DNA of 64,000 bases, from NCBI RefSeq assembly GCF_001625195.1, contig NC_054391.1, forward strand, positions 4,971,157-5,035,156. Reading direction: 5' to 3'. The translations under genes and the position numbers were made by a program. This DNA comes from Drechmeria coniospora (lineage: Eukaryota > Ascomycota > Sordariomycetes > Hypocreales > Ophiocordycipitaceae). This document shows, piece by piece, positions 1-64,000 of this stretch. The notes beneath the pieces were generated by a model that saw only the letters and a list, made by a program, of their open reading frames with translations, was not told the origin of the DNA and did no database searches. Each line of letters begins with the position of its first letter. Position 1 is the first letter of the stretch.

Positions 1-1557
1 GCTGTCGCCGGATCGGCTACCCGCACGCATTCATACCATCACTTGAATGGGACAGGAGGAAGGATCGGCGGCACGAACAAAAATGACTTGTTTACTTGAG
101 CACTTGCATGCATTAGATGTGCGGAAGCGGGGGAGGTTGGCTGGCAGACCGGGGCATTGCTCTGAAATCTCATGTGTATGCCACCAGAGTACGAGTATTA
201 CTCCGTACAAGTATAAGTGTGTGTTCTTGGCTATAGCATAGGATCCTCACGGTAAATTGGAATACCCACCGAAAACAAAGGGGCACTTTGTCCATGTACG
301 GATTGCAGAATGCAGAGTACTCGTAATCGTACAAGACGTGTGTGAGCACTATTCCTGTAGACATGAGCTAAAGGGCGAAACGCTGGCATTGGCCGGTGCC
401 CCATGTATCGGATGAGCCTTGCCAAGTTGAATCTGCGACGTGACTCTGAACGGAAATTGCACGGCGCCTGCTATGGCACAGCAAGGGCGTTGGCTCATGT
501 GGCTCATCAATCAACATGACCTCACAGGTGGCCATCCTTACTCGCCGCCAAGACGGCGCTTGACCAGTCTCTGCGTGTCGTCAAGTTTGAAATAGGCTGG
601 CGGATTGTAATACACAGTAAGCTTGCTTCTCTTGGGCTGCCCAGCTTACCTGTCGTCGGTTCCACTTGGCCGATTATTTCCTCGAGTAGGGGGAGGGTGT
701 TGCAGGGCGGTGTTATTGAGGACTGTACCGTAGACCTACTTGTACTTGCATTGGTTCTTGCATGTACAAGTACTGCGTACTTGCATGTGGATATACTTAT
801 AAGTATAATACAACTATAACGACAAGTACATGTACAACTAAGTAGTAAGTAGGTGTACTCCGTACTCCGTATGCCAGTTATTCTTATACAATTTCAAGTC
901 CGTATTATCACTCACCAGAGTACGGAGTACTCCGCACGCAAGTACAGTTCTTGGTAATGTACTTCGTACATGTGTACATGTACTCTGTAATTACTGTCCT
1001 TAGGTATAATAATGGCACATGTACTCCGTGCTCCGTATTGGGACGGATGATTACTTGCCCTGAACTCCGTACTTGTACAAGCACATGTACTCCGTACTCC
1101 GTACAAGTACTTCAGAATTACTGTACATACTTAAGTGCATGTACGGCTGTAGTTGTACTCCGTTCTCCGTACTTCTGGTACTATTACCTGCACGAAACGA
1201 TGAGGCTCAACTGTACAGCAGTTGTACATGTACTTGCTCCGTACGGAGTATACATGCACAAGTACTCCGTAAGTACAGTACGAGCATGAAATTACATTCA
1301 ACTAGTATGTGTACACTATTTGCACAACTGCAGTTCGTCTGCACAGAGTGCTCCGTACTCCCGGAGGTTCTGGATTGCGGAAAATGCGGAAGCGGCATGC
1401 TCCATATGAGCTAACTGGGGTTCTGCCCATGCCGACTTCCGAGACCCTTTGCAGGAAAAGAAACAAAAGAAAAAAAAAATAACCCACATCATGACAACAT
1501 AAAATAGAGTCAAGGCGAGAGAGCCAAAAAGATGAGAATCCATCGGAAATCCCATAC
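1..1557. other. Intergenic, GTAC-rich cluster, no gene seen
   Basis: No coding region is supported here. From about 720 to 1345 the sequence is dominated by GTAC-centred words (TACTCCGTAC, GTACATGTAC, AAGTACTT). The short reading frames here consist of Tyr/Val/Leu/Ser/Thr-rich translation of that repeat and start or stop at random. A short A-rich tract lies at about 1465-1480, just before the tRNA gene. Confidence 0.7.
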
Positions 1558-1628
1558 TCCGGTACAGGGAATCGAACCCTGGGCTGCTCGGTGAGAGCGA
1601 GCGATGTTAGCCACTACACCATACCGGA
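1558..1628 (-). tRNA. tRNA-Glu (anticodon CTC)
   Basis: Read on the minus strand the 71-nt gene folds as a complete cloverleaf. A 7-bp acceptor stem (TCCGGTA with TACCGGA) is fully paired. The D arm contains GTGTAGTGGCTAACAT. The anticodon stem GCTCG/CGAGC encloses the loop CTCTCAC, which gives anticodon CTC. The T arm CAGGG-TTCGATT-CCCTG matches the Pol III B box. There is no intron, and CCA is not encoded. It decodes GAG. It stands alone, between a GTAC-rich stretch and the M4 protease gene. Confidence 0.95.
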
Positions 1629-1968
1629 TGATGACTTGTTATAGACGCCAGCCTTATTACCATCTATGCAGATTCACAGACACCGAGGCACAAGACAATG
1701 GGTGGGGTGCAGCGGCAATGAGCCGCGATGGTGCAACCTCCCATTGTGGATGGTAAAGTTCAACCTCGTTCACTCATCCAAGGACATATGCTGCATGTAA
1801 TCAAAGACACGTGTTTGAATGGCATGTGGCCTACGAGTGTGCGTTGGCTTCTGGCAATGAGAAAGGAAACAATCCGTGTCGTCCAAAGGCTCGTGGAAAA
1901 AAAAAAGACAGCATCAAGTCTCCCCCCGTGGTGTGCATGGCAGGGTCTGGCTTCCTCGGCATAACCCT

Positions 1969-3382
1969 CTACAGGGTTTTGAAAACGCCAACGTCGGTCC
2001 ACGCCTTGCGCACCGTCCTGGCGGCATCCTCGCCAAACTTATCCTTGGCGCAGGCCACCGTCACGTCGGCAAACTGTTTGAAGGTGCATCTCGGAGGCAC
2101 GCGACCGCCCGTCATGGCCTTCCACCAGATCTGGCCGGCCCTCTCCCAAGAATACCCGCCAAAGGCGACGGCGGCCAGGTAAAAGGCCTTGTTGGGAATG
2201 CCAGAGTAGATGTGGACTCCGCCGTTGTCGTCGTATTTCCTCTCGTAGTGCCGCATGTTGTCCACCTGAGGGTCTTTGCCCTACGTTTCGTCAGCACAAA
2301 GCCGCCGCGAAAAGATGCGGCGCCGACAACGTACGAAACGCGCGTCATCGTAGGCCTTGCCTGGATTCTTCATGCTTCGAAGGGCGAGACCCTTTACGCC
2401 AGGCAAGAGGCACCCTTCGCCGATCAGCCAGTCTGCATCGACTGCCTTTTCGTTGTCGACCCTTTGCTTGACCATGATGCCAAAGACATCGGAAACGTGC
2501 TCGTTGAGGGCGCCGGATTGATCGTAGTAGTCGAGGGGGCTCGTGTGTTCCGTGATGGCATGCGCCAGCTCGTGGCCGATTACATCGATGCAGCCCGTGA
2601 AGTTGCCGAGGAATTCACCGCCGTCGCCAAAAACCATCTGCATCTCCTCCGGGTCCCAAACTGACCCATGTCAGCAACGACGGGGCACATGTCCTCGTCG
2701 AGGGGGGGTACGCACAAGCATTCTCGTACTCGTCGCCAAAGTGGACCGAGCTGATGACGTCGGCGTTTTTGTTGTCAAGCGATCTCCATCCGAGAATGTC
2801 CTTGTAAAAGCTGAGAACGTGGCCGACGTTGTCGTAGGCAAGATTGACGTCCTTGTCGCCGACCCTGGCCTCTCCTTCGGCACGAACCAACTCACCGGGA
2901 AGATCGATTTCATTTTCCGACTTCTTCGCATCGTACACGGCACGATAGGGTGAATCGTTCGCCTCGCTCTCGCCATCCTCGTACGTGGCGGCAAGTTCTG
3001 CACAAGATAAGCTGATGGGCGTCAACGGTTGGAGGATGCAAATCATCATGCCTTGCTGCGACACCCGCCGTCTGGCCTCGAGGACCTGCAGATGAGACAA
3101 GGCTCGTGCAGCTCGTCTGCGAGTGCATTCTGTGACGAACGGTGACATCGACAGTCGCGTGAGAACATCCTGGGGAATAAACGGTGTTGGGAGAAACCGA
3201 GCACCGCAAGCAGTTCTGCGAGACTGGACTGTTGTTGCCCCGCGGTCCTGCAGGGAGCCAGTCATACGCTCATGGGTTGCAAGAGATGCCTGGGCCCTCT
3301 TGCGGATATCCTCCGTGTTGTGCGTCGACTGGGCGATGGCACGGAGAAGATGAGGTGGGACGATGAAGCAGAGGCAAGACAT
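1969..3382 (-). CDS. M4 (thermolysin-family) metalloprotease, protealysin-like, 3 exons
   Basis: Predicted zinc endopeptidase, 434 aa, exons 3382-2716, 2660-2335 and 2280-1969. Both introns (55 and 54 nt) have GT...AG ends and restore conserved family sequence across the joins (YENA|FWDP and DARF|GKDP). Family motifs seen: HELAH at about 252-256 (two zinc His and the catalytic Glu; usual form HELTH), GALNEHVSD with the third zinc ligand Glu276, and DNGGVHIYSGIPNKAFY with the catalytic His354. The N-terminus CFIVPPHLLRAI lacks a signal peptide and resembles the PPL motif of the short propeptide of protealysin-like enzymes, so the protein is probably made in the cytosol. The stretch at about residues 45-150 is longer than usual and could hide one more intron. 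M4 enzymes are mainly bacterial, so an ancient transfer followed by intron gain is an inference. Confidence 0.9.
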
Positions 3383-4608
3383 GATGGCTTCTTCGAATCA
3401 AAGATGCCTTGGGGTTTGAATGTTTGAATGGTTGGGGTATGGGGTTTGCATATACTTGTAGCTGTTGCTGGAACTCGATAGGGGCTTGTAGTCGTAGGTA
3501 GTGATGTTGGAGAGCGCGTGGTGCAGCGAGGTATGTTGCAGAAATTCTGGGATATACGGCGAGCCAGTTGAAGCCTTCCCAAGCACATCGTCGTACGGAG
3601 GAGGTGCTGCCCGAAGCCGCAAAGGAAGCAAGGCAGTCATCACCGCCGTGACTGCCCTTGTGGTCGCAGTCCACCTTCCCCAGGGACGACACTTGCGTTC
3701 TGCCTACTCTGTGATGCGTCTCTCGGCAGGACAGATGAGCTGACCTGAGCTGGTCATATCTTGATAGAACCTACCTTGGGCAACCTTGATGAGGGGCGGT
3801 GATGGAAGGCTTTACTGATTCTGGCGAGGGGGCGTGACGAGGCGGAGAGAAGACAAGGATCTGGCCATGGCCTTGGAGGCAAGGAAGGGAGAAAAACTCA
3901 TCATCACGCCCGCCTGCGAGGAAATCCTCGGCACCATCGTCCGGCTCACCTGCCATCTCAAGCGAAGTAGGGAGGTTCGGCATCGGCAGTGAACAAGTGA
4001 GCCATCCACTTGAGCTACACAACAGGCCCCCCGTCACGGACAAGGATGCTGCGCTCGGGTCTTGGGGGATGGATGGGATCTGCCACCTCTGCCGCCTACC
4101 GGCACTCTCGAGCGACATGCGGGCCCCTGTAGAGCTCTGGAGCAAGGGACAGCCATCGTCTGGTTTGACATGGAGAACGTTTCGCACAATTTCCAAGACT
4201 GAGCAACAGGATATCACATTCCAGCATCGTCTAATTCGTCCAAGCCAACGCTTTTCTGCATAGACCTTGACTGGAGTCGGGCAGGATGCACAGGGATTCA
4301 TCCATCGTACACGTGGGCCCGTGTGACGGACCTCGTACGCTCCAGGCTTCCAATTTGTCGGACAACCAATTTGTCAGTTTGGGGGGTATAATCAGGAAGC
4401 GTGGCAGGTGCTTTCCCTCGACCATGCCGTGCCATGCATTCGCACAGAGTACACGACTTGAATGAAAATATTCACATGCATCGCCGACATGCCACCATCC
4501 GGTAAACGCCAGGGCTCGCATGACCCGCGCACGGGTGGGAGAAAACAAATGCGAAAGAGGAGAGGTGATGCTGCTCAATTGGTGGGTGGATGAGATCGTC
4601 TTTGCATT
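3383..4608. other. Intergenic, M4 protease promoter side and 3' flank of the stomatin gene
   Basis: This 1.2 kb lies between the start of the M4 protease and the stop of the stomatin-like gene; both are on the minus strand. Reading frames of up to 176 codons exist on both strands but none carries a recognisable motif, splice pattern or reliable start. I see no gene here. Confidence 0.6.
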
Positions 4609-5889
4609 TTACCGACTCAGCGTTGCTTGGTTGAAACTGTCAAGCACCGTCTCCTTCATGTCCTGCTTGCCGGGTTCCGGCACGCTCTGTTCTGATGAGG
4701 CCTGATCGACGGCCTTTTGCTCGCCAGTCTCGGCACGAGGGGCGGCGACGGATTTTTGGGCCATGGACCGGGCCTGAGCCTCGCCAACCTTGCCGTAGAC
4801 GCTGAGGCCCGTGGCAATCATGCCGCCAATGTCGCCGACATTGCCGGGCACCACGACGGCCGTGCCCTCCTTGGCCAGCTTCCCAAAGGCATCGACGTAC
4901 TTTTCCGCCACCGTCAAGCTGACGGCTCCCCGGGCACCTTCCTCGCCGTCCGTGATGCTCCGGGCAACGGCCTCGATGCCCTGGGCGGTGGCCCGAGCCT
5001 TCAGCAGGATCGCCTGCGCATCACCGTCCGCCGTGTTGACGCGCTCGGCACGAAGGGCCTCGGACGCGAGAATGACGCTCTGCTTCTTGCCCTCGGCGAT
5101 GTTGATGGCGCTCTGCCGCTGTCCTTCGGAGTCGAGAATCTCGGCCCGCTTGGAGCGCTCGGCCGTGACCTGGCGGTGCATGGCCTCGACGACAGCCGCG
5201 GGCGCATGAATGTCTCGGATTTCGTATCGCAAGCAGGTGACGCCCCAAGCCTCGGCGGCGTCGTTGATGGCGGCCGTGATGTTGGTGTTGAGCGCGGCAC
5301 GCTCCTTGAGCACGTGATCGAGGCTGAGCTGACCGATTTCGGACCGCATCGTCGTTTGCGCCAGTTGAGAGATGGCATATTCTGCATCTTCGACGCCGTA
5401 GCTACCGAGTTCGTCGTGGGTTAGCGTCGTGGAGCAGCAGCGCGAAAGAAGACGCCGGCAGGATCCGAGCGGCGAGGCGACTCACCTCGCCTTGTAGGCA
5501 TCAAACACTCTCGTGAACAGGACGCCGTCGAGCTCGAGCGTCACGTTATCGGCCGTGATGGCGCTCTGGCTCGGAATCTCAATGGCCACCTCCTTCAGGT
5601 TCTTCACGTAGGCGATGCGATCGATGAAGGGCATGAGGATCGCGAGGCCCGGCTCCAGGATGCGGTTGAACTTGCCCATGCGCTCGACGATCCATGCCGT
5701 CTGCTGCGGCACGAAGCGCACGACCGTGTTCGCCGGCAGACGCGGCTTCTGAAAGTAGGATGGCAGCGGCGTCGCGAAGCTGGACGGGAGCCTCGCCTGG
5801 GTGGACGTGGAAAAGAGACGAGCGACCGCGAGGCTGGAGGACACGGGAGCTGCCCGCGAAAGGGCGGCTCGCGTGAGGGACGTGACCAT
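4609..5889 (-). CDS. Mitochondrial stomatin-like protein (SLP-2 type, SPFH/band 7), 2 exons
   Basis: Scaffold protein of the mitochondrial inner membrane; family members organise cardiolipin-rich domains and protease complexes. Exons 5889-5486 and 5401-4609 give 398 aa. The 84-nt intron (GTGAGT...CGGTAG) joins FDAYKA|S to YGVEDAEYAISQLAQTT, exactly the family sequence. The first 50 residues are rich in Arg, Ser and Ala with no acidic residue, typical of a matrix-targeting presequence. The SPFH domain spans about 55-230 (PQQTAWIVERMGKF, ITADNVTLELDGVL, MRSEIGQLSLDHVLKERAAL) and is followed by an Ala/Glu-rich coiled coil (AERSKRAEILDSEGQRQSA) and the band-7 C-terminal extension. The ATG at 5889 was chosen because the frame further upstream has only a GTG. 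It diverges from the MMS2 gene across about 0.8 kb. Confidence 0.95.
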
Positions 5890-6706
5890 TGGAGCGGCGT
5901 TGCGTACGTCAGAGCCGCAGGATGCGAATCTCAACACTCATGGGACACGGAGCCGCAGGGTGGAAGAGTTGGATCGTGATGGCTGGTGAAGTGGGACGTT
6001 GGATGTCAGTTGCAAAACGTGAGGCAGCTAAGCTATCTGAACACCAGTAGGTGATTGGCTTGGACCAGGCTACAGCGCAGTAGCAAGGCGCTGTACTGTA
6101 CGGAGTAGAGTAATATGTACTAGGTAAGTAAGTACAAGTACGTACGTGTTCGCAGTAAATACAGTACAATACTGTACGCATTTGCAGTATTTAGAAGTAC
6201 ATGTACAGTACATATTGTACAGTATAAGTATGTCCGTACTTGTAAGTACTGTACTGTAGAATGGTGCCGAGTAATAATTACGGAGTATGCTGTAATAATT
6301 GATCAGGCACCAATGCCAAACAAAGGCCGACAATTACCCGCTGGCCAGAAGCTTGGTGGATGGATCCCGTCACCCCATCAGCGTGCCGTACTCCGTAAGT
6401 ACATGTACTTGTCTGCGCAACTGTATGGGCATTACTTACTTGAACATGTAGGTACCTGTACAAGTACTCTAGCACATGGCAGGGACACCATGCTGGAGGG
6501 GAGTGATGATCACGTAGTGGGGCAACACCATGTGCTACCGTGACTGCCCCGCGCTGCCGTTGCCAATTCCGAGCTTCCCCATGGACCCAGCACTTCAATC
6601 ATAGGGCGCCTTGGCATCTCCTTTCCACGAAAACTCCCCCACCAGTCGAGAAAACGGGAAAGAGGAAGCAGGACCATCGATAGACGAGGAGAGGACATTC
6701 GAAGCC
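5890..6706. promoter_or_regulatory. Divergent promoter region between stomatin-like gene and MMS2, with GTAC cluster
   Basis: Both flanking genes start here and point outwards, so this 817 bp must hold both promoters. The middle part (about 6085-6480) is a GTAC-rich cluster with repeated GTACTGTAC, AAGTAC and CTCCGTA words. Nothing coding is supported. Confidence 0.5.
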
Positions 6707-7332
6707 ATGTCCGCCAAAGTCCCCCGCAACTTCCGCCTGCTGGAGGAGCTCGAGAAGGGAGAGAAGGGGCTCGGTGCCGAGGCTTGCAGCTACGGCCTTG
6801 AGGATGGCGAGGATCTCCTCATGAGCAACTGGAACGGCACTATCCTGGGCCCTCCTCACGTACGCCTTCCCTCTTTTCCGATTCTTTTGCTGTCACGTTC
6901 TTGTCTCGCTCGCTGTCGGCTTCCATGGCGACGGGCTCGAGCTGCCAGTACGACATGCTAATGATCCCATGGATGCAGAGCGTCCACGAGAACCGCATCT
7001 ACAGTGTCAAGATGCACTGCGGCGAGCGATACCCCGACGAGCCGCCGACGATTCAATTTGTCAGCCAGGTCAATCTGCCTTGCGTCAACCCACGCAACGG
7101 CGTCGTTGATCCCAAGCAGCTGCCTTGTCTGGCGCAGTGGAAGCGTGAGAACACCATGGAGACGGTCCTCATCGAGCTTCGAAGGTGCCGTACCCTCCTT
7201 CCACCCCGGAATCATCAGCATGATGCATTTGAGCAAGTGGTAATGGGCTAACCAACGGACCCCCGCAGATATATGGCTGCCCCTGCCAACAAGAAGATCC
7301 CGCAGCCGCCCGAAGGCACGACCTACTCATAG
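6707..7332 (+). CDS. mms2: Ubiquitin-conjugating enzyme variant MMS2/UEV1, 3 exons
   Basis: Catalytically inactive E2 variant that pairs with Ubc13 to build K63-linked ubiquitin chains in error-free post-replication repair. Exons 6707-6859, 6979-7184 and 7269-7332 give 140 aa, the usual length. Introns are 119 and 84 nt with CTAAT and CTAAC branch sites. Sequence landmarks: [17 protein letters not shown] at the N-terminus, [35 protein letters not shown], and the UEV-specific C-terminus [11 protein letters not shown]. The Cys in QLPCLAQW is not at the E2 active-site position: in E2s the catalytic Cys lies about eight residues before the conserved Trp, here four. This fits a UEV. The 3' end faces the next gene convergently. 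Confidence 0.95.
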
Positions 7333-7774
7333 CTCCAACCAGTTCCGTTCGATGACGAGGCTCGTAGCATAGACGGGTGCGGTTGAGAACAGAAAGAGGC
7401 GGTACGACGAGAAGCGCAAAGCTTGACAAGCCATTACGATTCCACAGCAAAAAAAATGAGAATAAACTTGATCAATATTCGTGGAAGTCATGTAGTCGCA
7501 GGTGATTTCGGCACAATCATTTCGCATGCACCGAAGCTGCGGCATAAGATAAAAGAGTCGTGGAGCATTACACCCTTGCGAATTGATATTCCTCAATTTA
7601 GTCCCAGCACGACATTTCGTAACCAAGCATGGCTCCAATTCTTGGCAACGTCTCAGCCTCGCTCAAAATCTATATTCATTGCTCACCCTGAAATGCACAT
7701 GTACAGGTACGGCTCGTCAAGATGATAATTTCCAACGCACAGAACACTTTCATGAAAAGTTCTACATGAAAAAA
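7333..7774. other. Convergent 3' intergenic region
   Basis: The stops of MMS2 and the large minus-strand gene face each other across 442 bp. The segment is more AT-rich than its surroundings, as expected for two 3' ends. Nothing else is seen. Confidence 0.5.
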
Positions 7775-10357
7775 TCATACCTCCTCTTCGGCCCCGGCGA
7801 TTCCACTGTCAAACAAAGGGGGTCCAACAGCGCTCAGGCGGGCCGCCGTCTTGCTCAGCACCACCCGATTCCCTGGATCGTCGAAAAAGAACATCGGAGA
7901 GATGGGACTGTCCGGCCGCGGGACATCTTGTTCTTCTGCCGCTGGAACTGGCTCGCCCAGCACTTCGCAGCAGCTAGGGAAATTACCTGCGCACCGCAAC
8001 GAAGTGGATGGTGACGGCAGCGAGCAGCAATGGGCCCCGGCCCCCGCGTCTCGACTGGCAGAATCCTTCGCGTGGTCCGAAACGGGAGAGAGGGCCGCAT
8101 CCCAATCCCAAATGTCCTCCAGATCCGGCTTCGGCTCCATGTCGTAAACGGGCACCTCGTACGGTGACAGCTGAATGGCCTTTTCAAACAACCTCGACCC
8201 GGTTGGCGGGTGAAGATTCATCGTGCCGGCAGTGTCTCTCACCGAAGTGTCGTCTCGACGGGCAACTTCGATGGATGAATGCCGTCGGCTAGAACGGCGG
8301 TGTTTTGAGGGACGGCGGGCGGGTGGATGATGCTTCAACGATGCTTCATCGATCGAACTACTTGATTCGTTGTTCGTCGTCGGCGGGACAGGAAAGCAAA
8401 AGTCGATGGTCGACCCGGTCGTCGTCGCCTGGGTAGTCTTGAAGCGGAGAGATCTTGACCTTCGCTTATGTGGGCGAGATTCTTCGCGTCCATGCCGCGT
8501 TTGTTTCTCACCCTCCTCGTCCTCGTTGTATTCTTCCAAGTTGGCAAGGATCCTGCTGCGAAATGATTGTTGTTTCTTTCGTATCGCCGCCAGAAGCATC
8601 TCTTCCTGGCGCGTGATGGCTACGATGCGGCTGTGGCCACCGTGCCCATCAGCGGGAGACGGAGCAGAATGCAGGTACAAGCCGACCGACGTTGGGCTCA
8701 GGGGCGGCGTGAGCTGGTCGGCGACACGGGCGCTGGACGCTCGTTGGAAGACACCATGGTCAAAGTTCATGCCTCGAGCCAGCGGCAGCCTGGCCTGTGC
8801 TGGGCCGATATCGGATAGACGCCGAGCATTCACTGCATTTCCGGCGCGAGTTTCTTGAAGGCCGTGGTCGGACTTTGTTTGCCAAGTCAAGGTTGAGTTG
8901 ACGGAGAAATTGGACATGAGAGAGGCGCGTCGAGATGACGGCGAGCTGGTGGCCTGGAAGCCGTAGCGAGAAGTCGCATTGGCACCTTCGGAACCATCGG
9001 GAAGGGGATACATGCTCGAGGGAGCAAAGCTGGCATGCTTGTTCGACTTGACCGCCTGGCCAGAATGTCCTTCACCCGTCCTCACACCTTGGGAAGTGCT
9101 GGGGCGAGGCGGTCTGTGCGGAGGAATATCATCATCACACTTGGATCGTTGCGCGGAACTTTTTTTCGTCACGCTCCTGGTAGTGTTGGCGGTGGCCGCA
9201 GGTGATGCGACGCAGCTGTACTCGGCTTCGGAATCGGAAGAGAGCATCAAGACGCTCGTACGGTTCAGGTCGGCAGATTCCAAGACGCAATTGGTTTTCT
9301 TGGATGCCTTGGGTTTGCGTGCATACCTGCTCGAAGTGCTTATCGCCTCGATCGGCGGCGATGATGAGCTGGCGAACCTCGCCGTCTGTGGTGTGGTGGG
9401 AGCCGAGCACTGGGGAAAGGGCCGGTACGTCTTGCTCTCTCGACAGCTCCGGGAGCGAGCTTTCAAGCCGTTTCCGGTTTTATCCTGGCAGGGAACGACG
9501 GGCAGCGAATCCGGGCCCATCACGGCCTCGATCGACACTTTCTCGTAGCGGTTGTACAAGGTGGGCAGCTCGCTCAGTGCCGTGTTGCGCGGCGACCGGT
9601 CGCTCCCGCCGGTAGCTGGCCGGACACCTTCTGCGGCCGCTTCTTGGCAGAATTTCTCGTCCGTGTGCCTTTTCGGTCTCGCGTGTGCGACATTCGCGGC
9701 GGGTGATGGCAAGGAAGGTGAGGTCATGCCAGACTCGACACCATCGTCGTCCACCTCTTGCTGCGCAGACGAGGCTCTCTTGCTTTGCCGGCGGTCCAGC
9801 AGAAATCCGGTGAGGGCCAATGTCGCCGGCTTCTTCGCCGCCCTGCTCTTCATGTTGCCCATGCCGGCACTCGCCGCCTTGGGGGGTAGGCCGATGGCCA
9901 TGGCGGACGAGGAGGTCTGCTGCGAGATGGAGAGGGGCAGCTTTGTCTTGTCGTACCACGACTTGATGGTCAAGGACGAGCCACTCTTACGCAGGAAGCT
10001 GGAAGCGAGCGACTTCCTGTCCTCGGAACCGTCTACGGATACGGTGCCAGCGAGGGGTTGTCGATGATGGGTGGCGTCTTCCAAATGCTCGCCCCAGCCG
10101 TTCTCGGAACCGGCGATGACGACAGGGTGCATATCGTCCATGTCGCGTGCCTCGGAGCCATAATACGAAGAGCTCATCGTCGTCGTGCTGGAGCGGTTGT
10201 CGCTCAACGTTGGGGATGAGGCGGCTTCGGCCACTTCCTGGGGGTTCATCGCCATGGCCTCGTGCGTGCAAGGCGTCTTGCTCAAGGGTTCGGCGTCTGG
10301 CGGGTGGGATGCCGTCTTCTTCTTGCGCCCAGAGATGGAAAAGGGAAATCGAGGCAT
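7775..10357 (-). CDS. Large Ser-rich, mostly disordered protein of unknown function
   Basis: Intact single-exon frame of 860 aa with a good ATG at 10357 (MPRFPFSISGRKKK). I do not recognise a catalytic or structural domain. The protein is rich in Ser, Pro, Arg and Ala, with polybasic patches (RPHKRRSRSLRF, RRPSKHRRSSRRHSS) and a putative helical segment with many charged residues (EEMLLAAIRKKQQSFRSRI, then LANLEEYNEDEEGE). The C-terminal part has acidic and aromatic blocks (YDMEPKPDLEDIWDWDAALS, SPISPMFFFDDPGNRVVLS) that look conserved rather than random, as does the N-terminal MPRFPF start. Long disordered proteins of this style are common in Pezizomycotina and are often phosphoregulated; that role is inference. 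It is convergent with MMS2. Confidence 0.75.
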   Translation of the reverse strand: MPRFPFSISGRKKKTASHPPDAEPLSKTPCTHEAMAMNPQEVAEAASSPTLSDNRSSTTTMSSSYYGSEARDMDDMHPVVIAGSENGWGEHLEDATHHRQPLAGTVSVDGSEDRKSLASSFLRKSGSSLTIKSWYDKTKLPLSISQQTSSSAMAIGLPPKAASAGMGNMKSRAAKKPATLALTGFLLDRRQSKRASSAQQEVDDDGVESGMTSPSLPSPAANVAHARPKRHTDEKFCQEAAAEGVRPATGGSDRSPRNTALSELPTLYNRYEKVSIEAVMGPDSLPVVPCQDKTGNGLKARSRSCRESKTYRPFPQCSAPTTPQTARFASSSSPPIEAISTSSRYARKPKASKKTNCVLESADLNRTSVLMLSSDSEAEYSCVASPAATANTTRSVTKKSSAQRSKCDDDIPPHRPPRPSTSQGVRTGEGHSGQAVKSNKHASFAPSSMYPLPDGSEGANATSRYGFQATSSPSSRRASLMSNFSVNSTLTWQTKSDHGLQETRAGNAVNARRLSDIGPAQARLPLARGMNFDHGVFQRASSARVADQLTPPLSPTSVGLYLHSAPSPADGHGGHSRIVAITRQEEMLLAAIRKKQQSFRSRILANLEEYNEDEEGEKQTRHGREESRPHKRRSRSLRFKTTQATTTGSTIDFCFPVPPTTNNESSSSIDEASLKHHPPARRPSKHRRSSRRHSSIEVARRDDTSVRDTAGTMNLHPPTGSRLFEKAIQLSPYEVPVYDMEPKPDLEDIWDWDAALSPVSDHAKDSASRDAGAGAHCCSLPSPSTSLRCAGNFPSCCEVLGEPVPAAEEQDVPRPDSPISPMFFFDDPGNRVVLSKTAARLSAVGPPLFDSGIAGAEEEV

Positions 10358-13300
10358 CGCCTTGCGTTTCCAAGCTGGATCGGAGCAACACTACCAACTA
10401 GTGCACCTAATACTCGGCGAAGCGGAACAAGGTTTCATGCGTAGACCGGACAGCAAGACGCAAGGCCTAGAGGCGAAACGGAGCTCGGCTTCGCCTGGTG
10501 TCTGCCTGCCAGGGTGTACTTGATGCAACGACAGGGCAATCGGCGCCTATCGCGGACGCGGAATTGTTCGGCTTCACCTTGCCTCCGCTTGCCAGGGCGT
10601 ACTTGATGCAACGGCAGGGCAAACGGCACCTGTGGCGGCCGCGGAAATGTTCATCTGCCGGCCAGGCTCTTGCTCGCCCTGTCCCTGGCAGTACAATACC
10701 TTGCAACCCGGCGGTTCGGTTCGGTTCGGTTCGGTTTGGCAGGCTGCTTAGCAGGTTGGCAGAATGCTTAGCAGCTCCGGCAAAGGCTCGATGGCAAAGC
10801 GAATACGAACAAGGGGACATCAGCAGGCAAGCTCGGCAGATGCAAACAGCACCGAAAAATGATGTCCTGGGTTCGGGTGCGTCTCCACCATCTAATTAGA
10901 AGCAATTTGCAGGTGCAGGCAGGAGAGGGGGGCATGAGGTGATGGAGCCCCCCGGGACTGAGGGATAGGCCGCTTCGGGTGGGAGAGCACGAATAATTCG
11001 GCGGAGACTGATGGTGCTGATGGCATGGGCATACATGTGCAATGCGGTGGGGGATTTATTCGCGGGCGGCCGATGGTAATGAGGGAAGCGAGGCGGACAA
11101 CGTCGGTCACGGGCGGTCCGTGATCCGTGATCGATCCTCACTGACGAGCCAGGATGACGATGAGGAAGGCAAGGTACCGGGGGGGGGAGGGGGGCAAGTA
11201 CCTCATAGTACCTTCTCCCAGAAGGGAATGCACGAAGGGAAAGTTCGTCGTGCTTTCCTATCGCGGCGATCAAACGGGAAGGAGCAAACAATACGCCATG
11301 GACGTCTAGGTAGGACGGACTGGCGGTGCAGCATGTACCAGGTACGGCGTGCGGTGACTCCTATTACTTGGTACCTGGGAGGCCGATGAATTGCACGGCA
11401 CCCTTGGTGGCTCTGGGGGCTTGCGACGGTCAGCGTTGGTGGTGGCCGACTATTTGGCCGATCTCCGTCCTCCATTGCCATGGCAGGGTGCGAGTGGGAA
11501 GAAGCGGTGGGGAGAGTGGTCCGTGACGTCGAGGCTCCATGCCATGGCTTGGTGGCCTCAGCCTGATGGTCAGACCAGCCGACGGGACCGCCGTTGCAGG
11601 CGGATCCATCGGTGAAGCGAACGGAAGAAGCGCATGTCTCACAGCCATGATTCAGATGGCCCGACAAAGGTTGAGAATGGCGGGTGCCCCGCTAGTTCTG
11701 CGAGCCGGTTCCACGGACGGACGAGCGTACGAGCGAGCAGCGACGAGGCGAGGAAGCTATTCCCGTCTGCCCGGACTCGCACGTACTTGAGGTAGTAGAA
11801 CTGGCATGCTAGGCACCAGGCAGCGAGAAGTACCTCTTGCCTAGGGAGCATTACAGGCTACAAGTACCTACAGTACGTTGTATTTGGAGTGCCCGTACTG
11901 TACGGAGTGGTACTAGGTGCCCATGTAACGTTTCCGTACCGCTGTACAAGTACCCGAGATGCAACACCTACAAGTAATGCTTGTACTCATAGGTATCGTA
12001 CATGTACTTATGCATCTGTATATGTGCCGGGGTACGCAATGTCCTAGTCCTGCATTAGGAGCTCGAGCTTGCTCCGTATTACTTGCGTCTACAGTACATG
12101 CACAGTCCGGGGTATGTTGCGGTGAGTTTCAACACCTACATGTACTGCACATGTGCTCCGTACCTAGCATGGCCAACATGAATTACCCAAGTACCTACGC
12201 AGGACCTGCTTGTACATGTGCGATCAACAGTACGATGCTAGGGCAAAAGGGGAAGGAAAAGCCATGGACGAGGCGCGCTGGAAATGAACCGAGTTTGCTG
12301 CGGCAGAGCATGAGCACCCGACGTCAGCACCACGTACTTGCACTCCATTCGTAATGTGCGAGTGCTGCAAGTACATTGGTATTATTACCATCAATTAGGT
12401 ATTATTACTTGCCGCTAGGTGCCTACAGTATACAGTGGCAACCTGATACTATTGCGTGTAGAAGCACAGTACTTACAGTGTACTGGGCAGCACATGTACA
12501 CGTATGTCCCAACCGAGTGGTGCATTGTTCGTTCGTCCCCCACGCCACTCTCCGTTCCGAATGTGCGAGACATCCAAGCAATTACACTGCACAGGGCCCT
12601 CGACACGCATCCTCCTCTCAGGAGACGACCGTGGACTGATGTACGAGTGCAGTGCAAGTCGAGCGTACGCCAATGACCGTCGAGCAAAGTGCAAACAAGG
12701 CGTGCCCCGCGATGGTCTGCGAGCATTTTTATTGAACCTTTTTATTGACCAACACTGCACGGGCCATCGTGACTCGCCTCGTTGGACTCGGATTTGCATT
12801 GGGTGCACAGGCGGGAGAGATTGCAGCAGCACAGACAAACAGATGCCGGAGTCGACACCCGACAGTCGCGTCCCCGCGTCTGGAGGGTTTGCTAGAGTCC
12901 CTGCCGGCGGCACCAAAGAGCGCAGGTGCAAGAAGGGTACGGCGCGAATGGCATGGCGGCAGCGAATTTGGCCCAGCAAGACCTTCTAAAGGTATTACTC
13001 CGTACCGCCTCAGTTTGTCCTCGGCAGTGGATCGTCGGATCCTGACCGGCGACTCCGTCGGTTGCGTGTGACGAGCCTGTCCCCGCCATCGTTGTGGCTC
13101 CTGCTCCAAAGTAATAGCTGACTCGGCATGACTGCCGCCCTATGCGGAGAGAGCTGGCATCATCGTCATTATTGATTGTCATAGCAAACGAGACGCGCGT
13201 GTTGGCCACGGCCAAACTCTATCTACTGCCTTCCCTTCGTCCGATCACTTGTCGGAACGGCAAGGCAGGTAGGCACACGCCCCGACGTCGACTATGACTT

Positions 13301-14454
13301 GATGCGAAGTGGCCGTTGCCTCGCTTCCTACGATGAAAGGCAGATGGTGTCGTCAACTCTTTCTCGTCTCTGGTCAGCCAGCCGTGCCTGCGGCGTGGGA
13401 GGACAAGCGAATCTATGACTTGGAGGCGTGCTTCCTTGCTCGAATACAATTTCTACATCCGGCGCAATATTGCATTGGCCGGGGAGACCCTGGACGCCTG
13501 CGACGCTGTCTCAACCGGTCACGCCCATCGTATTTCCTCCGCCTCACCAATCTTGGAGATGAGGGGCCGCGGAGTCGCCATCGGCGCATTTCTACGGCCT
13601 TGTTGCCTACTGCTTGTCGTGCATACACAAGTACGGGGCGCAGGACAAGTATTTGTCAAGTATTTGTCAAGGAGAAAATTAAGTTTTCTGATCAGTCTCC
13701 CGTGGAAGTAAACCTTTTCCTGGGGGCGGTGAATGCTGCTCCAACGCAATGGCATCTTCATCGTCCAATGTCCTTGTCATTCCTCCCTTGCATCATCGGA
13801 ATCATTTGCCCACTTTCCTGGTCCCACAAGTCGCTAATGGTGCTGAATCTTGCTGCTGCGGATGGGCCTTTCGTCGTCTCGTCTCGCCCCGCGCGCACGT
13901 CATCCTGCTGCGCCAACAGCCAGCTGTCGGTTTCTGCTTGCACTACAGTCCAACGACAGTCCACGGACTGCATTAAACCCATGGCGTTTTTGTATGGCCG
14001 TTCCTTTGTCCGTCTTGCATTTCATTTTCGTCGTCATCGCCTGCCATTCTGGTGTCCTGTCGGGAGTTGTCCGCCGCAGCCTTCCAATGGCCGCACTCTC
14101 CATTCCATCGGCCGGATCGATCGACCGCCGTAGGGCAGCAAGGCAGGCTACTTCTGTACCGAGCAGCAGGGTCCCACGAATGAGCCACTGCCTTGGTTCT
14201 TGCACCTGTCGCGCCGCACATGCCTCCGCCGCCTGGTCCATCATTCGGCTCCGAAAGGACGGCTCCAACCACTGGCCGGACAAAGTATCGTCGATGCATT
14301 CTTGTTCGTTGACGCATCCTCGCTCGGTGCTCCGGATATGTAGATGGTTTTCCAGCGACCGACAGCGAAGCGTCCCGGCGTCATGCTGGATGGTTCAAAG
14401 TCGTGCCCAAAAACTTCCAAACAAACACCCCGGATCGTGTAGGAGGGCGCTGGC
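10358..14454. other. Long intergenic region (4.1 kb) with repeats, no supported gene
   Basis: Contains an 83-bp direct repeat (10485-10649), a GGTTC pentamer run (about 10711-10739), a poly-G run near 11180 and a GTAC-rich cluster (about 11760-12500). From about 12640 to 14240 there are open frames of up to 274 codons on the plus strand, but they begin at non-ATG codons, show no motif and overlap equally long frames on other strands. I do not call a gene. Confidence 0.6.
10485..10649. repeat. 83-bp imperfect direct repeat, two copies
   Basis: Copy 1 starts at 10485 and copy 2 at 10568; both contain TCGGCTTC, CCAGGG, GTACTTGATGCAACG and CAGGGCAA at the same offsets. The pair lies about 130-290 bp upstream of the start of the 860-aa minus-strand gene, so within its likely promoter or leader. 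Confidence 0.8.
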
Positions 14455-16233
14455 TCACAGATATCTGGTCTGCATCCACTCTTCGTTCCGCATTCGCAGG
14501 TCCAGCCCGTACCGAGCCCACCACCTCCGGACCTTGGTCTGGTCCCCGATGCTGTCCTCGAGAGCCTCTTCGATGTTGCATGTCCGGAACTCGACGAGCT
14601 GCTTTCGTCCGTCCATGCCTTCCAACTCCCCGTGAGCGAACCTGCGCCACCACTCCAGCACGTCGACGTGCTGGTGCATCGTCGAGCTGATGAGCACCTC
14701 GGCGTCAAACACGAGCTTGTTGTCCCCCTTGAGCCGTCTCCAAGTCTCGAGCACGTGGACGTGACCCCAGCGGCTGGCCACCTTGGCGACGGCGTCGCCG
14801 TGAGCCACGGGCACGCCCGACGCGTCCCACCATCGCAGCACGTCGTCGTGGCCATGCTGGGTGGCCCACCACAGCGAACGGCCCGGCCGCAGCACCACTG
14901 TTTCGTCCTGGGCCGCCGCGTCGCGCCACCACTCGAGCACCAGTAGATGGCCCTTTCCGCTCGCCTGCTCCAGCGCCGCTTCCGTGTACCGTAGCGGAAG
15001 GCCGGAACGACGCCACCACCAGTCCAGCACCGGCACGTGACCGTTCTTGGACGCGCCGTCCATGGCCTCGGCGTCGTACGTGTGCTTGTCCCGAAACCAG
15101 CGACTCTGCCTCCAGTAGTCGAGGACGTCGGTTCGGGGGTAGTAGGCCGACGCGTTGGTCGGCAACGTCGTGCCGTCAAAGGCCTTGAACAGCTCCGGTC
15201 GGTTGGCTTCCATGTACTCGAGCACCTGGATGAGGCCGAATCGTATGACCAGCTTGACGAAGAGCGCCGAGACGTCGTGAAAGTTGGGCGGCGACTGCGA
15301 CAGCTTCTTGCAGACGGCGGCCGAGTTGCCGGTGAGCACGGTCCACTCCAGCTCATGCTCGTACACGCTCAGCCGGTCCGAGGGGTGCTGCGCCTCGAGC
15401 CGCCACGGCGGCGGCATCGGCAGGTGCGTGTAGATGCCCAACGCTTTCGCGAGCTCCCAGTCTCCGGCGTAGTCGAGGACGATGATCCATATCTCGGGCG
15501 GCAGCTTGGCTCGTATCGGGACCTTGCTCTCGGCGATGACCGGCGTGCTCGTGGCCATCTCGACGTCGCGCCCGAGGCCGAGCAGATCCGCTTGGTTCCT
15601 AATGATGCCGAGCACTTCGTTGAATCCGTTCCAGTTCGGCACTCGCTTCGGATTGGTGCCGCCCTCGTAATGCCACAAGATGGGCGTCATGACCCGGACC
15701 CACTTCCATTTTCGATACAGCTTGCTCAAGTGTCGCTTCGTCGTCGGGTTCGACCACATGTGCGTGCTCATGCCGGGCACAAGCACGATGCTCTTTTGCA
15801 CGTTCCACCCCCGGAGGACCTCGCCGAGGAAGGTGTCGGCGATGCCGGCGAGCATCTTGGCCATCCCGTTGGCGTCGAGCGGAACGCAGACCATCAGATC
15901 GGCCCATTCCACCAGCTCGTACGCCTGTTGCCGGTAAAACTCGATGTCGTCCGCGGGCTCTCCTTGACCGGGCGAGAGGCTGCGGTTCTCCATGACGATG
16001 ATGGCTTGCGTCAGCCTCGGAACGACATCATCCACGATGGCCCTCGTCTCTATCTGCATGTTCTTGGACAGCCGAACGACGAGTGCCTGGGCCCAGGAGG
16101 TATCCCGCGGACCGGTGGCTGCCACCAGCAGGTGCAGCTTACGGCATCGCGGGCTCATCTCGTGGAGCGAGGAGAACGAGGACGTGGACATGGTCGATGC
16201 AAGCCGCGGCGGAGGGGACCGACGGTTCGCCAT
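14455..16233 (-). CDS. HFCD-flavoprotein domain fused to F-box-like segment and ankyrin-like repeats
   Basis: Single-exon protein of 592 aa. Residues about 32-190 resemble the homo-oligomeric flavin-containing Cys decarboxylase fold (PPCDC/Hal3 family): KLHLLVAATG, WADLMVCVPLDANGMAKML (canonical PLSANTLAK) and PGMSTHMWSNPTT (canonical PAMNTxMW..P.T). The catalytic Asn of PxMNxxMW is Ser here, and the residue aligned with the active-site His of HIELRRWAD is Ala, so decarboxylase activity is unlikely. At about 244-262, LPPEIWIIVLDYAGDWELA resembles an F-box start. From about 290 to the end, units of roughly 30-35 aa with the pattern GH..VL.WW...GLPL recur (VLDWWWRRSGLPL, LLVLEWW, DDVLRWW, VDVLEWW), as in divergent ankyrin repeats. 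The start at 16233 is the first in-frame ATG; the longer frame begins with GTG. Function unknown; a flavin- or nucleotide-sensing adaptor is speculation. Confidence 0.85.
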   Translation of the reverse strand: MANRRSPPPRLASTMSTSSFSSLHEMSPRCRKLHLLVAATGPRDTSWAQALVVRLSKNMQIETRAIVDDVVPRLTQAIIVMENRSLSPGQGEPADDIEFYRQQAYELVEWADLMVCVPLDANGMAKMLAGIADTFLGEVLRGWNVQKSIVLVPGMSTHMWSNPTTKRHLSKLYRKWKWVRVMTPILWHYEGGTNPKRVPNWNGFNEVLGIIRNQADLLGLGRDVEMATSTPVIAESKVPIRAKLPPEIWIIVLDYAGDWELAKALGIYTHLPMPPPWRLEAQHPSDRLSVYEHELEWTVLTGNSAAVCKKLSQSPPNFHDVSALFVKLVIRFGLIQVLEYMEANRPELFKAFDGTTLPTNASAYYPRTDVLDYWRQSRWFRDKHTYDAEAMDGASKNGHVPVLDWWWRRSGLPLRYTEAALEQASGKGHLLVLEWWRDAAAQDETVVLRPGRSLWWATQHGHDDVLRWWDASGVPVAHGDAVAKVASRWGHVHVLETWRRLKGDNKLVFDAEVLISSTMHQHVDVLEWWRRFAHGELEGMDGRKQLVEFRTCNIEEALEDSIGDQTKVRRWWARYGLDLRMRNEEWMQTRYL

Positions 16234-17285
16234 GACGGAATCGGTGCTCTGCCGCGGCACATCCTTCTCTCGTCGTCAAAGGCGACGGAAGTGAAGGCCT
16301 CGTTCAACGACGTTGTCCACAAAAACGGGGGATTCGAAAGCCGGCTCCCATCGCCGCAGCACGCCTCGGCTCGGGTAGCAGTGCGTCGTCGTTGGGCAGC
16401 AAAATACTAGCCAGGTAGCTACCTGCAGTTGCACCTGTACTTGTACTCCGCACCGTGCTGCTGCGTCATTTGCAGGTTGGCAGATGAAGTGCCGGCCTTG
16501 TTCTGGAGGAGACACGAAGCAACGAGGTGCTGTTCATGAATGGTGTGTAGTCGTAATTAGTCCGTAGACGAGTGGCAGCGTCCCGAAGAGCTAAAAAAGG
16601 GGCGATGCTTTAATTGATTTAATTAATGGATAATAGCCGTAGTCCATATGGAGTAGTTCTGTCTGGCATGCGAAAGCACCAAGATTTGGGCCTGGCGCTG
16701 CGTGTTTCGCATCCAGCCTCAGCCCAAATACGTACTGGTCGCGTCGCTAAAAAAAAAAACCAATGTCAATGCCGAAACGTATGATCAACACGTCGTCGTG
16801 GGAGTGAGGATTGCTGAACCAGGCATACGATATATCGTGGCTCAAATGTAGAAATGTGTATTAAAGCAACTCATAATGCATTACTAAAGCCATGAAAGAA
16901 GCGTCGTAGAAACGCTCGTATTCAGTAATATTCAGTACTTAAATGGGGAATCGACGCGGTGATGACGCTGAGGAGCAGGCCAAATTGAATGTCACATGAC
17001 TCGGAAGCCGATTCCGGCAACCTACTTTGGAGTGCGTACAGCAGCGCCTGCCAGCCAGTTTGCCGTCATAGACGGCTTCCAATCGTCAGAAAACTTTGCC
17101 TTGCGATTGAATAGTCTCCCGCAGCTCGGCAAGAAACTAGTGAGCATCGACGCCATCCGTTACAACATCGACAGGCACGCCGAGACGTCACCACCACCCC
17201 GCGCGTTCGCTGCCGCTTCAAAAATTTCTCCCCCCGCAAAGGAAACCTTGCTCCGGCAAGTCAGCCTGCGGCCATGTTGGACCAG
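16234..17285. promoter_or_regulatory. Divergent intergenic region upstream of the fusion protein and PRPP synthetase
   Basis: The two flanking genes point away from each other. The middle (about 16560-16990) is AT-rich, with TTAATTGATTTAATTAATGG near 16610 and an A9-A10 run near 16750. Nothing coding is supported; a 5' UTR exon of the PRPP synthetase gene may lie here. Confidence 0.4.
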
Positions 17286-18594
17286 ATGGCGAATGAGATA
17301 AAGCTCATCTCGGGGAGCTCCCACCCGGAGCTGAGTGCCAAAGTCGCCAGCCGGTACGTCGAATTCCCTCGTGCCCTCTACTGTCTCGCAGGATGCCATG
17401 ACGGACCGACCGACCGCCTCACCCGGCCGCCTCGCGTGCTGATGGATATCCCCGCAGGCTAGGCATCTCCATCGCCAACACCATGAGCCTGAACTATTCG
17501 AACCAGGAAACGAGCGTCTCCATCGGCGAGTCCGTTCGTGACGAGGATGTCTTCATCCTTCAGTCGACGGCGCCTGGCGATGTAAACGACGGCCTCATGG
17601 AGTTGCTCATCATGATCCACGCCTGTCGAACCGCCTCGGCCCGGCGCATCACCGCCGTCATCCCCAACTTCCCGTATGCCCGACAAGACAAGAAGGACAA
17701 GTCTCGGGCACCCATCAGCGCGAAGCTCATCGCAAACATGCTGCAAGTGTCTGGCTGCGTAAGATTCCCAACCCCTCAGCCTCGCCGTCGAATGGCACAT
17801 CGGGCTACCGTACGCTTACACGGAACAGAATCATGTCATCACCATGGACCTGCACGCTTCGCAGATCCAAGGGTTTTTCAACGTCCCCGTCGACAACTTG
17901 TACGCGGAGCCGTCCGTGTTGCGCTGGATCCGGGAGAACCTCGATGTGGAGAACTGCGTCATCGTCTCGCCCGATGCCGGCGGCGCAAAGCGTGCCACTT
18001 CCATCGCCGATCGCCTCAACACCGCCTTTGCTCTCATTCACAAGGAGCGCCCGCGCCCCAACGTTGTCGGTCGCATGGTTCTCGTCGGCGACGTGCAGGA
18101 CAAGGTCGCCATTCTCGTCGATGACATGGCCGACACGTGCGGAACGGTAAGCAGGAGCTGCACATCGGGCGTCGTTGCCTTGCCGTGGCAGTGCTGAAAC
18201 TAGGTCGTACAGCTCGTCAAGGCTGCCGAGACGGTGAACCAGCACGGCGCACGCAAGGTCTATGCCATCGTTACCCACGGCATTCTGAGCGGCAAGGCCA
18301 TCGAGAACATCAACCAATCGTGCCTCTCCGGCTTGGTGGTGACAAATAGTATTTCTACCACCGCCACGGGATGAAATTCGGGCTGAAGCTAACGTTCTGA
18401 CAGCTGTTCCTCTCGGCGATAAAACGGAACGGTGCCCCCAGCTAAAGGTCATCGACGTCTCCGGCACCCTTGCCGAGGTAAGCAATTCCACCATTTCCTA
18501 TCGTGATTGGCCCCGCTAACATGATCACTAGGCAATCCGCCGAACTCACAATGGCGAGTCTGTGTCATATCTCTTCACCAATGTGCCGGTTTGA
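17286..18594 (+). CDS. Ribose-phosphate pyrophosphokinase (PRPP synthetase), 6 exons
   Basis: Makes PRPP from ribose 5-phosphate and ATP for purine, pyrimidine, His, Trp and NAD synthesis. Exons 17286-17353, 17458-17758, 17829-18146, 18213-18348, 18404-18477 and 18532-18594 give 319 aa, the normal length of a subunit without a large insertion. All five introns have GT/AG ends, and the joins restore family sequence: [55 protein letters not shown] and [12 protein letters not shown]. The PRPP-binding loop is [14 protein letters not shown] (about 216-229). The catalytic region includes [12 protein letters not shown] and [11 protein letters not shown] second in-frame ATG at 17274 would add four residues; 17286 gives [10 protein letters not shown], the usual fungal start. 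Fungi have several PRS paralogues that form hetero-oligomers, and I do not assign a number. Confidence 0.95.
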
Positions 18595-20002
18595 TCGGCC
18601 GGCTGTTTGCACCAATGTCATCCTCTGGCCTTGGTACGGCAAGCCCTGCAGCCGTCATGGAGCATGGCTGACTCTCCCGTCTCAAGAATGGCTACCATGG
18701 GAGCCAGAAGCGCAGCAAAATGACCAGCCTGCGAACCCGACTTTGTCCAATCGAGAGCGGATGCTCGGATTCTTTCGAATGGCCGTGCGGTCGTGTATTT
18801 ATAGCCTTGTCCATTTGGGCATCCGCTGACACTTGCGACTCACGGCCATGAGTCGCCATCGGAGCAGCACTCTACCAACCTTTCTCATGTATCGATGTCG
18901 TGTCTCGTTGCCGATGGCCTGGCAAGAGAGGTGAAGGTGTCCGCTTGGACAGCACTAAGCCGCCGGGCAGGGTTGCAATGACAATGACGCAACACGCCTT
19001 TATTCCATAGTATTTGACTCGAAAATCATTTGCTTCCGACATGCCACTCTCCTGATGCATCTCGAACTAAATATTCGAGAACCCATACAGTACGTCAGCA
19101 TTGGCTGAGGAGATTGGTATGCGCCGAGTGCGCTCGACCTGACCGCAGCCGGCGATGTGCAAAATACAACTACTACAAGTAGACTATTTCGCTATTTTGT
19201 AAATGGTAAGGCAATCTAATAGTGAGGAAACAGCAGTGGTCAATTCCATCCATCATGTGCACATTGGAAATTCGAATCTCTCAGGATCTTGAGAGGCGTG
19301 GACGCAAACATAATTGCTTCAGAATGCGATGTAGCATTTGACTAGAAATAGTTCGCAACGATGCCATACTGTATACTTTTAAGTGTACTACGGAGTACTA
19401 CTTACTGTACGGAGTACGGAGTATGGAGAGTACTTTTATGGTACAGTGGCAAAATAATGATAATGCGGCACTGTGCTTGTCAGTACAGCACTTGGTAGGT
19501 GTGAATGGGTAGGACAAGTAGTATACAGAACAAGTATTTATAATGCAAGTACTTGAGATTATCAATACTCCGTACTCCGTGAGTAAGGATTGATACAGTG
19601 CTATTCCGTACTCCATTCGCACACGTAAGTACTTATTTAGTTGTACTTAGTTACTGTACAAGTACTGCAAGTGTTGGGAGTATTACCTCGCCCGTACTAG
19701 CCTGTCATCGTCATGAATGATATTTACATACCGGTCTGAGGAGGTTCCGAGACCCACCTTTCGGGGGACCCAGTCGGGTATGCGCCTCCTTCCATCGAGG
19801 GCGGTGTAGAGATTCTGCCACGTTGTAGACAGCTTCCAGGGAGGCCAGAAGCTTCATTGTAAATGTCTAGGTGCACGAGCGACCGGATCTGGTCATCGTA
19901 AAATATCCTTCGTTGACAGTCCGTGACAGTGGAAAGCTGCATGGATGAGAGACGTGCTTGCATGCTCATCAACGAGCGAGTTCACGCACGAAATCGCGCA
20001 TA
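18595..20002. other. Intergenic region between PRPP synthetase and MON2
   Basis: 1.4 kb without a supported gene. A GTAC/CTCCGTA cluster occupies about 19370-19690. The first 250 bp are the 3' flank of the PRPP synthetase gene; the last 300 bp should hold the MON2 promoter. Confidence 0.6.
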
Positions 20003-23000
20003 ATGACAACCCACTTTCTCGCATCGGAGCTCGCCAACCTCATCCAAGAGAGCAAGCGCAAGCACAATGATCTTCGACAGGTACTGAATCCTTTTTGCCG
20101 TCCCCTGATCCCCAAACTCCATCCCAGCCTTTCTGACCAGCCTTTGTGGCGTAGGCTGCCGAGAAATCGCTAGAAGAGCTCAAGCAGCTGGGAGATGTAC
20201 CCGAGCAAACGGCTCGAGAGCGTAAGGAGACCCATCCCTCATGAAGCAGCCAGCCCATCGTCATCGCCATCATCTGATTATTTTACGCCTTAGTGCTTTC
20301 GCAAAAGTCAAGCTTCGTCAACCCATTCATCATTGCCTGCGGCACAAAGAATGCCAAATTCACCGGCATTGCCATCGTCTGCCTGCAACGCCTCATTGTC
20401 TCGCACGCCTTGCCGAACACCAAGCTGAGCCAGGTCCTCGAGGCACTAATTCAAGCATCGTCCTCGGGTCTCGACGTCCAGCTCAAGATTCTTCAGGCAC
20501 TACCTTCTCTGCTGCAAAATTATGCCTCCGAGCTCAAGGGCGATCTGCTGGTGACGACGCTGAACATTTGCTTCATTCTGCAGGGCAGCAAAAACGCCAT
20601 CGTCAGCAACACCTCGGCCGCCACATTGCAGCAACTTGTCGTGTCCGTCTTCGACAAGGTTGTGACGGAGGACAGTACGTTGGGCCCTCCCCCTAGCCCG
20701 GGCCGGCTACTAACAAGCATCTATCAGAAAATGAACCTGACGCACCGGTCGCCGGGGAGGCATCTACCGCTGATGGCCAGATCAGTGTGAAGGCAGCGGC
20801 ATTGGATGCCTATAGGGTGCGTGATGTTCTCGCACAGCTCATCTGGTTGCTGACCCGGCTAGATTTTTATCGATCTGTGCCTGATGACCGAGGGCCAACG
20901 ACCCGAATTCCTGCGACCCTCCGGTCTGCCGCAGACCTTCGGTTTGGAGCTTATCGAGTCGGTCATAACCTCGCACGCTGCCGTCTTCACAAACCATCCA
21001 GAGCAGGCACAAATACTCCGCACCCGGGTCATGCCGCTTATCGTCAGTGCGCTCAAGGGTAAGCCTAACTTCGCCACCACAGTCCGCCTCGTTCGCATCC
21101 TCTACACGATGCTCCGGAGACACATGGATATCCTGCCATCCGAGTGTGGAGACTCGCTTGAAATCTTGACGCAACTGCTCGACCAAGGCGGTACCCTCTG
21201 GAAGCGCGCGCTCTGTATGGAGGTTTTCCGGGGCATCTTTGCCGAGCACGCCTTGGTGCGGCGCATATTTGCCCTCTACGACGCCACCGATGGTGAACGA
21301 AATATTCTCATGAACCTGACGGCTACTTTTGTTCGTTTGAGCACCGAGAAGCCGGCGTCCATTGGCCTCGGCCACCAGTCGACCATGGCCGCGACTGACC
21401 CGTCTGGCACGAATATGCAGTCCGATCAAGCCATGCTCGAAGCCAGCGGCATGACGGGCATAATCGGCGCTACTGGGGGCCCCGAGGCCTCCACCACGGG
21501 CATCAGCGTCCAATGGAGTTCAGTTCGTGTCCCATGCATCGATCAGCTCGACAAAACGGAACCGCCGTCCGTTCCGGAGTCGTACATTCATAGCCTGATT
21601 CTCACCTGCATCTCATCGTTATCGGACGGACTAGCCAAGTTCATCCTCCCTCTCACAGTGCACGGGGACAGGGGCCGCCGAAAGGTGTCGCCGATGGACC
21701 CGAGGAACGACTCTCCCGCAGATAGCCCGACGCGGAAGGCCTTCCTGGATAGGACGTCATCGCTGAAAAAGAATGCGGTACCGATCAATCCACTGGACCT
21801 GAAGGATCACCCGCTGTATCCAGAGGTCAAGATCTGTGCCTTGATCATCGAAGAATGCTGGCCCGCCGTTCTGGCCACCTGCTCCACCTTTCTGTATGCC
21901 GCTCTCGACCAGGAGTACTACCATGGACTTGTGAGAGCATTCCAGAGGTTTGCCCATGTTGCCGGCTTGCTTCACCTTTCAACTCCCCGAGATGCCTTTT
22001 TGACAACTCTTGGCAAGTCTGCGGTGCCACCTAATGTACTCACTGCATCGTACAACTCTGGTCAGCCGAGGCCATCGACGCCCAACTCGCAGGCTGAGAC
22101 GCCGAATACGCTCTTCAGCAATGCTCGTGGCCTCCTCAACGTGGAAGCCCTCACAATCTCGTCTCCTCTGGGGGAGAAATCGCGGCAGAACTCGGTCGAT
22201 ACGACTCCTGCCTCCCTAAACACACGCAACATGCTGTGCCTCCGAGCCCTCTTGAATTTGGGCATCGCCTTGGGGCCGACACTGAATACTGCTTGGAGCA
22301 TCATCATCGAAACGCTGCAACAGGCCGATTATGTCTTGTTCTCGACGGGAAAGGGTCCCGGACGCGCAATGTCGATGAGCCGCCCCATCGACCAAGGCGA
22401 GGATGACGCCAACTCTCTCATGTCAAACTTCAACAACGAAGTCCGCTCAGTGGAAACGGCAGCCAAAAGGCTTATGGAGAGCACCTTTGACTTTCCCAAT
22501 AATGCGTTTGCAGAGGTCATCGAGGCCATATGCGGCTTGCTAAGCCAGCAGCTGCCGACGGAGAGGTTTGAAGCCGGCGATAGGACTCAGCCGTCTTCTC
22601 CAGTCGACAAGGCCCGTCGGCCATCCTTTGTTCAGCATCGCCGCGTCTTGAGCTTTTCAAGCCAAGCCACGGGATCTTCAACTCAGGAGTATTTATTCGC
22701 GCTCGCCAAGCTGGGTGATATCGCGACGATCAATATCGAAAGGTTCCTGACCAGCGACCCCGAAGCCTCTGGCTGGGATCAACTGACCGAGGAGCTCATC
22801 AACGCGCTAGACTCGCCAACCATGACTCCTCCCGTCAGAGTCAAGGCGGCAGAGACCCTGTCACGGCTGATGCTGGAGACTGCCAACGCCGCTAGCTCGA
22901 TGCCTGAACAGGCTCGGGCTCCGATTCAGCTACGACTGCTGGGCGCTCTGCAACAAGCTCTCGGCCTCCTTCAGAAGCATTCCCGAGGTGCATCGGTGGC

Positions 23001-25383
23001 CAACGGCGCCGCCGACGTGGATGTTCACAGGATTATTTTAGAGGGTCTGAAGAGCATCATAGAGGGTTGCGGCGAGAGTCTCGTCAACGGTTGGGACATT
23101 GCCTTTGAGATCATTGGAAGCGTCTTCAACTCGTCGCAGCCCATCCCCGAGGAGAAACGGGGGGCGTCCGGTAACTCTGGACTGCTGACCACCCGGGCAA
23201 GCAAGCTGGTGCGATCGTCCTTCAGCTCGCTGCAGCTAATCTGCACTGACTTCCTGGCATCTCTTCCAAACTCTTGTTTCCTTATCCTGGTGGATACTCT
23301 GTACAAGTTTTGCTCGCAGGGCGACGACCTGAACATTGCCTTGACGACGGTCACATTCTACTGGGTTTTGTCCGACTTTTTATCGGCCAAGAAGGAGGAA
23401 TCGCTTGACATCACTGCGGATCTGATGGGAGGCTCAGACATTTCCGCGCTGGAGAAACGAGCGGCTGATCGCAGTCAAAAGGGGTCAGATGCGGCGTTGT
23501 GGATGCTGCTGCTCTTGCGATTATCAACCGTCACCACTGATGAGAGACTCGAGCTCCGCAACAGCGCAATCCAGACGCTGATCCGAATATTTGACGCCTA
23601 CGGCGATCGCCTCAGCCCGGAAGCGTGGTCCATCTGCGTCAAGTCGGTCATGTTCAAGCTGCTGTCGTCCCTCGAGGGGGAGCTCGACGCTGCAGAAGCC
23701 GACAAGGTGGAGAATGGCAGCCGTACGGGATGGCATGACACCGCCGTCGTCATCCTCAGCGGCATTTCCAAGCTGTTGGCAAACTATCTGTACAAACTCA
23801 CAGCCGACACGTCCTTCAACCAGCTCTGGCGTGAGCTGCTCGGCCACTTTGCCAGGCTGCTTGACTTTGAGGTTCTCGACATCAACACGGCAACATTCAA
23901 GGCATTGAGCCACGTGCTGTCGCAGACTGGTGACGACGAGAAGACACCGTTTGGTGAGAAGACGGTCGAGTTTGCTTGGGAGCTGTGGTCTCGCGGCATC
24001 CCGACTTCGAAGAACAGAGGGGGCAAGGAAGAAGACAATCAGAAGTGTCTGATGGCGTATGTCGCCACGCTTTGCGAAATCTACAAGCTGATTCAGATCA
24101 GATTAACCGTGGAGACGGTCGAGCGAATTATGTGCCTTTTGCGCGAAACCGTCGAGGAGGCATCGGTGAGCAGCTATGCTCTGGACATTGAGAACGCAAC
24201 GCCCCTCCAAATCCAGACGCTGGCGGCGGTGCAGATGATTCGAACGGATGTCAATGGCGTTCCTTCGACCATGATCCAGCAGGTCTCCACCTTGGTCACC
24301 CTGCCGTACGATCGGGTTCCGTCGAACGAACCCGGCGGCGCGAAGCGAACGTACGTTGCCATTTCGAAGGCGAGCATGAAAATCCTGCAGACGCTCATTC
24401 TTCAGCATGCCTCCGACAAGGGCATCTACACGAGCGGCGCGCTTGCAACAGGGCTGTCTGCGTTACAGAAAGCCATTGGCCTCAAATACCAATTCCCCGT
24501 CATCACCAAGTCGGTTCAGCCATGGCAGCTGGCGACCACCTCGGCTCTGAACATTTTGGATGCCACACTCGGCCAGCTCAGCTCCCTCGGTGTTCCCTCG
24601 AAGGCGGCCAAGGCCATCTGGGCCATCACCGTCTCGGTGGCCGACGGCATCCTGAGTGCCGATACGGACACGGCGGCGGACAAGAGCAACTTTGCCGACG
24701 ATGAAGCGTTTGACATTGAGTCCTTTCGCACGCTCCGCAAGATGCTCATTCCGCGACTCGGCGGCGAGGCTATCGCGGAGAAGACGAGGGAGGCGTACGC
24801 AAGAAGCTTGTTCAAGATTTCCATCATCCACAGCCTCACGCCTGACGAGGAGGCCATCGCCGACAAGGGCGGCGACGCGGGGTTGCCATTGCTCTACGCC
24901 GCGCGCCTCGGCCGAACGGTGGCCGTGCCGGCAGTGCGACGCACCCAAATGGCGTACGTCGCCTTTGGCGAGCTGTTTTCTCTTGCCTCCACGCATTCGT
25001 CGACGTCGGGATCGGAAGAGAGCAAGGATGAAAAGCCGGCGGTGAAGTCGGACGCACGGATTCGAATCGCGAGCACGGCCACGCCATTCCTCCTGTTGCG
25101 GTGCGCCCTGACGATGCGTGCCTACGTGGCGGATCAGCCATTGCGAGGGGAAATGCCGCAGCCCTTGAGCCAGCGGCGGGAGCTGATCTGGTTGCTAGGG
25201 AAGCTGGTCGAGCTCGAAAGTGAGGGAGAGGCGAGCGAAGGGGTCAAGGAGGAGAGCAGGAAGTATCTGTTGAAGCTCTATCCCCTGATGGTGAAGGCGT
25301 TAAGCGTAAACGGCGACGGCAAGGTCTTGGAACTTTTGAGGGACGGGTTGGAGATGTTGGGCCGGGAAGTAGGGGTTATGTAG
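20003..25383 (+). CDS. mon2: MON2/YSL2 endosome-Golgi trafficking protein, 5 exons
   Basis: Large peripheral membrane protein related to Arf-GEFs but without a Sec7 domain; the family scaffolds Arl1 and the Neo1-Dop1 flippase at trans-Golgi and endosome membranes. Exons 20003-20080, 20155-20221, 20294-20674, 20728-20816 and 20863-25383 give 1,711 aa, near the usual fungal size. Introns are 74, 72, 53 and 46 nt. The last is very short, but removing it joins LDAYR to IFIDLCLMTEGQRPEFL, as expected. The N-terminus (MTTHFLASELANLIQESKRK, then SSFVNPFIIACGTKNAKFTG) matches the DCB region; the HUS-like and long alpha-helical HEAT-type regions follow in the uninterrupted 4.5-kb exon. A Ser/Thr/Pro-rich disordered insert lies at about residues 600-660. 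TRM7 follows on the same strand after 236 bp. Confidence 0.93.
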
Positions 25384-25619
25384 CTTCACGAGGCATTTTT
25401 TTATGAGCAGCGGATTGCGTCAAATCGTCCAGGCCCTGTCTGCGATGGTGTTGAATGTTGAATGAAGATGATTCACTTGGGCCAAGTCTAGGGTAAGCCG
25501 GCAGTTCAGTTGTGGGTACCAAGTCCTTGACAACCGTGGGGCTATTAGTGGCAGCAACATTTTTGAGCTTTCCCATCATCAAAATCAACACTCGGGCGAT
25601 CGAACGCAGCGACGACAGC

Positions 25620-26905
25620 ATGGGCAAATCCTCCAAGGACAAGCGTGACGCCTACTACCGGCTGGCCAAGGAACAAGGCTGGCGTGCTCGAAGCGCTTTC
25701 AAGCTCCTTCAGCTGGATGAAGGTACATACATGCCTTGTGTGCATGGATGCATGCTCTGCACCGCTGCCCAATGAGACAATGCTGACAGATGTCTTCAGA
25801 GTTTGACCTCTTCGCCAACGTCTCTCGCGTGGTCGATCTTTGCGCCGCTCCAGGGAGCTGGTCCCAGGTGCTCTCGCGCGTGCTCATCCAAGGCGAAACG
25901 TTTGGCCATACGGCATGGCAGGACCGTGAGGCCAAGATCCGGCGGCAGATGCTCGACGTGTTCCCCGGAGCCGTGTCGGACCGGCAGAGAGCGGAGGTGG
26001 AAGGCGAGATGCGGCAGCAGCAGGTCGAGTCGCAGCCGCGCGGGGATGTCAAGATTGTGGCCATCGACCTGCAGCCCATCTCACCCCTCGCCGGCATCAC
26101 GACGCTGCGGGCGGACATTACGCACCCGGCAACGGTGCCGCTGCTGCTCAAGGCGTTGGATCCCGAATACGACGAGAGCAGGGCCTCGCAGATGGCGTCA
26201 CACCCCGTCGACCTCGTGCTAAGCGACGGCGCACCGGACGTGACGGGCCTTCACGACCTGGACATATACGTGCAGTCGCAGCTGCTCTTTGCCGCTCTCA
26301 ACCTCGCGCTGTGCGTGCTCAAGCCGGGGGGCAAGTTTGTGGCCAAGATATTCCGCGGACGCAACGTGGACGTTCTCTACGCCCAACTCAAGATCTTCTT
26401 TGAAAAGGTGATGGTGGCGAAGCCTCGGAGCAGTAGGGCGAGCAGCGTCGAGGCCTTTATCGTGTGCCTCAACTTTTGTCCGCCGGCCGGATTCAGCGCC
26501 AGCCTAGAAGAACCGCTGGGCGTGGGGCGGCGGCTGGAACGAATGGCCACGGAGAGGGAGAGGCAGCTCCCGACGGTGGCCGAGGTGGCGATGCAGAATA
26601 CGACTACGGGCACGTGGGAGCCGGCGCCCGTCTCGGCTCCCGGCGTCGGCGGCAACGGCATCGTCGAGATGGAAGTATACGACGAGACAGGCACGGAGAA
26701 GGAACGGGCAAAGGAGAGCAGCGGGGAGAGCACAAGGTGGATTGCGCCGTTCATTGCTTGCGGCGATCTATCGGCCTTTGACTCGGACGCCTCCTACCAA
26801 CTTCCCGAAGACTACGTCTCGCTCGATCCCGTGCAGCCGCCGATCGCGCCGCCGTACAAGCGGGCGGTCGAGATGCGAGCGGCGCAATCCAGGGCAGCGA
26901 GGTAA
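25620..26905 (+). CDS. trm7: tRNA 2'-O-ribose methyltransferase TRM7 (FtsJ/RrmJ family), 2 exons
   Basis: Methylates the 2'-OH of anticodon-loop residues 32 and 34 with SAM, with partner proteins of the Trm732 and Rtt10 type. Exons 25620-25722 and 25800-26905 (intron 77 nt) give 402 aa. Motifs: [38 protein letters not shown] with the first catalytic Lys, [16 protein letters not shown] (SAM site), [18 protein letters not shown] (catalytic Asp), [13 protein letters not shown] (second Lys) and SSVEAFIVC (Glu), so the K-D-K-E tetrad is complete. A segment rich in Arg/Gln (about residues 85-110) interrupts the domain, as in other fungal TRM7 proteins, and a Gly/Glu-rich insert lies near 310-345. 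The 3' end is convergent with the GNAT gene, 103 bp away. Confidence 0.95.
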
Positions 26906-27008
26906 CGCGAATGGCTGGCCACTCATCAAGCTAAACGGAAGCGCATGCTACAAGAGACGATGCAAGGCGGGCGGCGGGAGACGTTTGCTCCTTCGGACGG
27001 CGCGATGG

Positions 27009-27681
27009 TCAGTGAGCCGGGGGATCCTTCTGGCCCTTGCCGCCCATCTCGAGCAGGACGAGGCCGGCCGAGGGACCGTCGTCGAAGTCGACGGCGCCCA
27101 GCTCGCGCTGGTACATCTTGGCGGCGGATTCGTCGTGAGTCATGAGGATGAGACCGCGCAGGTTGGGCCACTCGTCGACCATTTCCTTGAGCGAGCGCAT
27201 CATCCACGAGGCCAGGCCGCGGCGTTGGAATTTCTCGAGGACAAAGACGTCGGTGAGGTAGGCAAAGGTGACGTAGTCGGTGACGACGCGGGCGAGGCCG
27301 CAGAGGCTGAACTGGGCGCCGCCCTGGATGACGTGGGGGAGGCCGCCGTTTGCTGGACCGAGGGTATGTCGCGTCAGAGGCGAGCGGCAGACGCCGGCGA
27401 CGTCGGACGGGTAGGTTGGGGGGCTACGAACCTTTCATCTGCTCCGCCGTGTCCGGCACGGCGTACATGCTGAGGGTCATGCAGTTGTCGAGCATCTTTC
27501 GCATCTGCTTGGGCTCGAGCGGGTCGTTCCACCACATGAGCTCCGAGTCGAAGACGTCGTTGACGGCGCGGGGGTCGAGGAAGGCCTTGTCGGTGGTGAG
27601 GAAGAAGCCGTCACGATACCACGACCTAGGTTCGCCATGCGGCTGGAGCTTGCGCTCGACGGTGCAGTGCTGGGAACCCAT
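27009..27681 (-). CDS. GNAT-family N-acetyltransferase, 2 exons
   Basis: Acetyl-CoA-dependent N-acetyltransferase of unknown substrate. Exons 27681-27432 and 27352-27009 (intron 79 nt, GTTCGT...GTCCAG) give 197 aa; the join reads AEQMK|ANGGLPHVIQGG. Acetyl-CoA-binding motif A is YLTDVFVLEKFQRRGLASWM (RRGLA matches the R/QxxGxG/A loop), and a second core strand reads NLRGLILMTHDESAAKMY. The C-terminus is short (LLEMGGKGQKDPPAH). ATG 27681 (MGSQHCTVERKLQ) begins the conserved part; no better ATG precedes it. Related fungal proteins are annotated only as GNAT-domain proteins, often compared with bacterial GCN5-like enzymes. Confidence 0.88.
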
Positions 27682-30600
27682 GGTACCGCCTCGGATGGTT
27701 GGGCGTCGACGGGAGACGGTAGCGTTCGGTCTCGGCACGAAGGGCACATAGATGGGCCCCGTCCAGCGGCGGCGAGTTTGGTCGGGACGTGCGGACGACG
27801 AGAGGGAGGGACACGAATTCGCAGCCTCCGGTGCCCGTCCGTCGTTTCTCCTGTCGCTTTCCGCCAGTCGGTTTTCGTCGAGACGGGACGGAGGACGGCG
27901 GCGAGATGGGATAGGGAGCAGATAGGGGGCGGGTAGAGGATGATGGCGATTGGACACGGGGAGGTTCGATGCTGCGTTGGACGTGCGGGAGGATTTAATA
28001 CTCGAGGTGGATATTCGTCACGCCGGTCTTTGCTCGTCTCGCTTTCCTGGTGCCCGCTCGCACCTGCATGTCGGTAGAAAACTCCTGCCACGTCGATGAA
28101 GCAGGTAGGTACGTCGGCTCATGTACGGCACAAACGGTGCAGACGATCAATGGGATATGACGGTCCAGGATCAGCCCTTGGCCGCACGCATGGCGTATCG
28201 GTCGACACCTTGACTGGCAAGGTGAGCAGGGGCTCATGTGGGCAAGCTTGATAGTTCACGGTTGGCACAAACGGACTACACCTCTGCGCGTGAATATCCA
28301 CCCAACCCCCCCTTGCTTGGGCTTGGGCTGAGCGCTCGCCGCAATGCCCCGATCCTATCGTCGGTATGCGAAGGCCGGGACTCGAAGGGATCTCGTGGGA
28401 GCGAGTGCATAGCGAGGTACTTGGTGCAAGCGCAGTGGTACGGCATGGCCTCGTGTCACCGGTTAGCAACGGGCTCCGGCGTGGAATTACGTACACGGGC
28501 GGCCCTGTGATCGCCATCAGCTGCACCCGACGGCCGCTAACGGGGACCACTGTTGTGAGTTTGTGCCGGTCTTCCACAGATCGATCTACCAAGGCTGGAG
28601 CATCGCAACGAGATCGGCGGGGGAGGGGGACCGGCGGGAGGGGGGGGGGCGGGTCAGGTGGTCGTTGGTGGAAGGTTAATTGATCGGTTGAGCCATCGGA
28701 AACAGGTTCTCGTCGCCTCGCCGCCCCGAATTGCCGTTCGTTTTGGGAAGTTGGAGGGAGAAGCGAGAAGTCGGGCCCCTTGGCTCGATTCTACTTGGGG
28801 CTACTGCGACGAGAAGGACGGGCAATTCCATTCTCGGAACTCGGTACTGTCGTGAACAAGGAGTCGTGACAATCTCAAACTGGACAAGATTCGTGCACGG
28901 CGTGGAGAGTACAAGTAGGCAATACTGACCGACTGTCGTGTGTAGGAACGGGCGAGAGAGTAATACGTGTACGCGTACGTCACTGCACTATACAACAGGC
29001 AACAGCCTACCTACTTGTAGTAGGTACTAGGTCAGTACATTTCATAGCACTCGCACACCGACTTCTGCCGTAGGTGTACGTTTTCGGTACCAGGAGTTGA
29101 ACGGAGAAGCAGGAGGTGCGAAGGTACAAGTGCTGTACGGGTACCTCGAGACGGCGAACTACATGTATTGTCAAGTACTTGCGAGTTGCACTGTACTTAC
29201 AGTACGTGCTTGTGGAACTTGTGCCTTGGTACTCCGTACCCCGTACCTCCCCGTGCCTACAGCACAGCCAGTACTCAGAGGGCAACGCACAAGCCAAGTA
29301 TCAGGTACAGGTACTTGCTTGCATGCTCGTACTTACTGTGCTAGCATGCGTGCCTCGAGCGCGGCCTCGTGACGGTCGGGGGGACGGTGACTGTTAAGGG
29401 GACGGTGCCTTTTGTTTCACCATTGATCGAGCGACCTCGTTGCATTCTCGGAGATGCAGATGATGACGGTGACATGTACACGGACGTACCCAACCGCTGG
29501 CTTCCCCGATCGGTTCGCCATGAACTTCCGAAGCGAGCACTAGAGCAGTGAATCCGGCAAGCCGTCCTGTCAGGTCGCCGCGTTTGGCGGCGAGCAGCGC
29601 TAGCAGAATGCAGGCTCGGCTGCGTGTACTTGGATCCACGCCCAGAATGCGCGGCGGAGCAAGTACCGCACACACGTGCAGGCAAGGAAACATGCATCGG
29701 CGCGGGAGATGCTATGTTCATACGAGGTAATACGGAGTACTCCGTAGATCATTGGCACTCTGACACTTTGCATGTAAGTACCTGTACAGCATCAGTACCG
29801 AGCACACGTAGGTCCTCCGTACTCTGCTCCGTACTGTGCACTGCACTTGTATGCATGTGTCGGCAAGTCCTCCGTACCACCTGCGAATGCATGTATCAAG
29901 TACAGGAGGCATTCATATTTGGGTTGGTACAGTTGAATGTACAGATCGGTGCCTCTGCTGTGCGGTGCATTTACTGTACATGAGGTGCCTAGTACTACTA
30001 GGTACCTAGTAGGTGCAGTACAAGCATGTTTAGCACTATTAATACTTGCTCCGTACTTGTACACCATTCTCCATACTTGCATGCATGTATCGGTACGAGA
30101 GGCATTCATACGTGGGTTGGCACACTGGCATGTATCAGTACCTCCTCCGTACACTGCACTTGCTTGCCTGCCCGCATGCTTTAGCACGTCCTCCGTACGG
30201 AGTACACCATGCGGGCACGCATGTACCGGTACGAGATGGCTTCATACGCGGATTGGCACACTTGCATGTATCGGTACCTCCTCCGTACGGCGTGGTACCT
30301 GTGCAGCTTCGCTTGTCCGGCCCGCGCAGACAAGCAGTCGCTCCGCCAGTCCATGGTGCTGTCCGTAGATGGCAAGTGCGAGCGTGACCGAGCGAGACGG
30401 CGGAGCGGGCAACCACACGCGGGCGTGCCTGTACGGTTCGACGATGATCACGCCGCGTTCCAGCTGTTCCTGTGACATCGCCCCGCCACGACCGAGACCG
30501 ACCGACTGACCGACTCTCCTCCCTCCGAAGCGTGCACGAGAACGGCACCCGATGCTGGCTGTCCTGGAATGCGGGCAAGCAGGCAGCGGGAAGCGGTCGC

Positions 30601-30726
30601 GATATTCGTCGTCGTCAGTCGTGGCCGTGACGATGGAGGAGACAACACAACGGGAGGGGCATCTCGTGCTGTGCACGTCATCAGGTCCTCCACACAAACC
30701 TGGCTTCGTTTCTTTCGTCAACCAAG
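27682..30726. other. Intergenic accessory region, GTAC-rich, no supported gene
   Basis: Three kilobases without a supported gene. About 28900-30300 is a GTAC-rich stretch that includes diverged tandem repeats (listed separately at 29889-30290). Short plus- and minus-strand frames of up to about 205 codons exist before 28700 but have no motif and lie in the GNAT promoter or antisense to it. Confidence 0.6.
29889..30290. repeat. Diverged tandem repeat, about three units
   Basis: The words GCATGTAT(C)..GTAC, GGCATTCATA, GGGTTGGCACA and CATGTATC.GTACCTCCTCCGTAC recur in the same order from 29889, 30083 and 30219. Unit length varies (about 195 and 136 bp), with the first unit the most diverged. 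The units look like an expanded GTAC-rich block rather than a coding repeat. Confidence 0.65.
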
Positions 30727-31805
30727 CATTCAATCACACGGGGCGTGTGCTCACTGTTCGTGCTTGTTGCTCACGACGGTTGGACGGTTGGTCCAGAGGC
30801 GAGCATGATGATGGCTCGGGGCCGTCGTCGCATTGTCCTTGCGGTACGACATAACATCCTCTACAACCTTTGATCTGGCTTCTGCGGAAAAGCAGGCGGT
30901 CAATGACATTGGGCGTGCGCCAACCATAACTGATATCTCCCGCCCAGGTCGCTTACGACGATTGGATGGTCGGACCAGGGGCGAGTACCGTAATGCAGCG
31001 CTCTACGATCTTGGTGATCCGGCTCCCGTTGAAAGGCAGGTATTCAATGACATTGGACGTATGCTGACCATGACCGATTTTATCCGCCTGGCTCGCCCAC
31101 AACGATTGGATGGTCGGACCGGAGGCGAGAGTGCCTTAATAGATAACGCTCTACGACAAAGGTGATTAGGCTTCGGCAGCAAAGCAGGCATTCGACACTA
31201 CGTCGGTCTCGATCGCTTGCAACGGTTGGATATCCGTACGGCACCGGAGCCGAGTACTACAATGCGCGTCGCTCTCGCTACACCTTCTCCCCGTACGTTA
31301 CGGTAGCCTTTACGACAAACGAGCGACGAGGGTTGGACTCTGCGGCGCAGCAGGCATTCGATGACATTGTACGTAGACTAACTACTATATCCGCGTGGCT
31401 CGCTCGCGACCATTGGATGGATGGACCGAAGCCGAGTACCACGATGCATATGGCAGTCGTCGCATTTCCTCCCTGCAGGCAGGTCTTGGACCCCGCGCAC
31501 ACCCCGCAAAACCGATCGGGGGATATACACCCGAAAAAAATATACCCGAAAAAAAAGGTTATAAACGTTCCATAAAGTAAGTTACCCAAAGAAGAAGAAG
31601 ATGAAGAAGTTAGAAGAACACGGACTGCGGAGTCGATGTATGGGACTCGGACAAGCGTCCTTCATCATGCATACACCCACACGAGCATCCGATCAAAATC
31701 ATCAAAAATAAAAGGAAAGCGAATCGAAGTCAAAAGTACACGGCCTACAGCAAGCCAAGGCCGACGGCCAGGGCAGCGGCGAAGAGGGAACCCATAACGG
31801 CGCTG
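30727..31805. repeat. Duplicated flank A, copy 1 (less mutated)
   Basis: Homologous along its whole length to 33385-34444. Compare 30741-30760 (GGGCGTGTGCTCACTGTTCG) with 33398-33417 (GGGCGTATACTTACTGTTCG). Copy 1 is GC-richer; differences are mostly C or G here against T or A in the second copy. The right end runs into the last 61 nt of the GPI-anchored protein gene. Inside, degenerate units of about 120-180 bp repeat, each with CGACGRTTGGATGG, GGCGAGTAC, GCAGGCATTCAATGACATTG and TCCGCC.GGCTCGC-like blocks; in one frame these read RLDGRTRGEY and FNDIGRMLTMTDFIRLARP. No intact frame with an ATG was found. Confidence 0.85.
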
Positions 31806-32407
31806 GCACCGTCGACGGCGACGCCGGCCGCCGTCAAGGAGCTCGTACCGTTGGTCCGGACGCCCGAGCCCGACGGCAAAGCCGAGCCCGAGCTGCTCGC
31901 GCTGCCCGAGGTGGTGGCGCTGGCGGTGATGCTGGCGCTGGCGGTGGTGCTGGTGGTGATGCTGGCGGTGGTGCTGGCGCTCGTCGTCTCGCTCGACGAC
32001 GAGGTCGACGACGGCTGGGCCGACGACGACGACGGGGAGGCCGCCGCCGAGGCCGAGGACGCTGCCGCCGCCGAGGACGCCGCCTGCGCCGCCGAGGTCA
32101 CGCTCGCCTGCACGGTGTCCGGCTTGATGGACGCCGGGTCGATGAACTTAGGCTGGTACGACTCGCTACCTTTGTACTGAGGGCAACCGGGAACGGTGGT
32201 CTTGGGCGGAGCGCGGCCGCCGCCGCAGTCGAGGACCTCGCAGAGCTCGTACGTGTCGGGGACATACCAGACGCGCGAAGCGTACGCAGCCATGCCTGAG
32301 GGCTTCACGACGGTTTCGTAGTGAGTGCAGCCCGTGAGATCGGTGCGGCCGAGAACCGGGGAGGCGAGGAGGAGGAAGCCTCCGAAAGCGAGTGAGCGGA
32401 TGGACAT
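31745..32407 (-). CDS. GPI-anchored, Ser/Thr-rich secreted protein
   Basis: Intact 220-aa frame with ATG at 32407. Residues 1-20 (MSIRSLAFGGFLLLASPVLG) form a clear signal peptide. A short Cys-containing domain follows (GCTHYETVVKPSG, YELCEVLDCGGG, PGCPQYKG; four Cys), then about 90 residues of Ser/Thr/Ala low complexity suited to O-mannosylation. The C-terminus has a likely omega site (RTNGTS) and a hydrophobic tail (VMGSLFAAALAVGLGLL). This architecture is typical of fungal cell-wall or plasma-membrane GPI proteins; the exact role is unknown. The last 61 nt, encoding the GPI tail and stop, are also present in the second copy of flank A, where the rest of the gene is missing. Confidence 0.85.
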   Translation of the reverse strand: MSIRSLAFGGFLLLASPVLGRTDLTGCTHYETVVKPSGMAAYASRVWYVPDTYELCEVLDCGGGRAPPKTTVPGCPQYKGSESYQPKFIDPASIKPDTVQASVTSAAQAASSAAAASSASAAASPSSSSAQPSSTSSSSETTSASTTASITTSTTASASITASATTSGSASSSGSALPSGSGVRTNGTSSLTAAGVAVDGASAVMGSLFAAALAVGLGLL

Positions 32408-32846
32408 GGCGTTGGTTTTGTGTGGGAAAAAAGTGAATGAATGATACTGTCAGAGTATTGGTACCGCCGTCCGGTGGAATTGTTGCGCGAGTGATGGAAA
32501 AAGAATGTGGTTTGGCGACTGAAGGAAGGAAAGAGAACGTACTGACGAGGAGGCGAGAGAAGGTCGGTCGAGGCGAGGAGAGGCCGTATCGATACTTATA
32601 CGCCCGGCCCCCGACGACACATACGTGTTCGCACGCACGCCGCCGCCGCCGCCGCCCAGAGCTGCCCGCTGGCCGCGGCAGGCGAGCGTCGTCGGCCATC
32701 AGGATGCGTCGCCGCCACGGATCGTACCGCGTGTGCGGGCCACGAGGAGACGCACTGTGCGGTACCGCACGACACGGGCCGAGCACCACCAACGATGCCG
32801 TACCCGCTTGGCCGAAGCGCACGAGGGCACAGTGCCGAGCACGGCC

Positions 32847-33384
32847 GATCTACATGGCCAGGATCTGGAGGCGAGGAAGGGGACAGTGTCGGCCTCCTCG
32901 ACCCCGGATGTACTCGCACGTACCGGTACGTACCCGTTCGTACCCGGCCTCGTTTGTGACGGAAGGCACGGAAGGCACGGCCGATCTGCCGTTTCATCTA
33001 TCGAGCCGCTAGTCCCTCTTCGGAGATATCTGCACCCGCCGGCAGCTTGTGCATAGAGAGCTATGACGTTTATAAACTCTAATATTTACTACTCCGCTCC
33101 GTATAGCTATATACGGGGCGCTCCATACCGTAGTTGCCCACTAGTAGTATTTGGCCGAGCCCAGGTACGTACGAGTACGTCCATATACCTCCAACAACAC
33201 TGCGCACAGTACGGTAGGCCGTACGTACTAAGTCTCGAGCTCCTTTGTCGGGATCCCTCTACCGAGGCGTAGTACCTAAAGCCATTACGAGGCCCGCGAG
33301 GTGCGAGGCTCGGACGAAGGCTCAGCGAGACAACGACAACGACGACGGCGACGACGACGACGAAGACGAAGACGAAGACGAAGA
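32847..33384. repeat. Duplicated flank B, copy 1
   Basis: Homologous to 35845-36441. Shared blocks include ATGGCCAGGATCTGGAGGCG, GAAGGCACGGAAGGCACGGC, TATATACGGGGCGCTCCATA and CCTCTACCGAGGCG, in the same order and spacing. In one frame both copies read GQDLEARKGTVSASS..PDVLA, and copy 2 ends EGTEGTADLPFHLSSR. The right end is a GAC/GAAGAC trinucleotide tract that leads directly into the second copy of flank A at 33385. Substitutions relative to copy 2 go both ways, unlike the A pair. Confidence 0.85.
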
Positions 33385-34444
33385 CATTCAATTATACGGG
33401 GCGTATACTTACTGTTCGTGCCTGTTGCTTACGACGGTTGGACGGTTGGTCTAGAGGTAAGTATAATAATAGCTTGGGGCTGTTGTTGCATCTTCCTTAT
33501 GGTATAACATAATATCCTCTATAACCTTTAATCTGGCTTTTGCAGAAAAGCAGGCGGTTAATAATATTCGGCGTACGCTAACTATAACTGATATCTCCCG
33601 CCTAGGTCGCTTACGACAATTGGATGGCCAGACCAGGGGCAAGTACTATAATGTATACCCTCTATAATCTTAGTAATCCGGCTCTTGTGGAAAAGTAGGT
33701 ATTTAATAATATTGGATGTATGCTAACTATGGCCGATTTTATCCGCCTAGCTCGCCCTCGACGATCGGATAGTCGGACCGGAGGCGAGAGTACCTTAAAG
33801 GATAACGCTCTACGATAAAGGTAATTAGGCTTTGGCAGTAAAGTAGGCATTTGATACTATGTTGGTCTCGATCGCTTATAATGGTTGGATATCCGTCCGG
33901 TACCGGAGCTAAGTGCTACAATATATGTTGCTCTTGCTATACCTTCTCCCTGTACGTTACGGCAGCCTCTACGACGAATGAGCGATAAGGGTTGGACTCT
34001 ACGGTATAGTAAGCATTTAATAATATTGTATATAGACTAACTACTATATCCGTATAGCTTGCTTGCAACTATTAGATGGATGGACCGAAGCCGTATACTA
34101 TAATGCATATAGTAGTTATTATATTTCCTTCCTGCAGGTAGGTCTTGGACCTTGCGTACACCCCGCAAAACTAACCGGGGGATATATACCCGAAAAAAGG
34201 TTATAAACGTTCTATAAAGTAAGTTACCTAAAGAAGAAGAAGATAAAGAAGAAGTTAGAAGAATACGAACCGTAAAGTCGATATATAGGACTTGGATAAG
34301 AGTTTACACATATACCCATACGAGTATCCAATTAAAATTATCAAAAATAAAGGGACGCGAATTAAAGTTAAAAAGTATACGGCCTATAGCAAGCCAAGGC
34401 CGACGGCCAGGGCAGCGGCGAAGAGGGAACCGATAATAGTGCTG
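33385..34444. repeat. Duplicated flank A, copy 2, RIP-mutated
   Basis: Second copy of 30727-31805. Changes are dominated by C-to-T and G-to-A in TpG/CpA context: where copy 1 has GCTTGCAACGG (about 31215) this copy has GCTTATAATGG, and where copy 1 has ATGATGATGG this copy has ATAATAATAG. This is the classic RIP signature. The right end preserves the last 20 codons and stop (TAG at 34386-34384) of the GPI-anchored protein almost unmutated (GSLFAAALAVGLGLL) but no further gene sequence. Confidence 0.85.
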
Positions 34445-34561
34445 CAACCTCCCCTCGTTTGGGCTTCAGGCCAATGCTATGCATGACTGGATGTATTCCT
34501 CCAGTACGGTTGCCCGGGCTGGTACTAGACCCGGTACGCCAAGCCGGGCCGGAGAAGGTAA

Positions 34562-35167
34562 TTACAGACCCTGATAATCGCGGGGGTCGTGGTAACCTCC
34601 AGGTTGAAGAGTGCGCGTCTGGAAAGGCGCGCTGATAGAGACGACAGACTCGGGGTCATTATCCAAAGATATAACACCCGGCAGATATTCCTCAAGGCAG
34701 TTGCTATCGAGTCGGGCACTGAACATCCCGGCTGCGGCGTCCGCCTCTGTGAGGGTGAACTGTGGCCGCCGGAATGAGACGGCAGAGGAGTCGAGCTCAC
34801 ACCCGCTGACGACAGTCCTGTTTCCCGTAAGGTTCATCAAGATGGTCAGTAAGTCAGTTCGCTCCAAGCTATATAATTGACCAGTCCGCCGGGGCCCGTC
34901 TTCTATATAGAACCCCGTCGCGCCATAGGAACAACAAGGCCCAATGAGTAGAACAGGGAGCGAGGGCACGCTTAGGTGGTCAATCGCTAACATAATTGAC
35001 TCGGCAACCGCGTCAGGCATATTGCCCTGTAGGTACTTGAAGCAAAAGGGAGTCTCGTATTCACAGGGATTATACCGGTGGATAGTGACAGTGGCAGTAT
35101 ATGCAGTGCGGAATAGAAGTACTACCCAGCAGGTGTACAAACACTTAGTCTGAAATAATGATACCAT
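34562..35167 (-). CDS. Predicted secreted Cys-containing protein of unknown function
   Basis: Intact 201-aa frame with ATG at 35167. The N-terminus MVSLFQTKCLYTCWVVLLF then RTAYTA looks like a signal peptide. The mature part has six Cys (PCEYETPFC, GPCCSYG, SGCEL, SNCLEEY), an even number compatible with disulfides, and two N-glycosylation sequons in NLTGNRT. I recognise no family. It occupies the core of the second duplication unit, on the same strand and in the same relative place as the GPI-anchored gene in the first unit, but the two proteins share no visible similarity. The frame has not been broken by RIP although its left flank is heavily mutated. Candidate effector or surface protein; expression unproven. 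Confidence 0.55.
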   Translation of the reverse strand: MVSLFQTKCLYTCWVVLLFRTAYTATVTIHRYNPCEYETPFCFKYLQGNMPDAVAESIMLAIDHLSVPSLPVLLIGPCCSYGATGFYIEDGPRRTGQLYSLERTDLLTILMNLTGNRTVVSGCELDSSAVSFRRPQFTLTEADAAAGMFSARLDSNCLEEYLPGVISLDNDPESVVSISAPFQTRTLQPGGYHDPRDYQGL

Positions 35168-35844
35168 CTTGGACGAACGTCTGTTGAATGGTCAAATATC
35201 TAGGCTGCGTGCAATTACGCTGCTAGGTTGGAAGGCCGTGTGAGAGTTAGAAGGTTGAGTTGAGGTGAAAATAGACTAATGCAGGCCTTGCAAGCGTATC
35301 TTAGCAAAGACCCTTTATTTCAGTAGGTGGTATGGGTTACTTGGTTAGTAATTTTTTTGTTTTTGTTCTTGCAACTTGTATGCGCAAGAGGGGGTAGTGG
35401 AAGTATATCGCACGGACCAGGGAATTAATTACACTGTTAGTAACAGTAAAATGGGTGCTAACTTGGGATTGCTAAATTATACAAACGAAATGCGATTATT
35501 TCAATTGAGTAAACTATAGAATGAACGCAACTATATATAGACATATATTACCTACGTGTCCTGTCGGGACGTATCTGTTCCATCCATAATGCAATGGACA
35601 GGTCGTTTAATAAATAGTTTAAGGATAGACTTTGCTATTGCCTGTTTTGTCGTACTATAAGTCGGCTGGCTGGCTGTCTTACAGTTTGTACTCGAAATAC
35701 GGATACTGCTAACTAGCATAGTCTTACTAGTATAAATACTAGTATTTTTAACGCCTCCTCTATTTAGCTAGTATGACTACTGCTAAGTAGGATATTATCC
35801 TATTGTTGCTACTACTAGTAGTAACAATAGGGTTACTACTACTC
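35168..35844. other. AT-rich segment, possible decayed mobile element
   Basis: Strikingly AT-rich compared with the rest of the window, with no coding frame. It holds near-palindromic words around ACTAGTA (ACTAGTATAAATACTAGTA at about 35728 and CTACTACTAGTAGTAAC at about 35809). No terminal repeats or target-site duplication could be established by eye, so mobile origin is only a suggestion. Confidence 0.4.
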
Positions 35845-36441
35845 GATCTATATGGCCAGGATCTGGAGGCGAGGAAGGGGACAGTGTCGGCCTCTTCGAT
35901 CCCGGATGTACTTGCACGTACCCGCACGTACCCGGACTCGTTTGTAACGGAAGGCACGGAAGGCACGGCCGATCTGCCGTTTCATCTATCGAGCCGCTAG
36001 TCCCTCTTCGGAGATATCTGCACCCTAGGCAGCTTATGCATAAAGGGCCATAACGTTAATAAACTCTAATATTCGCTACTCCGCTCCGTATAGCTATATA
36101 CGGGGCGCTCCATACCGTAGTCGCCCACCAGTAGTATTTGGCCGAGCCCAGGTACGTACGAGTACGTCCATATACCTCCAACGACACTGTGCATAGTACG
36201 ATAGGCCGTACGTACTGAGCCTCAAGCTCCTTCGGCGGGATCCCTCTACCGAGGCGCAGTACCTAAAGCCATCACGAGGCCCGGGAGGTACGAGGCTCGG
36301 ACGAAGGCTCAGCGAGACGGCGACGACAACAAAGACAAAGACAACGACGACGAAGACAAATACAAAGACAACGACGACGACAAAGACAAAGACAAAGACA
36401 ACAACGACAACAACAACAAAGACGACAACTACGACGACGAC
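35845..36441. repeat. Duplicated flank B, copy 2
   Basis: Second copy of 32847-33384, starting GATCTATATGGCCAGG where copy 1 has GATCTACATGGCCAGG. It ends in an expanded GAC/AAAGAC/AACGAC trinucleotide tract (about 36315-36440) that abuts and slightly overlaps the Ser codons and stop of the DUF829 gene. Confidence 0.85.
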
Positions 36442-37310
36442 GCCGCCGTCGCGGCCGCCCACGACGTCCGAATGGCCGCCCAGTACTGCGTCGGATGCGT
36501 GCGCATGTGTCCGACATGGCCGCTACCTCGAAAGAGCTCCGTGTCGGCCTCCCACCCGTCCCGCCTCGCCTCGGCCGCGTGCCGCTCGATGTCGTCGGAG
36601 GCGATGAGGTCGTCGTCCTTGCTGTAGAGGTACAGCTTGCGGGCGCTCTTCGTCTCGTACCGCTCGTCGTTGGCCGCCCGCCTGCTCCACGAGCCGGCGC
36701 TCTCCCGGCCGACGATCCAGCCATAGGCGCTCGAGAGGCAGAGGACGAGGCCCCAGATGGCCTGCGTTACGGTAAAGGGCCAGGGGAAGGAAGCGGCGGT
36801 GCCGAGGGCCATGGCGCGCGACCAACGTCCGACGTTGGCCGCCGTCAGCTCGGTGCTGCCCGGCGTCGAGTCCATGACGAGCACCCGGTGCGGCAGCGGC
36901 TTGCCGTACCTCTCGCGGTAGGCGTGGAGCGTGGCGGCGTAGTTGACGGCGCCCGTGTTGGACATTGTGTGTACGAGGATCGAGTGCTCCTCGCTCTCGG
37001 CCCCGTCGAAGACGGCGTCGACGACGTCGGTCATGTGGCCCGAACGCTGCTGCAGGTCCGAGAACATGGCCTTGGCGATGGGCGAGAGCACGACGACCTG
37101 GCGCGCCGCCGGGTAGAGTTGCCGGTAGCCGTCGGCATACTTGGCCACGTGCTTGGGGAGACCGTCGCCCCAGCCGTAGATGATGACGGTGCCGGGATCC
37201 CCTGCCGACGCCGCGCCGTCGTCGGCCCGCGCCCGGGGCCGCAGGAACACCTGCTCCGAAAGGGCCGTAAAGCCGACGATGGCGGGTGCCTTTCTACCCA
37301 TGGCGGCCAT
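36429..37310 (-). CDS. DUF829/TMEM53-family alpha/beta-hydrolase-like protein
   Basis: Intact 293-aa frame, ATG at 37310 (a second ATG lies three codons in). The family (PF05705, TMEM53-like) has an alpha/beta-hydrolase fold of uncertain activity. Landmarks: VIIYGWGDGLPKHVAKYADG, YPAARQVVVLSP, the nucleophile-elbow region SILVHTMSNTGAVNYAATLH, HRVLVMDSTPGS, a hydrophobic segment (WPFTVTQAIWGLVLCLSSAY), RKLYLYSKDDDLIASDDIE and GSGHVGHMRTHPTQYW with the likely catalytic His. The C-terminal Ala/Ser run is encoded by a TCG tract that merges with the trinucleotide tail of flank B, so the last residues may vary between strains. A 16-bp minisatellite lies just upstream. Confidence 0.9.
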   Translation of the reverse strand: MAAMGRKAPAIVGFTALSEQVFLRPRARADDGAASAGDPGTVIIYGWGDGLPKHVAKYADGYRQLYPAARQVVVLSPIAKAMFSDLQQRSGHMTDVVDAVFDGAESEEHSILVHTMSNTGAVNYAATLHAYRERYGKPLPHRVLVMDSTPGSTELTAANVGRWSRAMALGTAASFPWPFTVTQAIWGLVLCLSSAYGWIVGRESAGSWSRRAANDERYETKSARKLYLYSKDDDLIASDDIERHAAEARRDGWEADTELFRGSGHVGHMRTHPTQYWAAIRTSWAAATAASSS

Positions 37311-37374
37311 ATTGTCCTTTGGTACGAATAGGCTCAGGGTGTATGTGTGTGTTTCGGAGTGTACTCAGGTGTAT

Positions 37375-37454
37375 GTGTACCGGTAGATGGGTGTACCGGC
37401 AGATGGGTGTACCGGCAGATGGGTGTACCGGTAGATGGTTTACCGGCAGGTAGG
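37375..37454. repeat. 16-bp minisatellite, five units
   Basis: Unit GTGTACCGGCAGATGG repeated at 37375, 37391, 37407, 37423 and 37439, with C/T variation in CGGCAG/CGGTAG and a diverged last unit. It lies about 65 bp upstream of the DUF829 start codon, in its promoter or leader. Confidence 0.9.
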
Positions 37455-38576
37455 TGTACAGACAAGTGTGTGTACAGGTATGTGGACGAGAAATGTGCAC
37501 AAGTATGAGTGCAAGGATGCGTCCTGTGCTATACAATACAAGTATGCGGACGGTAGAGCGTGCTGTGTGCGGTGTATGATCTCGAGTGCCCGTGGGTTGC
37601 TCCCGCGCCCGTCAAGGATGGGACGACAACGAAGGCGTAGTAAAGGTACGTCGAGTGGACGAATTTACTGTACATGTATAACCCACTCTCTCCGGCATAG
37701 GCAGCGTAACCAAACACATGGACGGGCACCCGCCAGCGCATGCACGTATTTATATGCTTGTCGGAACCGTGTCCCGTGACGACGGTGCCTGCTTCGACAC
37801 CTGTCCTGCCCTCGCTCCCTGCTTGTTGGGAAGGTGGCTTCAAACTTTGAACATGGCCGGCATTGACCAAGGGATGACTCGCGGCATCGAAATTGTCCCG
37901 ACCGAAGAACGACGGGCCAAGAGGGTTCGGCGCTGATGATGAGATATACGACGGAATCGGGGACATGAGCGGGAACGAATGCCGGTGCGGAATGTAGAGC
38001 GGGGCCGCTAGCAGAGATGCCGAGGCAGGAGTCGGGGCCGGAGAATTTCATCATGGCAGCAACCTAAAACTGTTGACGGCAATCTCTCCGATCCCAGCCA
38101 GCGCAAGGGCATCGCATTGATTGGATTGGGGACGCTTCGTAATGCTATTATCCGTGCCATGCTCTGTACTGTACTTGGCTGCACTTGTACCGTACAGTAC
38201 AGTGTGCTTGTACTTACAGCTACAAGCAAGCACACAAACTTGCACATGTACATGTACCTGCTCTTTCTCTGCACGTACTTGCTTATGGGAGTATAAGTAC
38301 ATGTAAGTGCTCCCCAACAATTCGGACTTTGGACGGCCAATTTCCAGCATACTCCGAATGCAAGTACTTAAGTACTTACGGAGTAATACTGTACGGGTTC
38401 ACGTTTCAGCCGAGAACGAGCCCTACGTAGTTTGCAACAGTCAGTTTCGCCAAAGGGCAACGTGCCATTGAGTCGGCCCCTACGGAGTAGTACACCTCGG
38501 CATCGGGCGTTGCATGACGTGAGGCCTGCCCGCAAGGTCTGTTGGTGGTGGTGGTATCTGCTGAGTACTTGCGTGT

Positions 38577-38874
38577 TACTGTGATAATTACTTTGTTATT
38601 GTGCTACTGTGATAATTACTGTGTTATTGTACTACTGTGATAATTAATGTGTGTTATTATGTTACTGTGATAATTACTGTGTTATTGTGTCACTGTGATA
38701 ATTAATGTGTGTTACTGTGTTACTGTGTTAACTGCTGTGTTACAGTGTTACAGTGTTACAGTGTTACAGTGTTACAGTGTTACTGTGTTACTGTGTTACT
38801 GTGTTACTGTGTTACTGTGTTACTGTGTTACTGTGTTACTGTGTTACTGTGTTACTGTGTTACTGTGTTACTGT
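38577..38874. repeat. Composite minisatellite, TGTTACTG/TGTTACAG octamer plus longer units
   Basis: The left part (to about 38720) alternates GTGATAATTA and GTGTTATTGTG blocks in units of roughly 30-40 bp. The right part is a pure octamer array: about five TGTTACAG units and then about fifteen TGTTACTG units. The octamer probably expanded from the longer unit by slippage. Confidence 0.9.
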
Positions 38875-39693
38875 ACTCCGTACAACTAACTATTACTTAC
38901 TTACCCTCTGTGCGGCAACCCCGAATGCTTGTGCACGTCCATGTAGATATTGCATTAGTCAGCGGGTTTGCAGTTCGTTCAAGTACAGTACAGCAAAATA
39001 GTATTATAATAGTCCTGTAGTTGTACAGTACGCGCCTGTGCCTGTTCCCTTAGGTGTACATGCTGAACATGAATAATTAGGCACGCATTCATTCGTTCCT
39101 CAACCTCCTTCGGTCCATGCAAGTATAAAGTGTGTCATTAGTAAGCATATTTACAGTTCGGAATACAGGCTGCTGCACAGCATAATTCGGCACGTGACTT
39201 TTACTTCAAGTACACCCGATTGTCCCAAGTCTTCCTGCACAGCTTCTATTGCGGCACCACCTACGGACAGCACAGGGCCTCCCTCGTTCCTCGAATACTC
39301 CCACACGTATTTTGCATTGTAAGCAGATGGGCACTGCATCTACTCCGTACTGCAGGGCTTTCGTGGCTCTTGGCGCAAAGGTGCATCGCTCGAGCCATGC
39401 ACGCGTTCGCGCAAATCTACCCTGCTTCGCCCTTGGATTGCGCGCACCCTCCGACTCGCATTATTACATCGTCGGCGAAGGGGTTCTTCGCCCGTGACAA
39501 TTGGCACGCGTAGCAGTAAAAGGCAACGTACATCATTCAGGAGCCTATGGAACGAGCAAAGGATGCAGCGAGCCTATACAGAGTCCAACTTGCACTATAG
39601 GAGAATACGACAAATATGTTCCACGCAAATTCCAAAACCAAAAAAAAGAGTCAACCAACTAGCAAGCCGCTAGGACCCGTCGAGACTTTTCCA

Positions 39694-41039
39694 TTACCCG
39701 TCAGATTGCGCAAGGGCCATCTGCTTCCAGTGATCGCGTTCAGCCTCGAGCTTCATGATGCGGTCCTCCAACTCTTCCAGTCGCTGAGCCTTGCGCTCGC
39801 GCGACTTCCGAGCGGCCAGCGTGTTGCGTGCTCGCTTCATGGCCACGTTGTCGTTGGGGTCCTCGATGATGATGGGCGGCAGCGGCTTGTCTCGCTTGCG
39901 CGCCGACACGCCGGCGACCGACGAGTGACGGCCGGATCCCGCGAGGGGCGACAAGGGCGACGACTTCTTCCCCTCGCCGGCCGCCATGACGGAGCCGACG
40001 TCGTCCGACGGGACTGCGGGCGAGTTGTTGAGGCTCCGCGTCGGCTCCGGGCTGAGGTCCGAGTCGCGAGGGAAGAGCGGGTACCAAGGGTCGTTGGCGC
40101 CGTCAAAGTCGACGCTGTCGAAGAGGGGCGAAACGTCGACGCTGTCAAAGTCGGGCGACTCGTCGTAGATGGACGGCGACGTCAGCGCCGTGAAGGCGCT
40201 CGAGTTGGGCGCCGACAAGAAAGGCTCCTGCATGAGCAGGTCCTGGGGCGAGACGGTGCCCAGGTTCGACGTCGAGCTGGACATGCTGCCGCCACCAAAG
40301 TCCAAGGCGGGGAGGACGGCGGGGGGGACGCCGCCGTGGAAGGCGGGGAACTCGTCCAGGTCCACGTCTGCGAGGGCGTGTGAGCGGCTTGAGCGAGGAG
40401 ACGACGACGGGAGCGTGGACAAACCTGCTGCGTTCATCATCTCGGCGATGTCTTGGTTGAAGAGCGGGACGGGGGGCCTGGGGGAGCTAGATTGCTGATG
40501 GGGGTTCTCGCTCGACGACGGAGCGGATGGGGCGTAGAGTAGATGGGCAAACCGGTTGGCGTTGACCGAAGACAAATCCTGAAAGAGCTGGGCCACTCGC
40601 TGCTTTTGCGCCGACGCCGACGAGGCAAGCTTGTCGCGACGGTGGTGGGACGAATGACGACGCTGACTGCTCGGCAGCGACGTGGCAGGCCGATTAAGGG
40701 ACGGGCGTGTTGGGGGACTGTCGAACAAGACGAAGTCCTGTGGCAAACTCTCGGGCAGGTTCGGGAGCTGGTGCGCGGATGGTGCCGGCAAGGCTGAGGC
40801 GGAGTTGGGAAGCCATGTTGATTGGGGATCCGTGGTGAAGACTGAAAAGTCTGGTGCCGAAATGTTGGCGGTGGAGGACGGAGAGCTCGAGCTGATGCTG
40901 TTCAAAGCGGTGCTAAAGTCCAGATCGACCGGGAGGTGACTGGGACTGGGGGGTGGTTGAGGGGAGATTGGCTCGCTGCTTGAGGAGATAATTGTGACGG
41001 ATTGGGAGGGGGTAACCGAAGGGTTGGTCTTTACGCCAT
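39694..41039 (-). CDS. cpc-1: CPC1/CpcA (GCN4-type) bZIP regulator of amino-acid biosynthesis, 3 exons proposed
   Basis: Transcription factor of cross-pathway (general amino acid) control. The C-terminal bZIP (about 355-409) carries the basic region KRARNTLAARKSRERKAQRL followed by the leucine zipper, the CPC1 signature; upstream are acidic/aromatic activation blocks (DFDSVDVSPLFDSVDFDG, DPWYPLF). The main frame has no ATG before the middle of the protein. Proposed solution: ATG at 41039, a five-base first coding exon (41039-41035), an intron 41034-40976 (GTAAAG...AAGCAG, 59 nt), giving MAEPISPQPPP then PVDLDFSTALNS. In-frame ATGs at 41147 or 41174 would lengthen exon 1. A second 57-nt intron (40424-40368) is likely but in frame, so its removal cannot be proven from sequence. 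Product 409 aa with both introns removed. Confidence 0.85.
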
Positions 41040-41263
41040 CGTGCTGGCGGCCTGAGGCGTGGATGATAAATGTCTTTTGGTACGGTGCGCGGGTGAGGTG
41101 GGAGAGGGAGGAAAAAGAGGAGCAAGGACAAGGTGGAAGCCTGGCATTTTTGTAATTCTCAGGCAGCAAGGCATACCAGGACCGCGCCCTTGGCGGAGCG
41201 GGCCTGCGGTGTGACTCACTCGCTAACCGTCCCTGATTGGCATGGACTGCTTACTAGGTGCAT
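41031..41263 (-). promoter_or_regulatory. 5' leader of the CPC1-type gene with upstream ORFs and a TGACTCA element
   Basis: Upstream of the proposed start are two short frames, 41263-41216 (15 codons plus stop) and 41243-41223 (6 codons plus stop). A longer frame runs from ATG 41174 or 41147 to a TAA at 41033-41031 inside the first intron. TGACTCA, the GCN4/CPC1 binding site, is at 41212-41218. GCN4 and cpc-1 messages are known to be controlled by upstream ORFs, and the Neurospora and Aspergillus genes by self-binding sites. Whether this site lies in the promoter or in transcribed leader cannot be seen. Confidence 0.6.
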
Positions 41264-43056
41264 GCTTAATATCCACACAGCCACCACGCCGCCGGAGCCC
41301 TGATCGCGATCGAGTCCCCTTCCCATCCGTCTTTTTCACCGCAACTTGTCCACGGCGAGCACCGTTTCCTCCATCGTCGGGCGGGCAGTAAAAGGCCCTG
41401 CGGAATGCAGAAAATTGGCAGCGCATGCTCCGCGCCGACGGACGGCGTCGATGCCGCGGAACGAAGCTGCTTCTCGTCCACCCACCTCGCCGCCGGCGCT
41501 CGCATGAATTTTTTGGACCAGCAGCACCAACAAAAGAGCCTCGGCGAGTAAGCACCGTGCGTTGGTTGCCTAATTCAAGGCACTTGCTAGTCCTCCGTCG
41601 TTTCCGCCATTCCGCGAGTACTTGCACGGTACTCCGCCCAGCACAGGCACATGTACAGCACGCGGAGCCGCACGTACAGGTACATGGCGGTGCAGGTACG
41701 GACGCTCACTGTTCAAAGTACCTGCGATCGTGGCGCCCCACGGAGTACTTGCACGCGAGCTGTCCCTGCACCCGCTCCAAGTACACAGTATTATACCTGC
41801 GCTGCACAGTACGACGTGATTACCATGGAACCGGCACGAAGGCACTCGAATCACTTGGTTTGCGGATCCTCAGTGGACTCCAGAACGTACAGTGATCCGT
41901 AGAACGAGTTCCTGGTACCAGCGTGCGCCTGCCGTACTGAATGAAGTACATCTTACTGTACTGTAAGTACTCTGTACATGTAAGTACACTTACTAATATT
42001 TGTACCTGTATGTACTTACAGTTCAGCGGGTGCCCGTGTACTGTAATTACTTACAGTACACCCGCATACTTGTACCAGTACGTAATACTACGGAATACGA
42101 TAAGAATTGGGCGAAGGGGTACGGAGTAAGTATAGGGGACAGAATAATATTAAAAAAAATTACACAAGAAAGCCAAGGCATCCGTGAGGACGAGTACCCA
42201 CGTAATGCCGCGCTGCCGTCGTGGCATTCGTTGTCACCTCCAAGCAATCGTACCTACGGAGTACAGACTGCTACAGTACGAGACTTGTAATTACGTCCTC
42301 GTCGCGTACGAATAGCAAGCTGAAACCTTGCAGTAAATACTTGGACGTACTTACTCCGTACAGGTGCACTCAACGCGGCAAATACAGTGCATTTGCGAAA
42401 CGTCGGACACAGTACCGCCCTGTCCACGTCTCACAATAGCGGGGGCACGGGGAGCGATTGGTCAGCTCGGGCGACACCATCAATGCTCGCTTGACCTGCG
42501 TAAATACGACCAGTACGAGATGAGCGTGGACCTGTGCTCGTATGCAGAAGGTAGATCCGAGCGAGGAGCCTGCCGCGGAGCCTCACTGCATGAGTTCATC
42601 CCTCGTCCGAGTTTGCGTTTGCATCGCCTCCGCAACTTGAGCCGCATTTCCGCGCTCAATCATGTGCAGTAGGTACTTGCATACGCACTGAGCGTTGCAC
42701 GTACTTGGGTAATTACTGTACTTACAGTACTTGTACTCCGTACTCCGTACTTGCTTGTACTTAGGTGTACTTGTACGGGGTACGGAGCACATGTACAGTA
42801 AGTTCTAGGTATGTAAGTACACAACTGGTCGTAAATACCTAGTACTTATACTTACAGTACTCCCTACAAGCAGACGACAAGTATTAATACTTATGATTCT
42901 TATCATCTGATTATACCTATCATCTGTCCCAAGTCTTCATGTCCATGTCGTACCGCATGCTTCACAACTACTTGCACAAGTTTACGGCACACAGCACACT
43001 CGTCCCTACCGTCCAGCCCCGTCCATCGTGCCGCCAGCCGCCCATGCCGCATTCAT
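41264..43056. other. Intergenic region upstream of the CPC1-type gene, GTAC-rich
   Basis: 1.8 kb without a supported gene. GTAC/CTCCGTA clusters occur at about 41600-42120, 42230-42370 and 42650-42960. The section 41264-41600 is the likely CPC1 promoter; the right edge is the 3' flank of the CCDC174 homologue. Confidence 0.55.
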
Positions 43057-44046
43057 TCAACCGCCGTTGCCGCCCGACAGCCCTTCGAGAAAGTTGTCCG
43101 CCTGCCGCTTGGCCCGTCTCGCTCCCATCTCCAGCCGCCGCTTTTCAATCTCCCGTCTCCGTGCCTCCTTTTGGTCCTCGCGTGCCTGCCGCTCCCGCTC
43201 CGTCCGCAGCCTCTCCTCCTCGAGGGACTTCATCTCCTGCGTTCGGCTGTCCTCGTCCTTGCTGAATTTGTAGAACCCGACACCCTTTGTCCGGATCTCC
43301 TTGTCGGCCTCGTAGTGCGTCTTCTCCGGCGGCGTCGCGCTTCGGTCTCGCTTGCGCGCCAATTCTTCCATCTTGCCGGCGTCTTCCGGGTTGAATGCCA
43401 TGGACTGGATGGCGTCGCCGTGTATGAGCCTGTCCGGTGCCGCCGGCCTCGCCGACATTCGTTCCAGCTCCTCGGCCCCGAGCATGCCCCGTCGTGCTCT
43501 CCGCTCCATTTTTTCCTTGTCGGCCCGTGTCCCCCGCCGAAGTCGTCCAAATTCGTCGTTCCACTCGATCGTCTCCTCGGCCGCGTCGCCGTCCTCTTCC
43601 TCGTCCGAGCTCGTCGTCGTAGAGTACCCGGCGTCGCGCCCGCCCTGCTCGGCCCATTTCCTGTCAAAGTCGACGAGCGATTCTGCTTCGTTCTCCGTCG
43701 GCACGTAGTCTCCTCGTTTCATGGCGGCGTACCGCCGAGCCTTGTCCTCCATCTTGCGTCTTGCTCGTGCAAGCTGCTGCGCTTCCTCCTCCGTACCCGT
43801 CACCTCCTTGAGCGCCAGCTTGTTGGTCTCGTCATGCTGCGCAGCCGGCCTCTGCGTTCGGCTGCGAAATATGTCGTCCTTTGGCTGCTTCGACGGTCTC
43901 GTTCGCCCCGATGTTGTCCCCGAGGACGCCGCCGTGGAGATGAGCGACGTGAGCTGCGCCTTGAAGTCGATGGATGTTGACAGAGCCGCATTTCGTTTCT
44001 GCTTCTTCGCCGGCCGCTGCCCGTAGAGATGGGGGTCTTGGGGCAT
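43057..44046 (-). CDS. CCDC174-like coiled-coil protein (DUF4078)
   Basis: Intact 329-aa frame, ATG at 44046. Highly charged, helical protein: an N-terminal basic segment (QRPAKKQKRNAA), a long helical region (ARARRKMEDKARRYAAMKRG), an acidic block (SSDEEEDGDAAEETIEW), the family core THYEADKEIRTKGVGFYKFS followed by KDEDSRTQEMKSLEEERLRT, and a C-terminal Arg/Glu coiled coil. The GVGFYKFS motif with following RTQEM is the mark of the CCDC174/DUF4078 family, nuclear proteins linked to splicing complexes in animals; a role in RNA processing here is inference. It diverges from homoserine dehydrogenase across 403 bp. Confidence 0.85.
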   Translation of the reverse strand: MPQDPHLYGQRPAKKQKRNAALSTSIDFKAQLTSLISTAASSGTTSGRTRPSKQPKDDIFRSRTQRPAAQHDETNKLALKEVTGTEEEAQQLARARRKMEDKARRYAAMKRGDYVPTENEAESLVDFDRKWAEQGGRDAGYSTTTSSDEEEDGDAAEETIEWNDEFGRLRRGTRADKEKMERRARRGMLGAEELERMSARPAAPDRLIHGDAIQSMAFNPEDAGKMEELARKRDRSATPPEKTHYEADKEIRTKGVGFYKFSKDEDSRTQEMKSLEEERLRTERERQAREDQKEARRREIEKRRLEMGARRAKRQADNFLEGLSGGNGG

Positions 44047-44449
44047 ATCGCGACGGCTGGGTCGAGCGCAAGGACCGAAATCGACAATCTTTTCCGGCGT
44101 ACGAAAAAAATAATCGAGCCCAGAGCACGAAACAGCGAGGAGTCAAGTGCTGGTGTATCAGACTTTCGAGGGCATGTTGGACATTTGTCGATATGCTTTG
44201 CGCGCCATTCGTCCATCACACGTCCCGTCACTATAAGTACTTGATACATTTGTCCTTGGTGCGAACTGGCTCAACAGCCACGCCGCGCCCCACAGCTCAG
44301 CCACACATGCCCGCCTAGCCACACCACCCCTCCGCATGGAGCAGGGCGTATTATCAAAGCATCCAAGTAGATTCACCGATGCTGCTTCCCCGCTGCTGGC
44401 CTCGACACTTCACATTCGGCAGTTCGGCAAGGTCCTTGGAGGAATCATC
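44047..44449. promoter_or_regulatory. Bidirectional promoter region (CCDC174 homologue / homoserine dehydrogenase)
   Basis: 403 bp between two divergent starts. No canonical TGACTCA is present; the closest is GGAGTCA at 44139-44145, one mismatch from the CPC1 site. Nothing coding is supported. Confidence 0.45.
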
Positions 44450-45606
44450 ATGGCCGCTACAAACCAAGTATTCGTGGCCGTCATCGGTAATTGCGCCGCG
44501 TTTCCCAATCGCGTAAGACGAACCGCTGACTAGCCGACGAAACAGGCGCCGGCGGTGTCGGCAAGGCCTTTCTGTCCCAGCTTCGAAACCTCGCCAGCCA
44601 CAAGCCGTCTCCCAAGCTCAAGCTCTGCTACATCTCGACCAGTCGCAAGGCTCTCTACAACGACGACTACTCCGAGGTCAACATGGAGGGTGTCGTCGAG
44701 GCCCTTGCCAACTCCTCCAAGACCCCGCCTGCGCTGCCCCAGGTCATCGACTACCTCGCCGCGGCGCCCGCCAAGTCGATCCTTGTCGACAACACGAGCT
44801 CGCAAGACGTCGCCGATCAGTACCCTCTCGCCCTCAGCCGTGGCGTGAGCATCGTGACGCCCAACAAAAAGGCCTTCTCTGGCTCCTACCAGCTCTGGCA
44901 AGCCATCTTCACCGCGGCTGCCACCTCGGGCGCCAAGGTCTACCACGAGTCGTCTGTCGGTGCCGGCCTGCCCGTCATCTCCACTCTCAAGGACCTCGTC
45001 GAGACGGGCGACAAGGTGACCAAGATTGAGGGCGTCTTCAGCGGCACCATGTCCTTTCTCTTCAACTCCTTTGCTCCCACCGAGGGTGCCGGGGGCAAGT
45101 GGTCGGACGAGGTCAAGAAGGCCAAGAACCTGGGCTATACCGAACCGGATCCCCGCGACGATTTGAACGGCCTCGACGTGGCGCGAAAGCTGACCATCCT
45201 GGCGCGTCTCGCCGGTCTCGCCGTCGAGTCGCCGACCTCGTTCCCGGTCCAGAGCTTGATCCCCAAGGAGCTCGAGTCTTGCCGCAGCGGGGACGAATTT
45301 CTCGACAAGCTCCCCGCCTTTGATCAGCAGATGGAGGAAACCAAGGCGGCGGCGGAGAAGGTGGGCAAGGTTGTCCGGTTCGTCGGAAGCATCGACGTCG
45401 CCGCCAACAAGGTCAAGGTCGGACTGGAAATGTTTGACCGATCGCACCCCATCGCCGCCCTCAAGGGTAGCGACAACATCATAAGCTTCTACACGGAGAG
45501 ATACGGCAGCAACCCTCTGATCGTGCAGGGTGCCGGTGCCGGCGGGGACGTGACTGCCATGGGCGTGACGGCAGACTTGATCAAGGTCGTGGCCCAGATT
45601 TCATAG
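44450..45606 (+). CDS. hom6: Homoserine dehydrogenase, 2 exons
   Basis: Reduces aspartate semialdehyde to homoserine with NAD(P)H, the branch point to threonine, isoleucine and methionine. Exons 44450-44486 and 44546-45606 (intron 59 nt, GTAATT...AAACAG) give 365 aa, the normal fungal monofunctional length with no ACT domain. The intron interrupts the dinucleotide-binding loop VFVAVIG|AGGVGKAFLSQL. Other landmarks: SIVTPNKKAFSG, YHESSVGAGLPVISTLKDLV, EGVFSGTMSFLFN and EPDPRDDLNGLDVARKLTIL with the catalytic Asp and Lys. Its stop is 66 bp from the stop of the small membrane protein gene, which is convergent. As a general-control target gene it lies a few kilobases from its likely regulator CPC1, probably by chance. 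Confidence 0.97.
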
Positions 45607-45672
45607 AACGCGTGCTAGTCGGGTGGACAAGTCGATCCTGGCCAGAGTCGCACAGGAGCTTGATGCCGAGAA

Positions 45673-46040
45673 TCATAGTCGTTTGCGCGCCTTGGGATTT
45701 TCCGCTTCGTTTGCAATGGTCGCACGCGTGGGTGACGAAACATCAGTTGGCCTCTCGGCGGGAGCGGCCGTTTCGGGCGCCGGGAACATGCTCCAGCAGT
45801 GCCTCCATAGCCATAGAAACAGATCGCAGCCGACAAAGAACAAGAGTGGAAGAAGGAGGAAGGTCCCCAGGACAAACTGCGACCAACATTAGCGGACATC
45901 GTAAGATAAGGGGGGGGGTGCGGCATTTGGCGTACGCAGACAAAGGAGATGCAGCGGACAAGCAACGAGGAGGCGGGCGTCAGCAACTGCTTCAAGTTCC
46001 ACGAGTCTCCCCAGAGTGTCCAGACTGTCGGGTCGGCCAT
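45673..46040 (-). CDS. Small single-pass membrane protein, 2 exons, unknown function
   Basis: Exons 46040-45936 and 45876-45673 give 102 aa. The 59-nt intron has a GTACGC donor, a CCGCTAATG branch site and a CGCAG acceptor, and removing it converts two unremarkable frames into a coherent protein. The N-terminus (MADPTVWTLWGDSWNLKQLL) is followed by a strong transmembrane helix spanning the join (FVC|FVLGTFLLLPLLFFVG), an aromatic juxtamembrane segment (CDLFLWLWRHCW) and a polar C-terminal tail ending KARKRL. I do not recognise the family. The gene is convergent with homoserine dehydrogenase and divergent from TRM8. Support comes from splice signals, frame and topology rather than homology. 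Confidence 0.7.
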
Positions 46041-46380
46041 GGTGCCGGTTTTTAGGTTTTTATGGCCAAGATGAGGTGCCTGGGCCTCCAACGGATCGGG
46101 CGATGTGCGTGACGGAGCTGCGCTGGAGCTCCCTCATCGCGAGCAAGGGGCAAAGGGGCAGCCTCGGCCCATGACAGGGCAGCCCGTGGTGACGGCTGGG
46201 TCCTCCCAAAATGTCACCTTCACCGCCTGCCATTTTCGCCACGGCCCCGCCCCAAGTTTTTGACGGTGCCAAGTTCACGATGAGGCTCAACGGCGAGGTC
46301 GGAATCACATCATCGCACACGCACGCACGCACTCGCACGCAGGCGACAAACGATCAAGATTCGACTGACCAGACGCCGCA
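46041..46380. promoter_or_regulatory. Divergent promoter region, small membrane protein / TRM8
   Basis: 340 bp between two divergent start codons, ending in a CACACGCACGCACGCACTCGC-like run just before the TRM8 start. Nothing coding is supported. Confidence 0.4.
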
Positions 46381-47322
<942 letters not shown>

Positions 47323-47495
47323 ACTGGCCGCTCGGTCCAACTCGAACGCACTTGGACAGCATCCGAAACATCTCCATCGGAATCCGACTGCGCCGAAACA
47401 TGGCGGCCGTTTCCTGCCGAGAGTTGAGCTTCCAACCGCCGAGCGGTAGGTAGTCATACAAGAGTGTGGCCTTGCCATTCCGCTCCTGTTGACCT

Positions 47496-48045
47496 TTTCG
47501 ACGTCGACAATTGAACAGCATTACGATCGATGACGGCGTCCTGCTAGGATATTGCAACAGGGTAGACGAAGCTGCATGCGAACACCGATGACATGACTTA
47601 TCCATCAGCGAGGTCCACTGTCGTTTTCTGTGTCTTGCTTTCGATGTCGACGCTTGAACAACACAACGATCGACGACAACGTCCTGCTAGAATATTGAAA
47701 CAAAGTAGACGAAGCTGCATGCAAATACCGATAACATAACTTATCCATCAGCGAGGTCCATAGTCGTTTTCTGCGTCTTGCTTTCGATTTCGACGCTTGA
47801 ACAACGCAATGATCGACGACAACGTCCTGCTAGCACATTGCAACCGGGTAGACGAAGCTGCATGAGAATACCGATGACTTGACTTATCCATCAGCGAGGA
47901 CCACTGTCGTTTTCTGTGTCTTGCTTTCGATGTCGACGTTTGAATAACGCAACGATCGCGACAACGTCCTGCTAGAATATTGCAACAAGGCAGACGAAGT
48001 TGTATGCGAATACCCCCGGTGCTATCTATCCATCAGCGAGACCCG
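47496..48045. repeat. 143-bp tandem repeat, nearly four units
   Basis: Unit starts, at TTTCGA.GTCGAC, lie at 47496, 47639, 47782 and 47925, exactly 143 bp apart. Shared words include CAACGTCCTGCTAG, GTAGACGAAGCTGCATG, CTTATCCATCAGCGAG and TCGTTTTCTG. Unit 2 carries several G-to-A changes relative to unit 1 (ACATGAC to ACATAAC, ATGCGAAC to ATGCAAAT), and unit 4 is truncated near 48045. No coding frame runs through the array. Confidence 0.92.
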
Positions 48046-51000
48046 TTGCAGTTCCCAGTGCTCTCCTCGGCCACGCCCAAGTAGGAATATCTCCTCTTCC
48101 AACAGGAATGGATGCCGCCTCACGACGACTACCTTGCGCAGATGGCTCTACCATTGAATGACACGCATTATCTTCACCCCCCCCCCCCCCCATGGAGCAG
48201 AAGGGAAGGAAAGCTGGCGGACGTTGTTCCACATCGGCCATCATCCCGAGCGTAGTGTCGCCCAACTTCTCGGCGGGTGCAACGAGTGACGATGAGAAAC
48301 CTGAGCACAAGACACGGGATCCATGATTATCTGAGTTGTGGTTCGTTTTCCCAATCCACATGGATTTGATACGAAGCAAAGAGGTCAAAAGTGATTGACA
48401 CGTATTTCATGCTCGAGCAGTGTACAATGGAGCAGGCCGCTCGGAGACGGAGCACCGACAAGGGAGTCGCTCCGGCGATGCAATAGGCAACCTTTCCCCG
48501 TCCTGGCTGGAAACCGATGGATCAAGCTATATCGATTGGCCATCTTCGGCTCACCGACAGGTCGATTCCATCCTCATCGTGGCGGAGTTGAGTATGCTCT
48601 TGATGCAGGGTAGCCTAGTACTACTGCGGTTGAGTGTGCGACTACGGGATTGAGGTAGTGACCAAAAAGGTACAGTACGGGACATGCTGAAAGCAGAGCA
48701 AGGTTTCTATTTCGAAGTTCCATTCTGTCTTGCACATTCGCTGCAGCGAGATACGGGCACTGGCGGCTACAGACGGAGGTTGGACGGTATGGTGGCCGGA
48801 TGAAGTGAGGCAAACAGAAGCCGTACCAGGCACTTAGCATCACCCGTAGCTTGCTATTAATAACGCAGATGTACATGTAGAGTATATTTGGCAAAAGATA
48901 AACCTGATGGTGACAATCGTCTCCCAGAGCGAGGCCGGCTGTGCGGAAGACTGGAAATGTGGGCAGCGGCAGACACCTGCCTAAATGGAGAGAAGGATGG
49001 CACGCCAAAGCAAGAGTCGACGGCTCGACCACGGAGCGGCCGAGGGAGTCGCATAAACAACACAATCGGTCCCAAAGCCGTTTTTGTCCTGGACCAATTG
49101 TTTTTCGGAGCGCGGGCTCGTCTTTCCGCCAAGGTGCGTACGAGCAACCGCAGGAGGCGGGGGAGTCGAGAAAGCATTCGCGCGTGTGCGACCTTCCTAA
49201 TCCCCTTGACGAGATGCACTGGCCTGAAGCAGGATGTCGGCGAGATGGATGAAGGGACGTTTGGAATTTGTCAGGATATGTCATCATGTTCGAGGCAGCG
49301 GGGGCTGGGGTTTCCGAGGCTCGGGGCCCTGTCGATTCTCCGTCAGCTCCCCTTTTCTCCCTGCCGGTTCCCGTCCCGTATTTCGTCCTCGACAGCTACC
49401 CTGGAGTCAAAGTGGCACCTGTTGCGATGGAGATGAGGAATTGTTGCGTCTCCTGTCGGAACGTGAGTTTTGCGTCGCACGGCAGCACAACTTTATGGGC
49501 AACGGACGGTGATGGGGTCAAGGGACTCCGTCGCTCTCTCTCCGTCTACCCACCTGTGCGAGCCAACCGAGCACTCCGTATATCATGGCAAACTCGTCCT
49601 GGATCGACATGGTTTGCGGCAAGTCGACGGTAGGGAAACGACGTGCAAGGAATACGATGCGGTACGCATCTCCCACATCACCGTCGGGAACTACTAGTAA
49701 CCATGGCCAGACACCCCAGCCTTGTTCATTCTCATCACCTGTTGCTCGCATGGGCAGGCCGCCGAAAGGGTCCAGCCGATGCTCGCGCCACGGCGTAGCT
49801 GCTGCCGGGATCATGGAAGACCTTGCACTGGACGTAAACGCGTATCAAAGTGTGCACCTGCACCTGATGGCCCGAACTAGATTGTCCAGAAGGGTGTCTT
49901 GACCAGCCGGGCCGCCACTGCGACGTGACAGAGTTGCTCTGTCCGATACCGAGCCTGCGTCGGATCACAGCCACGAGATCATCACCGACGGCTGAAAGCT
50001 GGCCCCTCCCCAGCCCTCCCCATTACCGTGACAAACACGTCATCGTTGGACGATTTTCATTGATCGATTCCCTTCCGAGTCGGACCGCCACCTGGTGCGG
50101 AGTGGCCAAGGCCGGACATCCAACGTCCGCACGTTGTCCAGATATAGTCTAGACATTGCTCAGCATCACACTCTCGAAGGAGAAGACACTTGGCAGCATT
50201 ACCTTGGGTACGCTGGGATATCACGCAATCATTAGCGCATGCGCAACCTACGCTCGCGGCTCTACCCCCTCCCAAAAATAACAATGGTCCCCACGGCGCG
50301 CTGGGTAGGGTCAGGGGTATCAGGGGTATCGTGGGAGAACTTGTTAAGTGCTGATTCTGGCCGAGGAAGGCGATAGCCGAGAAGCGCAAGCACGGACGGG
50401 GTCGCAGGGGTGTGCAGATAGCATGGAGGCTCTTTTGTTCCCCAGGCGCACGCATGCACATCTACATGTCATCATCCCCTTGAACGTCGACGCTGGGGTT
50501 GTCAGACGGCAGCAGTACCGGCGCGGCAGGCAAGCGACGAGACCTTTCCCTTTTGCCATTGCCGCCGGACGGATTCCAGAACAATCTTCTGCCGAAGCGT
50601 TGGAGGGCGAGACGGAAACGGCCAACGCAGGGCCGTGAAGTGAGCGACGGCATAAAAGGCAGTCAAGAGCTGGGGGAGGTGTGGCGGCAACACCACAACG
50701 CCGAGTCCCCGCACCCCCAGTGAAGGTCGTGTGCGGTGCAGCGGCAGCAGCTCCGTCCTCGCTTGGCCTTTGAATAAACGGTCGACCGGCAGAACGTTTC
50801 ACCCTCGCCCGTCGTTTGGCCAAGATGACGCACCGGCGCGGCGCGAGGACGCTCTCCCCCCGCCCGCCTCGACATGGCCCGCTCTGGCCGCAGGATGCTT
50901 GGCGCCCCTCGTCTGCTCGGCATGCGCATTCTTCATGTCGTTCCGCCACACGGGCAGAGAAAAGGGTGATTCTCGGTGCAGGGACGATACCTGTCGCGCG

Positions 51001-52886
51001 CGCGCACGAGGGATGGACCTGCGTAGACATTCGACAAGGCCGGATCGGAGCAGCATGCGATTTGCCGCGGGGGGCGGACCTTGCTTTCCTGGTACCGGAC
51101 CACGTCACAAACGGTCATTTGACAAGTCCAGCCACACCCCTCGAACGAGGTGGTTGCCTCGTCGCAGGCGTCGCCATTGGACCACGACGGCGAGGCGAGG
51201 CGAGGCGAGGCGAGGCAGCGCAGGGAAAGGCAAGGCAAGCCAAGGCGTGCGAGGAGGCGGAGGGGGCGGAGAGGCAGACACGGTGCTGCCCAACGGCGCA
51301 TGGAACGTTTCCCTCTGGCTCTCCCGGACGGACGACGCACAGGGAAAAAAAAAAAAGAGCAGCGGCCGCAGGTGTGGGCAGCGACTCTGCATTCGTCGTC
51401 GTGACGGGTGGCGACGAGTACGAGTTTGGGCCTCGGACGTTGGTGGAACTCGTCGGTGACGATGCCGACGCCAGCCCGGCGGCACACCCTCATGCTACGG
51501 CCATGCAGTTTTGCCCAAAACGGCCTGTCCCTGCATGCGGAGGACTCGTACTTGCAGGCAGCAGCCGTAGGTACGCGATGCAGCAGGCGGCCGAGGCACC
51601 TTGTCCGAGTCCCAGGCACCTTGGTCCACGCCCAGCATGTGTGCACCCTGCATCTCGGCGGGGAGCACGATGCCGTCGGCGCGAGGAGGGGAATTCGGAC
51701 TCACGGGAGATGGCCGGCGTTGCCCCCAAGGTCCCGAGCGGCATCGGGTGCTCCGCAGCCACTGACGATGGTCGGGGCTCTCAGATGCCGTCCGATGCTC
51801 CTGGGAGGGGGCGTGCAGGGAGAGTGCAGAGTGCGAGGTCCCGCCGACGCGAGAGGGCCAACCATTCCGTCGTCGGTTCGAAAAGTCGTCCCACGACGCC
51901 CATCCGCCCAGGGCCGCTCGGCCAGGGACGCCGCGTGACGGCCACCCCTCTCCCCGTCACCGTCGAGTCACCGTCGAGTCCAGGTCACGTCATGATCAAG
52001 GCCGACATTGACGACGACGCCTCGCACTCTGCTCGTGCTCCGGGTGGAACGGATGCCGGGGTGTCGTCGCGAAGGCGTGAAGCGAAATGAAACAGAGTGG
52101 CCGTACCTGCACGGGCCAAGGTGCATCGAAGCGTCATGGCGACGATGCGGGACAGGAAAACAGCCCCCACGACCCGGCACATTCTCCAACCAAGGAGGAG
52201 GAGGAGGAGGAGGAGAAGAAGGAGATGGAGGCCGGAGCTCGAGGCCAAGGTGGTGGCGAGCCAGGCCGTGACGGAGCGACCCCTTGCACCACCTGCCCGA
52301 AAGTCCTCCCCCCCCATCCCACCTCGCGTATCCCACCTGCTGGCGGCCAATGGCCTCTGGCAGCCTCCAATGGCCTCATAGTCAAGGACAGCAGGTTCCT
52401 TCCGCTTCCCTGCGCCGGACGCCCGGTGGCTTCGGCAGCGGGTCGGCGAGACCTTGCCAAGTGCTGCAGCCACGACTCGATGAGGACCAGCGACGGCATC
52501 CACGTCCGCCACCGGTAGGCACCTACGAGCAGGAGCACCCAGGCACTGCAAGTAAGTACAGTAGGGGCAAGTACAGCACGCCTGCCGTAGGTCGTTTCGC
52601 CGGCCGCACCCGTACCGGCTTCAGTACCAGCCTCGCGCTCGCGCTCGTACCACTACTCGCACATGGGTGGAAGGCTGCACGGGGCGTGGTGTACATGTAC
52701 CATGCCAGGTCCGACGTGAACTGCAGGCGCTACATGGGCGGTACCTTGGGCGCTCGCACCGTGACATGACGAGTACATGTGCTCGCACAGCGCCGACCGA
52801 AGCGTACCTGCCATCGGATGCTCCTTTGGCAGGGGCAGGTGCAGACGCTCATGGTGCACGTGTGTACGTCTAATTTGCATTTGATT

Positions 52887-53163
52887 GCCAGTGTATTGAC
52901 AGTGCAATGACAGTGCAATGACAGTGCATCGACAGTGCAATGACAGTGCCATGACGTGTAATGACAGTGCATAGACAGTGCATTGACAGTGAGTGTAATG
53001 ACAGTGTAATGGCAGTGTAGTGACAGTGCAACGACAGTTTAAAGACTGTGTAGTGACAGTGAATTGACAGTGAGTGTAATGACGGTGTAATGACAGTGTA
53101 ATGACAGTGCAACGACAGTGTAATGATGGTGCAACGACATTGCAACGACAGTGCAACGACAGT
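52887..53163. repeat. 11-12-bp minisatellite (GACAGTGTAAT family)
   Basis: GACAGTGCAAT, GACAGTGTAAT, GACAGTGCAAC and related units follow each other for about 277 bp, with a few longer variants (GACAGTGAGTGTAAT). Frames through it encode CHYTV/LSLH-type repeats and are not considered genes. Confidence 0.9.
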
Positions 53164-54852
53164 ATACTCCGTACTCCATGTGACAGATGCTCCGTCTGCC
53201 AGTATGGACCCGTACACCGTGAGTGACCAGTAATGACCATGACCCTGGACGACCCACCAAGACACCATACACCTACCCCTGCGGCAAAACTCCCCCTCCC
53301 CTCCTCCCCCTCCCTCCTCCCTCCCCTCCCTGGCCGCTCGCCGCCGTCGCCCGCCCATCCGCCCATCTCCGCCTTTTCGCCAGCGAAAGCGAGGCGCGCG
53401 CACCGAGAACTGGCGGTCGGCCACCTCCCACCGGCGGGGCGCTTCGACCAGGCACCGCGTCGGACCTGGGCGCACCCTACCGTACGCATCCTGTCCGCCT
53501 TTGCCCACTCGACCTGCTCGGATACGGATGCGACCTCGATGGCTGTTTCAAGACCTGCCTGCGTCGACGGCAAACGCACGCATCACCGACGGCCGCTCCT
53601 GTAGGGGGCGCGCGAGCGGCGAGGCGGCCACGGCAGCCCACTCGCCCTCGTCGGCAGAGTCCTTTGTCGGCGACGCTCTCCGCCCTACGGTCCGACGACG
53701 CGAAGCAACCAAGACGGCCAGGCCAGCATGCGCCGCCACGACGGCAAGGCTGTCTGCCGAGTCACATATGACCAACTCTCCGGGCGTGTCTTGGGTGGTG
53801 GTACCGCCCGTCGGCAGGGAAGCGGCCAATGATTTCGCATCGACGGTGAATCGGCTGGACGGCGACGTGACGGCTCGCCACGAGAAGCCAAGGGACAGGA
53901 TTCGGAGCGCCGAACATGGCATCGCAGCACCGCCGTCTGCCGTCGAGGCTGCCCCTGCGGCGGAACACCCGCCCCGCCGTGCCTCCCACCATTCTCGGCA
54001 TCGTCGCCGTGGGGAAATGCACGGAATGGAAGCACGCGGAGCGGACGATGCGTCATGGCCACTGGTACCTGCTGCACGTGCCGTTTGTGGGTGCCGCTCT
54101 CGTACGGGCAAGGAGGAGAAGCACTCGTCGGAGCGCAGCATGCCTGCCCCTGGCACCCACTCACCAGGTATCAAGGTAGTTGGTCGTACGAGCACCGACA
54201 CGCCGCACAGGACGGAGTCCGGAGCGCCAGCAGGCATGATTCCCCACTGGCGACGTTGGGGCTCGGAGCACGCGGGCGAGGAGTCTCCCGAAGGCCGGGC
54301 GATTTCGGCAATGCTCATTGGCCGGCTCGGTCTCGCCTCCATCTGCACGGTACAACCACATCCATCAAGTACTTACAGTACATGCATGCACATGGACACG
54401 TACGGGGCCAGCATGGCACGACGCACCGGTACGGAGCACTGGCAGCCGTAGGGGTAGGTAGGTGTTGGTGGTGCGGTGGACGCCGGTGCCTGCTGTGCAC
54501 CGACGGCGCATGTGCGTGCGCGCAGAGTTGAGCGGCAGCACCTATTTCCAGCGTCACACCCACTGCTACCGTAGCAGCGGCCGGGGGGTAGGGAACCCTT
54601 TTCTCGTTGTATCCCGACACAATCTCGGGGTCCATCTCTCGTTTCCCTTGCCGCGTGACCAATAAAGTGGCAGCAGCGCCGTCGTATTCCGTACCTGTGT
54701 GCAGCAATACATGTACGTCGACATGCTGGTGCACCTGCCGTGCGCTGGGCACTGTATTGCGTGCGTGCTGTATTTGCATCTCGGCGGATATATGCCCTGG
54801 TACATGCATGCAAGTGCAAGCACAAGTACGGTTTTCTGCAGTCCAGGGCCCT

Positions 54853-55295
54853 ACAGCACAGCACAGCGCAGCGCAACTCAGCACAGCTCAGCGCAGCAAA
54901 GCACAGCATGGCACAGCACAGCACAGCACAGCAAAGCACAGCACAACAAAGCACAGCATGGCACAACAAAGCATAGCAAAGCACAGCAAAGCACAGCAAA
55001 GCACAGCAAAGCACAGCAAAGCACAGCAAAGCACAGCAAAGCACAGCAAAGCACAGCAAAGCACAGCAAAGCACAGCACAGCAAAGCAAAGCAAAGCACA
55101 GCAAGCACAGCACAGCACAGCACAGCAAAGCACAGCAAAGCACAGCAAAGCACAGCAAAGCACAGCAAAGTACAGCACGTCACGGCACGGCACAGCACTC
55201 CATAGCATGGCACAGTCCAGCACGGCACAGCACGGCACTGTCCAAGCACAGCACAGCACGGTACAGCACGGCACAGCACGGTACGGCGCAGCACA
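54853..55295. repeat. 5/10-bp minisatellite (CACAG / CACAGCAAAG)
   Basis: CACAGCAAAG decamers form the core (about 54960-55170); both edges dissolve into CACAG and CACGG pentamers (to about 55295). One strand is nearly free of T within the core. Long frames through it (poly-LCCA on minus, poly-STAQ on plus) are by-products of a repeat period without stop codons. Confidence 0.92.
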
Positions 55296-58200
55296 GTGCG
55301 CATCGTCCACGCCCGTGGTCCGCGAGCACACCAAGCTCCTCCGATCACGTCCTTTGCTCGCGGAACCCTCTGGACGGATGCCTACCTTGTTCGGAGCATC
55401 GAGCACATCCAAACATGCGACGCGGCCAATGACAACCTCGCGCGACTGCCAGGTCCCCGGACCCCGACACCCTTCCCCGGCGTGGGGGACGTCGAATCCC
55501 TGCTCGTCACCCTTCCACGCCCCTCCCCCCTGCGGATGGCCTCGCAAACCCCTCTCAGCCCTATCGACAAACCGACAGCGTCCATCCCTGCGACGTGCTG
55601 CTGGCGGCGAGCGCACCTGCTTGCACCGTGCTGCTCTGCATCTTCCGTCTCGATCCGTCCCCGTCACGCAAGCGGCATGGCCATCTGCGCTGCTTACTCC
55701 GAGCATCCCGCCTCGTCCCCTCTTGGCCCAGCCACGGACTCGCAGGTGATTCCCGCTCCACTCGCGCACCCATCTGCCGGCCCTGCGTGACTTGCCGTCG
55801 GCGACGCCGAGGGACCACGAAACGCAGCACGTCGGTTGTGCTCTGCAGCCTATTCGTGATGCCACGGGCACGACCGAATGAAGCTGCTCGTAAGGGCCGA
55901 CGCACGCTCGATGCGACGCTGCCTCGACCACCGAGGACCCTGCCTCGACACGGCTCCTGCATGCACACGCTCCGTGCCTGTCCTTGGACCGCATTGACCA
56001 CGACGAGCGGCTTCTCGACATTGCCACCAACCGCTCCAAGGTATCCAAGGCATCCAGCCGGCGTCTTGGTGGCCGGGACGCGAAGCTTGAGCCAGCGGCC
56101 CCCCCTCCCCCGCCCGGATGGGCGTTTGGCAGCATGCACGGGCCGTGGGGGGAGACGACGGCACCACGCTCGACACACCACGCTCGACACACCACGCCGT
56201 CTGTGCGACCTCCCGTCACTCGACTGCGGGAATTGAAGCTCGCCGGAGTGGCGGGACGGAGGAGGGCATGGTCATGATTGGAGCGAGCCCGAGGGAAGGG
56301 GGTGCCTCGTCGACCATTGCTCGGCGACGAGCGACGAGGAATCCGCTCCGATGCCGCTTGGCCTCGACGGCCTGGGCGAGATGCAACCATTGATTGGATG
56401 CCACCTCGTGCCGCCGACGTTTCGACGTCCCTCGAGCGGGAAGCCGTCGCCATGGCCACACCTGGGCGGTGCCAATCCACCCACGCGCGCCAACGGCCAA
56501 CGTCAGGTCGAGGCACGTTGGACACGAGGACGAGCACAGCCGGTTGATGGGCGATGGGCGATGGGCGACGGGCGAAATGCTGGCCGGTGTTGGGCCGACG
56601 CGCCACGCCACGGCGTCGGTGGCACCCTACAATCGGCCTCGCCAGGCACGCCGACCCGCCCAAGCACGTACTTAGGTCCAGGGCCGTTCACCCCCAAGAA
56701 GGCCAAGCTCCAGCGCGCGGGGGACCCCCGCAGTCACTAGCACCGACGCGGGCGTAGCGGCGCTGAGCATCTTGGAGTCGTGAGAACCTTATTCTTCCCC
56801 CCCGAGACTCGTCGCGGCCGCCGACCTCGAGGCTGACGGGAGACGGAGCACCGGCGTGGCGGGCGTCGTCCATCGGTCCTGGATGGCCCATTCCCAGCGA
56901 CCCGCCTCCGACAAGGCCAGAGGGAGAGGCCGCCGAGCACTCGCAGGGCGGCCAGGGCCTGCGCGGCACCCACGCCGGACGTGGAGCTGGCCACCGCCGA
57001 TGGGCGTGGGGAGGGGGAGAATCGCGAGGGAGGGGCCGAGGAGGGGCGTCGTCCAACCTCCGTCATCGGTGTCGACCCCACGTCCGAAAGTCCGAGCCAT
57101 CGTCCTCGCTCGGCGACGGCATTCCGGGCAACGAGCGACGAGCAAGGTGAGCGGTGGGCTGGCTCGGAAACGCAGTCGATCCTCCGTTCCGTGGCGAGTC
57201 TTTGAGACGGTCGTCCGAAGGGCTTGTCGAATCGCCGAGGGGCTCATTGCACTCGAGCTCCTACGGTCAAGGGTCGAGGCGGGGAGCCGCCGATGGAGAT
57301 GGCGCGACGGACCACAGAACGCTCCTGCCTGCCGCGCGGGAGGGCAGGTGGGGCGGGGGCCAGGCACGGCGGGGGCAGGCACGGCGGGGCGAGCACGGGC
57401 TGGCTCAACCAACCGCCCCATGGGCGCAGACCCTATTGGTGGGCGCCGGCAACAAGTCCGTCCGAACCTCCCTCCCAGGGTGCAGGAGCCAAGGGCACCC
57501 ATGCCCGCCGGCGCGAGCAGGAGCACCGGCGGCGAGTGCCTGCGCATTTCCCACCACGAGCACGAGCGCGCGCTCCGTACTGGCTGCTCGCCACGGGCAC
57601 TGCTCTTGCACTGGGGCGCACTGTAATTCCCTGTATCTGCACGCCATCGCACCGTGTCGCACGTGTACCTGGCACTCACCAGCACGGCATCACACATGCA
57701 CCCGCAGCTATTGTGCATGTTTCTGCGCGGTGTTGTACTTGCGTGCACCTGCAGACCTTGACAAACCTTTACATGTGCCTACAGTAAGTACAGCAACACT
57801 GGCAGGGTGCTGCCGTAGGTACCCTGCGTTCGAGTTGGCCTGGCGACTCTTTGCCGTCGCCTGCTGCCGCTCCTCCCCTTCCAGGCATGGTGGAATGGCA
57901 GACTGCTGCAAGCATGCCTTTCACGGCGTGTGCCGATTCTTGCACGTGTACGGAGCATGTCGCCCATGCATGCGCGTGAGAGAGATGGGCTTTCGTGTGG
58001 CAATGCAGGCGTTTCTCATCTCCATGGCCGCATTTTTGCTTGGATATTCCAGCTGCCGGTGAAAAGATGGTCTTGCCGCACAAACTCCTACCGCTGCGGT
58101 ATCTGGCGCCGATGCCGGTACCAGCCAACGCCGAAATGCATGTGCTCCCCGTAGTAGTTAGTCACGAGTACCTCCAGCAGCACATATATGTACATGGACA

Positions 58201-61200
58201 CAAACCAAGGTACGGAGAACGGAGTAGTACAGTAGGTAATAGACTAATAATAGTACGAACTTGCAAGTACGGAGTAGCACTACCTGCTATTATGGGCTGT
58301 ACCTTGCCATGCCGTGCTGAGTACCTGGTACGTAGCGCTGCGCGTAGGTGCGAGCACTTGGCCAAAGTACCTACACGTACAGAACCTACCTTAGTAGTAG
58401 TAGGCACCTGGCATGCGGCGAACAGCACAGAATACCTAGTACCTACAACAGCACGTGCGCCAACGCGAACCTACTAACCTACCTGCGCTGTACATGCGGT
58501 GGACCGCCAAACGGCACCATGCGGGGACGCTGGCATGTGCTGCTTGGTACCCGTAGTCGCCTGTTGGAGCCGTCGTGCTGCTGGCGCCCCCCTTGGTCCA
58601 GATGCTCTCCTGCGTGCCGTGCCTGGTTGCATGTGATGGCTCGATTCCGCGACTTGTTGATATTAATAGCCGCCACGCGGTCGGCCATCTACAGACGACG
58701 GGACACGTGCTGGGCTCGCACATGTAGATGGGTGTTCGGGCAGTCACGCAAGTACGGCGTACGGACCCGTCTTTGTAAGAATCTCTTGCCGGATCCCTTG
58801 CCGTGCAGCTACTGTACATGCCGCTCCACCGGGGAGGATGGGGATCCAGGTCGGCCGTCGCATGGCGCATCGTACTTGCAGTCAAGGTGCGGAGCGTCTC
58901 TGACCGGCCCGGTCGATGGTTGCCTCCCGTTTTGGGCGCGAAAGCAGTTTGCGCTTTGCTGCGACGACACAAGCAGCAGGGAAGCGACGAGTCGGCGGCG
59001 ACTTGATCGGATGCGCATGCCACAGGGAGCGTGGCTGCCCCTGCGATGGACGTGCTGACATGCCAAGGTAACGAGTAATAATAATACCTATTCTTGTCCT
59101 CCCTCCTGCTCCTCCTGCCACCACGCACCTAGCGCTAGGTAGCGCTGTGTACAGGTGCCTGCAGGCGAAGCCCGACGACGCCCCCAGCGCACCGGCAGCG
59201 CACTGGCTCGCAGGGCACTCGCAGGGCACTCGCTGCGCAATTGCAGTTCGCCCACGGTGTGCGTACATGCACTTACAGTATGTGCATGCACCACTGCGCG
59301 GCGCGTGTGCTCCGTACCTTTGCGATGCCGTGCTCCGTACGCCGCACCGTGCCCCCTACACCCACGGCACTTGCTCACCGATTGGTGCTGGGTGCGGTAG
59401 ACTTGATAGGGCTGAGGATGAATCAGATGTCTCGCCGTCGCGATGCCCCCAACCACATGTCGGCGGTCTCGCCGTTCATTGGCCTCCGGAGACGATGGGC
59501 CGGATGGCGGTTCCCGTAACGGGGGCGTGCGCCGGCGGAGCTTGTCGACGGTTTGGGCCTTGCTCGCCGCGCCGGCGGAAAACGGTGGACCGGAACAGGA
59601 GGGAGGCGCCGAAGCCAGGGGCTGCGCCGGTGCCTGGTTTCCAAAATTGGCGCCGCAATACTTGCACCTCGTGCGCCGTGCACCGAGATGGCAGCACCGT
59701 CGACCTCCAGGGGTCTTTTGTAGCACGCTTCGGTGGAATGGCGATGGAAGGAAACGTCGACCGCAAGGCGGCTCGTACGGCCATGGCACGCTTCTAGCAC
59801 CATGTCGCCTGACAACCATCGACCACCGCCACGGAAGAGACGACTTCCGACCATGCCACGGCCGGCATCGACGAGTCAATCTCCGAGCCCGTCGCGATGC
59901 CCTCATCAGCCGACGGGGAAGCCATCCGCGACCAATCAGAGGAGAGCATCGCGCGACGGGGCAGAGCTCGGCATGCGATTGCGCACACCCGCACGTGCAC
60001 CTCGACAGAGTCCCACTCAGCTGCAATGGCAGCGCCGCAGCGCCTGCGCACGAGTGCTCGCCGTACGGAGTGGTTGTTGTCCTGCTTCCACACACAGAAG
60101 ATGCGTACCAAGGGCAGGCAAGCCGAGTCGATCGCCCCTCGCAAAAAAAAAAAAAGACTGTTCGTTGGGCCGTTGGGCCGTTGGGCCGTGGCGAGGTGCA
60201 GTGCTGTGCCCGTGGAGGCGCATGGCCAAACCTGCATGCTCGTTTGGCCTCGACGAGAAACAAAAACGAAGCATGGCGAAGCCACAAAAACATGGCACGC
60301 CGGAATCGTCGACATCCGACGTGCCTGGGGGGAGCAAACGAGGAGCCTCGCGGACGCTGGCGTGATGCCAAGTGGCCAAAGGTAGGTAGGTAGGCAAATG
60401 CCAAAATACGCGAGCCAACACGGAGGGGCGCATGCGTTTCGCCGGGAAGGGGTTTCGTACTTTCGCGTACCTACCTACCGCACGGCAGGCACACGTAGGC
60501 GTGGCGGTAGTAGCAGGTACTTGGCAGGTACTCTACACTATGTGATTGCTGCACAAGCGGGTGCAAGCATTCCGTGCAGCACATGTGCATGTACGTTGTG
60601 GTTGTACTGTAGTTGTACGGAGTACTGTAGTTGTAATAGTTGTAGTTGTACAAGGAGTATTATTAGTTGTGCATGTACTCTGTACGGAGCACATGTATGT
60701 ACGGAGCACATGTACGGAGCACATGTATTAGTTGTGCAGGTTATACGGAGTAGATGGTGATAATAAATGTACTCCGTCCGTACTCCGTACATGTACTCCC
60801 TACTCTGTGCAGCACTCCGCTCACCTACTCGTGCATGTACTCTGTACTTGCGTGCTTGAACCAAAAATAGACACTGACAAACCGGACAGCACGGCACACG
60901 GACCAGACACGGTGCAGGGGGTGGGGTGGGCATCTGCTGAGGAAGGAGGAGCCTGCTGCCCTGCCGGCTGGAGCCAGAGCCGAGGACGCAGCGGAGGAGG
61001 AGCGCTCCAAAACTCCCCCCCCCAAGACTCCCCCCACACAATCACCCCCTCCCGACGACCTCGTCCTCGTCGAGTGGGTGGGTGGGCGAGTGGGGACGGC
61101 CGTGGTCGCTCTGCTTCCCCGTCACCGTCTCCGCCTCCCAGTCTCCCGTCTCCCGTCTCCCGTCTCCAGCCTCTTTCGAATTCATCCTGCCAGCAACCAT

Positions 61201-63586
61201 TAGTGCCACCGCAGAGTACGAGGACAAGGAGCGGCGACGACTCCTACGAGGATGCCGGCCCGCCACCGAGACGTGCTTCCCCGGCCCACCCTGCTGCCGG
61301 CGGCAAGCCGTCGACGGAGGCGCACGGGCGATGGGCGGCGGCGACGAGGACACGGTGCGGCAACGGTTCGCTCGTCGTGCCGCGTCGCTCGTCGCTCGCC
61401 TGCCGTTCCCTATTTCGTTGCCGTCCTGGAGGATGCCGCGGCGAATGGACGTGGGCGACCCGCCGGAATCCGTGGACGCCGGGGGCGCCATTCCTGCAGG
61501 CCATGAGCATCCCTCGACGGCGAGGAAGCCATTCGTCGCCCCCCCCCCCTCCCCCGACGTCGCCCGGGACCGTGACTCTCCGGCGGCGAGACAAGGGGCC
61601 AAGGTGCACGTCGCCGCAGTCGACGCCCTCGGCGGTGCAGGCCAGGCAGCGCAAGGACGCCGCCGTTGGCATCGGCAGGTGAGGAGGCTGGCCGCCCACG
61701 GACAGGGGGGAGACGATGCACGAGGAGCCGTCCCAGTCACCAGTCACACGAGCCCGGCAACCGCTAAGCCTGTTCGAGCCCGCCTCGAACCTGCGTCGCA
61801 TTCTCCCGGGTTCCACGGGCTAGCGCATCGGCGCGCCGTTGGATCATCGGAAGATGCGGCGGCCGACGAGGTCGAGCGTCTCGGAAACGGATGGAATGCC
61901 AGCCGTCCAATGCCGACAAGCCAGCCAGCGTCTTGGAGAAAGCCGCCCAGCAGCGGCCCGAGGTCGCGTGCTCATCCTCTGCGCTCGCAAAGGAGCTGGC
62001 GGGCGCACGGCAGCGGGCAATACGAACGGCACGGATGCGTGACGGCATTTGGGGGCCGGCAGGAGAGGCGAGGAGAGGCGAAGAGAGGCGAGGCGAGGCA
62101 AAGAGAGACGAGGCGAGGCAAAGAGAGGCGAGGCAAGGCTGAGGCGTCGTCCCTTTGGCCATGCGTCGTCTGTCGCACAGCCTTGCGACACGGCCAAACG
62201 GCGAGCCAAGGCAGACCAGCCCCCTTTGGGCCGTCGTGTCATGATTATTATTAGGGCCGCCGCACTATTTCGGGTGCCTGGATTCTAGTGCCAGGTGAAG
62301 CTTCGACTCGGGGGCAGCCATGCCCTTGTCCGCTTAGCGGTTCGACGCGATGCGCCGTGGCACCTGGGCAGACGCCGTGTTGACACGCACGGCGTTCGCG
62401 GCGAGCGCACAGTACGGCGCACGGAGTGCCGGATGGAACAGACGCAGCACGGCCAGTGCAGGCAGCAGTGGCCAGTACCACCTAGTAGTATGCTGTCCGT
62501 ATCGTAGTATGCTGTCCGTTTCGTACAGTGCAGGCAGACCACCGAGTAGGTGCTCCGTACAGTCACTTGACAAAAGTGACGATTCAGTTTTGGTAGCGCC
62601 ACTCCTACAAATTGAATCGACATTTTTGCCACCCCACTGTACCTCTACTGTACTGTACTGTACAGTAAGTGCTAGGTACCTAGTAGGCACTCGTACCTGT
62701 AGAGGCACGTTCAACGGTACGAGCAACATTACCGCACGCTGGTGCAAGCCGAGCCTCGGGGCGGATTCGCTTCCTCGTTCCCGTGGCGAGCACGAGTACC
62801 TCGCGGGTCACGGTACGCCAACGTCGCCGTCCCCGCCTCCCCGCCATCGGGTACAGGTACTCGTCCGTGACTAGCACAGGCACCTGGTACCTGCCTAGTA
62901 CCTGCTAGGCAACTGGAGGACCGCCGAGCACAGCCATCCCGCTCTCCGGCTCCCCCCCAAGAAGCGACCACGACGACCGCTGCGCGCGCCGCCCACCACA
63001 GCTGCACCCATCACCGCCCACCGCCGCCCGTCACCACCCACACACCTCCACCACCACCTCCACTTCCACCCACCTCCACCTCCACCCATCACCACCCGCC
63101 TCCACCCATCACCATCCATCACGACGACGACGACGACGACGACGACGATCCCACCTCTCGCTCGCGACACCCCCCCCGCACCCCCCTCCCCCCGCCCCAT
63201 ACCTAGGTCTGCATGTGCATGCGTGTGCAGGCCCATGTCATGTCCGCTGCCTGCAGGTCGGCCGACAGGCCAGCGCGGAGCGTGAGCAGATCGCCCGTTT
63301 GCGAGCCCCCCAGGCACGGCCAAGGCGGGAGTGCGAGCTGCCCTCGCAGGGTGGTGTCCCCGCTGCCGTGCGACGCTGCCTCGCCCGCCCTGTGCCTTCA
63401 TCGGAGCCTGCGCAGCCGTACATGGCAGCCCTGGCCGGCGCTCTGCGGTCGGGGGGCTCGTCGAGACTGGGGGTGCCATGGTGCGGTGCCCTGCCGTGGG
63501 CTGCGCTGCAGACGGACCGGACCAGACCAGACCAGACCTGATCCCGTTTCTGTTTCCGTCCTGGCCGGCAGTGTTGCGTCCTGGAG

Positions 63587-63765
63587 ATATTTAACTTGAG
63601 CCTCCCTCCCCCGTCGACCCGGTGCCGAGCTGGACCTTTTCCCTCCCCATCAGCGAAGCCATCTTGGACGCGTGCCCTTTCCTACCTGCGTGTGCCTGCC
63701 TACCTTTATCCTTATACCTTCATCGACTCCCCCCCCCTCGGATACGCACGCCCAGCAGCATTGCA
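63587..63765. other. Pyrimidine-rich, TATA-containing segment, possible promoter of a gene beyond the window
   Basis: GATATTTAAC at 63587 is followed by pyrimidine-rich sequence with CCTCCCTCCCCC and TTTTCCCTCCCC, a common layout of ascomycete promoters and leaders. No start codon with a credible frame follows before the end of the window. Confidence 0.25.
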
Positions 63766-63930
63766 TTCGACATCATCTTCGACATCACCTTCAACATCAC
63801 CTTCAACATCACCTCCGACATCACCCTCGACATCACCTTCGACATCACCTTCGACATCACCTTCGACATCACCTTCGACATCATCTTCGACATCATCTTC
63901 GACATCATCCTCGACCGACATCATCCTCGA
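63766..63930. repeat. 12-bp minisatellite (ACATCACCTTCG)
   Basis: About thirteen units of ACATCACCTTCG or close variants (ACATCATCTTCG, ACATCACCTTCA, ACATCACCCTCG). Being a multiple of three, it reads as Asp-Val-Glu-Gly/Asp repeats on the minus strand and as TSPSTS-type repeats on the plus strand. It could be part of a repeat-rich coding region that continues past the window; this cannot be decided here. Confidence 0.9.
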
Positions 63931-64000
63931 CGTCACCTGCCTGGCGACTTCACCACCGGCTCGCCCCCCGCCTCTCCCGCCCGTCCCTCTCCCCTCCCTC

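Follow-up and report, generated by a model that had tools for sequence, protein, structure and literature searches.

Two neighbouring units of the Drechmeria coniospora genome have similar flanks and unrelated cores, which raises the question of how one gene of a duplicated pair came to be replaced. The original prediction was a cassette, in which conserved flanks frame swappable cargo. The locus lies in a 64,000-nucleotide stretch of DNA (the window) of this probably nematode-killing fungus, and the 32.8-Mb source assembly is the sole genome covered by the searches with the flanks.

Organization of the two units

The order flank A, core, flank B occurs twice in tandem, as had been predicted, and the comparison of the copies confirms the duplication as real. 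The two A copies are 81.2% identical over 1084 alignment columns and the two B copies 89.4% over 537 columns (E 0 for both pairs). B1 ends in a GAC/GAA tract that is followed directly by A2, with the joint at ~33384/33385, and the trinucleotide junction foreseen between the units is thus present. The second unit had been given an end at 36441; a tract similar to that of B1 does continue to the DUF829 gene, but the alignable part of B2 stops within it, at ~36375. The features are collected in Table 1, in which RIP denotes repeat-induced point mutation, a defence by which fungi introduce mutations into duplicated sequence.

Table 1. Features of the duplicated locus, in window positions
Feature	Position	Strand	Basis
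Flank A copy 1 (A1): 3' flank of the GPI-type gene and its last 20 codons including the stop; without RIP signs	30727-31805	+	sequence comparison
Intact gene of a putative 220-aa GPI-type cell-wall protein; found once in the genome; with relatives throughout Ascomycota	31745-32407	-	
Flank B copy 1 (B1); its last part is a GAC/GAA trinucleotide tract that A2 follows directly	32846-33384	+	
Flank A copy 2 (A2), apparently RIP-mutated	33385-34444	+	
Unit 2 remnant of the GPI-type gene: final 19 codons and stop, frame open	34384-34443	-	
Replacement DNA, no other genome match found	34445-35366		
201-aa frame, signal-peptide-like start (by eye), eight cysteines	34562-35167	-	
Decayed, internally deleted Ty1/copia-type LTR of a dispersed family	35367-35753	-	
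Short internal end of the core-2 copia element, with its polypurine tract	35754-35800	-	
Short inverted LTR-like fragment abutting B2	35801-35843		
Flank B copy 2 (B2), running on into the tract next to the DUF829 gene	35844-36375	+	
DUF829 gene	36429-37310	-	

Judged by its homology, the unit 1 gene is an intact member of a widespread cell-wall protein family. Of 7989 candidates scored, 285 proteins are relatives at E<=0.01, and among the best 120 of these, relatives in Hypocreales are named cell-wall protein or siderophore enzyme. A signal peptide, a Ser/Thr-rich middle and a hydrophobic tail can be recognized by eye, and GPI anchoring is putative. The claim that A2 holds the last 20 codons of this gene is true when the stop is counted, and the remnant at the junction supports the view that unit 2 formerly carried the gene and has since lost most of it.

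The cores are unrelated, also in agreement with the prediction. No DNA similarity was found between core 1 (31806-32845) and core 2 (34445-35843), and the idea that core 2 diverged from core 1 was rejected: comparing core 1 with 34445-35354 in six frames gave one match at E 0.99, and the best BLASTP result between the 220-aa and 201-aa proteins was E 3.9. Both frames were correctly placed on the minus strand.

Mating-type idiomorphs and antigen cassettes are known for unrelated cores between similar flanks, and this arrangement is also found here. Two unrelated secreted-type frames, on the same strand and at a similar position between A and B, would suit a locus of this kind, in which recombination would target the conserved A and B and exchange the secreted cargo between them. 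In the genome, however, exactly two matches were obtained with a 674-bp piece of flank A and exactly two with the 540 bp of flank B, all inside the window (second copies at E 1.7e-197 and 4.1e-205). The search thus revealed only this tandem pair instead of many A-B pairs with different secreted cargo, and in contrast to idiomorphs and antigen cassettes the flanks are confined to it in their own genome. A cassette system is rejected because each flank has only two copies there; the apparent RIP mutation of one A copy and the transposon debris inside core 2 also argue against it, and we regard it as extremely improbable.

Mutation patterns of the flanks

Relative to A1, A2 carries 149 C>T/G>A changes, compared to 15 in the opposite sense. 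Among the 148 directional changes with a readable neighbour, 139 are located at CpA or CpG (background 336/592; binomial p ~6e-24). They affect 74 of 132 CpA sites and 65 of 204 CpG sites, and only 4 of 109 CpT and 5 of 147 CpC sites. The reverse changes, at CpA/CpG in 7 of 15 cases, show no excess. The GC content of A2 is 0.42, with a TpA/ApT of 1.37 and a (CpA+TpG)/(ApC+GpT) of 0.66, whereas the two indices of A1 are 0.75 and 1.00. RIP index cut-offs are given in the excerpts of PMC4792172 (0.89, stated there for 2-kb windows) and PMC7882544 (>1.15 and up to 0.75); A2 passes these cut-offs and A1 misses them.

The one-sidedness of the pattern is a direct observation, and we infer from its sequence context that RIP of one A copy was the agent. 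The claim that the flanks were kept does not hold for flank A, in view of the heavy mutation of A2. RIP usually marks both copies, as in Neurospora; in A only one copy is affected, and A1 looks clean. RIP also requires a sexual cycle. According to the excerpt of PMC4859500, Drechmeria coniospora is without a known sexual stage and without a MAT-alpha domain, and that of PMC4792172 describes an orthologue of MAT1-1-1 and suggests that a cryptic sexual cycle may exist. RIP in this species is reported in the excerpts of both PMC4792172 and PMC7882544. RIP as known in Pezizomycotina shares with the present locus the directional C-to-T changes at CpA (here at CpG too), the lowered GC, the raised TpA/ApT and the duplicated DNA. 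In comparison, here one A copy is heavily struck and the other apparently untouched, and the changes at CpG nearly match those at CpA (65 and 74).

The differences between the B copies fit ill with a simple story. Transitions between B1 and B2 are two-sided (23 vs 14), 28 of the 37 being located at CpA/CpG (p 0.005), and both copies pass the RIP index cut-offs (1.83/0.49 and 1.45/0.62). After masking of GTAC motifs, B2 falls below the cut-offs (1.07/0.88) and B1 does not (1.30/0.68); an origin of the high TpA/ApT of B in motif make-up is borne out only in part. Both B copies may have undergone light RIP, or B may have been subject to RIP before it was duplicated.

Selection on the retained tail of the GPI-type gene was also considered. 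Its RIP-sensitive sites are changed in 4 of 19 cases, compared to 134 of 304 in noncoding A (Fisher p 0.057), and the longest stretch of such sites without mutation in A, 13 in all, falls entirely within the tail (permutation p 0.093). Neither test is significant, and the idea was rejected.

Composition of the second core

In core 2, 477 of the 1399 bases (35367-35843), roughly one third, are transposon debris. Comparison with its relatives indicates that the repeat is a decayed, truncated LTR of Ty1/copia type with a polypurine tract. At least 84 genome matches are listed for this family (40 of 457 candidates scored), and a 15-row alignment of relatives has ends common to the rows. RVT_2 was detected in a frame beside one copy (L026; E 7.9e-34), one of three frames tested; at another (L034), the polypurine tract and LTR begin ~20 bp after the end of a frame that has no Pfam match. 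Exact 5-bp target duplications flank 8 of 28 motif-defined start-end pairs elsewhere, some of these pairs sharing one end. The LTR start TGTTAAAA on the element strand, the polypurine tract and, at some of the relatives, RVT_2 and 5-bp duplications are likewise found in Ty1/copia LTR retrotransposons. Unlike in those, the core-2 copy is truncated, shows no second LTR and has an altered end (CG for TG); the other LTR end is GA, not the usual CA.

The position of repeated parts upstream of the 201-aa frame led to the repeat being considered as a shared promoter of an effector family. This was rejected on the LTR-like ends, the 5-bp duplications and the copia coding sequence. In an ORF scan of 20 fetched LTR loci (>=110 aa, crude hydrophobicity score), 7 had no such frame and the rest had various ones.

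A single insertion of a copia or cargo-carrying element, bringing the 201-aa gene in one step, would be in line with the LTR and its polypurine tract, and with a frame lying just downstream in the same orientation (199 bp from LTR edge to ATG). However, ~1040 bp of the target are missing, the right end of the core breaks off within LTR-like sequence, and among the LTR matches listed none lies left of the frame. Core 2 is not a clean transposon insertion, because neither matching ends nor a target-site duplication frame it at 34445/35843, as read by eye. The suspicion of a transposon insertion, raised with the original prediction, was thus right as to the presence of an LTR and not as to the core ends, and a one-step arrival seems quite unlikely.

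For the other ~920 bases (34445-35366; query positions 1-910), no genome match elsewhere is listed, with 40 of 342 candidates scored, and the 201-aa frame occurs in the genome at a single place. Neither a Pfam family nor a homologue at E<=1 was found for it. Its single-sequence structure model (mean pLDDT 33.3) is uninformative. The frame is possibly an expressed orphan secreted-protein gene.

A chance open frame, in a core made of filler and transposon debris, would agree with the missing homologue and with the absence of the frame itself from the protein database, searched for proteins of 0.55-1.75 times the query length, in which the GPI-type neighbour on the same contig is present. The codon score of -0.11 lies below all eight other frames (0.09 to 0.43; seven of them training frames) and GC3 is 0.58 (training frames 0.68 to 0.91), which points the same way. 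Against chance, none of 1000 first-order Markov sequences reached an ATG frame of >=201 aa (longest 190), and the codon score is the best of the six frames, 2.6 SD above mononucleotide shuffles. Six of the seven training frames share its order GC3 > GC1 > GC2 (one tie when rounded to two decimals). A chance frame is conceivable, though less likely than not.

The new gene might also use the retained end of the GPI-type gene as its final exon: with an intron where the 201-aa frame ends, splicing would join the new ectodomain to the old membrane-anchor tail. If true, this would give an anchored protein of ~219 aa with a swapped head. Among 576 GT-AG pairs 45-400 nt apart, 26 are in frame, and use of the four of these with a GTRNG donor would leave a shorter product of 140-148 aa. 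In six of the in-frame pairs the donor lies within the final 20 codons; none of these donors is of the GTRNG type, and below 34800 there is no CTRAY branch motif. The fusion lacks good splice sites, and we consider it highly improbable.

Proposed origin and comparison with known systems

The best reading of the locus, which we hold to be likely, is a duplication, RIP on one A copy and a rearrangement in which the redundant gene was exchanged for other DNA. A segment of ~2.65 kb (A, the GPI-type cell-wall gene and B) would have been duplicated in tandem, with the break in the trinucleotide tract, and RIP would then have struck A2 heavily, leaving A1 clean. A rearrangement would have removed ~1040 bp of unit 2, from just before the last GPI-gene codons through the upstream region. 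In their place now stand ~1.4 kb, formed by a stretch without another listed match in the genome, with the possible orphan secreted-protein gene, and by the truncated copia LTR. The replacement itself is directly visible; we infer the order of events, and end joining as its mechanism.

As a whole, the locus looks like ordinary fungal genome turnover. In Leptosphaeria maculans, effector genes are located beside RIP-affected transposons. The present locus resembles those effector loci in its orphan secreted-type frame beside transposon debris and apparently RIP-mutated DNA; in comparison, it is a single locus, and its secreted-type frame is only predicted. Work on RIP 'leak' is cited in the excerpt of PMC7882544.

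The locus offers a compact and legible example of a tandem duplicate in a RIP-bearing fungal genome, with one gene copy clean and the other scarred and replaced. The strong one-sidedness in A, absent in B, poses a small puzzle on RIP target choice, and the 201-aa frame may represent a lineage-specific secreted protein adjoining transposon debris.

Structure of the duplicated locus

A BLASTN comparison of the two units bore out the tandem duplication of the flanks and the unlike cores, both noted originally. The A blocks align with each other (81.2% identity over 1084 columns), as do the B blocks (89.4% over 537 columns), and core 1 gives no alignment with core 2. The sequence also confirms the direct joining of B1 to A2, the GAC/GAA tract passing into A2 at 33384/33385, and the minus-strand position of both the GPI-type gene and the 201-aa frame. 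At its end, A2 indeed retains the final codons of the GPI-type gene; the remnant terminates in STIIGSLFAAALAVGLGLL-stop, versus SAVMGSLFAAALAVGLGLL-stop in unit 1. This remnant shows that unit 2 formerly carried the GPI-type gene.

The GAC/AAC-rich tract ending B2 reaches to, and slightly beyond, the stop of a DUF829 gene at 36429; the duplication break thus adjoins a coding end. Flank A is internally repetitive in both copies. Despite the similar period, no similarity to the 143-bp array was listed for 30000-37500.

Features of the locus and tandem arrays in the window
Feature	Position	Strand	Remarks
Flank A1	30727-31805		unit 1
Flank A internal repeats	30859-31193; 33512-33860		offset ~142 bp, 71-72% identity
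GPI-type gene	31745-32407	minus	unit 1, 220 aa
Flank B1	32846-33384		unit 1
Flank A2	33385-34444		unit 2
Core 2	34445-35843		unit 2
201-aa frame	34562-35167	minus	in core 2
Core 2 LTR	35367-35753	minus	internally deleted
Tract AGAGGAGG	35754-35761	minus	adjoins core 2 LTR
LTR-like fragment, 43 bp	35801-35843		inverted; beside polypurine tract, abuts B2
Flank B2	35844-36375		unit 2
GAC/AAC-rich tract	36316-36442		ends B2
8-bp unit array (TGTGTTAC)	38573-38874		~20 copies, 93%
143-bp unit tandem array	47496-48014		3.6 copies, 86% matches
Degenerate 5-bp array (ACAGC)	54853-55296		~89 copies, score 459

Content of the two cores

The GPI-type protein has 285 relatives at E≤0.01 among 7989 scored candidates. 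The best 120 of these include proteins named cell wall protein, CwpA and “siderophore biosynthesis enzyme”, from fungi such as Trichoderma, Cordyceps, Tolypocladium and Metarhizium. By sequence, the gene belongs to a conserved surface-protein family, its anchoring being putative.

The 201-aa frame matches no Pfam family at E≤1. Of 145 candidate proteins drawn from a 5.8-billion collection, none reaches E≤1, although that collection does include the GPI-type protein encoded on the same contig. None of 1000 simulated sequences contained an ATG frame of at least 201 aa, the longest reaching 190. The codon score of the 201-aa frame (-0.11) is the highest of the six frames of the stretch and lies 2.6 SD over shuffles; the seven training frames score 0.09 to 0.43 and the GPI-type gene 0.30. 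The product has eight cysteines and, as judged by eye, a signal-peptide-like N-terminus. The ATG is preceded by a pyrimidine-rich stretch that resembles an ordinary fungal 5' region. We regard the frame as a likely, still putative gene. The GPI-gene tail kept in unit 2 could, at low probability, be its last exon: 26 of 576 GT-AG pairs preserve the frame (e.g., 34565 to 34442, giving a 219-aa product). The donor sites close to the frame end are poor, no consensus branch site was found for this splicing, and the tail is not significantly spared from repeat-induced point mutation (RIP; p 0.057 and 0.093).

In a genome search with core 2 (40 of 342 candidates scored), 35367-35458 and 35719-35843 recur at many places, with at least 101 matches listed; none of the matches listed places 34445-35354 (query positions 1-910) elsewhere. 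Twenty stretches with repeat places were fetched, and the 14 copies aligned with core 2 define sharp ends. An exact 5-bp target duplication borders 8 of the 28 motif-defined start-to-end pairs in the 20 loci, several pairs sharing one end. An RVT_2 frame (E 7.9e-34) adjoins the copy at locus L026, and two other frames that were tested have no Pfam match. At locus L034, a frame stops ~20 bp ahead of AGAGGGGG and the LTR start TGTTAAAA. The sharp ends, the occasional 5-bp duplications, the RVT_2 frame and the L034 layout together identify the repeat as a Ty1/copia-type LTR retrotransposon, lying on the minus strand. The same internal end (CCCCCTCTAT) lies next to the LTR in four of the 28 pairs (at loci L026, L033 and L034), the other pairs being flanked differently. 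One full LTR, used as query, has at least 84 genomic matches (40 of 457 candidates scored), and the 20 loci have a GC of 0.32-0.49 and a TpA/ApT of 1.13-2.01.

RIP-like signatures in the flanks

With A1 as the reference, A2 shows 92 changes of the type C>T and 57 of the type G>A, versus 9 and 6 in the reverse direction, with 15 transversions (1064 aligned pairs, including a few beyond the homology end). The A2 changes affect 74 of 132 CpA and 65 of 204 CpG sites, and 4 of 109 CpT and 5 of 147 CpC sites. The CpA/CpG share is 139/148 against a background of 336/592 (p ~6e-24), an excess absent from A1 (7 of 15 changes). TpA/ApT is 1.37 in A2, compared to 0.75 in both A1 and the window. PMC4792172 describes an active RIP system in Drechmeria coniospora and an index threshold of 0.89 in 2-kb windows; PMC7882544 places the species in RIP class 4, with cut-offs of 1.15 for TpA/ApT and 0.75 for (CpA+TpG)/(ApC+GpT). 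By the latter cut-offs, as given there, A2 (1.37, 0.66) passes and A1 (0.75, 1.00) fails. We read this pattern as RIP of one A copy, A2 alone being hit. As a guess, unit 1 may have been restored by recombination with an unduplicated homologue in the same cross.

B1 and B2 differ by 23 versus 14 transitions and 12 transversions over 536 pairs, with a CpA/CpG excess when both sides are pooled (28/37, p 0.005). Both copies have RIP-like indices (B1 1.83/0.49, B2 1.45/0.62) at a GC of 0.57 and 0.55, respectively. These fall to 1.30/0.68 and 1.07/0.88 once GTAC motifs are masked, so the motifs explain part of the values. When the 64 kb were scanned in 540-bp windows (step 60), 68 of 1058 passed both cut-offs, mostly starting at 32581-34141 and 35341-36241, an area made up of B1 plus the stretch upstream of it, A2, the LTR and B2. 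Further passing windows cover 541-1380, 28561-29460 and 41581-42540, for which no similarity to 30000-37500 was listed. Both B copies may have been lightly affected by RIP, or the RIP of flank B may predate the duplication; the indices may also simply reflect the composition of flank B itself.

History of unit 2 and the cassette model

About 1040 bp of unit 1 have no counterpart in unit 2, where 1399 bp of other sequence take their place. The examined edges of core 2 show neither matching termini nor a target duplication, which favours end-joining repair or several steps. The series of steps would comprise copia insertion, deletion and capture of a piece from elsewhere.

The locus had been proposed to look like a cassette with constant flanks and exchangeable secreted cargo. 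In the one assembly searched (32.83 Mb, 28 contigs), queries from flank A (674 bp) and flank B (540 bp) found two matches apiece, all at this locus, and a single genomic place was found for the GPI-type protein and likewise for the 201-aa frame. Since the flanks are matched only here, the cassette model loses its main prediction. The cassette idea is left without support, and the locus is a real structure whose mechanism is mostly ordinary.
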